Source: an uncultured bacterium
GTDB taxonomy: Bacteria; Patescibacteriota; Microgenomatia; UBA1400; UBA12108
Direction: 5' to 3'
Length of the DNA: 37,673 nucleotides
Assembly (NCBI GenBank): GCA_903945195.1
Contig: CAJAUT010000016.1
Span: 1-37,673 of the forward strand
The notes beneath the pieces were generated by a model. The model did not search any database, was not told the origin of the DNA, and saw only the letters and a list, made by a program, of their open reading frames with translations. How positions within the stretch are numbered: position 1 is the stretch's first letter; every line of letters starts with the position of its first letter. This document shows positions 1 through 37,673 of the stretch, one piece after another. The translations under genes and the position numbers were made by a program.

Positions 1-623
1 CTCATGAAGGCGGATTCATCACAATGTCTACAATGACTATGATCAACTTTATTGAGAGCATCCTCGAGCTCCTTGATCTTTGGCACAATCTGATCAATAG
101 AATCCACTATCCTAAACACATCCATCTCTTTTGCATCAATGAGCAGATTGTCATGCATCGCCCCTATTACAGCTCGCCAAAAAGATCCAACCAAAATAAA
201 TGGCTTATGGTGACCATAATACAATTTTGCCAACACCCAAGCAGTCCCAAGTTCAGAGATAGTCCCCGTCCCTCCCTGAAATATCAAAAACATATCTGAC
301 TGTTCCATCAGTTTGTACATTCTCTCTATATAGTTTTTAGTTTTAACTTCCTTGTCAGTTATGTTTGAAAGATATCTACCCTCAAAACCAGTCGCATGCT
401 CAGGAGAAAAGGTGACTGACTCTGTTTGACCTTCCACAGACTCAGCCCCACGAGTCGAAGCATCCATGATTCCAGGCCCACCCCCGTTAACCATGACGTA
501 TCCAAGTTTCGCCAACTTCTTCGCCGTATGGTAGGCCGCCTGATAATAAGATGATTCTGGCAGTACTGCCGCATCCCCAAAAAACGCTATTTTCTTAAAT
601 ATCACTTGCTTCTTTTTATTCAT
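1..623 (-). CDS. LOG-family (lysine decarboxylase-like fold) protein, 3' end outside window
   Basis: The frame is open from the ATG at 623 to the left edge, so the C-terminus is missing. The Rossmann-type N-terminal part has KIAFFGDAAVLPES and VMVNGGGPGIMDA, followed by FQGGTGTISELG, which matches the family motif PGGxGTxxE with Gln replacing Pro. In characterised LOG proteins this motif binds a nucleotide monophosphate and supports phosphoribohydrolase activity (cytokinin-type or general NMP cleavage); many bacterial members have no assigned substrate. The visible C-terminal part holds an unusual HxxCRHC stretch just before the edge. It is the third gene of a minus-strand run and overlaps the end of the epimerase-like gene by 8 nt, so it is probably cotranscribed with rpiB. 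The family is clear; the substrate is not. Confidence 0.8.
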   Translation of the reverse strand, partial: MNKKKQVIFKKIAFFGDAAVLPESSYYQAAYHTAKKLAKLGYVMVNGGGPGIMDASTRGAESVEGQTESVTFSPEHATGFEGRYLSNITDKEVKTKNYIERMYKLMEQSDMFLIFQGGTGTISELGTAWVLAKLYYGHHKPFILVGSFWRAVIGAMHDNLLIDAKEMDVFRIVDSIDQIVPKIKELEDALNKVDHSHCRHCDESAFM

Positions 624-1215
624 CAAAGTCTCCTCTCCACCAGGCGCTATTTGCTCCAGCTTCTGTGGCTCCAGCATCTATAACCATAGTATATGTATTT
701 GGATTTATGGCTCCATCAATCAAAATTGCACCACTATATATTTTCTTTAGTTCTTTTACTTTTTCTATCACATGCTCGTCAAATGGGGATCCACTAGTAC
801 CTGCGGGCACTGCAAGTAGCAGAATTACCCTTGCTTTATCTAGGGCTTCTTTTTCTATCTCTTCAATCGGCGTGTGTATCTCAAGAGCTAGTCCACCCGC
901 GCATTTATATGACTCTATAGTATCTAAAAATTGTACCTGTGATCCCATCCGCTCAATTTGTCCTATCAGTCTCTTTGGATTTAATGCCACACACTCTTCT
1001 ATCCACTCACTAGGATCATCCACTAGTAGATGTATATCCATCTTCATATTTGCAGTATCAATTTCCTGTAAATCAGATGGAGAGATAGTCAGTAAATCAG
1101 AAAATAATCCATCTCCTATGTCCATATGTACTCTGTCAATCTTTCTTTCTTTTAGTGACAACATTTTTGCTGTTACCACTTTCAAATCTGATTCCATGAT
1201 GATTGGTGTAATCAT
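616..1215 (-). CDS. Divergent ribulose-phosphate 3-epimerase-like TIM-barrel protein
   Basis: This 199-aa protein resembles ribulose-phosphate 3-epimerases, which interconvert ribulose-5-P and xylulose-5-P. RVHMDIGDGLF corresponds to the family H-x-D-x-MDG-x-F signature, MDIHLLVDDP to the second metal-ligand histidine region, and LIDGAINPNT to the phosphate-binding DGGI loop. It is slightly short (usual length 215-230) and the N-terminal SILSAD motif is degraded to TPIIMESD, so it may have a related but different sugar-phosphate substrate. It lies 2 nt downstream of rpiB, which acts on the neighbouring pentose phosphate, supporting a role in the non-oxidative pentose phosphate pathway. No separate promoter was seen; it is probably cotranscribed with rpiB. 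Confidence 0.75.
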   Translation of the reverse strand: MITPIIMESDLKVVTAKMLSLKERKIDRVHMDIGDGLFSDLLTISPSDLQEIDTANMKMDIHLLVDDPSEWIEECVALNPKRLIGQIERMGSQVQFLDTIESYKCAGGLALEIHTPIEEIEKEALDKARVILLLAVPAGTSGSPFDEHVIEKVKELKKIYSGAILIDGAINPNTYTMVIDAGATEAGANSAWWRGDFDE

Positions 1216-1217
1216 AT

Positions 1218-1667
1218 TTATCGTATCTTCAAATTGGCGAGTCGTGACCTACGCCTGTCATAATTTGTAGTCGACAGTTTCTCAGTTTCTAGAAATAATC
1301 TGGTGCGCTCTACCGCTTCTTCTATTGTCGTCCAGTCTGTAGGGATAATAAGGATATTTGCATCTTCATGTTGCCTGCCTTGTACTGCAACTTCATCGTT
1401 AAATGCTAGCATGGCTCGCACATGAGGGAATTTGTTGGCTACCATATCTACTCCGTGTCCGCTCCCACACAGTAGTATCCCCCTATCTTCTGTCCCGTCG
1501 CCCTCAATTGCCTCAGCTACTTTAAGTGCATAGTCCACATAATCATTGTCTGGGTCATATACAAAACATCCTACATCTTCCACCTCATACTCATTTTCCA
1601 AGAGCCAAGTTTTAAGCCATTCCTTTGTCTCGTATCCCCTATGATCAGCCCCTAGATATATCCGCAT
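1218..1667 (-). CDS. rpiB: Ribose-5-phosphate isomerase B (RpiB/LacAB family)
   Basis: This 149-aa cytosolic enzyme would interconvert ribose-5-P and ribulose-5-P. The N-terminus has the family pattern MRIYLGADHRGYETKEWLK. GILLCGSGHG carries the catalytic cysteine (usual form GILICGTGIG), and GRQHEDANIL matches the later R-x-H-x-x-A-N region. Length is normal. A -10-like TAATAT at 1674-1679 ends 6 nt before the ATG and there is no Shine-Dalgarno sequence, so the mRNA is probably leaderless. It leads a three-gene minus-strand run with the epimerase-like and LOG genes. RpiB versus a LacA/LacB-type sugar isomerase cannot be settled by eye, but RpiB is the likelier role next to an epimerase. Confidence 0.88.
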   Translation of the reverse strand: MRIYLGADHRGYETKEWLKTWLLENEYEVEDVGCFVYDPDNDYVDYALKVAEAIEGDGTEDRGILLCGSGHGVDMVANKFPHVRAMLAFNDEVAVQGRQHEDANILIIPTDWTTIEEAVERTRLFLETEKLSTTNYDRRRSRLANLKIR

Positions 1668-1680
1668 ACCTATATATTAT

Positions 1681-1773
1681 CAGACAATCAGAATACTCGG
1701 AAACCCGGCGAGCCAGAACATCTGACTATCAGAGTCTCAGATCATCTGATTATCTGAGTTTTCCGGTTGTCCG
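1681..1773. repeat. Nested inverted repeats of a CTGAT-like motif upstream of rpiB
   Basis: This spacer between rpiB and the NTPase gene is built of variations on CTGATTATCTGA. The arms 1681-1701 and 1753-1773 are imperfect inverted copies (16 of 21 positions complementary). Inside them, CTCAGAT (1736-1742) pairs with ATCTGAG (1752-1758). It may be a termination or decay-protecting hairpin, or a repeat tract. The rpiB -10 lies just to its left at 1674-1679. Confidence 0.5.
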
Positions 1774-1786
1774 ACACATAAAAAAT

Positions 1787-2302
1787 CTACCCAAACCATT
1801 CCGGACTCACAAACTTGACCATTGCCGACAAAACAATCTGTACATAAGCCTGTTTGCGGTCCAACTGTCCTTTACTAAATATCCCTATCGCCCCCATTTT
1901 TTGCTTCACATTCTCTTCCCCCGTCATCTCATTCATGATCGGTCCTAGCTCTCCGCCAGCACTTATTTTGTCTGCAATTTTTTTTGGCAACTCAAAATAC
2001 AACCCACCAGAGAGTCCAATTTCCCCAGTTTTATCAATTATGGCAACCCAGGCACAGTCAAACATTTTGTTGTTGATTACGCAGACTCCACCTTCCACCC
2101 CCACCCCGTAATCATTAGCTCCAATACTATTTTTAGCTCTATTTATTGCACCATTTATCGTCTCTTCTTCACTTCTTGGCTGTTCACTTACCCCACTCTT
2201 AGCTTCATGACCTATTACACTACAATCTGGAAAATATCTTTTAAACGCCTCCTCTACCGCTCCTACTTTGACGGGATTTGTACTCCCAACCACAATATTC
2301 AT
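1787..2302 (-). CDS. YjjX/DUF84-type non-canonical purine NTPase
   Basis: This 171-aa protein matches inosine/xanthosine triphosphatases of the YjjX family, which hydrolyse damaged purine nucleotides such as ITP and XTP. The start VVGSTNPVKVGAVEEAF is the family N-terminal substrate loop. Further signatures are the SEEETINGAINRAKN helix, YGVGVEGGV, and the middle FDCAWVAIIDK and ELPKKIADKI segments. Length is typical. Its ATG overlaps the stop of the upstream SufT-like gene (ATGA), so the two are translationally coupled. Nothing truncated or odd was seen. The family is clear; exact nucleotide preference is not. Confidence 0.85.
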   Translation of the reverse strand: MNIVVGSTNPVKVGAVEEAFKRYFPDCSVIGHEAKSGVSEQPRSEEETINGAINRAKNSIGANDYGVGVEGGVCVINNKMFDCAWVAIIDKTGEIGLSGGLYFELPKKIADKISAGGELGPIMNEMTGEENVKQKMGAIGIFSKGQLDRKQAYVQIVLSAMVKFVSPEWFG

Positions 2303-2637
2303 ATGACTCCCAGCTGCAACTTGGCTTCATCCGACATCCTATCTTTTGTCCAAGCAGGCTCCCACACAAGATCCAAGACTATCTCATAATCTCCAAGGGG
2401 TTTTATGGCATCTCGCACTAGCTTGTCTATCACCGGTGCCAAAGGACATCCAGGGGTAGTAAGTGTCATTATCACCCTAATTTGCTGTATGCCGTTAGCT
2501 GCTGGCTGTATGCCAACATCATATATCAGCCCCAAGCTCACTATATCTATAAACAGCTCCGGATCCATCACCTTTTTCAATTTTTCATATACTTGTTCTT
2601 TCGTTATCAGAACTAGATTATACTGTACTAGATGCAA
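2299..2637 (-). CDS. SufT/MIP18-family (DUF59) Fe-S assembly protein
   Basis: A small DUF59 protein with the family signatures VMDPELFIDIVSLGLIYDV, TLTTPGCPLA (conserved Cys) and the C-terminal VWEPAWTKDRMSDEAKLQLG. Relatives (SufT, PaaD, MIP18) help maturation of Fe-S proteins. The start is uncertain. The only in-frame ATG (2637) lies upstream of a TATAAT (2617-2622) that also forms part of the divergent GH36 promoter, and homology starts at about ITKEQV. With the 6-nt spacing used elsewhere in this window, initiation would fall on CTG at 2610, or on ATA at 2607. The ATG overlaps the divergent gene by 6 nt, which also argues for the shorter form. It is coupled to the NTPase downstream. The main suf operon is about 8 kb away. 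Confidence 0.8.
   Translation of the reverse strand: MHLVQYNLVLITKEQVYEKLKKVMDPELFIDIVSLGLIYDVGIQPAANGIQQIRVIMTLTTPGCPLAPVIDKLVRDAIKPLGDYEIVLDLVWEPAWTKDRMSDEAKLQLGVI
2617..2624. promoter_or_regulatory. Overlapping back-to-back -10 elements (SufT-like / GH36)
   Basis: ATTATACT reads as TATACT on plus (2619-2624, 7 nt before the GH36 ATG) and as TATAAT on minus (2617-2622, before the SufT-like gene). One symmetrical element could fire in both directions. The same octamer is found at 20721-20728. Confidence 0.55.
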
Positions 2638-3621
2638 GACTTACCGCTTGGGTGGCAATCATGGAGCCCCATACAGAAAGATATCTTTAGGCTACCTTAT
2701 TGGGATTATTGTCCTATCCAAGTACCCAAGTTTACAAAACCATCATCTATCTCTACTAAAAAACCCGGTATATCACTCTGGTGTAGTTGGCACTCAAATG
2801 GCACAAATATCAACGAAGGTCTCATCTTGAGCCAAGCACACAAATTCAAAAATCATAAATATGTTCCTGAGCATATTCTCTTAGACGACGGTTGGTGCCA
2901 CTTAGGTGACTGGGGCAAACCCAGTTCTAACAAATTTCCTCACTGGCTAGACATGCTCAAAGAATTAAATAATCTCGACTACAAGACAGGTTTGTGGATC
3001 TCTCCATTTATGGTAGACAAAAAATCCGCACTATTTCAAACTCACCCAGACTGGATTGTAAAAAGGGATGGCAAACCACTCAATGTATTTGCTTCCTATC
3101 CTTTCTTTAAAGACCTAACGCCCAAATACCTCCTAGATTTCACAAATCCTCAAGCTGTAGAATATCTTTACCATTGTTTCGACAACATTATCTCTAATTG
3201 GGGTGTTTCTTTATTAAAGATAGATCACCTTTATGCCCCCTACTTTGCAGTAGATCCCAAGATGGCAACTAGAGCAAGTCAGGCAATCGTAGATCTCTTT
3301 GGATACCTTAAAACAAAGTATCCATATGTCTATACAATCGCTTGTGGCTGTCCTTTTGATGTTGCAAGTGGTCTCGTTGACGCAGTCAGAATTAGCAAAG
3401 ACATCAACTCTCCCCAACTCAAGACTTTATATCCATTACACTATTTACTCTACCTTAAAAGAAAAAGGCTCCTAGAGTCTAAACTCAAGATTTCAAGCAC
3501 CCTCAATCTACCCTTTGGAATCGATCCAGATGCAGTTATAAATGAAAAAGATGCAGAAAATTACCACAATCTCTGGAAATCTGGCAAAATCGATGTCTTT
3601 GGATTAGGATACAACTTATGA
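2632..3621 (+). CDS. Compact GH36-type (alpha-galactosidase-like) glycosidase
   Basis: This 329-aa protein consists almost only of the clan GH-D TIM barrel. GWQSWSP at the N-terminus, HILLDDGW, and GLWISPFMVDKKS are family signatures. LLKIDHLYAP carries the predicted nucleophile Asp198, and VRISKDIN the predicted acid/base Asp257 (family RxSxD). Full GH36 enzymes usually have 650-750 residues with an N-terminal beta-sandwich and a C-terminal domain; both are absent here, so this is a minimal form. No signal peptide is seen, suggesting cytoplasmic action on an alpha-galactoside or related sugar. A TATACT 7 nt before the ATG suggests a leaderless mRNA. The stop overlaps the start of the following GT2 gene (ATGA), linking it to glycan metabolism. 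Confidence 0.82.
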   Translation: MQDLPLGWQSWSPIQKDIFRLPYWDYCPIQVPKFTKPSSISTKKPGISLWCSWHSNGTNINEGLILSQAHKFKNHKYVPEHILLDDGWCHLGDWGKPSSNKFPHWLDMLKELNNLDYKTGLWISPFMVDKKSALFQTHPDWIVKRDGKPLNVFASYPFFKDLTPKYLLDFTNPQAVEYLYHCFDNIISNWGVSLLKIDHLYAPYFAVDPKMATRASQAIVDLFGYLKTKYPYVYTIACGCPFDVASGLVDAVRISKDINSPQLKTLYPLHYLLYLKRKRLLESKLKISSTLNLPFGIDPDAVINEKDAENYHNLWKSGKIDVFGLGYNL

Positions 3622-4430
3622 TAAGTCCATTTTTTTCTATCATCATCCCAGCGCTCAACGAGGAAAAATATCTCCCCAAACTTTTGACAGATCTCTCAAA
3701 TCAAACTTTCAAAGATTTTGAAGTAATCGTCGTAGATGGCAAATCTATCGATCACACAGTCTTAAAAGCTAAAGAGTTCGCAAATCTCTTGCCCTCGCTA
3801 AAGATACTCACTTCCGACAAGCGTCATGTCTGCGCCCAGCGCAATCTAGGTGCCAAAGAATCAAATTCAGATATTCTCATCTTCTCCGACGCCGACAATC
3901 GCCTCCCCACCTACTTCCTCCAAGGACTCAAGTATCGCTGGGAATCAACCTCTGCCAAAATTATCTCACTGGCACTCAAGCCTGATGTATCTACGCCTCA
4001 AAATGAAACCATCGCAAACGCTATTAACACTTTTCTTGAACTACAAAATAATATCAAACCAACCTACCTACTAGAATCTATGTTTTCTATACAAAAAAAT
4101 ATTTTTGATACAGTAGGTGGTTTTGACGAATCTGTCGACTATGCAGAGGGAAAATCTCTTATACAAGCTGTCAACAAACTTGGCTATAAGTCTAAAGTGT
4201 ATAAAGATCCTAGTTATATTTTTTCTTTTAGACGTTTTAGAAAATATGGAGCTCTCAAAATTGCGGGAAATCTAGCTAAAATGGAACTCGCAGAACTTGT
4301 TGGACCAGATTTTCACTCTCTACAAGCAAAAAAACTTTATCCTATGCTAGGGGGAACTTTGTTTACTCGAACTAAAAAAGCCAAAAATAAATTCCTGAAA
4401 AACATTCAAAAGCTTCTTAAAGATTTCTAA
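3618..4430 (+). CDS. Family 2 glycosyltransferase
   Basis: This 270-aa GT-A enzyme starts with FFSIIIPALNEEKYLPKLL, the nucleotide-sugar binding strand of GT2 proteins. DFEVIVVDGKSIDHT follows, and FSDADNRLP supplies the metal-binding DxD-type motif. A C-terminal hydrophobic helix pair is lacking, so it is probably peripheral or cytosolic. It is translationally coupled to the GH36 gene by an ATGA overlap, suggesting that both act on the same surface or storage glycan. Donor and acceptor cannot be read from sequence. Confidence 0.85.
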   Translation: MISPFFSIIIPALNEEKYLPKLLTDLSNQTFKDFEVIVVDGKSIDHTVLKAKEFANLLPSLKILTSDKRHVCAQRNLGAKESNSDILIFSDADNRLPTYFLQGLKYRWESTSAKIISLALKPDVSTPQNETIANAINTFLELQNNIKPTYLLESMFSIQKNIFDTVGGFDESVDYAEGKSLIQAVNKLGYKSKVYKDPSYIFSFRRFRKYGALKIAGNLAKMELAELVGPDFHSLQAKKLYPMLGGTLFTRTKKAKNKFLKNIQKLLKDF

Positions 4431-4431
4431 A

Positions 4432-4478
4432 CCCACACAAAAAACCAGCCTCTCTTCGTTTCCGATTTGGTGCTGGTT
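4432..4478 (-). terminator. Rho-independent terminator of the 65-aa gene
   Basis: On the minus strand, AACCAGC and GCTGGTT (4471-4477 with 4442-4448) form a 7-bp stem followed by TTTTTTGTGTG. It lies just after the stop of the 65-aa gene. The convergent GT2 gene ends at 4430. Confidence 0.75.
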
Positions 4479-4491
4479 AATTGTTTGTAAT

Positions 4492-4689
4492 TTATGCCTT
4501 TTTAAGAACGGGCATGCCTGTTCTTTTGGTTTCAACTACTACGTATCCTGCTGGTACTTCGTTAAGTGCTTCAGCGCGGACGTCGCGAGCGAAGTAATAA
4601 ATCTGCTGCATGCGACCATTTTTCAGAGTTACTTTTTTACCATGGAGGTAATAGGTAACGCCTTTAGCGTTTTGGTATGAAAATGCCAT
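4492..4689 (-). CDS. Small conserved-looking basic protein (65 aa), strongly expressed unit
   Basis: This 65-aa protein is rich in Lys and aromatic residues: MAFSYQNAKGVTYYLHGKKV, then RMQQIYYFARDVR, EVPAGYVVVETKRTG and a terminal PVLKKA. It has no signal peptide or membrane segment and I do not recognise a characterised domain; I have an unverified impression of similar small proteins in related genomes. Its expression signals are the best in the window: TTGACA-17-TATAAC, a leader of about 60 nt with a GCCTGG/CCAGGC hairpin, the Shine-Dalgarno tract AAGGGGGTG, and its own terminator. It is a single-gene unit, so it is probably abundant. A nucleic-acid-binding role would fit the charge but is only inference. 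Confidence 0.8.
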   Translation of the reverse strand: MAFSYQNAKGVTYYLHGKKVTLKNGRMQQIYYFARDVRAEALNEVPAGYVVVETKRTGMPVLKKA

Positions 4690-4757
4690 ATAATTCTTTC
4701 ACCCCCTTCCTAAACTAAACCTTCTAATTCTTTGCCTGGTTCCAGGCTCTACCTCTG

Positions 4758-4786
4758 GTTATACCCTGGTGGGATTAAGATGTCAA
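4758..4786 (-). promoter_or_regulatory. Near-consensus promoter of the 65-aa gene
   Basis: On the minus strand TTGACA (4781-4786) and TATAAC (4758-4763) are separated by exactly 17 nt. Transcription would start near 4751, giving a leader of about 60 nt with a GCCTGG/CCAGGC hairpin and a Shine-Dalgarno tract. This is one of the few genes here with both a full promoter and a real leader. Confidence 0.8.
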
Positions 4787-4831
4787 GGTTCATCTAATCT
4801 GGAAAACTGACACACTATCATACAAACTAGA

Positions 4832-5446
4832 TCACTTTGAAAGTTCTACTATCTTTGCTTCGATTTTTGGGAAATCTGTAGCTACCCCATTCACATAAAA
4901 AGTAGGTGTACCACCTATTCTATTTTGGTTTGCAGCTAAAGAATCCTTTGCCACAATATCTTTTACAGCCTGACTTTCCATGTCTACCACAAACTTATCC
5001 TTATCCATTCCCAAGTCCTCACTATACTTAGCAAATGTTTCTTTTGGATCAGCTAACTCTGCCCAACTCACCTGAGTTTCAAACAATTTATCATGCATCT
5101 CAAAGAATTTACCTTGTATTCCAGCAGCTTCAGCCGCTTGAGCTGAAATCTGAGCATTCTTGTGGATTTGAGTTAGTGGGAAATGTCTATAAACAAACTT
5201 CACTTTGCCCTGATACTTTGCTAGGAGCTCTTTAAGTGGTGCTTGTACCGAGAAACACGCAGGACACTGGAAATCACTAAACTCTACGAGTTCTATACTT
5301 CCTATGCCTTGCACATGGAGACTACTTCCAGCTATATCTGCAATAGGTTTCTCAGCAGATGTACTAAATTGTGTCAGTAGCGCCCCTACTCCAAGTAGTA
5401 TCCCTAAAGTTACCGCTACAAATATCATGATTGTTTTTGAGTTCAT
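4832..5446 (-). CDS. Membrane-anchored DsbA/DSBA-like thioredoxin-fold oxidoreductase
   Basis: A 204-aa protein with an N-terminal membrane anchor (about residues 5-25) and an extracytoplasmic thioredoxin fold. EFSDFQCPACFSVQAP carries the CPAC redox pair (Cys61/Cys64), and IGGTPTFYVNG holds the cis-Pro loop. It would form, isomerise or reduce disulfides in exported proteins. The start at 5446 was preferred to the ATG at 5458 because it gives an ATGA overlap with the ferredoxin gene and puts the hydrophobic segment next to the N-terminus. It is last in a tightly overlapping operon with an FNR-like reductase, a zinc ribbon and a ferredoxin, suggesting linked redox functions, although a direct electron path across the membrane is only inference. 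Confidence 0.88.
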   Translation of the reverse strand: MNSKTIMIFVAVTLGILLGVGALLTQFSTSAEKPIADIAGSSLHVQGIGSIELVEFSDFQCPACFSVQAPLKELLAKYQGKVKFVYRHFPLTQIHKNAQISAQAAEAAGIQGKFFEMHDKLFETQVSWAELADPKETFAKYSEDLGMDKDKFVVDMESQAVKDIVAKDSLAANQNRIGGTPTFYVNGVATDFPKIEAKIVELSK

Positions 5447-5694
5447 ACAAGTGGCCAAACTTTATTTTCACCTTCATATATTTCAATCGCACCTGTTGGA
5501 CAAGATTGGGCTGAAAGCATGATATTGTCTAGTTCATCACTTCCACCTTCAATAATCTCCACTAAATTACGCTCATTCATTTGAAACAAGGTTGGAGCTA
5601 TTGCCACACACGATGCTGCCGCAATACATTTAGACTCTACAACCACTATTTTATATTTGCCTATTACTTTTACTAGCTTTGGATTATCGCTCAT
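5443..5694 (-). CDS. Ferredoxin with a [3Fe-4S]-type cysteine pattern
   Basis: This 83-aa single-cluster ferredoxin has only three cysteines: Cys23 and Cys29 in SKCIAAASCVAIAP, and Cys65 in SCPTGAI. In [4Fe-4S] relatives the first motif is CxxCxxC; here the middle Cys is Ala. That C-x5-C ... CP arrangement is known from [3Fe-4S] ferredoxins that feed electrons to P450 enzymes. No P450 is in the window. The gene overlaps the zinc-ribbon gene by 11 nt and the DsbA-like gene by 4 nt; the natural partner is the FNR-like reductase first in this operon. Cluster type is inferred from the cysteine pattern only. Confidence 0.82.
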   Translation of the reverse strand: MSDNPKLVKVIGKYKIVVVESKCIAAASCVAIAPTLFQMNERNLVEIIEGGSDELDNIMLSAQSCPTGAIEIYEGENKVWPLV

Positions 5695-5857
5695 ATTTGC
5701 TCCTTGCTTTATCTTTTGATCTGGCTTCTATGATACCACGACAAATTGGACAATGTTCTGGCCCGCTTAACCCTCTTTTCAGATATAGCTCTTGCTCTTC
5801 ACTAGAAAAAACAAAGTTATTCCCACAATTTTTACACTTTATAGTCTGATAGCTCAT
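5684..5857 (-). CDS. 57-aa zinc-ribbon protein
   Basis: A short gene between the FNR-like reductase and the ferredoxin. It encodes KCKNCGNNFVFSSEEQELY followed by GPEHCPICRG: two CxxC pairs spaced as in small treble-clef or zinc-ribbon proteins of the zf-trcl type, then a basic tail ending in KARSKYER. Its ATG shares a base with the reductase stop (TAATG) and its end overlaps the ferredoxin start by 11 nt, so it is coupled to both. The reading frame and cysteine pairs make it convincing despite its size. The role is unknown; such proteins usually bind nucleic acid or another protein, and the setting suggests a redox-linked partner. Confidence 0.8.
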   Translation of the reverse strand: MSYQTIKCKNCGNNFVFSSEEQELYLKRGLSGPEHCPICRGIIEARSKDKARSKYER

Positions 5858-6576
5858 TAAAATTTCTCATGATAAATATTTTCTGGGTTCATCTTTAATT
5901 CACTCAAAGTATTGACGATTTCTATAACAATCTCTGGCCTACCACACACATACGCTTCCCAGTCATTTAGTCCAGAGGAGAAGTCTCTCCTCAAACAATC
6001 TTGCACATGTCCATTACACAAATCCCATTCCTCACTTGGTTTCGATAGTACAATATCAAACACAAAATTTGGATGTTCCTGCGATAATTGATTCAAATCA
6101 TCTACAAAAAACAAATCTTCTTCATTTCTCATGCCCCAGTGCAGTCTCATCTGTCTGGTTTCTTTTTTGTTTATGAGTAGGTCATTTATCATGCTCCAAA
6201 TTGGCACTATTCCAGATCCAGTAGCCACAAACAACATTTTTTTGCTGGTTTCTTTAATCACAAATTGTCCCATTGGAGCAAGCGCTTCTATTTCTTGTCC
6301 AATTTCTAAATTCTTCAAAAAATTACTCCCTTTACCTTCTCCCACTACTTCAACAATTAAATGAAATCCATGATTGTCAGATGATGTACTAGCTATAGAA
6401 TAAGATCTTCTTTCTCCCACTTCGTTGATTTTGATAGATACATATTGTCCTGCTTTATACTCAATTCTATCTGGTAAAACCAATTCAAACTTTAAATATA
6501 CAAACTTTTCATTCTCTGTCAGAAAATATTTATCACTTACTCTAGCTGTATATTTCTGTGGCTTCGACATTTCCAT
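5857..6576 (-). CDS. FNR-type flavin reductase (ferredoxin-NAD(P)+ reductase-like)
   Basis: This 239-aa protein has the two-domain FNR fold. The FAD domain carries AGQYVSIKI and ERRSYSIAST (RxYS motif, about residues 55-63). The NAD(P) domain has FVATGSGIVPIWSMI, then YVCGRPEIV and a C-terminal YHEKF aromatic end. It would pass electrons between NAD(P)H and the ferredoxin encoded two genes downstream. TATAAT (6583-6588) ends 6 nt before the ATG, so it is probably leaderless and is the first gene of the operon FNR - zinc ribbon - ferredoxin - DsbA-like. No extra domains are fused. Confidence 0.88.
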   Translation of the reverse strand: MEMSKPQKYTARVSDKYFLTENEKFVYLKFELVLPDRIEYKAGQYVSIKINEVGERRSYSIASTSSDNHGFHLIVEVVGEGKGSNFLKNLEIGQEIEALAPMGQFVIKETSKKMLFVATGSGIVPIWSMINDLLINKKETRQMRLHWGMRNEEDLFFVDDLNQLSQEHPNFVFDIVLSKPSEEWDLCNGHVQDCLRRDFSSGLNDWEAYVCGRPEIVIEIVNTLSELKMNPENIYHEKF

Positions 6577-6593
6577 GCTGCGATTATATATGA

Positions 6594-7829
6594 TTATTCC
6601 CAGTTCTGGATTTCTGACTGTGGAAGCTTCAGTTTCCGAGGCGTAAAGATTAGTAAAATTATCGATACAACAACAAGTAGTCCACCCATATACGCAAACG
6701 ATTCTATGTTTCCAACTAAAGTAGCCATACTACCAGCCAAAATCGGCCCAATCATGTAGGCGATACTGTTACTCGCATTCTTTAGCCCTATCATGTGGAT
6801 GTTTTCTCTACCCATTCTAGCAAGCAAGTCAGTATAAACAGCATCCAGAAGTGGCCATGATAAAGCCGACATGATCGATGAAGCCAAAACTATCAGTAGA
6901 TACCACCACCAAACTTGCATAAAATTCATAAACATCAAAATAATTCCAGAGATTAGCGTAAAAATAAAAGCCATCGTCTTTTTATGCGATTTGATTTCTT
7001 TTCGACCAAAAACCAGTCCCACAAACATTGAGGAAATCATGTAAGTTGTAATAAAAAATCCACCAAGTGGATGTTGTTGAGCCAATTGATCATTTACCAC
7101 AGTCCCCGTAGTCCAGTACACCGCGTCTATTAGTACGAGTGTAATTCCAAATATCACCATAGGCCAAATATGTTTAAACAAACTCGCCCAGTGTTGCATC
7201 TCATGCCAAATAGTAATTTTTGCATGATCCACCTCTATCTCTGGCTTGTACTTCGTCTTCATAAATCCAAACAACACAAATCCAAAACAAAGGACTCCTG
7301 CTACAAAAACCAAGCTTTGTCTCTCACCATATTGGGTGACCCAGGCCAAAGCCAGTGGTCCTATTGCATAAGCTATCGCTCTTAGCGTTTCTATCACCGA
7401 CCACACAGCAGTCCGCTGCACTGGGGCAGCAATCCCTACTACAAACTTTTGCCCAGAGAACCCAAAAAATTCGTAGTATAGTCCCCACGTAACCATAGCT
7501 AAAACGAGTATCAGTATGAACGGCCAATATGTAGAAACTAGTAGTAGTCCTACAAAGCCGATGCATCCAGCAAATGCTAGCATCACCATTTTCGAAACAC
7601 TTAAGTTTCTAAGTACTCTGGCAAATAGCAAGTCTAGGATCAGTCCTGCTACAGATGAGGTCGACATCACTAGACCCATGAGTAGTGGTGAACCCATGAT
7701 TCCTTCGAGATATCCCGGCACAAAGTCAGACAGCATGGCATCAGCCAAAAAGACAAAAAACATCACAAACATAAACACAGACACTCTTCTCCACATTGGG
7801 TCAATCTCAAATCTACGTTTTATCTCCAT
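6594..7829 (-). CDS. MFS transporter (12 TM)
   Basis: A 411-aa polytopic protein with about 12 hydrophobic segments and a Major Facilitator pattern: a first half with LADAMLSDFVPGYLEGI and a cytoplasmic loop near ARVLRNLSVSK, and a second half after the central charged loop HAKITIWHEMQHW. The start at 7829 (MEIKRRFEIDP) is preferred to the ATG at 7898, because the longer form would run through the divergent tsaC start and promoter. The substrate is not readable from sequence. It ends 17 nt before the FNR-like gene, so cotranscription with the redox operon is possible, although that gene has its own -10. Confidence 0.82.
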   Translation of the reverse strand: MEIKRRFEIDPMWRRVSVFMFVMFFVFLADAMLSDFVPGYLEGIMGSPLLMGLVMSTSSVAGLILDLLFARVLRNLSVSKMVMLAFAGCIGFVGLLLVSTYWPFILILVLAMVTWGLYYEFFGFSGQKFVVGIAAPVQRTAVWSVIETLRAIAYAIGPLALAWVTQYGERQSLVFVAGVLCFGFVLFGFMKTKYKPEIEVDHAKITIWHEMQHWASLFKHIWPMVIFGITLVLIDAVYWTTGTVVNDQLAQQHPLGGFFITTYMISSMFVGLVFGRKEIKSHKKTMAFIFTLISGIILMFMNFMQVWWWYLLIVLASSIMSALSWPLLDAVYTDLLARMGRENIHMIGLKNASNSIAYMIGPILAGSMATLVGNIESFAYMGGLLVVVSIILLIFTPRKLKLPQSEIQNWE

Positions 7830-7860
7830 GCCTACTATCCTACCCTGATAGAATATGCTC

Positions 7861-8946
7861 ATGCAAATACTAAAAATAGAAGACAAAGATTCAATCAAAC
7901 TCGCATGTGAGGCTTTATCAGCTGGTTATCTTGTCATTTATCCCACAGAAACTTGCTATGGCATCGCCGTAGATTGCAGCATGCCGCAAGCCGTAAGCCG
8001 TTTGCTAACATATAAAGGAGATCGTTACCGCCAGGTAGCAGTAGCTGTATCAGACAAAGAAATGGCCTCAAAGTATGTCAGTCTCAATGAGATAGCTAGC
8101 AATCTTTACAAGAACTTTCTCCCAGGCCCTATTACAGTCATTTCGGAGAGTCTTCATATTTTAGACACTAGACTAGAATCAGAGTCCGGTGGTCTAGGAG
8201 TTCGCATCCCCAATTATGATTTTGCGATCGAACTAATTAAATCATTTGGCAAACCTATCACCGCCACCTCTGCCAACACTAGTGGCAAAAAAGAGCCATA
8301 TTCGCTTTCAGACTGGCAAAAATATACTATCAAAACCAAACAGGAGATGGTCTCTGTTTTTCTCGACGCTGGGACTCTTGCCGATCGCCCCACAAGCACG
8401 GTAGTAGATACCACCCTCAATGATCCACTGGTCTTGCGTCAAGGCGCCCTTACCATTCCATCCCTATCAAAATCAGCCACGACAACTTCTGTCGAAGCCA
8501 CTATTTCCTTTGCTATTGATCTCATGCGCAAACACATGAATCTACTAGCCAGATTTCCTCTCATCCTAGCCCTAGAAGGAGATCTGGGCGTAGGTAAAAC
8601 TCAATTCGTCAAAGGAGTAGCACAGGCACTTGGTTTAGATGTAAACGTCACCTCTCCCACCTATACCCTCATGAAAGAATATCCCTATTCTGTCTCAAAG
8701 TACTCAGGTACCCTCTATCACATCGATACCTGGCGCTTACCAGACTCTTCTGATTTAGAGTCTACTCTTCATCTCTCCACTATCCTCAAACCAGGAAATA
8801 TTGTCGCCATCGAATGGGCCGGCAAAGCCTCAGATCTCTTAAAATCCTACGAAAAAGAAATGCCTATCTTAGTTATCAATATCAAAGAAATAGACGTAAA
8901 TACCCGCCAAATTAGCTATGCATTTTCCACCCCAGAATGGTCTTAA
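7861..8946 (+). CDS. TsaC-TsaE fusion: t6A tRNA-modification protein
   Basis: A 361-aa fusion. Residues 1 to about 200 are a Sua5/YrdC/TsaC domain (YPTETCYGIAVD, NFLPGPITVI, GGLGVRIPN, ITATSANTSG), which makes threonylcarbamoyl-AMP. Residues about 215-361 are TsaE, an ATPase needed for TsaD-dependent transfer to A37 of ANN-decoding tRNAs: Walker A EGDLGVGKT, VTSPTYTLMKEY, YHIDTWRL and AIEWAGK. The two are normally separate proteins. The start at 7861 was chosen because TAGAAT (7849-7854) ends 6 nt upstream; the ATG at 7855 would lie before the predicted transcript start. It is convergent with the HIT gene (4-nt overlap), and tsaD follows 0.7 kb on. Confidence 0.9.
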   Translation: MQILKIEDKDSIKLACEALSAGYLVIYPTETCYGIAVDCSMPQAVSRLLTYKGDRYRQVAVAVSDKEMASKYVSLNEIASNLYKNFLPGPITVISESLHILDTRLESESGGLGVRIPNYDFAIELIKSFGKPITATSANTSGKKEPYSLSDWQKYTIKTKQEMVSVFLDAGTLADRPTSTVVDTTLNDPLVLRQGALTIPSLSKSATTTSVEATISFAIDLMRKHMNLLARFPLILALEGDLGVGKTQFVKGVAQALGLDVNVTSPTYTLMKEYPYSVSKYSGTLYHIDTWRLPDSSDLESTLHLSTILKPGNIVAIEWAGKASDLLKSYEKEMPILVINIKEIDVNTRQISYAFSTPEWS

Positions 8947-9311
8947 ATCAAACTATACTTAGCTCTCCACTCTTCTAACTGCGCCGGACTTGCCTGCTTA
9001 CCATTTAGATCATCATCACTCCCAGGTCGGATTTGGATATGAGCGTGTGGCACCTCAAATCCGTACACCATCTGCCTCACTGGGATATTACTCACCTCTC
9101 GTATATGTCTAGCCACTTTACCAGCCACCTCATAATACTCACCCAGATTTGGTACATCCCACACCCACTCTATATGATCTTTTGGGATCACAAGCATCTG
9201 GGCAGTTGTCTTTGGGAAAACATCTAGAAATACCAGATATTTCTCATCTTCATAGATCTTGTAACTGGGTATCTCCCCCGCCACTATTTTGCAAAAAATA
9301 CAATCATTCAT
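8943..9311 (-). CDS. HIT-family nucleotide hydrolase/transferase
   Basis: A 122-aa histidine-triad protein. NDCIFCKIVAGEIPS is the usual HIT N-terminus with CxxC, FLDVFPKTTAQMLVIPKDH follows, and EVPHAHIQIRP supplies the histidine triad (H-x-H-x-Q variant). HIT proteins hydrolyse AMP-linked substrates such as adenosine phosphoramidates, dinucleoside polyphosphates or aminoacyl-AMP. The start at 9311 (MNDCIFC) is favoured over 9329 because TACAAT (9318-9323) ends exactly 6 nt upstream and homology begins there. It lies between the two t6A genes but on the other strand. Confidence 0.9.
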   Translation of the reverse strand: MNDCIFCKIVAGEIPSYKIYEDEKYLVFLDVFPKTTAQMLVIPKDHIEWVWDVPNLGEYYEVAGKVARHIREVSNIPVRQMVYGFEVPHAHIQIRPGSDDDLNGKQASPAQLEEWRAKYSLI

Positions 9312-9375
9312 GATGTAATTGTACCGCACTTAATCCTCACAGTCAGGGGAATACTTTGCAGTTGGGAACGAAGTA

Positions 9376-9579
9376 TTTCCAAGTGAGCTCAAAAGCGATA
9401 GCGGTGATGACTCAAATCTGGTGCATGTCCCGAATGACTTGAGGGACCAACCAGATTGAAATTCATCACATCACTGCGAACGTTTGGAATACGAGCGATC
9501 CTGCAAAGCATGCTTTTTCTATTTTACTCTTTTCGCATGACCAAAAGAGGAAACCGCCATGCAGGGCGGGACCTGCGTA
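9376..9579 (+). ncRNA. Family A structured element, copy 1 (candidate noncoding RNA)
   Basis: It fills most of the 304-nt gap between the HIT and tsaD starts. The pairing pattern is TTCCAA/TTGGAA (9377-9382/9484-9489), GCGGTGAT/ATCACTGC (9401-9408/9470-9477), ATCTGGT/ACCAGAT (9416-9422/9450-9456) and GTCCC/GGGAC. A CATGC/GCATG hairpin (9509-9513/9535-9539) has loop bases CTCTTTT (9527-9533) that match AAAAGAG (9543-9549), giving a pseudoknot. GCAGG/CCTGC (9561-9565/9572-9576) closes loop GCGGGA, whose GCGG can pair with CCGC (9554-9557). Copy 2 (30081-30278) keeps the unpaired bases but changes the helices. It is shown on the plus strand, but the true orientation is unknown. No promoter or known RNA family was recognised. 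Confidence 0.6.
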
Positions 9580-9601
9580 AACTAAAAATGTGAATTCCAG
9601 A

Positions 9602-9607
9602 TATAAT
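9602..9607 (+). promoter_or_regulatory. -10 element of tsaD
   Basis: Perfect TATAAT, 9 nt before the ATG at 9617 and just after family A copy 1. It lies inside the longest possible ORF, which supports the shorter tsaD start. Confidence 0.6.
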
Positions 9608-9616
9608 ACGCATATT

Positions 9617-10687
9617 ATGCAGAAAGAACCAACCATATTGTCTATCGAAACCAGCCTCGACGACACATGTGCCGCCGTGACCTGTGGTACCAGGGTCCTT
9701 TCAAACGTCGTCTCTTCGCAGACCAAATATCATGCTGAGTGGGGCGGCACTGTCCCAGATATCGCTAAAAGATTGCATCAGGAATGGCTACCCAAGGTCG
9801 TAGATCTAGCTCTTCGCAAAGCTGGATCTCCCAAGCTCGACTGTCTTGCCGTCACCATTGGTCCAGGATTAGCTCCCAGTCTAGAACAAGGCATCACCTA
9901 CGCTCGCCATCTTGCAAGCAAGTGGGATCTCCCCCTCATAGCCGTCAACCACATGGAAGGTCATCTCCTATCTAGTTTCGCCACCAATAAAAACGGCAAA
10001 CCAGTACGTAGCTTTAGCGGGTGTTGGCCAGCTCTAGGCTTTATCATCTCAGGCGGACATACAGAATTAGTACTCATGAAAGAAATGGGAGTCTACGAGC
10101 TTCTAGGTGAGACCTTAGATGATGCAGCTGGGGAAGCCTACGACAAAGTTGCTCGCATGCTCTTGCTTGGCTACCCAGGGGGACCTATCTTAGCTGAGAT
10201 GGCCAAATCTGGAACTCCCAGATATCACCTACCAGAACCCATGACCATGAGAAAAGATCTAAACTTTAGTTTTTCAGGTTTAAAAACCGCCGCCCGTCAA
10301 TTTCTAGAGCGCGAAAAGCCAGAATTAAACAAAGAGTTTATTCAAGATTTTGCCGCTAGCTTCCAAAAGACAGTATTTAAACACTTGATGACTAGATTCC
10401 GTCGCGCCATAGATCTCTACTCTCCAAAGATGGTCCTACTAGGTGGCGGTGTCGTCAGCAATATTGATCTGCGAAATCTTACGCGCTCAGTTGCCAAAGA
10501 ATATGGTATCCCCACCTTCATCCCCTACAACAAAAAATTGATTACCGATAATGCTGCGATGATCGGAGTCGTAGCTTCCTACAAATTTGCTAGAGGTGAA
10601 TTCTCTGACCCCTCCTCTCTAGACCGCCTCCCCAACCTCAACTTCGATAAATCCGACACCATCTTATCGCCCCTCGCCAAAATCTGA
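9617..10687 (+). CDS. tsaD: tRNA N6-adenosine threonylcarbamoyltransferase TsaD
   Basis: A 356-aa ASKHA-fold enzyme that transfers the threonylcarbamoyl group from TC-AMP (made by TsaC) to A37 of ANN-reading tRNAs. SIETSLDDTCAAV starts the family. VNHMEGHLLSS carries the metal-binding histidines (about residues 112 and 116), ISGGHTELVLM and DDAAGEAYDKVARMLLLGYPGG follow, and LLGGGVVSNIDLR and TDNAAMIG end the ATP-binding core. Length is normal. The start at 9617 (MQKEPTILSIETS) was chosen because the TATAAT at 9602-9607 would lie inside the longer form. TsaB, the usual bacterial partner, is not in the window. Confidence 0.95.
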   Translation: MQKEPTILSIETSLDDTCAAVTCGTRVLSNVVSSQTKYHAEWGGTVPDIAKRLHQEWLPKVVDLALRKAGSPKLDCLAVTIGPGLAPSLEQGITYARHLASKWDLPLIAVNHMEGHLLSSFATNKNGKPVRSFSGCWPALGFIISGGHTELVLMKEMGVYELLGETLDDAAGEAYDKVARMLLLGYPGGPILAEMAKSGTPRYHLPEPMTMRKDLNFSFSGLKTAARQFLEREKPELNKEFIQDFAASFQKTVFKHLMTRFRRAIDLYSPKMVLLGGGVVSNIDLRNLTRSVAKEYGIPTFIPYNKKLITDNAAMIGVVASYKFARGEFSDPSSLDRLPNLNFDKSDTILSPLAKI

Positions 10688-10688
10688 A

Positions 10689-10735
10689 TGGCGATATGGC
10701 TGAATAAGCCTACAAAGCGCCAATTCAAATTTTTG
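10689..10735. terminator. Hairpin between convergent tsaD and sufU
   Basis: TGGCG (10689-10693) pairs with CGCCA (10718-10722), with GGCT/AGCC (10698-10701/10707-10710) nested inside. A run of five T follows on the plus strand. It fits termination of tsaD; for sufU on the other strand it lies just after the stop. Confidence 0.5.
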
Positions 10736-11102
10736 ACGTGTGGGTCAAAATCTTCTTCACCACTTTAATCGGCAACATCAAACACTTTATTCTCCCTGGA
10801 TTCACCTCAAACCCAATTCCCTTTTGCGCCAGTTCTTCTTCAGACATATCTTTTATCTCCCGCAAGGTCTGGCCTTGCAGGTACTCGCTCAACTTACTAG
10901 CGCTAGCCGTCGTGATCGCACATCCTACGCCGGTCCACTTCACCTCCACTATTTTTCCATTCACGATCCTCAAATAAAACTGCACCGAGTCCCCGCAACT
11001 AGCATTTACTTCATGATCATATATCACGTCATCTCCCACTAGTTCCCCCTGATTCCTCGGGTGCTCATAGTGATCCATGACCTCTTCTCTATATAAATCC
11101 AT
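10725..11102 (-). CDS. sufU: SufU/IscU-type Fe-S scaffold or sulfur relay protein
   Basis: A 125-aa protein starting MDLYREEVMDHYEHPRNQGE, typical of SufU. The three ligand cysteines are in NASCGDS, GVGCAITTAS and RIKCLMLPIKV, so the metal site is intact. SufU takes sulfur from SufS and passes it to the SufBCD assembly complex. The start at 11102 is preferred to 11135: it sits 1 nt after the sufS stop and matches the family N-terminus. It is the last gene of the suf operon rrf2-sufC-sufB-sufD-sufS-sufU. Length is slightly short but complete. Confidence 0.9.
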   Translation of the reverse strand: MDLYREEVMDHYEHPRNQGELVGDDVIYDHEVNASCGDSVQFYLRIVNGKIVEVKWTGVGCAITTASASKLSEYLQGQTLREIKDMSEEELAQKGIGFEVNPGRIKCLMLPIKVVKKILTHTSKI

Positions 11103-11103
11103 A

Positions 11104-12327
11104 TTATTTCCCAAATACTTGTTTAACTTTACCAATTGCTTTTACCAAACTATCGATATCACTTTTTGTTGTATACACATTAAAGCTCGCGCGGATTGAT
11201 GCCGAGAGTCCAAGAGATTTGTGTAGTGGCATGGTGCAGTGGTGACCAGACCTTACAGCCACTCCTTCTGAGTCTAGTATGGTAGCCACATCATGTGCGT
11301 GCACCCCTTTGTACTCAAAAGCCACGCTTCCAGATCTAATATCTGCATCTTTTGGTCCCAGGACTGCAAGGTTACGAACCTTGCAAAGTTTATCCAGCGT
11401 ATACCCAACTATCTCCATGTCATGCTTTCTTACATTCTCCATCCCTAGTTTTTCCAAATACTCTATCGCACTAGCTAGTCCTACTGCCCCAGCTACATTT
11501 GGCGTCCCCGCCTCAAACTTGTCAGGTAATTCTGCCCAGGTCGCATGGTCTTCAAATACCTCATTTATCATCCCACCACCCGTTATAAACGGTGACATCT
11601 TTTCAAGTATTTCTTGTCTGCCCCATAGCACCCCAATCCCCATCGGCCCAAGCATTTTGTGACCAGAAAATACATAAAAATCACACTCAATTTCTGTAAC
11701 ATTTACCTTCATATGTGGCACTGCTTGAGCACCATCAATTAGCACCAAAGCCCCTGCTTTATGAGCCAGCTTCGTCATTTCTTTGACTGGATTTATAGTC
11801 CCTAGCGTATTAGATACATGCGTAAAAGCCACAAGCTTTGGTTTAAGCTTCAATTTTTCTTTAAAGTAACTTTGATCCAGCTTGCCTTCACTATCTATTT
11901 TTATGAGCTCTAGTTTTGCGCCAGTTTTTTTACATACCTGTTGCCATGGCACCATATTGCCGTGGTGCTCCATGATAGTCGAAATCACGACATCGCCAGA
12001 TTTTAAATTATCCATCCCCCATGAATAAGCCACCAGATTTATTGCTTCAGTAGTATTTCGAACAAAGATTATTTCTTTTTCTTTACCTCCAATAAATCTA
12101 GCCACTGACTGTCTAGCACTCTCTAGCATTTGCGTGGCTTCATCCCCTAAAGCATGGGCGCCTCTGTGTACATTGGCATTAAATTTCTGATAAAAATTAC
12201 TCTCCGCTTCTATCACTTGACTAGGTTTCTGAGATGTTGCACCACTATCTAAATAAACTAGTTTTTTGTCATTAATTAATTTACTTAAAATAGGAAAGTC
12301 TTTTCTAATCACATTAGGATCAAACAT
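11104..12327 (-). CDS. sufS: SufS cysteine desulfurase
   Basis: A 407-aa PLP enzyme that removes sulfur from cysteine to form an enzyme persulfide. The N-terminal YLDSGATSQKP, NTTEAINLVAYSW, and FSGHKMLGPMGIGVLWG (PLP-binding Lys) are family motifs. RSGHHCTMPLH carries the catalytic cysteine in the short loop of group II (SufS) enzymes. Length is normal. A TGAAAA-17-TAAAAT promoter ends 6 nt before the ATG, so besides readthrough from sufD it probably has its own leaderless transcript. A 16-bp palindrome sits just upstream at 12370-12385. Confidence 0.95.
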   Translation of the reverse strand: MFDPNVIRKDFPILSKLINDKKLVYLDSGATSQKPSQVIEAESNFYQKFNANVHRGAHALGDEATQMLESARQSVARFIGGKEKEIIFVRNTTEAINLVAYSWGMDNLKSGDVVISTIMEHHGNMVPWQQVCKKTGAKLELIKIDSEGKLDQSYFKEKLKLKPKLVAFTHVSNTLGTINPVKEMTKLAHKAGALVLIDGAQAVPHMKVNVTEIECDFYVFSGHKMLGPMGIGVLWGRQEILEKMSPFITGGGMINEVFEDHATWAELPDKFEAGTPNVAGAVGLASAIEYLEKLGMENVRKHDMEIVGYTLDKLCKVRNLAVLGPKDADIRSGSVAFEYKGVHAHDVATILDSEGVAVRSGHHCTMPLHKSLGLSASIRASFNVYTTKSDIDSLVKAIGKVKQVFGK

Positions 12328-12369
12328 ATCTGTATTTTATCACGAAAAATACATCATTTTCAGCGATAT

Positions 12370-12385
12370 AATGATTTAAATCATT
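12370..12385. promoter_or_regulatory. 16-bp perfect palindrome upstream of sufS
   Basis: AATGATTTAAATCATT is a perfect inverted repeat overlapping the last codons of the short sufD gene and lying just upstream of the sufS -35. It could be an operator, but no regulator can be assigned and AT-rich palindromes can arise by chance. Confidence 0.35.
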
Positions 12386-12851
12386 GTATCATTAGAAACC
12401 CATAGACAATTTCATTTTGCGCTTGTTTATTGCTCATGCCCCTACTCATCAAATACATTATTTGTTCAGGATCGATCTGACCTATACTGGCCGCATGGCT
12501 GGCTTTTACATTGTTAGCTTCAATTTCTAGTTCAGGATCAGCCGTAGCATAAGCTGTAGAGTCTAAAAGTAGTACTCTAATCTCCAAAAAAGAGTCAGTT
12601 TCCTGTGCCTCTTTGGCAATTTTTATCACCCCTTTTATCGTTACCCTAGCATGAGCCCCTACCACCGCTTTCACAGTAATTCTCCCTTTTGTCCCCATCG
12701 CCCTATGGTCAGCTATCACTTGCAGCTTATATTCTCCTGGCTCCCTAGCATCTACTATCCCTACCCACTCTATCTCCTCCCTCACTTTACCTAATGGTAT
12801 CTCTATTTCCCACTTACCAGGTTGGTTATATTGCTCAGTTACAGTATTCAT
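12381..12851 (-). CDS. Short SufD-like protein (SufB/D core only)
   Basis: A 156-aa protein that matches only the C-terminal part of SufD: the beta-helix core, then LLLDSTAYATADPELEIEA, NVKASHAASIGQIDPEQIMY and LMSRGMSNKQAQNEIVYGFL. Standard SufD has about 350-430 residues, so the N-terminal region is absent. The conserved His of SufD (here in KASHAAS) is kept. It follows sufB in the operon and has a GAGG Shine-Dalgarno tract 8 nt before the ATG. It probably still pairs with SufB to form the SufBC2D-type scaffold. Family B copy 1 separates it from sufB, which may mark where upstream sequence was lost. Confidence 0.82.
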   Translation of the reverse strand: MNTVTEQYNQPGKWEIEIPLGKVREEIEWVGIVDAREPGEYKLQVIADHRAMGTKGRITVKAVVGAHARVTIKGVIKIAKEAQETDSFLEIRVLLLDSTAYATADPELEIEANNVKASHAASIGQIDPEQIMYLMSRGMSNKQAQNEIVYGFLMIQ

Positions 12852-12869
12852 AAAGGAACCTCAAATGGC

Positions 12870-12990
12870 TGCAAAGCTGTCGATTGTTCCAAAAGAAAAA
12901 ATTGCGCAGGCCGGGCAGGCCGAGAACTAGGACAATTTTGCACCAGCAAAATATGTCCGATTTTCGACTTGGAATAACGACAGATTTGCA
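12870..12990. ncRNA. Family B structured element, copy 1 (candidate RNA or structured repeat)
   Basis: It lies between sufB and the sufD-like gene. The basal stem TGCAAA-CTGTCG (12870-12882) pairs with CGACAG-TTTGCA (12978-12990). Then TTCCAA/TTGGAA closes a 90-nt core (12886-12975) that differs from copy 2 at only six positions. Two of the six are compensatory: G12910-C12920 in the GGCC/GGCC hairpin becomes A-T in copy 2. ATTTTGC/GCAAAAT forms a second hairpin. The orientation of any transcript is unknown. If read with the operon it would be the reverse complement. Confidence 0.65.
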
Positions 12991-12999
12991 ATTCGATTA

Positions 13000-15519
13000 T
13001 CATCCCACACTCCCAATCATTTCCATCCTAACTAATCGATTAAGTTCCACCGCATACTCCATAGGTAGCTCTTGTATCACCGGCTCTATAAACCCTCGTA
13101 TTATCATCGCTTCGGCCTCCTTTGCCGTCATCCCCCTACTCATTAGATACATTATCTGCTCCTCTCCTATCCTCGATACATATGCCTCATGCTCTATAGT
13201 TGCCTGCCCATTTAACACTTGGTTATCAGGATAAGTATCAGACCTAGATTCTGGATCCATTATTAGCGCATCACACACCACCTTGGACCTTGCTCCTTTT
13301 GCCTTTGGTCCTATCATCACCCTCCCTCTATAACTAGATCTTCCACCTGATCGACTGATAGATTTACTTGTGATCTTGCTAGTTGTGTTTGCCGCCAGGT
13401 GGATCATTTTGGCCCCTGCATCTTGCTGTTGCCCTTCTCCAGCCACCGCTATAGACAACATCTCCCCGTGTGCCCTCTCTCCTTTGAGAATACAGCAAGG
13501 ATATTTCATCGTAAGTCTAGATCCCAAATTACAGTCTATCCACTCCATAGCCCCGTCCTGCTCTACTACTGCGCGTTTAGTCACCAAATTGTAAACAGTC
13601 TTGTACCAATTTTGGACCGTCGTATATCTCACTTTAGCTTTTTCTTTTACTACCACTTCTACCACAGCCGCGTGCAAACTGGCGCTACTATATGCAGGAG
13701 CAGAGCAGTTATGAACAGCAACTCCAGAAGCAATATATGATTCATCAATTTCAACTCCAAAATTATAAACGTCTATATCTACAACCTCTTTAAAATTTGT
13801 AGATTTTATAGGCACATATACATACTCACCATCATATCCATACATACTGGAGCGATTTTTATTATTCAGCGATCGTAAAATAGGAATTTTAAAAATATCA
13901 CCGAGTTTAACCATCCATTCACCTGTCACTCCAACCGTATACATTCTTCTTCTATTCTCTTTAGATCTATCTCTACTATTTATAAATGCTGGAATCCCGA
14001 TATGACGCAATACACGAATCATTTGTCTAGCCAAACACTCTGAAGTTGTATTTCCTCGAAACGCTTCTTTATAGCCAGATGGGTGTTTTTTAGTATAATA
14101 ATTTCCATCACCCCTAAACCAGCCAATAACAATCTCTTTAAGTTTGTCTTTATCTTCACCAAACATCCACTCTAGTATTTTTTTATTCTCATTGTGAGTT
14201 CCAAAAAACTCAAATATTCTACATAGCTCTACGGAGTTAAATACAACCGACGCGCCATGATTCTTTTTGTGAGCGCTTTCGTGAGAACTAGAAAATCCAA
14301 ACACTTCTTTTACCAGCATTTTTACGTCTTCGATATATTCTCTTTCATTTTCAGAAAAAGAAAAGTTAAGATATGAACCAGAACTAATACTCCCTTCAGC
14401 TAAATAATATCCAACCAATCTATAAAATGATTCATTTGTTAAAACTAATATCGGTTTATCTACATATCCCAGTTTTTTTCCTTTCCATTCTTTAATAACA
14501 AACTCTCGCTCTAACTGCTCATCTGGATTTCTGTCTAACGGTATTGCCAAATAATCTCCCTTAACTAATTTTTCAGGCTTCAACCACTCATGTTTCCAAA
14601 TCTTGTTTCTATCGTTTTTTGATCTTCTCTTTACAGCCAAAAATGGATGTTCTTCTGTAACTAATACTGATCTGGTAGAATCACCATAGTATTTAATTTC
14701 AAATAACTTACCAGTATATTTGCGCTTCTGTAAATTTCTAATTTTTCGATAAATTCCTTTGTGACTCAGCAATAAGTCATCTATCGTAATGTTCTCTATC
14801 TTTTTTTCACCACCATTTGTTAAAACATTCACACCGGCTGGAAAACATCCTTCGACATAATGCACGCTAGACTCTTCCTCGGCCACGATTAAAGTCCTCT
14901 CAAACTGTCCAGCGTTCTCTGCATTAATACGGAAATATGCTTGCAGTGGCAAATCTACTTTTACATTTTTAGGGATATATACAAAAGAACCACCACTCCA
15001 CACTGCAGTATTTAGTGCAGCTAGTTTATTGTCGCCGTACGGCACAATTTTCCCAAAATATTCTTTTACAATTTCTGGATACTGTTTAAGCCCCGCGTCC
15101 ATGGAAAGAAATATCACACCCTTTTTAGCAAGTACTTTTTGCAGAGAATGATATATAACTTCACTATCATATTGCGATCCCACTCCCGCAAGCATCTTTT
15201 TTTCAGCTTCCGGGACCCCAATAGTGTCAAATACTTTTTTTATATTGTCAGGTACGTCCTCCCAAGTCCTAAACTGTTTATCTACCGGCTTTAAATAGTA
15301 ATGGATATCCTCCCAATTTATTTGTGTCAGGTCTGCTCCCCAACTAGGTATCGCCATTCCATAATATTGTTTTAGTGCTACAAGTCGCGTGTCCAGCATC
15401 CACTGGGGCTCATTTTTTTGTTTAGATATTTCTCTTACTAGCTCCTCTGATAGTCCTTTTTTTGCCTTAAAACTATACCCTTCTGTTCCTGTGTTAAATC
15501 CTAGTTTGTTGTCATACAT
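13000..15519 (-). CDS. sufB: SufB with an in-frame LAGLIDADG intein
   Basis: An 839-aa precursor. Exteins (residues 1-224 and 605-839, 459 aa together) make a normal-length SufB, the core of the SufBCD Fe-S assembly complex: YYLKPVDKQFRTWEDVP, SGGSFVYIPKNVKV, then SAPAYSSASLHAAVVE and EEQIMYLMSRGMTAKEAEAM. The intein is residues 225-604 and splits VHYVEG/CSAP, a conserved SufB site. Its features are Cys225, TEEHPFL (block B), two LAGLIDADG-like motifs (about 368-376 and 465-473), YIASGVAVHN and the downstream Cys605. All residues needed for splicing are present, so active SufB should be released. The gene overlaps the sufC end by 19 nt. Confidence 0.95.
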   Translation of the reverse strand: MYDNKLGFNTGTEGYSFKAKKGLSEELVREISKQKNEPQWMLDTRLVALKQYYGMAIPSWGADLTQINWEDIHYYLKPVDKQFRTWEDVPDNIKKVFDTIGVPEAEKKMLAGVGSQYDSEVIYHSLQKVLAKKGVIFLSMDAGLKQYPEIVKEYFGKIVPYGDNKLAALNTAVWSGGSFVYIPKNVKVDLPLQAYFRINAENAGQFERTLIVAEEESSVHYVEGCFPAGVNVLTNGGEKKIENITIDDLLLSHKGIYRKIRNLQKRKYTGKLFEIKYYGDSTRSVLVTEEHPFLAVKRRSKNDRNKIWKHEWLKPEKLVKGDYLAIPLDRNPDEQLEREFVIKEWKGKKLGYVDKPILVLTNESFYRLVGYYLAEGSISSGSYLNFSFSENEREYIEDVKMLVKEVFGFSSSHESAHKKNHGASVVFNSVELCRIFEFFGTHNENKKILEWMFGEDKDKLKEIVIGWFRGDGNYYTKKHPSGYKEAFRGNTTSECLARQMIRVLRHIGIPAFINSRDRSKENRRRMYTVGVTGEWMVKLGDIFKIPILRSLNNKNRSSMYGYDGEYVYVPIKSTNFKEVVDIDVYNFGVEIDESYIASGVAVHNCSAPAYSSASLHAAVVEVVVKEKAKVRYTTVQNWYKTVYNLVTKRAVVEQDGAMEWIDCNLGSRLTMKYPCCILKGERAHGEMLSIAVAGEGQQQDAGAKMIHLAANTTSKITSKSISRSGGRSSYRGRVMIGPKAKGARSKVVCDALIMDPESRSDTYPDNQVLNGQATIEHEAYVSRIGEEQIMYLMSRGMTAKEAEAMIIRGFIEPVIQELPMEYAVELNRLVRMEMIGSVG
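13708..14847 (-). mobile_element. SufB intein (380 aa) with LAGLIDADG homing endonuclease domain
   Basis: This protein intron starts with Cys (nt 14845-14847) and ends His-Asn (13708-13713), followed by Cys at 13705-13707. The splicing blocks look intact: CFPAGVNVLTNGG, LVTEEHPFLAV, VDIDVYNFGVEI and YIASGVAVHN. LVGYYLAEG and IVIGWFRGDG are the two LAGLIDADG helices with acidic residues (Glu and Asp), so the nuclease may be active. Confidence 0.92.
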
Positions 15520-16157
15520 ACTTGGTCAACTTTTACTTTGTCAGTGAGTTTAGTGTTGTGGGTAATTAGTAAAAAACTAGTGCCTTTTGCTTTTAGTTCG
15601 TTTATTATCTCAGCTAGTATCTGCACACCTTTTGTATCTAGTCCAGAGTCGACCTCATCAAGCACTGCAAGCTTTGGGGATAAAAGGAGTAGCTGCAACA
15701 TCTCTAGTCTTTTTCGCTCGCCCCCACTGAAACCTTCGTTTACTCCCCTACTTAGATATTCTTTTGGCAGTCCTACTTTTACAAGCAACTCTTCCAAATA
15801 TTTTTTAAATTCTACCAGTGTTCCAGTTTGTGTCGTAATGCTTTTACAAAAATTGAACACCGTGACACCAGGTATAGAAACTGGATTTTGCCATGCGATG
15901 TACAGCCCCGATTTTGCTCGCTCATCTACGCTTAATTTTTTTAGATCTTTTCCCAAAAATTGTATTTTACTGGCATCTAAAATTTTATAATTAGAGTTGC
16001 CTAGTAGTGTCATGGCTACACTAGACTTACCGCTCCCATTTGGACCAAGTAGTGCCACCACCTGACCTTCCTTTATTGAAAGATTAAAACCTTCAAGCAC
16101 CACCTTTTCTTCGACAGTGATCTGTAAATTCTGGATATCTAGTATTGGATTGGTCAT
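15501..16157 (-). CDS. sufC: SufC ABC-type ATPase
   Basis: A 218-aa cytosolic ABC ATPase that powers the SufBCD scaffold. LLGPNGSGKSSVAMTLLG is Walker A, NEGFSGGERKRLEMLQLLLL the signature, LAVLDEVDSGLD Walker B, and LLITHNTKL the switch His. Slightly shorter than the usual 250 residues but all motifs are present. It overlaps the rrf2 stop by 4 nt (ATGA) and the sufB start by 19 nt, so translation of the three is coupled. Confidence 0.95.
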   Translation of the reverse strand: MTNPILDIQNLQITVEEKVVLEGFNLSIKEGQVVALLGPNGSGKSSVAMTLLGNSNYKILDASKIQFLGKDLKKLSVDERAKSGLYIAWQNPVSIPGVTVFNFCKSITTQTGTLVEFKKYLEELLVKVGLPKEYLSRGVNEGFSGGERKRLEMLQLLLLSPKLAVLDEVDSGLDTKGVQILAEIINELKAKGTSFLLITHNTKLTDKVKVDQVCMTTN

Positions 16158-16564
16158 TTCTTCCCAAAATCGGCAAGTTTGTACTTGGATAGTATTGACC
16201 CGATTTCTTCTGTCAATTTTTCCATCATTGCTCTATGGGGACAATGATCAGCTAAAGGACATTTTTTAGCTCCATGCACAAGACAACCTGCTGTCGCTAC
16301 CTGACCATCAACCGCCTCCACCACTTGCTTTAGCGTGATCTCAGTAGGCTCTTTAGCCAGGCTATATCCTCCACCCCTACCTTCCTTAGCCACTACCAGC
16401 TTTGCCTTGATCAAATCACGAGCGATCTTTACCAAAAAAGATCTAGGTAACCCGCTATCTTGCATATTGCGTACAGATACGAGACCTCCCTTACCAGCCT
16501 TAGCCAGTAAAGACACCATCATCATGCCATACTCAGTTTTTTTTCGAAACCTAAATGAACTCAT
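16154..16564 (-). CDS. Rrf2-family (IscR/SufR-like) regulator of the suf operon
   Basis: A 136-aa winged-helix protein. KKTEYGMMMVSLLA and SGLPRSFLVKIARDL carry the DNA-binding helices, GGGYSLAKEPTEITLKQVVEAVDG is the Rrf2 wing, and GCLVHGAKKCPLADHCPH has three cysteines and a nearby His like the Fe-S ligands of IscR. It should sense Fe-S supply and repress or activate its own operon. It is first in the suf operon and is one of the few genes here with a canonical leader: AAAGGAGGTAAGC before the ATG. A possible promoter (TTGATA-16-TAGAAT) lies about 40 nt upstream. Confidence 0.9.
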   Translation of the reverse strand: MSSFRFRKKTEYGMMMVSLLAKAGKGGLVSVRNMQDSGLPRSFLVKIARDLIKAKLVVAKEGRGGGYSLAKEPTEITLKQVVEAVDGQVATAGCLVHGAKKCPLADHCPHRAMMEKLTEEIGSILSKYKLADFGKK

Positions 16565-16640
16565 GCTTACCTCCTTTTATACTATACCTATTCTAATCCA
16601 AGTTTTATAAATATCAATAAGCGTATTGTATACTGGAATT

Positions 16641-17339
16641 ATGTCTCTAAAAGTGTCAGTTATAGTCCCAGTGTACAATGAAGAAAAATATTTACCCGGG
16701 TTTCTAGAATCCTTAAGAAATCAAACGTCTTTACCCGAAGAAATTATTTTTAGCGACAACAATTCAAGTGATAATTCTATATCAATCATCAACTCTTACA
16801 AATCAATTCTTCCCATTATTATCGTTACAGAAATTATAAAAGGCATACTACCTACAGTCGAAAGGGCATGGAGGGAAACCAAAGGAGATTTGATTATTAG
16901 AACAGACGCAGATGCACTATTACCAAAGAACTATATAAAGAAATGTATAAAATATTATGAATCACACCTAAATACGCAAGCTTCAACTGGTCCGGTTCTA
17001 AGTGCAGAGTTTCACCTGCTATATTCGGTTCTATACCCCATAGGGACAGTTATTTTTAATTATATTTTGTCATTCGTTAGAGGATATCCACACATTTTAG
17101 GACCAAACACTGTAGTCAGACGGAGTGCTTTGGTCAGAATCAATGGCTATTTAACTGACATTAAAACTATAGATGATCATTTACTGACAAAAAAATTACA
17201 TTCACATAATTTAAAAATAGATTACGTATTTAACCAATACAATTTTCATTCAATTCGACGTTGGCTAAAAAATCCCATAAATATTCTTAAAAGCATATTG
17301 ATTAACTTCAACACCAATATCTATACAGAAAAGACCTAA
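16641..17339 (+). CDS. Family 2 glycosyltransferase
   Basis: A 232-aa GT-A protein. SLKVSVIVPVYNEEKYLPGF begins the nucleotide-sugar binding domain, IIFSDNNSSDNS follows, and IIRTDADALLP supplies the DxD. LGPNTVVRRSALVRINGY and TIDDHLLTKKL are typical GT2 acceptor-side motifs. Two weakly hydrophobic stretches in the middle (HLLYSVLYPIGTVIFNYILS) may touch the membrane. Start at 16641 was chosen because TATACT (16629-16634) ends 6 nt upstream; the longer TTG-initiated frame would include it. The base composition is more AT-rich than the neighbouring suf genes, which may mean a different history. Sugar and acceptor are unknown. Confidence 0.82.
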   Translation: MSLKVSVIVPVYNEEKYLPGFLESLRNQTSLPEEIIFSDNNSSDNSISIINSYKSILPIIIVTEIIKGILPTVERAWRETKGDLIIRTDADALLPKNYIKKCIKYYESHLNTQASTGPVLSAEFHLLYSVLYPIGTVIFNYILSFVRGYPHILGPNTVVRRSALVRINGYLTDIKTIDDHLLTKKLHSHNLKIDYVFNQYNFHSIRRWLKNPINILKSILINFNTNIYTEKT

Positions 17340-17347
17340 ATCGCAAA

Positions 17348-17956
17348 TTAAAACATCGTCACCTGTACCCCACTATCTTTCTTTTCTTGCATCGTAAAAT
17401 CAAGCCCCACAGTCACCAGTTCATTCCACTTATTTTTAAATCTCAGCTCGCCAGTTTTAAGTACATGTAGATACAAGTCGCGGGTAATTTCTACATCCTG
17501 TAGACAATACTTTGTTAGTTTTTCCCAATTACCCTCATGAAAATAGGTAATCGCATCCAGTCCGTTTCCACCCTTTTGGATACCAAGGGTCTCTTTGGCT
17601 ATGGAGTCCAGTTTTACCCTATGCCCCACCTTTTTCTCTACTTCCTGCAAAATATCAAAGTTAGGTAGCTTGAGCAAATCTCCTAGGTAATATGGTTTTA
17701 GTGCAGCCATATCAAAATCAATGCTATTAAACCCGACTATCCTATCTGCCGACTCAAATATCTTAAACATTTCGCCAAATTCTTCTTCCCTAAATCCTCG
17801 CAAAGTCCCCCCTGCCCCTAGCGAAGCCGAAGGCGAAGTGGGGTCATATTCTCCATACCACACTCCAGATACCGATACCCCTAGTTTTTCAGGGAAAAAA
17901 CCACCCACTTCATCAAAGGCTTTTTTCGTCTCAACATCAAATACAACTAGTTTCAC
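17348..17956 (-). CDS. DEDDy-type 3'-5' exonuclease-like protein
   Basis: A 202-aa RNase H-like nuclease. Exo I is LVVFDVETKKAF, Exo II is IVGFNSIDFDMAAL, and Exo III is YCLQDVEITRDLY with Tyr-x3-Asp, so all four metal-binding acidic residues are present. It resembles the predicted exonucleases related to YprB and DnaQ. Between Exo I and Exo II lies PTSPSASLGAGGTLRGF, a low-complexity insertion encoded by a hairpin-forming GC-rich tract (17802-17845). It is probably a surface loop. No partner genes suggest whether the substrate is DNA or RNA. Confidence 0.82.
   Translation of the reverse strand: MKLVVFDVETKKAFDEVGGFFPEKLGVSVSGVWYGEYDPTSPSASLGAGGTLRGFREEEFGEMFKIFESADRIVGFNSIDFDMAALKPYYLGDLLKLPNFDILQEVEKKVGHRVKLDSIAKETLGIQKGGNGLDAITYFHEGNWEKLTKYCLQDVEITRDLYLHVLKTGELRFKNKWNELVTVGLDFTMQEKKDSGVQVTMF
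17802..17845. repeat. GC-rich hairpin tract inserted in the exonuclease gene
   Basis: CCCC (17815-17818) and GGGG (17840-17843) flank GCGAAG / GCCGAAGGC / GCGAAG units, with a small GCC-GAA-GGC hairpin in the centre. It is in frame and adds about 15 residues rich in Ser, Ala and Gly. It looks unlike the surrounding coding sequence. Confidence 0.5.
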
Positions 17957-17976
17957 CCAAACATCATATCACCGGG

Positions 17977-18228
17977 TCATAATTCTCGATACACATCCTT
18001 CCTATGTTGTACCACCACAATTCGGATAAAATCTTCAGTTTTTTGATAAACAATACGATACCTTCCCACTCTTACTCTATACATATCTATATGCTCTTTC
18101 ATTTTCTTAATCTGCAAGTTTTGCTGATCTTGCAATAAACCTCGGATCTTACTATCTACTGCAATCTTTACAATTTGTGGCAATTTTTGAATTTGTTTTT
18201 TAGCTTTTGAAGTAATAAGTATCTTCAT
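17977..18228 (-). CDS. RelE/ParE-family toxin
   Basis: An 83-aa basic protein: KILITSKAKKQIQKLPQIVK at the start, then IKKMKEHIDMYRVRVGRYRIVY and IRIVVVQHRKDVYREL. This is the RelE/ParE fold with the conserved R-x-G-x-Y-R-I-x-Y strand and a C-terminal H-R-x-x-x-Y. RelE-type toxins cut mRNA in the ribosome; ParE-type toxins act on gyrase. The C-terminal basic/Tyr residues fit RelE better. Its start overlaps the antitoxin stop by 4 nt (ATGA). Confidence 0.88.
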   Translation of the reverse strand: MKILITSKAKKQIQKLPQIVKIAVDSKIRGLLQDQQNLQIKKMKEHIDMYRVRVGRYRIVYQKTEDFIRIVVVQHRKDVYREL

Positions 18229-18482
18229 AACCCTAGCGTTTTAGCGAACTCCTCATAATCAGTCGCTTGTTTCAACTCTCCACTCTTCTTGGCAGCTGCT
18301 ATGGACTTATTGTCTTCTATATCTTCCAAATATTCAACAATACTTTCAAAAAGTTTTTTACTTACCAAGTACGCCTGTGATCTACCCCTACTGATTACTT
18401 CTAAAGGATAATCAACTGCCTGCGCAATTGCAGCTGCTGGATTCATCTTTAGTTGAGATATGGATATTGTATTGTCGCTCAT
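18225..18482 (-). CDS. Phd/YefM-like antitoxin
   Basis: An 85-aa protein starting MSDNTISISQLKMNPAAAIA, with YPLEVISRGRSQAYLVSKKL in the N-terminal DNA-binding fold and an acidic flexible tail (YLEDIEDNKS, DYEEFAKTL) that would wrap the toxin. It sits directly upstream of the RelE-like gene with an ATGA overlap, the standard antitoxin-first order. The promoter has TTGACA-17-TTATAT and a perfect 20-bp palindrome touching the -35, a likely autoregulatory operator. Confidence 0.85.
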   Translation of the reverse strand: MSDNTISISQLKMNPAAAIAQAVDYPLEVISRGRSQAYLVSKKLFESIVEYLEDIEDNKSIAAAKKSGELKQATDYEEFAKTLGL

Positions 18483-18490
18483 ATATTATT

Positions 18491-18537
18491 ATATAACCAC
18501 TAAACAGGTCATCTGTCAAGACCTATTAATAGGTCTT
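18491..18537 (-). promoter_or_regulatory. Toxin-antitoxin promoter and 20-bp palindromic operator
   Basis: TTGACA (18514-18519) and TTATAT (18491-18496) are spaced 17 nt. The perfect palindrome AAGACCTATTAATAGGTCTT (18518-18537) overlaps the -35 edge and the stop of the aldolase-PGK gene. A further GACCTG half-site lies inside the spacer. Binding of the Phd-like protein is inferred. Confidence 0.65.
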
Positions 18538-20421
18538 TAGCACCTCTACTCCTACGAGTCGTCCAGTCTCCAGGAGCTTTAGCATCGCCCCACCACCAGT
18601 AGACACATGATCAATTCTATTTAAATGTTCTTCTTTGCCTATTGCAGACAAAGTATCTCCACCACCTACCACTGTATAAGCACTTTCATTTTTGACTATT
18701 GCTTCATAAATGGCTTGAGTTCCCGCAAAATATCTAGAGTCTTCTACTTTTCCCATCGGCCCGTTCCATACGATTGTCTTGGCGTTTGCGATTTCCTTAG
18801 CATATAGTTTCTGGGTAGCCATTCCTATATCTAGTAGCTCACTCCCCTCTATCGGTGTCAGTATCTTAGCCTTACCTTTTATTTGTATTTTCTTCAGAAT
18901 ATACTCATTAGCCAGCTTACCCCCAAGTAGTATAGTGTCAGCTTTGTCTGCCAGTTTTTCTATCAACTTTAGTTTATCTTCGACCTTTGCCCCGCCCATG
19001 ATCACAATATATGGTCGCTCCGGTTCGTCTTGCAACTTACCTATTGTCTCCATCTCGTCCATCAGCCATAAACCAGCATAACTAGGCAAGTAATTTGGAA
19101 TCCCCACAATACTAGCTGACTCCCTATGACACTCACCAAATGCTTCGTTCACATAGATATCACCATACGCTGCCAGTTGTCTAGCAAAGGTAGGATCATT
19201 TTTATCCTCCCCCTCCCAAAGCCGCAAGTTTTCCAACATAATTATTTGCTCAGACTGGATTACTGGATTACTGGAATACTGAGATACCAATTTAATCGGT
19301 TTTCCAATTAAATTTTCTGCATACTCAGCCACTGGCTTGATACTTCTCTTTTCTTCCGCCTTACCAAGATGACTCATCAAAATTATTTGTTTTACACCGT
19401 TATCCAGTAGCCACTTGATGGTGGGAAGTGTGCGCACAATCCTTGTGTCATCCACTATCCTCATAGCTTTACCTATGGTCACATTCCAGTCGACCCGTAC
19501 TATCACCCGCTTATCTTTTACCACTACCTGATTAATCACTCTTGTGTGTCCTAGTTCCGATCCTTGCGCGATTATAGGCGAGTGATCGGAACTTTGTACT
19601 CCATTCACAATGTTTACTAGCTCTTTCATCCTAGGACTAGCCACTTCAGTAAAATACTTTTCTCTTGCCTCACCTTGGTAATCACCAAATTCCTGCCACA
19701 CCGCTCTCCCTACTGCAAATCCAGCTGCCCCACTCTCCATCGCAATCTTTAGAGCTTCTTTATACTTGCTATACTCCATTCCTGCAGACAGCAACACCCA
19801 CGGCTGTTTAATAATTTTAGTTATTTCTAAACACGCTTCTCTAGTTCCTGGATACTCAAACTTAAAAATATCAGCTTCTATATCTTTTAGGTCTCTCGCA
19901 ATCGCCAGCACTTCTCTCACTCGATCTGTTTCTATTTTATAGCTTAGTGGTTCAAGTAAAAATACAATATCTTCTCGGCTGCACTCGTTTGCCAACTTTG
20001 TTGCCACTTCTTTTTGTTGTTTGGCTAGTTCTACATTTTCTGGATCATAATATAAAAGTAGTTTTACACTACAAGCCCCCATTTCCTTGGCTTGTTTCAC
20101 GCTCCAGTTTGGCAGTATCGTAGTTACTCGAGCCTGCTTGTCTCCCCTATATCCCGTCTCCTCCATCGACAACATCCATCCATTTGAGTAAGTGGTATCT
20201 ATCACATTTTTCCCGTATATTGGGTCCACCAGTATCCCCGCTACCTCATCTTTATACAAAGAAATCATTTTCCTTTTCCACTCCAAGATCTCTTCATTAG
20301 TCGTTGATTCTGGGTTGTCTGGGTGAAGCGATTGTTTAAGCGATCCTCGATGATCTAGTGCCGCAATCGTAATTTTACCGTGGGAATTAGTTAGCTTCGC
20401 TAAACAGTCCTTTTTACTCAT
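18526..20421 (-). CDS. Aldolase (LacD-like) - phosphoglycerate kinase fusion
   Basis: A 631-aa fusion of two glycolytic enzymes. Residues 1 to about 275 are a class I tagatose/fructose-bisphosphate aldolase of the LacD type: AALDHRGSLKQSL, GILVDPIYGKN, SVKLLLYYDPENVE and IFKFEYPGTREA (Lys120 and Lys187 in the conserved motifs, one probably the Schiff-base Lys). Residues about 298-631 are phosphoglycerate kinase: VIVRVDWNV, LMSHLGKAEE, VNEAFGECHRESAS, IMGGAKVEDKLKL, VWNGPMG and GGGDTLSAIG. The PGK part (about 334 aa) is shorter than the usual 390-415, and a short repeat-coded loop (VSQYSSNPVIQSEQ) sits in its N-terminal domain. GGAAGA precedes the ATG. Both enzymes should be cytosolic. Confidence 0.92.
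   Translation of the reverse strand: MSKKDCLAKLTNSHGKITIAALDHRGSLKQSLHPDNPESTTNEEILEWKRKMISLYKDEVAGILVDPIYGKNVIDTTYSNGWMLSMEETGYRGDKQARVTTILPNWSVKQAKEMGACSVKLLLYYDPENVELAKQQKEVATKLANECSREDIVFLLEPLSYKIETDRVREVLAIARDLKDIEADIFKFEYPGTREACLEITKIIKQPWVLLSAGMEYSKYKEALKIAMESGAAGFAVGRAVWQEFGDYQGEAREKYFTEVASPRMKELVNIVNGVQSSDHSPIIAQGSELGHTRVINQVVVKDKRVIVRVDWNVTIGKAMRIVDDTRIVRTLPTIKWLLDNGVKQIILMSHLGKAEEKRSIKPVAEYAENLIGKPIKLVSQYSSNPVIQSEQIIMLENLRLWEGEDKNDPTFARQLAAYGDIYVNEAFGECHRESASIVGIPNYLPSYAGLWLMDEMETIGKLQDEPERPYIVIMGGAKVEDKLKLIEKLADKADTILLGGKLANEYILKKIQIKGKAKILTPIEGSELLDIGMATQKLYAKEIANAKTIVWNGPMGKVEDSRYFAGTQAIYEAIVKNESAYTVVGGGDTLSAIGKEEHLNRIDHVSTGGGAMLKLLETGRLVGVEVLKTY
19251..19282. repeat. ACTGGATT tandem repeat inside the PGK domain
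   Basis: Two ACTGGATT units and one ACTGGAAT in tandem, flanked by CAG and ACTGAG, encode a variable loop of PGK. The motif resembles the CTGATTA-type repeats upstream of rpiB (1681-1773). Confidence 0.5.
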
Positions 20422-20435
20422 TCTTCCATGATAGC

Positions 20436-20711
20436 TTATTTTGTCTTTGCATTGTGACTAAGTATCCTCGGGAGAAGCCACATCAAAAATCCAGTGACCA
20501 TCATGATAGCTAGTACAATCGCAAATTTACCACTCCACTCTCCGTGGATATCGCGGATCGTATACATTTGGCTAGGATTAAATATGGCCTCCCATTTCTC
20601 TGGCTCCTCAATGAGCACTCCCGTGATCGCGATCGGCACACCCATTATAATAGCAAACCACATCATCAAATTGTGAATCTTTTTTGCCCAGTAATATATA
20701 CGTTGTAACAT
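20436..20711 (-). CDS. Small two-TM membrane protein, PepSY-TM-like
   Basis: A 91-aa protein with two membrane helices (about 13-34 and 62-83). Each is preceded by a histidine motif, KIHNLMMWFA and DIHGEWSGKFA, recalling PepSY-associated TM proteins in which such His residues can bind heme or metal. Function unknown. A TATACT on the minus strand (20721-20726) ends 9 nt before its ATG and overlaps the divergent MFS promoter. It ends 14 nt upstream of the aldolase-PGK start. Confidence 0.75.
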   Translation of the reverse strand: MLQRIYYWAKKIHNLMMWFAIIMGVPIAITGVLIEEPEKWEAIFNPSQMYTIRDIHGEWSGKFAIVLAIMMVTGFLMWLLPRILSHNAKTK

Positions 20712-20720
20712 GATATCTAC

Positions 20721-20728
20721 AGTATAAT
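20721..20728. promoter_or_regulatory. Symmetrical bidirectional -10 element
   Basis: AGTATAAT gives TATAAT on plus (20723-20728) and TATACT on minus (20721-20726). Each ends exactly 9 nt before its ATG (20738 plus, 20711 minus). The whole intergenic gap is 26 nt. Confidence 0.6.
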
Positions 20729-20737
20729 GCTAACTCT

Positions 20738-21913
20738 ATGAAACCTGCAAACAACCGCCAAATGATGACCATCTTTTTAGTGGTCTTTATTGATCTACTC
20801 GGCTTTGGCATCATTCTTCCCCTACTACCCTATATCGCAGAAAAATACGCCGCCACTCCCGTTATGATCGGCTTGCTCTCTGGTTCATACTCTCTATTTC
20901 AGTTTATCGCTGGCCCGATCCTCGGCAGACTCTCAGATCGCTACGGCCGCAAAAAACTCCTAATCATTTCTCAGCTTGGCTCTATGGCCGGCTATGTCCT
21001 ACTTGCTTTTGCAGGCTCTCTCCCCCTACTCTTCCTCTCTCGCATCATCGATGGCATCACGGGTGGCAACATCAGTATTGCCCAAGCCTACATGGCAGAC
21101 GTCACTGATAAAAGTACTAGAGCCAAAGGTATGGGACTCCTAGGCGCTGCTTTTGGTTTGGGCTTCATGTTTGGGCCTGCCTTTGGTGGTTTCCTTTCAA
21201 AGTGGGGATTTGCTGCACCTGCTCTATTTGCCGCAGGTATCTCCCTACTCTCAACAGTGGCCACCACTGTTTTTCTCAAAGAAACCGTCAATGTTAGTAT
21301 CGCCAAAAAATCTCCTCGCACTGCCATGAGCTTCAAGGAGATAAGGCGAGTACTTGCAACTGCTCCAATCAGCACTCTTCTACTTATCTTCTTCCTCCTC
21401 TCTTTAGGATTCTCAGGTATGCAGGGAACTTACGCTCTCTTGGTCCAAGCCAAGTTTGCCTGGGGGCCACAACAGGTAGGCTACATCTTTGCTCTCATCG
21501 GAATTGTCGCAATCATTACCCAGCTCAAAATCCTATCTTGGCTCACAAACAAACTTGGAGAATACAAAACCCTCCTATCGAGTCTTTTAATTCTCTCTCT
21601 AGGTTTTGGCATCATCTCTCTCACCAGCTATCTTCCCATTTTCTTAATCGGCAATGTGCTCATGCCTCTTGGCAACTCTCTAGCCAATCCTACCCTCACC
21701 GCCATAGCTACAGAAAACATCCCCAAAGAAGAATATGGTGAAGCTCTAGGATTACTACAATCATCTGGTGCTCTTGGTCGCATCTTTGGACCAGTCATCG
21801 CGGGGGAGATTTTTTACCGCTTCAACCACAACGCCCCCATGCTCGTTTCTTCGATTATCTTTCTGCTCGTGGCAGTTCTCGTGATTCCTAAACTAAATCT
21901 AAAAAAAGCTTAA
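20738..21913 (+). CDS. TetA-like MFS efflux transporter
   Basis: A 391-aa, 12-TM drug/H+ antiporter-type carrier. FIDLLGFGIILPLLPYIAEK is the characteristic first helix of TetA relatives. GRLSDRYGRKKLL is MFS motif A, and LGAAFGLGFMFGPAFGG is motif C, the antiporter motif. The closest named type is the class of TetA and multidrug exporters, but the drug cannot be predicted and resistance should not be assumed. It has its own TATAAT in a symmetrical promoter shared with the 91-aa membrane protein. The end overlaps the convergent HPF gene by 4 nt. Confidence 0.88.
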   Translation: MKPANNRQMMTIFLVVFIDLLGFGIILPLLPYIAEKYAATPVMIGLLSGSYSLFQFIAGPILGRLSDRYGRKKLLIISQLGSMAGYVLLAFAGSLPLLFLSRIIDGITGGNISIAQAYMADVTDKSTRAKGMGLLGAAFGLGFMFGPAFGGFLSKWGFAAPALFAAGISLLSTVATTVFLKETVNVSIAKKSPRTAMSFKEIRRVLATAPISTLLLIFFLLSLGFSGMQGTYALLVQAKFAWGPQQVGYIFALIGIVAIITQLKILSWLTNKLGEYKTLLSSLLILSLGFGIISLTSYLPIFLIGNVLMPLGNSLANPTLTAIATENIPKEEYGEALGLLQSSGALGRIFGPVIAGEIFYRFNHNAPMLVSSIIFLLVAVLVIPKLNLKKA

Positions 21914-22221
21914 CGCTTTCTCTTGTCTTTTATTTTTTCTAAATATCTCTTAATTTCACGGGATGCTTTAGCATATACATCATCAATAGCAGACAGTAGA
22001 GTCTCACTCTTCCCTTCTGCCACTATCTCTTTACCTGGGAGTCTAAACATAGTCTTTACTTTGTACCCCCATCTTTCACCTTTTGATAATTTTACAAATC
22101 CTGTCTGAAGCTTACTTCTAAACCTACCCACAAATAATTCTAGTCCGGAAAATTTTTTCTCTACCTTTTTCTTAATGTCACCTGTCTTTTCTACCTTATC
22201 AAATAGCAACTGCCACTTCAT
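21910..22221 (-). CDS. Short HPF/RaiA-family ribosome hibernation factor
   Basis: A 103-aa protein of the S30AE fold: LQTGFVKLSKGERWGYKVK and GKEIVAEGKSETLLSAIDDV match beta strands and the second helix of HPF/YfiA, and the end REIKRYLEKIKDKRKR is the usual basic tail. It would bind the 30S decoding region and silence ribosomes in starvation. Short form without the dimerisation domain of long HPF. The leader has AAGGAGGTAAGCAG directly before the ATG, nearly the same Shine-Dalgarno leader as the rrf2 gene and unlike the leaderless neighbours. It is a moderately divergent member; homology rests mainly on the C-terminal half. Confidence 0.72.
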   Translation of the reverse strand: MKWQLLFDKVEKTGDIKKKVEKKFSGLELFVGRFRSKLQTGFVKLSKGERWGYKVKTMFRLPGKEIVAEGKSETLLSAIDDVYAKASREIKRYLEKIKDKRKR

Positions 22222-22257
22222 CTGCTTACCTCCTTCTCTACTTTACTTATAACAGCT

Positions 22258-22938
22258 CTACTTTAGCACGCCGTAGATCTTCACGAGTCCTTTGCCTAGA
22301 GAATTCGGATCATCATGAATTTCCAGTTTGTATCCATTTTGTACCAAGGTTTTCTTAATTTCATCGATTCTATGATCTTTCCTGGGATGTGCCTCTATGA
22401 TAAATTGCTTCACTTGCCTGATTGCACTACCCATATTGCGGATTACTTCATACTCCATCCCTTCTATATCCATCTTAAAGATATCTATCTTGTCATGAAG
22501 TATCTCCTGGATCCCTATTGCTTCCACCTTTATCTCTTCTGTTTTTTGAATTCCCTTCCAGCCTTTTGGGATTATCCCTGCCCCCGACTTCCAGGCACCA
22601 TCCCCTACTGGCTCATGTATCCTAAGTATTCCAGATTTTGGTGCTACCACTGCTTTATAAATTTCTACATTTTCCAGCTGGTTTTCTACTATGTTTTTCT
22701 TAAGTATCGCAAAGTTTGCTTCGATTGGCTCAAAAGCGATGATCCGAGCATTAGGGAACAACATCTTGTAATATAAAACTGTCATCCCTATATTGGCCCC
22801 AGCATCCACAATCACTGGATCGTCTTTCTCAAGTTCTAGGTAATAGCTATTCTCCCCAAAAATTTCCTTCTTTAACTCATAAAACTCGTCAGAGTTTTCA
22901 TACCAGATATCAAATTTACCAACCTTCGAACTTTGCAT
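22258..22938 (-). CDS. FkbM-type SAM-dependent methyltransferase
   Basis: A 226-aa class I methyltransferase. VIVDAGANIGMTVLYY is the SAM-binding motif I, ARIIAFEPIEANF motif II, and IFKMDIEGMEYEVI the FkbM signature. Members methylate sugar hydroxyls or other small groups in glycans and natural products. TACAAT (22945-22950) ends 6 nt before the ATG (leaderless). Its promoter is back-to-back with that of the homing-endonuclease-like gene. Given the GT2 genes in the window, surface glycan methylation is plausible but not shown. Confidence 0.85.
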   Translation of the reverse strand: MQSSKVGKFDIWYENSDEFYELKKEIFGENSYYLELEKDDPVIVDAGANIGMTVLYYKMLFPNARIIAFEPIEANFAILKKNIVENQLENVEIYKAVVAPKSGILRIHEPVGDGAWKSGAGIIPKGWKGIQKTEEIKVEAIGIQEILHDKIDIFKMDIEGMEYEVIRNMGSAIRQVKQFIIEAHPRKDHRIDEIKKTLVQNGYKLEIHDDPNSLGKGLVKIYGVLK

Positions 22939-22956
22939 AAGTGTATTGTATCGTAC

Positions 22957-22985
22957 TTGACATATTATTCGGGTATTATTAGTAT
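22957..22985 (+). promoter_or_regulatory. Consensus-like promoter of the HTH-LAGLIDADG gene
   Basis: TTGACA (22957-22962), 17-nt spacer, TAGTAT (22980-22985), then 6 nt to the ATG. The predicted transcript starts at the start codon. Confidence 0.7.
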
Positions 22986-22991
22986 TAAAGT

Positions 22992-23972
22992 ATGACTAGA
23001 GTTGTGTTCAAAAAAGGTGATTTAGATAAATACCTAGCTCAAATCATCAAAGATCAAGGATGTTCCTTTCTACAACTTTCCAAATTGCTCAATGTTGAAC
23101 GTCACACACTCGCCAGTTGGCGACGAGGAGAATGCTTACCAAGTCTCGAAAAACTACAATTTTTATCTAGCTATACCCAAGCCCCACTTCCACGCGTTTT
23201 AGAGTCCAAATCAGATACCTGGGGATCAGTCAAAGCTGGGAATATTCGTCAACAAAAATATGGTTGTACCTTGTCTATAAAAGATAGAGTCAAAGGTGGT
23301 CACAACTCACAGGTCAATCGCCATGATAACCCTGATTATTACCGCAAATTGGGATGTCCTATCCCGAGAGATTTTACCTTTCCCGATCACCATGATTACC
23401 ACCTCGCCGAATTTATTGGAATATTGCTTGGTGACGGAGGAATTCAAAAGGTCCAACTCAGCATCACTCTAAATACAATCGCCGATAGCAACTACATAAA
23501 ATATGTTGGAAATTTAATTTATGATCTTTTCCAATATTCGCCAACTATTTCATCCAGATATCCTGTCAAGGCTACTGTTTTACTTATATCAGGTGTAAAT
23601 TTTATTTCAGAACTGCTTAAAATTGGAATGAAGGTTGGAGACAAGGTCAAACAGCAAGTTGACGTGCCAGACTGGATTAAATCTGAACCAGAACTCTCTC
23701 GTTGGTGCCTTAGAGGAATGATGGATACTGATGGGGGCGTTTTCCGGAATACCTACACAATTAATGGGAAGTCATATTCTTATCTTAAAATATGCTTTTC
23801 TAATCTTTCACAACCATTAAGACATTTTACCCATCAAGTACTTTCCGCTTACGGATTAAGTCCTTCTTATGTTGGCAATAATCAAGTGTGGGTTGCTTCG
23901 GAGAAAAATGTTTACAAATATATGAGAATAATTGGGAGTTCAAACGATAGACTACTTAGAAAGTTTCGATGA
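22992..23972 (+). CDS. Free-standing HTH + LAGLIDADG homing-endonuclease-like protein
   Basis: A 326-aa protein. Residues about 10-65 form an XRE-like helix-turn-helix (LSKLLNVERHTLASWRRGEC). A linker with basic and aromatic residues follows. Two LAGLIDADG-type helices are AEFIGILLGDGGI and WCLRGMMDTDGG, each ending in an acidic residue needed for catalysis. It has no splicing motifs, so it is not an intein. Such proteins may cleave DNA and spread themselves, or act as domesticated regulators. It has a strong promoter and ends 17 nt before a tRNA-Ser gene whose -10 begins directly after its stop codon, suggesting insertion at a tRNA locus. Confidence 0.8.
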   Translation: MTRVVFKKGDLDKYLAQIIKDQGCSFLQLSKLLNVERHTLASWRRGECLPSLEKLQFLSSYTQAPLPRVLESKSDTWGSVKAGNIRQQKYGCTLSIKDRVKGGHNSQVNRHDNPDYYRKLGCPIPRDFTFPDHHDYHLAEFIGILLGDGGIQKVQLSITLNTIADSNYIKYVGNLIYDLFQYSPTISSRYPVKATVLLISGVNFISELLKIGMKVGDKVKQQVDVPDWIKSEPELSRWCLRGMMDTDGGVFRNTYTINGKSYSYLKICFSNLSQPLRHFTHQVLSAYGLSPSYVGNNQVWVASEKNVYKYMRIIGSSNDRLLRKFR

Positions 23973-23978
23973 TATAAT
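23973..23978 (+). promoter_or_regulatory. -10 element of the first tRNA-Ser gene
   Basis: TATAAT directly after the stop codon of the homing-endonuclease-like gene, 11 nt before the tRNA 5' end. Confidence 0.5.
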
Positions 23979-23989
23979 AAATAGATCTG

Positions 23990-24077
23990 GGGAGGTTGCC
24001 ACAGCGGTCACACTGGAATGGTTTACTAAACCATCGTCCGAGTAATCGGGCCGTGGGTTCGAATCCCACACCTCCCG
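23990..24077 (+). tRNA. tRNA-Ser, apparent anticodon ACT
   Basis: An 88-nt class II tRNA. Acceptor GGGAGGT/ACCTCCC, D-stem CCA/TGG, anticodon stem ATGGT/ACCAT with loop TTACTAA, long variable arm CCGA-GTAA-TCGG, T-arm GTGGG-TTCGAAT-CCCAC, discriminator G. The long variable arm and G73 fit serine. Positions 34-36 (24025-24027) read ACT, decoding AGU; bacteria normally use GCT. CCA is not encoded. Confidence 0.85.
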
Positions 24078-24086
24078 CTTCAATGT

Positions 24087-24092
24087 TATAAT
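24087..24092 (+). promoter_or_regulatory. -10 element of the second tRNA-Ser gene
   Basis: TATAAT 11 nt before the second tRNA, the same spacing as for the first, so each tRNA seems to have its own promoter. Confidence 0.5.
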
Positions 24093-24103
24093 TTATTCTG
24101 CCT

Positions 24104-24190
24104 GGAGGCGTCGCTTAGCTGGCCCATAGCGGAGGATTGCTAATCCTCTGTGCAGGAATGCACGCGTGAGTTCGAATCTCACCGCCTCCG
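24104..24190 (+). tRNA. tRNA-Ser(GCT)
   Basis: An 87-nt class II tRNA. Acceptor GGAGGCG/CGCCTCC, anticodon stem GAGGA/TCCTC with loop TTGCTAA (GCT at 24139-24141), variable arm GTGCA-GGAA-TGCAC, T-arm GTGAG-TTCGAAT-CTCAC, discriminator G. It reads AGC and AGU serine codons. CCA is not encoded. Confidence 0.93.
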
Positions 24191-24249
24191 CAGTTTATAA
24201 ATAAACTATAATGACTCCAGAGAAACTTATAAAAGAATTATAAATTACC

Positions 24250-24278
24250 TTGCCATATTCCTCCTCATTTGAGATAGT
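24250..24278 (+). promoter_or_regulatory. Promoter of the 24285 membrane-anchored gene
   Basis: TTGCCA-17-GATAGT, then ATCAGT and the ATG. The 30780-30808 promoter has the same layout (TTGCTA-17-GATAGT-ATCAGT-ATG), and the stretch TTGAGATAGTATCAGTATG is identical. Confidence 0.6.
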
Positions 24279-24284
24279 ATCAGT

Positions 24285-25106
24285 ATGAAAAATGATCAAA
24301 TACCAACAATTCAACAAAATCTTCCTCAAAACCCAGAGATTATTGAACCACTTAACACTTTAACTAAACCAAAAATATCAAAATTATCGATACTTATTAT
24401 TTTATTGATAGCATTTGTGTGTTTTCCAGGGATTATCTATTTGTATTCGAAAAACAAAGAATCTCAGCAAAAACAGATTTCCCAATTAGAAATACCTACA
24501 CCGCTCCCCTCCCAAACGACATCAATACCCTCCTTAATCAGTCCAAATCCAAACATCGAAATAAATGCAGAAAATGAAAAATGTCCTCTTTCCCCAACTA
24601 GCCTGCAAGATAGTTCATATCCCAAAAATATTTCTCAAGATGGAACGTTGTGTAAATTCTCGATGTTCGACGGCTACGACAAAAATAAAACTATCTATAC
24701 AATTTTATATCCTCAAAAATGGCAAGCCAGCATAGTTGGAGCAGCTTATGCAAACTTAAATTTTCAAAAAAGTAGTACCGAAAACGTTCTCATGATAGAT
24801 ATGGTAACCAAATTACCACTAGCATCAATCAATAAAGCAGAATACTGCTACGAAGGATGTTCTCCAATTATCAATAAGAATGAAATAGAAATATCAAAAA
24901 CTATTAAGACTTTTGACAAAATTAAAGTTATGGAAGTAATTTCCTCATTAGATAGGAAGCAAATCAAAAGATATTTTTACCCGACGAACCACAAATACGA
25001 TAATGGAAATCAATTATTTGTCTTTGAATATACGCCAACCAACCCAGAATTTGATACTGAGGTAGTTGGACTAATTAAAAGTTTGGTCGAATATCCTACA
25101 AAATAG
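24285..25106 (+). CDS. Membrane-anchored extracytoplasmic protein, function unknown
   Basis: A 273-aa protein: a short cytoplasmic N-terminus containing NDQIPTIQQN, one TM helix (about 36-54), a Pro/Ser/Thr-rich linker (ISQLEIPTPLPSQTTS), then an external domain of about 170 residues with four cysteines (in KCPL, LCKF, YCYEGC) that may form disulfides. The domain has YTILYPQKWQASI, loosely like PsbP/lipoprotein-type beta domains. I do not recognise a family. The N-terminus and promoter resemble those of the 30815 gene, suggesting the same expression setting. A disulfide-forming partner could be the DsbA-like protein. Confidence 0.7.
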   Translation: MKNDQIPTIQQNLPQNPEIIEPLNTLTKPKISKLSILIILLIAFVCFPGIIYLYSKNKESQQKQISQLEIPTPLPSQTTSIPSLISPNPNIEINAENEKCPLSPTSLQDSSYPKNISQDGTLCKFSMFDGYDKNKTIYTILYPQKWQASIVGAAYANLNFQKSSTENVLMIDMVTKLPLASINKAEYCYEGCSPIINKNEIEISKTIKTFDKIKVMEVISSLDRKQIKRYFYPTNHKYDNGNQLFVFEYTPTNPEFDTEVVGLIKSLVEYPTK

Positions 25107-25153
25107 GTTATAACATCGTATATAGTACCCCGCCGATTTGCTACAATACAATT

Positions 25154-25543
25154 ATGTTTATCAAACTTCTAGTTGAATCCTTCATCACTTTCCTCGCCCT
25201 TGATGCGACCTGGATCACCCAAGTCGCCAGTCCCTGGATGAAAAAAGCAGTCCCCCACCTCATGTCTGCAAATCCAAACATGCTCGCTGCTCTCGCCTTT
25301 TATATACTCTACTTATCCATCCTCCTCATCCTCTTTATCATCCCAGGTCTTACGCACAAAGTTGGATACCAAACCATTGCCTTCCAGACCTTTCTCTTTG
25401 GTTTTGCCTGCTATGCCACCTATGACCTTACAAACCTAGCTGTTATGAAGGGCTACCCGCTCTCTATGGCTCTAGCAGATATGTTTTGGGGAGGTTTACT
25501 CACCATGGCTACCTCGCTTATTATTTACAAATTAAATGTCTAG
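25154..25543 (+). CDS. DUF2177-family membrane protein
   Basis: A 129-aa protein with four hydrophobic segments. ALDATWITQVASPWM near the N-terminus, then FGFACYATYDLTNLAVMKGYPLSM and ADMFWGGLLTMATS, are the DUF2177 signature. Function unknown in all organisms I know of. TACAAT (25142-25147) ends 6 nt before the ATG, so the transcript is likely leaderless. The next gene, a lipoprotein, begins 7 nt after its end with a Shine-Dalgarno sequence inside the coding end, so the two are probably cotranscribed. Confidence 0.85.
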   Translation: MFIKLLVESFITFLALDATWITQVASPWMKKAVPHLMSANPNMLAALAFYILYLSILLILFIIPGLTHKVGYQTIAFQTFLFGFACYATYDLTNLAVMKGYPLSMALADMFWGGLLTMATSLIIYKLNV

Positions 25544-25550
25544 GAGTTTT

Positions 25551-26192
25551 ATGAACAACAAAATCGCTAGTATTAGTCTCGTAGCTCTCTCTTCCCTACT
25601 CCTAGCTGGCTGCACCCTACCAGGGACCTCCAAAACTCAAACAGTTTCTCAAGTAGCAAACGAAGCTCAAGAATTTGCCAACGCTGTAAAATCTGGTAAA
25701 CCCACCGTCTGTACCATATCCAAAAGTGGCGACACCATGCAGTACTTCATCAAAGGGAAAATGATGAAAATCAACACCACTAGCAACACCACAGATCCCA
25801 AAGGTACTGCAATCATAACCTCAGGACACATGATCAACGATACTAAATTCCTCTACACCTGGGATGACAAAACCAAACAAGGCAGCAAGATGGCCATGCC
25901 AACAGAGGAAGAGACTAAAAAACTAGCAGAAGATACCAACAAATTACAAGCAGATTCTAAAGTACCAAAACTAGAATCAGAGGCCGACTTTGACAGCTAT
26001 AAAAACCAAGGCTATGTCGTCAGCTGCAAAGCAGGTAGTGTGGATGATTCAGTTTTTATCCCACCAACTGATGTCAATTTTATCGATCCCACAGAGATGA
26101 TGAAGGCTATTCCCTCCCCTGATGCTGCCGGCAACATAGACATGTCCAATCTTCAGGAACTCCAAAAACAATATGGCGGTGATGAGAACTAA
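25551..26192 (+). CDS. Predicted lipoprotein, function unknown
   Basis: A 213-aa protein with a signal peptide ending in LLLAGCTLPG, a clear lipobox, so it is probably lipid-anchored outside the membrane. The mature part has VCTISKSGDTMQYFIKGKMM and a later VSCKAG (two Cys, possible disulfide) and an acidic C-terminus. The repeated strand-like pattern suggests a beta-rich domain. The start at 25551 was chosen over 25536 because TAGGAG lies a suitable distance upstream and the signal peptide begins there. No known family recognised. Likely in one transcript with the DUF2177 gene. Confidence 0.75.
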   Translation: MNNKIASISLVALSSLLLAGCTLPGTSKTQTVSQVANEAQEFANAVKSGKPTVCTISKSGDTMQYFIKGKMMKINTTSNTTDPKGTAIITSGHMINDTKFLYTWDDKTKQGSKMAMPTEEETKKLAEDTNKLQADSKVPKLESEADFDSYKNQGYVVSCKAGSVDDSVFIPPTDVNFIDPTEMMKAIPSPDAAGNIDMSNLQELQKQYGGDEN

Positions 26193-27844
26193 GGATTGAT
26201 CCCCATCCCTTGTGTCAAATATTGACGAAGCACTCTGGTCATCGAAAAATCATTATAGATCAGCGATCTCGCATTTTTCATCATTGCCACCCAAGTATTT
26301 GGTATCTGATTATTATCTTTTTCATAATAAATCGGAAGTATTTCATGTTCTAGTTTCTCTAGTATATCTTCCGTAATATTTGCGTCATCCAGCAACCAAC
26401 CTATCTTATATAGCTCCACTTCATCTACCCACCCGTCTCTGGTAGTTAGTGGAAGGACCCCGTTTAATGCAGCTTTTATCCCACTTGTTCCACATGCCTC
26501 AAACCCTACAACGGGAGTATTTGCCCATATATCGCATCCAGAAATCATCTTTTTCGAAAGATCTATATCATAATTATCTAGGTAAACTGCGACTCCTTTT
26601 AAATCTTTTTCTATTCTGTACTTTAGTTCAGCCAAAGTATCTTTACCTTCGCTATCTGCAGGATGAGCATTTCCTGCATATACTAGTCGCACTGGCCGTT
26701 CAGTGTTGTTTGTAATCGACAAAAATCTCATTAACCTTTCAACTATAGCCAGTGGTCGCTTGTACCCGACCATTCTCCTAGCCCATCCAATTAGTAGAGT
26801 GTTTGGATCCCATTTTTCACCTGTGCGCATCTCTATTTCTTTAAGTAACACAATTTTATTTTCTAGATGTATTTGCCAAATACGATCGATATCTACAATT
26901 TTGTCCCATTCTTTCAAATTTATTCCATTAGTGATGGGAAACATGGGATGATCTTTCCATATCTCGGCAGCTTTTTTACTATGCAATTTTGACACTGTAT
27001 TGATCTTGCCGGCAGCTCTCATAGCCAAGAGGCTCATAGAAAAAGTACTAGACTGCTGTACAAGCCCCATTTCTACGAGGGTCTGTACGGGCACTTTAAT
27101 TTCTTTTGCATACAGATCCATTACTAGTGCCACAAGATCATTGCTAAAAGTATCGTTTCCCGCTGGGAGCAATGTGTGATTTGTATACAATACGCGTTCT
27201 CTCGTGATTTCTTTAGCTTGTTCAAAACTCAAATTATGCTCTCTCATTTGATGAGATATGAGTTCAAAGATCAAAAATGCCGAATGACCTTCATTTAAAT
27301 GATAATGTGAGGGGTGATATCCTATTTTTTCGATCAATCTCATTCCGCCAATTCCAAGAGCCATTTCCTGTTTCAATCTTTGTTCTCTATCCATTCCATA
27401 AAGTTGATCAGTAATTTGTTGATCTACGATTGTGTTTTCATTTACATGAGAATCAAGTAAATACATTAGAACCGTTCCACTTTGCCATTTCCAGGCTTTA
27501 AAATATACTAGATGATCTTGAATAGGTATGGCAATCGTAAGAATATTTTTATCATTATCAAGTACCGGCAATAGCCCAACTTCCTCTGGGTTTAACAATT
27601 TCCTAGTTTCGCGGCCTTCAAATCCTTTGGCATAATACAGCCCTATGGCTAGGAGTGGGATCTGTTGTTCTATTGCTTCTCTGACATAATCAGCAGCTAG
27701 TATGCCCAGTCCTCCAGCATAAATCGGGATCTTGGCACTTATTCCATATTCTGCACAAAAATATGCAATTGGACGATCAGACAAATCTTTATAGCTTTGA
27801 CTAGCCCTTAAATCTTCAAACCATTTTCTATCATCTTGTATCAT
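26189..27844 (-). CDS. Alpha-glucan (glycogen) phosphorylase, GT35
   Basis: A 551-aa PLP-dependent enzyme releasing glucose-1-P from alpha-1,4-glucans. CAEYGISAKIPIYAGGLGIL is the N-terminal glucan-side motif, HLNEGHSAFLIFELI follows, and EACGTSGIKAALNGVLPLTT with RDGWVDEV carries the PLP lysine. It belongs to the short alpha-glucan phosphorylase type rather than the 800-aa classical form. Its start overlaps the end of glycogen synthase, so storage and breakdown enzymes are cotranscribed. Confidence 0.92.
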   Translation of the reverse strand: MIQDDRKWFEDLRASQSYKDLSDRPIAYFCAEYGISAKIPIYAGGLGILAADYVREAIEQQIPLLAIGLYYAKGFEGRETRKLLNPEEVGLLPVLDNDKNILTIAIPIQDHLVYFKAWKWQSGTVLMYLLDSHVNENTIVDQQITDQLYGMDREQRLKQEMALGIGGMRLIEKIGYHPSHYHLNEGHSAFLIFELISHQMREHNLSFEQAKEITRERVLYTNHTLLPAGNDTFSNDLVALVMDLYAKEIKVPVQTLVEMGLVQQSSTFSMSLLAMRAAGKINTVSKLHSKKAAEIWKDHPMFPITNGINLKEWDKIVDIDRIWQIHLENKIVLLKEIEMRTGEKWDPNTLLIGWARRMVGYKRPLAIVERLMRFLSITNNTERPVRLVYAGNAHPADSEGKDTLAELKYRIEKDLKGVAVYLDNYDIDLSKKMISGCDIWANTPVVGFEACGTSGIKAALNGVLPLTTRDGWVDEVELYKIGWLLDDANITEDILEKLEHEILPIYYEKDNNQIPNTWVAMMKNARSLIYNDFSMTRVLRQYLTQGMGINP

Positions 27845-29380
27845 TTACGATTTCCTACCAAAATTTTTTATATCTAATGCTCGTTTTCTAATTTCAATAG
27901 TTCGAGCATACCAACTACTGTAAAGTTTTGCTACTTCATTCCACGAAAAATCAGCCGATAAACAATTTTGGACTAGTTGATACCATGTTTGTTTATTTCT
28001 AAAAGTTGTATGTGCTCTGATAATGGCGCCATATAAAGCCCAAGCATTCTTCTCTCCAAACGAAAATCCATTTCCTTGTTTTGTAGTTGGGTCAAACTCT
28101 TGCACTATGTCTTTGAGTCCTCCCGTACGTCGCACTATAGGAACTGCTCCATATCGTAAGGCCTCAAGAGCCACGATCCCACCTGGTTCAAACAAGCTAG
28201 GTATAAGTAGTCCATCCGCTCCAGCAAAAATCTTTCTTGGTAGTTTAAAGTTTGGAAGCAAATGCAATCCTACCTGTTTGGGATATTTCTCAGCCAATTT
28301 TGTCAAAGTCTTTCGATAAGAATCGTCCCCTCCACCCAGAACTATCAGTTGTATGTCAGTATTTTCTTTTAATACATGACTCATAGACTCAAGCAACAAT
28401 CCAACTCCCTTTTGATTTGCTAGTCGCCCACTATATGCCAAAACAAAAGATTCAGGGTCAGCTGGAAGTCCAAAATCAAGCTGTAATTTCTTTTTATTTT
28501 TGAGTCTAGCTTCAATAAATTTGTTTTTTGAAAAATGTGATGGCACGAGCGGATCTTTGGCAGGATCAAATTCTTTAGTGTCTAATCCATTTAAAATTCC
28601 AGACAACTTGTCTCTTTCTTTAACCAATATGTCTTCAAGTCCTTCCCCGTACTCAGGAGTAAGCACTTCAAGTGCGTGCGTTGGAGACACGGTAGTTATC
28701 CCGTCACTATATTTTATCGCTCTCATCAACGAGTTTTGTTTAATCAAATTTTCAGACAATAATGGCAATAATGGTTTTTTCCCATCATCTTTATCCTTTA
28801 GTTGGCAGTATTTATATTCATAATTCCCTTGATAGGTAAAATTATGCACAGTAAGCCCAATAGTTACTTTCTTTAGTATTTCGCTATAGCATTCATTTTT
28901 ACGCGCAAGTTCAGCAAAATATCCAGCATGCCAATCATTTATGTGAATAAAATCAGGGAACCATTTTCCATGTTCATTTTGATTCTTCAACCATTCCAAG
29001 CAGCCCTTGCACATGAGCATAAATCGCACATGATCATCTTTATAACCAAACACATTAGCTCGTAGTTCATAGTATTCACGATTCTCAAGAAAATATGCCT
29101 TTACTCCCTTTGGAGTTTGTTGAATGGACTTTATATTACAAATCAAATCATCAACTCCAAGATTGTCGCCGATTGGCACTCTAAGACCATCCAACTCATT
29201 CTTAAATTTCCAACCGCTTTTGGTGCGGGCAGTAGCTTCCATTGCTCCAAATTTCGGAGTAAATATAGCCACATCATTCCCCTGCTTGGACAGTGCCCTC
29301 GGCAAAAAATAGCATACCTGAGACAGGCCTCCAACCGATACAAACGGTCCAACCTCAGCCGACAAAAACAATATTTTCAT
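27845..29380 (-). CDS. glgA: Glycogen/starch synthase, GT5
   Basis: A 511-aa GT-B enzyme that adds glucose from ADP- or UDP-glucose to an alpha-1,4-glucan. MKILFLSAEVGPFVSVGGLS has the N-terminal donor-binding GGL motif, HINDWHAGYFAEL is typical, and GLLIPSLFEPGGIVALEALR gives the E-x7-E motif. The start at 29380 replaces the longer frame (29485), since TACAAT (29387-29392) ends 6 nt upstream and the family begins at MKILFLSAE. The upstream comF gene ends at 29395, so the promoter sits in its tail. No glgB or glgC is seen nearby. Confidence 0.93.
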   Translation of the reverse strand: MKILFLSAEVGPFVSVGGLSQVCYFLPRALSKQGNDVAIFTPKFGAMEATARTKSGWKFKNELDGLRVPIGDNLGVDDLICNIKSIQQTPKGVKAYFLENREYYELRANVFGYKDDHVRFMLMCKGCLEWLKNQNEHGKWFPDFIHINDWHAGYFAELARKNECYSEILKKVTIGLTVHNFTYQGNYEYKYCQLKDKDDGKKPLLPLLSENLIKQNSLMRAIKYSDGITTVSPTHALEVLTPEYGEGLEDILVKERDKLSGILNGLDTKEFDPAKDPLVPSHFSKNKFIEARLKNKKKLQLDFGLPADPESFVLAYSGRLANQKGVGLLLESMSHVLKENTDIQLIVLGGGDDSYRKTLTKLAEKYPKQVGLHLLPNFKLPRKIFAGADGLLIPSLFEPGGIVALEALRYGAVPIVRRTGGLKDIVQEFDPTTKQGNGFSFGEKNAWALYGAIIRAHTTFRNKQTWYQLVQNCLSADFSWNEVAKLYSSWYARTIEIRKRALDIKNFGRKS

Positions 29381-29394
29381 AACTCTATTGTACC

Positions 29395-30039
29395 TCAGCG
29401 AGCCAGGGTAAGCCCCCACACGTCTTTGACTCCATTTTGTTTCAGTATTTTGGCGCATTCGCGCATAGTAGCTCCAGTAGTCCACACATCATCAACTATT
29501 AATACTCTTTCTGGACATGAGCTGCCAACAAATCTAAAAGCATTTACAATATTATCCTGCCTTTCTATCTTACTAAGCCCAAACATCGGCTTGGTTTCTT
29601 TACCCCTCTCAAGCAACTCTACCTTCCGGGAGACTCCCGGAAGGCTCACCGCAAAATCTGCTACTATCTCCGCCTGATTAAAACCTCTTTCCTGCTGCTT
29701 TTTGTCCCACATAGGGACATAAGTTACCACCATCTCAGGAATCACTTCAAACTCACAGAGTTTATACAAACACTCAACTATGTTCCAGTTACTCTTGTAC
29801 TTCACTTTTTTGAGACATTTTTGCACGAGACCTTTGTATGACAAACCTACAACGAGTCTATCCATCCCATATCTACTTTTACATCTAGGATGTATCCAGC
29901 CGTCAATACTTGGTTTACAACAAATTGGACAAATTGACTCTGGTCTTACTATTTGTTTCCGACATTTATCACAAATATATTCACCCTCTTTCCTACATCC
30001 TATGCACATTTTTGGAAATATCAAATCCACAATCCCCAT
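29395..30039 (-). CDS. ComF-family phosphoribosyltransferase-like protein
   Basis: A 214-aa protein. An N-terminal zinc-finger region has MCIGCRKEGEYICDKCRK and ICPICCKPS (four or more Cys ligands). A PRTase domain follows with VTYVPMWDKKQQERGFNQAE and VLIVDDVWTTGATM (PRPP-binding loop). ComF proteins are linked to DNA uptake and competence, but many lack a shown substrate. A 23-nt palindrome (29622-29644) codes for part of ADFAVSLPGVSRKVELLERG. TAACAT (30046-30051) ends 6 nt before the ATG. Other competence genes are not in the window. Confidence 0.88.
   Translation of the reverse strand: MGIVDLIFPKMCIGCRKEGEYICDKCRKQIVRPESICPICCKPSIDGWIHPRCKSRYGMDRLVVGLSYKGLVQKCLKKVKYKSNWNIVECLYKLCEFEVIPEMVVTYVPMWDKKQQERGFNQAEIVADFAVSLPGVSRKVELLERGKETKPMFGLSKIERQDNIVNAFRFVGSSCPERVLIVDDVWTTGATMRECAKILKQNGVKDVWGLTLAR
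29622..29644. repeat. 23-nt palindrome inside comF
   Basis: CCTTCCGGGAG / CTCCCGGAAGG with one base between: an 11-bp perfect inverted repeat in the coding region. It encodes LPGVSRKVE and may be an inserted hairpin. Confidence 0.55.
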
Positions 30040-30080
30040 AAATATATGTTACCCCAATCCTTCCAGCCGTGAGCTAGACA

Positions 30081-30278
30081 TTTCCAAACGAACTCAAAGA
30101 GCGAAAGAGATGTTGTTCCGTATCTGGCGAACATCCGTCAAGGATGAAGTCAGAAAGTGACACAACATATAATGTGAGTGTCTGGAATGTCAGCGAGCCT
30201 GGAAGGCGTGCTTTTCTATTTTCCTCTTTTAGCACGAGCAAAAGAGGAAACCGCGGGCGTGCTGGCGGGACAGCGCGT
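30081..30278 (+). ncRNA. Family A structured element, copy 2 (candidate noncoding RNA)
   Basis: It lies between the comF start and the tmRNA promoter. The closing stem is TTCCA/TGGAA (30082-30086/30183-30187) and the variable domain is closed by ATGTTGT/ACAACAT (30110-30116/30162-30168), different in sequence from copy 1. CGTGCT/AGCACG (30207-30212/30231-30236) has loop bases CCTCTTTT (30223-30230) matching AAAAGAGG (30241-30248). GCTG/CAGC (30262-30265/30272-30275) closes GCGGGA, whose GCGG can pair with CCGC (30252-30255). CATGC in copy 1 is CGTGC here with its partner changed too. The tmRNA promoter begins downstream, so this is not a tmRNA leader. Strand is assumed from the alignment. Confidence 0.6.
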
Positions 30279-30285
30279 AAAAACT

Positions 30286-30313
30286 TGAAAAAAGATTGAT
30301 GATATGGTATATT
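30286..30313 (+). promoter_or_regulatory. tmRNA promoter
   Basis: TTGAAA (30286-30291) and TATATT (30308-30313), 16-17 nt apart. The -10 ends 9 nt before the mature tmRNA 5' end, so little or no 5' trimming would be needed. Confidence 0.65.
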
Positions 30314-30322
30314 ATGGCAATT

Positions 30323-30758
30323 GGGGACGTCTTGCTTTGACGTATACCAGCTCTTTAACATCTGCATACCGACTTTGACGAGAGAAGTCGTAAAACAGCG
30401 TCAAAAAAAATCTGTCAATACATTTGCACAGACAGTAAAATCAGCGATGAACAAAATCGGCGCCACAATCGCCAGCTATGTTCCTTCGTTTGAATTTGCT
30501 CCAGCTTCCGTTCAAGCTTTTGCTTAATCGGCGCTAGCATTTATATCTAACTCGCTCATGGGGAAGATATAGGTGGAAATACACATGAGCCGTAACCCCG
30601 CTTTGATCAGGCTGGGCCATACAAACGATCACCCTCGGATTACTTTTGGCCTGATAAATGCCTAAGTGATAAGAGGTTAAAACATAAATTTATCTATGTA
30701 TGTAGATGGTGTTATAGACGGTACGCGGACGAGGGCTCATTGCCCTCCGTCTCCACCA
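30323..30758 (+). ncRNA. ssrA: tmRNA (ssrA) with a long tag reading frame
   Basis: A 436-nt tmRNA that frees stalled ribosomes with SmpB. Acceptor GGGGACG/CGTCTCC with a G-U at the third pair, as AlaRS needs, then ACCA at the 3' end. TTTGACG near the 5' end is typical. PK1: CGACTT/AAGTCG (30370-30375/30385-30390) with TGACG (30376-30380) pairing CGTCA (30399-30403). The tag most likely resumes at AAT 30417, 13 nt after PK1, and ends at TAA 30525-30527: 36 codons starting NTFAQTVKSA and ending ASVQAFA. The usual tag is about 8-15 residues. A GGGG/CCCC pseudoknot follows. The T-loop (CTCATTG) deviates from TTCRANY. smpB lies 0.8 kb downstream. Confidence 0.92.
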
Positions 30759-30779
30759 ACTAGGTTTTTGGGATATTCC

Positions 30780-30808
30780 TTGCTATTTTTCTCTAGTTTT
30801 GAGATAGT
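30780..30808 (+). promoter_or_regulatory. Promoter of the 30815 membrane-anchored gene
   Basis: TTGCTA-17-GATAGT and ATCAGT before the ATG, almost a copy of the promoter at 24250-24278. It starts 22 nt after the tmRNA end. Confidence 0.6.
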
Positions 30809-30814
30809 ATCAGT

Positions 30815-31531
30815 ATGGAAACAAACCAAATCCCTGTCGAACAACCAATAGTCACAACCCCAGCCCCCATCGTCCCAGAAACAGTCTCCCAAGCATATAT
30901 TCCCGTCACCCAAAAATCCTCCAATCTTCCAATAATTATTCTCTCTATATTCTTAGTTATCTCACTGTCTGCTATAGCTTATCTATATACCCAAATTCAA
31001 TCCCTCAAAACCCAAGCTCCAACTCCAGTAGCCCAAGTTACACCTTCCCCTGTCGTCACCCCAGTAGCTACCTCTACCCCAGCAGCAGCATCCGCTGCTG
31101 ATCCTACAGCAACCTGGACAACATACACCAACTCGACGTTTGGATTTAGTTTCCAACTACCCAAAGAGGTTAGCTACAAATACGATGATCTAGACAAATA
31201 CGTTGAAACAGGGATTAACAATGCCCAGCTTCTTGTCCAAAACTTCGATGGCATGAAGGCTGGGGGAGATGGTGACTCCGATTTTCAAATAATGATTCTT
31301 ATTGAAAACAGTAATGGTTTGAATATGGAAGATATCTCATCACCAAAAAAGACAACTATCAGCAATACATCTGCAACTCAAGGCAGCACTACGATCAAGT
31401 GGGCCAAATCTCTTGTAACAATATTTGATGTCCAGCCACACAAAATTGCCGTCGTCCTATCATCCAAGCAATCAAATCAGAACATAGTTCTCTATAAACA
31501 GATCCTCTCCACCTTCAAATTCACCAATTAA
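30815..31531 (+). CDS. Membrane-anchored extracytoplasmic protein, function unknown
   Basis: A 238-aa protein: a Pro-rich cytoplasmic N-terminus (ETNQIPVEQPIV), one TM helix (about 39-58), a Thr/Pro/Ala-rich linker (TPVAQVTPSPVVTPV), then a domain beginning TWTTYTNSTFGFSFQLPKE, a pattern common in PsbP-like or other lipoprotein-type beta domains of small-genome bacteria. It lacks the cysteines of the 24285 protein but shares its promoter and N-terminal NQIP motif, so the two may be diverged paralogs or built on the same anchor module. It ends 4 nt into the convergent smpB gene. No function can be assigned. Confidence 0.7.
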   Translation: METNQIPVEQPIVTTPAPIVPETVSQAYIPVTQKSSNLPIIILSIFLVISLSAIAYLYTQIQSLKTQAPTPVAQVTPSPVVTPVATSTPAAASAADPTATWTTYTNSTFGFSFQLPKEVSYKYDDLDKYVETGINNAQLLVQNFDGMKAGGDGDSDFQIMILIENSNGLNMEDISSPKKTTISNTSATQGSTTIKWAKSLVTIFDVQPHKIAVVLSSKQSNQNIVLYKQILSTFKFTN

Positions 31532-31965
31532 ACCGTATTCTTCACGGCCTTGGCCAGGTCGCGTTTAATATTACGAGCTTTTAGGTCCGCTCTCTTCTCC
31601 CACTCTCTCTTTCCCTTCCCCACTCCTATCTCACACTTTGCCCATCTACCCTTAAAAAACAATTTAAGCGGGATAAGAGTTAGATTTTTTCCTTCTATCT
31701 GTTTATGGATTTTAAGCATCTCACTTTGTTTTAGCAACAGTTTTCTACTTCTCTTGGAATCATATTCTTTGCCAGAGTAGTGACTGTATTTAGGTATATC
31801 TGCCCCAATCAAAAATAGTTCCCCGTTTATCATCTTTGCAAACCCTTCCCTCAAACTCCCACGCTCTTCCCGCAAACTCTTCACCTCAGCACCCGTGAGC
31901 ATCACCCCCGCCACGTAAGTGTCTGAGATACTATACTCACTCCTCGCCCATTTATTTACTATCAT
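31528..31965 (-). CDS. smpB: SmpB, tmRNA-binding protein
   Basis: A 145-aa OB-fold partner of tmRNA. NKWARSEYSISDTYVAGVML starts the fold, TGAEVKSLREERGSLREGF is the signature, LIGADIPKYSHY and LTLIPLKLFFKGRWAKCEIG follow, and the basic C-terminal tail ends KRADLKARNIKRDLAKAVKN, which enters the mRNA channel of the stalled ribosome. Length is normal. TAGAAT (31972-31977) ends 6 nt before the ATG. tmRNA lies 0.8 kb away on the opposite strand, so the trans-translation genes are clustered. Confidence 0.95.
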   Translation of the reverse strand: MIVNKWARSEYSISDTYVAGVMLTGAEVKSLREERGSLREGFAKMINGELFLIGADIPKYSHYSGKEYDSKRSRKLLLKQSEMLKIHKQIEGKNLTLIPLKLFFKGRWAKCEIGVGKGKREWEKRADLKARNIKRDLAKAVKNTV

Positions 31966-32056
31966 ATGTGTATTCTACCGCAGGTTTGGAATAAACCCGT
32001 AAAAATATCTTCTCCTGATTGTTTTTGTGCAGTGCAAGAAAACCTTTAAAAAGAGC

Positions 32057-32175
32057 TGTAGATTGGCGCACGTTCCAAAAGAAAAAATTGCGCAGACCGG
32101 GTAGGTCGAGAACTAGGACAATTTTGCAGCATCAAAATATGGCCGATTTTCGACTTGGAATGGCGACAAGCTACA
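32057..32175. ncRNA. Family B structured element, copy 2
   Basis: It fills most of the 223-nt gap between the PP2C-like gene end (32189) and smpB start. Basal arms TGTAG-TTG-CGC (32057-32069) and GCG-CAA-CTACA (32163-32175) pair with single-base internal loops. They share no sequence with the arms of copy 1, yet the 90-nt core (32072-32161) is 84/90 identical to it. The GACC/GGTC hairpin (32095-32098/32104-32107) has the A-T pair that replaces G-C of copy 1. Confidence 0.65.
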
Positions 32176-32188
32176 AATCTTTACATTT

Positions 32189-33934
32189 TTAAAGACTAAA
32201 TTCCTTCACCACATTATCAATCAGTACATACCCCTTATCATCCACAATCACCAGATCACTTGCCTTACTAAACTCCGAGTTTACATACTGCGATTTATAA
32301 AGTCCATCATCCCCAAACACAGAAATCCTTGAAGCCCCATTTTCAAGCACATATATCAAACTCTCAGTGACCCACAAAGCACTCGGCTCTGACAATTTTT
32401 TGTCTTCACTCTTTGCGGGGAAGCCGTCCATACTAAATTTCACAGGCGCTCCCCTACTATATCTCTCTAGCTTGCCGGTTGATGTAAGAAACCATATATC
32501 CCCTACCACCTTCATATCCACCACATTGGACAGGTCGGGGGTAATACCGGCTGCCAGCCATCTCCTGCGACCTCCAAAGGCATCTCCAAGTGTAGGGTAC
32601 TTCCATACTTCACTCTGTCCTTTATCCAAAATATATACGTTTCCTGCAAACAACCCGATCTTTGTCGGATCTATCCAAAATTCATCAGCCTCTATCGCAG
32701 TCTTTGATTCATCTTTCTTTAAATTTAACTCTGTAACCGACTTTACATTTAGTCCAAATAGTTTTGCGTCAGTCATTGAAACATCTATAAATTTACCATC
32801 TTTTGTTTCTATGATCTTTCTAGATCTATCAGCTATATTCATCGACACTAGTCTCGAACTGGACTCATCTATAAAGACCAAATTCCCCTTACCATCTGTT
32901 TTCATTTTGTTAGCTTTGAGCTCATCTATTAGCACTTTCAGCTCAACAATGGTATTTAGGGCAATATCATTCTTTTTAAATGCTTGCTCTTCTGCCTTGG
33001 TTATTTCCTCGGTCAGTTTTAAAGCTTTAACTTTATACTCATCTTTTAGTTTGAGTGATAAATAGGTCTCAACTTCTGTTTTTGCTTCAGCTAAAAGGAT
33101 TCTTGCTCTTTCAGGATTCAAATCTCCAATAGACAAAGTCTCTGTTATCTTTGCTTCCACAATACTATTTACTGTTTGATATTTTTGCTCAGATATTACT
33201 TTTACTCGCCTCACCATCCCCACCCCGATCATTAAAGTAAGTAAAGCAAGTAGTGATAATCCGACCCACATATTTAGTTTTCTAGGCTCTTCATTTCGTA
33301 GATAAATTTTTAAAGGATTTTTCACTACTTCAGTCATCTGTTCATCGCTCTCACCAACTACACAGACGGATCCAGCAACACCGCTAGAATCATCTGTTGT
33401 ATGAATAAGTGGTGCTAGAGCTTCCCCAGGATCGTTGTCCTGAGTTAATATCTCTTTCAGCTTGTTTTGTCCTATCACTTCTATTAGTTTTGTAGTTGCA
33501 ACAAGCAGCACGTCACCATCTTTTATAAATCCATTTATTGTTTTATCTTCACTTAATTCAAAGTCTATCTTTGCAATTTGCGAGTTGCGTGAAATTAAAG
33601 CACAAACTGCGCCTTTTCCACAGAATATAACGGAACCATCTTTTATATTTGCCACCAAGTATTCACAGCTCACTCCGCCAAGTACTCCCTCTATAGAAGC
33701 AAAAATTATTTTTTGAAGTTGAGCTTCATTTTCAACATATCTAGATTTTTGTTCTATATTTAGCAAGACTTGAGATCCAAGCACCCCCAAATCAACCATC
33801 GAGTCTACTTCTTCACTTTTTAACTGCAATATTATTACGAGTTTATGATTTTTCTCATAATCAGCAACTTGGGCCTGAGACCATAGACTTTGACTTGATG
33901 AACCTACAATGTTTTTGGTGAGCAGTTTGATCAT
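32189..33934 (-). CDS. PP2C-like / TM / beta-propeller-like protein
   Basis: A 581-aa protein. Residues 1 to about 205 look like a degenerate PP2C-type fold (SSQSLWSQAQVADYEKNHKL, CGKGAVCALISRN, IKDGDVLLVATTKL); the usual metal-binding Asp-Gly motif is not evident, so it may be inactive. One TM helix follows (about 221-240), then a charged coiled-coil (about 265-330) and a C-terminal half with repeated strand motifs (GNLVFIDESSSRLVSM, GDIWFLTSTGKLERYS, ISVFGDDGLYKSQ) suggesting a beta-propeller or NHL-like domain outside the cell. It is 2 nt downstream of the 75-aa membrane gene and probably in one operon with the PH-domain gene. A signalling or envelope-sensor role is inference. Confidence 0.75.
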   Translation of the reverse strand: MIKLLTKNIVGSSSQSLWSQAQVADYEKNHKLVIILQLKSEEVDSMVDLGVLGSQVLLNIEQKSRYVENEAQLQKIIFASIEGVLGGVSCEYLVANIKDGSVIFCGKGAVCALISRNSQIAKIDFELSEDKTINGFIKDGDVLLVATTKLIEVIGQNKLKEILTQDNDPGEALAPLIHTTDDSSGVAGSVCVVGESDEQMTEVVKNPLKIYLRNEEPRKLNMWVGLSLLALLTLMIGVGMVRRVKVISEQKYQTVNSIVEAKITETLSIGDLNPERARILLAEAKTEVETYLSLKLKDEYKVKALKLTEEITKAEEQAFKKNDIALNTIVELKVLIDELKANKMKTDGKGNLVFIDESSSRLVSMNIADRSRKIIETKDGKFIDVSMTDAKLFGLNVKSVTELNLKKDESKTAIEADEFWIDPTKIGLFAGNVYILDKGQSEVWKYPTLGDAFGGRRRWLAAGITPDLSNVVDMKVVGDIWFLTSTGKLERYSRGAPVKFSMDGFPAKSEDKKLSEPSALWVTESLIYVLENGASRISVFGDDGLYKSQYVNSEFSKASDLVIVDDKGYVLIDNVVKEFSL

Positions 33935-33936
33935 AT

Positions 33937-34164
33937 TTACAAAATGAACAGGGCTATAAGAAAGACTAGTACTGCAAATACAAAATTAAGTACTCCCAGT
34001 ATCCGTATCACAAAATCATCTTTCATAGTTACCGCTTTTGTCATGGCAGATACTTGCTTCATCATAAGTAGCGCGAAAATCACATAAACCAAAAGAAGTA
34101 TCACAATAAGAACCTTAGTGATACTAAGTAAAGTGATAGATTCAAGTATTAAAATTGGGTCCAT
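33937..34164 (-). CDS. Small two-TM membrane protein
   Basis: A 75-aa protein with two hydrophobic helices: about 15-35 (TKVLIVILLLVYVIFALLMM) and about 53-75 (ILGVLNFVFAVLVFLIALFI), joined by a short loop with a few charged residues (SAMTKAVTMKDD). Family not recognised. It overlaps the PH-domain gene by one base and precedes the PP2C-like gene by 2 nt, a compact three-gene operon. Such proteins often stabilise a larger membrane partner, here perhaps the PH-domain or PP2C-like protein, but this is only inferred. Confidence 0.72.
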   Translation of the reverse strand: MDPILILESITLLSITKVLIVILLLVYVIFALLMMKQVSAMTKAVTMKDDFVIRILGVLNFVFAVLVFLIALFIL

Positions 34165-34829
34165 TACTTGACCCTCCCTTCTATTTTTTCCTGTTCTTCC
34201 ATATCTATTAATTGATTAATTATTTTCCCGACTTTATCTGGTCTAGGAACATATAAAAACTCAAACTGAGATACCTCTGCTGCCGTCTGGATAAACAAAC
34301 TTCCATATCCAAAAAATGTCTCAAATGCTCCAGATGACTGGATATTCACATCTTGAATTTCTTCTATCTTGGCTGTTGAAATTCTTCTAAAAAATATGTT
34401 TTGAAAGTCTACGTCGACTACCCTCTCATCTGTCAAAATATAAATATTAAAAAACCAACCCATAAACTTAGCTAGTGCATAACCAAACACAAACATATAC
34501 CACCCGGCCGTAATCACAAATTGATAGCTGGCGGGCAAATTTGCATATGGTGGGAAAAAAGCAAAAACAGAAGTAATCGTGATCATAAACGCAACCATTA
34601 TCATCCATTTTATGTTTACGATTGGGTGTTGCCGCAAGAATAGTACGACTTGCTCATCATCATCTTGGGTCTCAAAACAAACTTTATTTGGCAAAGTCAC
34701 ATAACTAGTTAGCAAATTGTCATTTCCTACTCTCTCAATTTGTTTCCTAATAGCATCCATCGAAAGATTTGCTTTTATCTTCCCCACTACTTCAGCTACT
34801 TTCTCTTTGGCTTTATATATCTCTCCCAT
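34164..34829 (-). CDS. Bacterial PH-domain (bPH2, YdbS-like) membrane protein
   Basis: A 221-aa protein. The N-terminal cytosolic part is rich in Lys and Glu, two TM helices follow (about 77-95 and 108-130), and then a PH-like domain: FNIYILTDERVVDVDFQNIF, FRRISTAKIEEIQDVNIQSS and GYGSLFIQTAAEVSQFEF, the bPH2/YdbS signature. Function in most bacteria is unknown. TAACAT (34836-34841) ends 6 nt before the ATG, so it heads a leaderless transcript running into the 75-aa and PP2C-like genes. Confidence 0.83.
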   Translation of the reverse strand: MGEIYKAKEKVAEVVGKIKANLSMDAIRKQIERVGNDNLLTSYVTLPNKVCFETQDDDEQVVLFLRQHPIVNIKWMIMVAFMITITSVFAFFPPYANLPASYQFVITAGWYMFVFGYALAKFMGWFFNIYILTDERVVDVDFQNIFFRRISTAKIEEIQDVNIQSSGAFETFFGYGSLFIQTAAEVSQFEFLYVPRPDKVGKIINQLIDMEEQEKIEGRVK

Positions 34830-34856
34830 GAGTATATGTTATCACAATCGTTCTTA

Positions 34857-34896
34857 AAGGTCTGATCTTGTAGGTCATCCTACGAGGTCAGACCTT
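34857..34896. terminator. Large hairpin downstream of the SpoIID-type gene
   Basis: AAGGTCTGA/TCAGACCTT (34857-34865/34888-34896) and the nested CTTGTAGG/CCTACGAG (34867-34874/34879-34886, with one G-T) form a long stem with loop TCAT. It lies just after the SpoIID-type gene end on the minus strand. There is no strong T-run, so it may be a stability hairpin rather than a classical terminator. Confidence 0.5.
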
Positions 34897-34903
34897 ATAG
34901 GTA

Positions 34904-36616
34904 TCATTTACGTTCGATATTAAACAGCCCCGACTTCAAAGATATCCTTCCCGGCGCTCTTAGATTGAAAGCCTTCATAAAATCCGCTCCAGATATCGTA
35001 GTGCTCCCCTTGTTTGTCTGAAAAGTCACATTTGCCGTAACGCCATTGTTTGCATAAGTCACGCTCGCCCCAGTCACACTACTAAACCCGCCAATATCTC
35101 TCAAATCAGATTTCGAATATGGCGATCCACCCCAGCACGAGCTCTCTGGAGTCACTCGATTTGAGTCACCTCCACCACTAAAGAGCACCTTCCATGCATT
35201 TAAAATATCTGCCATTTCTTCCGAATTTAGCCACGGATGACTTCTTCCACAAGCGTCCCCAGACCTAGATTTGTACCAAGCTTTATAAAACCATGGGCTT
35301 CCCGCAGTTTTCTCATAAGCTTGCGCTGTCCATCCAGACTGACCACTAGGCGTATCCCAAAAACCTGGTGTAGAGTATCCATTTCCACTATAGGATTCTT
35401 GATATCCTCCACTCGTTGACGCATACCACGTAGAAAATGGAGCTCCTCCCACATATACTACCTTACCCCTGGTCGCATTTACCGCCTCCTCCCATTTTCC
35501 ACCCTTTGGACTTGCTTTAAATACCTGACATGCTTCGGTGGCACATATTGAACTAGCTCCGTTATTTGTCCGAGCTAGAGCGTAGCTTCGCGCTGCAATC
35601 GCTTGAGATTTGAGCGCTTCCATCCCTCCGTTATCTCCCCAACTACCAGGCATTTCATATATTCGCTTTGCATAATCTTCTAAACTAAAGCTCCCATACC
35701 CATCTACTTTTATTTGCGCATCAGGATTATGATCTTTTATCTCTATTCCATTGCCATAATAAGCTCTTAGTATCGTCTCGTAACTTTGCCCAGATTTTGC
35801 CCGTCCATAAGCCCCATACTGAGACATTCCCTTAAAATGTGGAGCTCCAAAACTAAACATTGCGAATGCCGGACTAAATCCAGGATTGTAGTCAGGCCTA
35901 CTTGCAGGATCATCCGCTAGTGGCACGTCACCAACAGTAGTTTGAAAAGTCCCAGTTTTCTCAGCCAAGATTGATTGTTGTTTAGCCGAAAGAACAGCAA
36001 TTTTACTAGATAGTTCGCTCTGCCATTTTTTAGCCCCAGCTATTTCTTTTTCAAAAAAAGCCTTTTGTGTGTCCATCTTTGTTTGCAGTCCCGCTAGTCG
36101 CGACTTATCGTTTTGAATTTTCTTTTTGTCTTCTTCTAGTTTCATAATGTCCTTGGTGATGTTTACAATCAAATCTTTATCTTCATCATTGGCTGCCGAT
36201 TTATAAGCCAGTCCCCTTGTCAGCTCCGCCGCACTAGATGATGAAGCAAATATCAAAAACGGCGAATTTTGGCTATTCTTCTTATACAAATCACGCACCT
36301 TTGCAGCCAAAATAACATATTGAGACTTGATCTTGTCATCTCTCTCTTTAATGCCGCTTTCTAGTGTCTGTAGCTTTGTTTCCGAAGCTTTTATCTGTGC
36401 CTGTATCCCAGCGAGTTGTTGTTTTAATTTTGTCACCTCAGACTCTAGTGGAGTCGTTGCCTTCATAGACAACTCCATTTGATTTTGCAAATCCGCCATT
36501 TGCTTTTCTATTTCTTCTAGACTCTCAGCCCTGACGCCCTGCCATGATACAATAAATACCATTACGGCTACAACAATTAATCCAGTATGAAAAAGTTTTT
36601 TCCAGGCAGAAAGCAT
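34904..36616 (-). CDS. Exported coiled-coil protein with SpoIID-type domain
   Basis: A 570-aa protein with a signal sequence (hydrophobic about 12-28, ending VRAES). A long coiled-coil follows (about 30-220: LEEIEKQMADLQNQMELS, KLKQQLAGIQAQIKASETKL), like the coiled-coil of PcsB/EnvC-type envelope proteins. The C-terminal half is a SpoIID/LytB domain: FKGMSQYGAYGRAKSGQS, ALKSQAIAARSYALA and FSTWYASTSGGYQESY. SpoIID of spore formers cuts denuded glycan strands; here a role in cell-wall remodelling or division fits the coiled-coil. TAGTAT (36623-36628) ends 6 nt before the ATG, and the start overlaps the divergent VirB2-like gene by 30 nt. Confidence 0.86.
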   Translation of the reverse strand: MLSAWKKLFHTGLIVVAVMVFIVSWQGVRAESLEEIEKQMADLQNQMELSMKATTPLESEVTKLKQQLAGIQAQIKASETKLQTLESGIKERDDKIKSQYVILAAKVRDLYKKNSQNSPFLIFASSSSAAELTRGLAYKSAANDEDKDLIVNITKDIMKLEEDKKKIQNDKSRLAGLQTKMDTQKAFFEKEIAGAKKWQSELSSKIAVLSAKQQSILAEKTGTFQTTVGDVPLADDPASRPDYNPGFSPAFAMFSFGAPHFKGMSQYGAYGRAKSGQSYETILRAYYGNGIEIKDHNPDAQIKVDGYGSFSLEDYAKRIYEMPGSWGDNGGMEALKSQAIAARSYALARTNNGASSICATEACQVFKASPKGGKWEEAVNATRGKVVYVGGAPFSTWYASTSGGYQESYSGNGYSTPGFWDTPSGQSGWTAQAYEKTAGSPWFYKAWYKSRSGDACGRSHPWLNSEEMADILNAWKVLFSGGGDSNRVTPESSCWGGSPYSKSDLRDIGGFSSVTGASVTYANNGVTANVTFQTNKGSTTISGADFMKAFNLRAPGRISLKSGLFNIERK

Positions 36617-37402
36617 ATTTCTATACTAACACATATATTTGTTTCAGCTATTTTCTTTTTTATCATTTACTTTTCTTCCTCCACTCAAGCTCTAGCTGCA
36701 AGTTGCTGCAATCCTGGCTGGACTTACGTCCAAATAACGGATAAATGCTTCAATCCTAGCGCCAATTTATCAATTAATACTTTGTGTACTGGCACTAGCG
36801 CCCCTCTATGTAAAAACAATGTCTGTGTCGTTAGTGGGACAGTAATCCAACCTCCGGTAGGATCAACATGTGGATTTGAGGGTCAATCTTGCTGCTTACC
36901 CTTATCAAATCTACCAACATGTGGTGCGGGAACAAAAACATCAAAAAAAATAAACTCGCCTAGTGATTATGCGGGTTGCACTTGCATTAAAAGTAGCGGG
37001 ACAGCAAATGCAGAGCCAGTCACCGTCTGCACCTACGCCGGTGACAAAGAAACTGAATGTAGCTCATGTCTCACAAGCAAAGGCATCTGGACAGCTTTAG
37101 GCTGTATCCCCTTCAACCAAGACGAATTCGTAGTCTCAGTAGTCAAAATTATTATGGGTGTCGCAGGTGTCATCACCTTGGTTATGATGCTCATAGCCAC
37201 AGTGATGCTTATGACCGGCGGTGGCAACTCAGAACAAATGAAAAGAGGCAAAGAAATCTTTACCGGTGCAGTCGTAGGCCTACTTTTCCTCATCTTCTCA
37301 GTGGTTATACTTCAAATCATTACAAAAGATATTATTAAGATAGATATTACAGAACCAAATGGACCAATAAATAGGCCTGGAGGACCAATCCAACCAATAT
37401 GA
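36587..37402 (+). CDS. Cys-rich exported protein with VirB2/TrbC-like two-TM tail
   Basis: A 271-aa protein. It has a signal peptide (about 10-38) ending near ALAAS, a Cys-rich external domain (SCCNPGWTY, STCGFEGQSCCL, GCTCIK, CSSCLTSKG; about 16 Cys) likely held by disulfides, then two TM helices (about 185-208 and 227-247) joined by GGGNSEQMKRGKEIFTGAVV. This hairpin resembles the VirB2/TrbC pilin pattern. The following partial gene has the same two-helix unit without the Cys domain, and overlaps it by ATGA. The start overlaps the divergent SpoIID-type gene by 30 nt; a later start would lose the signal peptide. A surface or secretion role is inferred. Confidence 0.75.
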   Translation: MKKFFPGRKHISILTHIFVSAIFFFIIYFSSSTQALAASCCNPGWTYVQITDKCFNPSANLSINTLCTGTSAPLCKNNVCVVSGTVIQPPVGSTCGFEGQSCCLPLSNLPTCGAGTKTSKKINSPSDYAGCTCIKSSGTANAEPVTVCTYAGDKETECSSCLTSKGIWTALGCIPFNQDEFVVSVVKIIMGVAGVITLVMMLIATVMLMTGGGNSEQMKRGKEIFTGAVVGLLFLIFSVVILQIITKDIIKIDITEPNGPINRPGGPIQPI

Positions 37403-37673
37403 CAAATTTTAGCGAACTAAACTCAGCTATAGGATTAAAGAGTAGTACCAATAATATTGGCAGTATTGTTAATTTATTTCTCCCAGCCACTCTCACCCTC
37501 GCTGGTCTCATTCTCTTCGTCATGCTAGTGATGGGTGGTTTTACCATGATGACTGGAGCGGCAGACAAAGAAGCGCAAGAAAAAGGCAAAAAAATGATTA
37601 CAAGCGCTCTTATTGGCTTCTTTATCATCTTCCTCTCATACTGGATCGCCCAAATCCTCCAGGTCATCTTCCA
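37399..37673 (+). CDS. VirB2/TrbC-like small membrane protein, 3' end outside window
   Basis: The frame is open from the ATG at 37399 to the right edge (91 codons seen). MTNFSELNSAIGLKSSTNNI leads to a TM helix (LFLPATLTLAGLILFVMLVM), the loop GAADKEAQEKGKKMI, and a second helix (TSALIGFFIIFLSYWIAQIL). The loop and helices are closely similar in layout to the end of the preceding protein. It overlaps that gene by ATGA. Pairs of such proteins occur in type IV secretion or pilus-like loci; the next genes would decide. Confidence 0.72.
   Translation, partial: MTNFSELNSAIGLKSSTNNIGSIVNLFLPATLTLAGLILFVMLVMGGFTMMTGAADKEAQEKGKKMITSALIGFFIIFLSYWIAQILQVIF

Follow-up and report, generated by a model that had tools for sequence, protein, structure and literature searches.

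The locus studied here raises the question of whether its tmRNA gene really specifies an unusually long proteolysis tag and, if it does, what reads that tag and why it is long. The gene lies in a window of 37,673 nucleotides, the whole stretch of DNA analysed, which corresponds to contig C16 in an assembly of 1.05 Mb with a completeness of 97.6%. It is a genuine tmRNA of a Microgenomates (Patescibacteria/CPR) genome. We propose, with a probability of about 0.7, that it is a canonical one-piece tmRNA with an extended tag common to its whole order, and that this tag most likely serves as a degron for Lon with FtsH as a backup. The original prediction of a tmRNA with an unambiguous pseudoknot 1 (PK1) is borne out by the Rfam model RF00023, which matches exactly 30323-30758 on the forward strand over its full length (model positions 1-374, 83.3 bits, E 4.7e-31, gathering score 47), and by the gene for the partner protein SmpB, which sits 0.8 kb downstream on the opposite strand. 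PK1 is confirmed as described, with CGACTT (30370-30375) pairing with AAGTCG (30385-30390) and TGACG (30376-30380) with CGTCA (30399-30403). The alanine identity pair G3-U70 is present (G 30325, T 30752) and is kept in 70 of the 71 tmRNAs of the order comparison; the 3' CCA is encoded at 30756-30758, and the stop codon of the tag (TAA, 30525-30527) precedes helix 5, which begins at 30538. The features are collected in Table 1.

Table 1. Features of the tmRNA locus, in window positions.
Feature	Position	Strand	Basis
tmRNA gene ssrA, one-piece, CCA encoded	30323..30758	+	Rfam RF00023, full model
Pseudoknot 1 (PK1)	30370..30403	+	Direct sequence reading; Rfam alignment
Hairpin that may enclose the resume codon, TCTGT 30411-30415 with ACAGA 30428-30432	30411..30432	+	Stem test; fold
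Resume codon GTC, A at -4 (30410)	30414..30416	+	Unsupervised motif, 71 tmRNAs; ARAGORN on relatives
Tag reading frame, 37 codons and TAA, VNTFAQTVKSAMNKIGATIASYVPSFEFAPASVQAFA	30414..30527	+	Sequence, comparison, motif
Helix 5 hairpin, 3' of the stop codon	30538..30575	+	Fold; Rfam alignment
T arm; loop CTCATTG remodelled, lacking A58, pairing of C54 with G60 possible	30731..30747	+	Arm comparison
smpB (tmRNA partner protein)	31528..31965	-	Pfam PF01668, 154.6 bits

Elsewhere in the window, an 839-residue open reading frame on the reverse strand (13000-15519) reads by eye like SufB with an intein, the extra block running from CFPAGVNVLTNGG to GVAVHNC. Another on the forward strand (22992-23972), also judged by eye, resembles a LAGLIDADG-type protein and stands directly before two tRNA-Ser genes (23990-24191), a pair in which the unusual anticodon ACT lies beside GCT.

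The resume codon was located by comparison of 71 tmRNAs (that of the window, 69 from the same order and one from the same class) using a motif search that started at random positions and had no sequence rule built in. All 71 aligned at a context of the form A-x-x-T|G preceded by an A-rich stretch, with A at position -4 in 98%, T at -1 in 97% and G at +1 in 98%; in the window this context reads ATCT|GTC and sets the resume codon at GTC 30414, 10 nt past PK1. ARAGORN calls the equivalent start codon in most of the relatives that it can detect (VNEKTD..., VNKEDK..., AKNIFS...), L008 being different. The adenine at -4 is the equivalent of A86 of E. coli, which stacks on Tyr55 of SmpB and contributes to frame setting (PMC8363625). 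The frame of about 36 residues that was originally placed at AAT 30417 is indeed open for 36 codons up to TAA 30525; its proposed resume codon is replaced by GTC, which lies one codon upstream in the same frame, and the tag becomes one of 37 residues (codons 30414-30524) in addition to the alanine borne by the tmRNA. The stem that may cover the resume codon belongs to a type enriched over codon shuffles, the observed mean being reached by none of 100 shuffle sets in either the order or the phylum. It was rejected as a novelty, being the MLD hairpin already known from E. coli, where it may protect the resume codon (PMC8363625).

Taken alone, the frame of the window, which stays open in 14% of base shuffles, would prove little, and the decisive point is its openness across relatives. 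All 71 tmRNAs have an uninterrupted resume frame of 25-42 codons, whereas in the two remaining frames a length of 25 codons is attained in 31% and 14% of them. Tag lengths of 25, 26, 28 and 32 residues occur in a single genus together with its close relatives, always between an initial VNKED and a final AFA; insertions and deletions therefore preserve the frame. Pairwise differences among six close relatives with tags of equal length fall 43/19/79 on the three codon positions, an excess at the third. Neither a resume codon far nearer the stop nor an upstream in-frame stop occurs among the tmRNAs compared. A resume codon elsewhere with a short functional tag (for example NLSIHLHRQ in frame +1, or a start near the stop) is very improbable, for although such frames are present in the window sequence, the conserved context, the spacing of 10 nt after PK1, the ARAGORN calls in relatives and an openness in 71 of 71 that is confined to the GTC frame all argue against it.

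Measured against bacteria at large the tag is long; within its order it is ordinary. Tags of the order have 25-42 residues with a median of 31, and 8 of the 71 tmRNAs reach at least 37; the tags of 110 Patescibacteria outside the order have 9-32 residues with a median of 22, and the commonest length in a tmRNA database of 97,179 sequences is 10 (PMC11915505). The predicted unusual length thus stands against bacteria generally and falls away within the order, where every tmRNA examined has a tag in this range. A profile built from the tags of Patescibacteria outside the order gives the consensus core AANLASKVKAAFANQPAFAPAAALA, shared by the order; the median score with this profile is 10.3 bits for tags of the order and 1.5 for shuffled tags, and the tag of the window scores 13.5. 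The long tag is therefore an elongated variant of one found throughout the phylum, a tag type that opens with [AV]-[NK]-x-F, continues through a basic amphipathic central part and FAPA, and closes with hydrophobic residues ending in A. Literature searches found no description of tmRNA tags from Patescibacteria or Microgenomates; the database of 97,179 sequences very likely includes such genes.

The proteases available to read this tag form an unusual set, as had been predicted. Family searches, on which the absences rest, found no match in the window's genome to the ClpX zinc finger (PF06689), ClpP (PF00574) or the Hsp100 C-terminal domain (PF10431), and thus no ClpX, ClpP or Hsp100 ATPase, and found both Lon and FtsH. 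The Lon of this genome (on its contig C20, 301.5 bits) has the active-site motif GPSAG, and the translated FtsH carries HEAGH. Across a set of 89 genomes of the order, the ClpX zinc finger is above the cut-off in none, ClpP matches occur in 13 relatives and are weak or partial, the best of them containing an internal stop, and the Hsp100 C-terminal domain is found in 48, that of the window not among them. Lon is present in 84 of the 89, a few of these solely by weak matches to Lon-like domains. The pattern is reversed in 192 genomes of the phylum, most of which have ClpP and fewer than 40 a full-strength match to Lon. Most of the 192 have ClpP and lack both a full Lon and a ClpX with the usual zinc finger, the latter being above the cut-off in just 5. 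A genome of the same family as the window's has a lone ClpP-like stretch (L080, G003:C20:164707-165222, 64.9 bits) with an internal stop codon, which may be the remnant of a clpP gene or a more distantly related sequence.

In a genome without ClpP and Clp ATPases, degradation by Lon is the most likely fate of tagged proteins. FtsH could be the main reader instead, acting at the membrane, with the long basic and hydrophobic part of the tag bringing tagged proteins to the membrane face. FtsH is found in 86 of the 89 genomes, including that of the window, and the helical moment of the window's tag over 11 residues is high in comparison with shuffles (z 2.0) at a net charge of +1; on the other side, the mean amphipathic z of the order is just 0.9 and no stretch of the tag reaches the hydrophobicity of a membrane helix, and we regard FtsH as an unlikely main reader. 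The suggestion that a long tag might serve membrane targeting through a hydrophobic segment is likewise unsupported, the most hydrophobic stretch of 19 residues averaging just 0.98 on the Kyte-Doolittle scale.

Reading by Lon would not by itself account for the length of the tag. The explanation that the tag is long because ClpXP was lost looked compelling within the order and was rejected on the phylum sample, in which genomes with Lon and without ClpP outside the order have median tag lengths of 20 in the same class and 17 in other classes, whereas the median is 22 in genomes with ClpP and without Lon; the difference in length between genomes with Lon and the rest is not significant in this sample (p 0.14). 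The proposal that a long tag is matched to an unusual protease set thus fails across the phylum as a cause of length. Tag length is a lineage trait, because genomes outside the order that have Lon and lack ClpP have no long tags. We give serious but lesser weight to the view that only the last 5-10 residues matter and that the extra length is near-neutral drift, the ribosome simply reading on. Consistent with drift, tag length does not follow protease content and varies over 25-42 residues in the order and over 25-32 in one genus, with conservation mainly at the ends; yet none of the 71 tags has fewer than 25 residues, although short ones are easily reached, and the interior retains a recognisable core and the third-position excess.

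The C-terminus behaves differently from the length. Of the tags of the order, 82% have an aromatic residue among their last four positions; the share is 76% in other genomes with Lon and without ClpP, compared with 25% in genomes having both and 35% in genomes lacking Lon. Counted by families outside the order, the figures are 8 of 10 versus 24 of 57 (Fisher p 0.03), an association chosen post hoc, after the tags had been seen, among families that are partly non-independent. The phylum sample therefore separates two traits, a length that does not follow the protease set and an aromatic C-terminus that, judging from the tag sequences, seems to follow it. This lead agrees with the Mollicutes, in which Lon reads long tags ending in NYAFA (PMC9382460), and with the frequent occurrence of Leu, Ala and Phe among the residues of Lon cleavage sites (PMC11986505).

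With Lon as the main reader, the system would work as follows. By analogy with the known mechanism, the tmRNA would be charged with alanine by virtue of G3-U70 and, helped by SmpB, enter stalled ribosomes; translation would resume at GTC 30414, the tail A-VNTFAQTVKSAMNKIGATIASYVPSFEFAPASVQAFA would be added, and release would occur at TAA 30525. The tagged proteins would then be degraded mainly by Lon, which would read the aromatic and alanine-containing C-terminus, and FtsH would act as the backup degrader. The extra length may offer Lon a longer unstructured hydrophobic handle.

A more unusual feature of this tmRNA than its long tag is the remodelled T-loop. In place of the usual loop, with T54 and A58, the tmRNA of the window has CTCATTG; its four relatives in the family (L037-L040) have CTCACTG. 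A58 is missing in 47 of the 68 order-set tmRNAs with a clear T arm and present in 101 of 109 loops outside the order. Among the loops without A58, a pair between positions 54 and 60 is possible in 39 of 47 (G-C 14, T-A 13, C-G 6, T-G 6), a number expected to be 20.9 in shuffles and reached in none of 5000, compared with just 1 of the 21 order-set loops that have A58. Pairing of 54 with 60 gives a T stem of 6 bp and a loop of 5 nt. In 35 distinct arms the pair is changed on both sides in 16 rows and unpaired in 7, and a quick tmRNA tree, computed with the T arm and the tag left out, requires 21 or more changes of pair type. C56 is invariant, as is T55 among the arms lacking A58; contacts with the D side may therefore persist. 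The usual T-loop is common and not required by the RF00023 model, and the remodelled loop marks a variant and not an exclusion, since membership rests on the full-model match. ARAGORN missed the tmRNA of the window and all four family relatives tried, and the odd T-loop is probably behind these misses. A search of the literature found no description of a remodelled T-loop with a 54-60 pair.

It is conceivable, though we hold it only tentatively, that the order has remodelled its tmRNA twice, once in its T-loop, cut down to five bases above a covarying 54-60 pair, and once in its tag, lengthened to a degron of 25-42 residues read by Lon only, the latter an independent parallel to the Mollicutes. 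How tags evolve once ClpXP is lost is already known from the Mollicutes. Another group, very diverse and unrelated to them, that has Lon and FtsH and no ClpXP would permit a real comparative test of what Lon recognises, and the long tags of Patescibacteria could also find use as orthogonal degrons. If the remodelled T-loop is confirmed, it shows to what extent the tRNA-like domain of a tmRNA may diverge from tRNA and still serve EF-Tu, alanyl-tRNA synthetase and SmpB; it is probably also the reason that some such genes are overlooked by a standard gene finder.

Among known systems, the locus resembles the canonical tmRNA (RF00023) in G3-U70, CCA, PK1, the A at -4, the resume hairpin, a tag frame that ends in TAA before helix 5 and a nearby smpB; it differs in the 37 residues of its tag as against the commonest 10 (PMC11915505) and in a T-loop without A58 and with a possible 54-60 pair. 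With the tmRNAs of other Patescibacteria it has the tag core and the resume context in common, whereas their tags are shorter (9-32 residues, median 22) and most of these bacteria have ClpP and no true Lon. The Mollicutes (Mycoplasma and Mesoplasma) share with it the absence of ClpXP, the retention of Lon, a long tag (that of Mesoplasma florum also exceeds the E. coli tag in length; PMC9382460) and a hydrophobic A-F-A end, and their NYAFA end is found exactly in some members of the order (L009, L032). The tag of the window ends in VQAFA, however, and not NYAFA, so that A-F-A alone is shared with the Mollicutes; lineage and tag sequence are unrelated, and reading by Lon, known there, is proposed here from genome content and tag sequence. 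Though not filed as a member of that type, the tag of the window may work like the Lon-read tags of Mollicutes.
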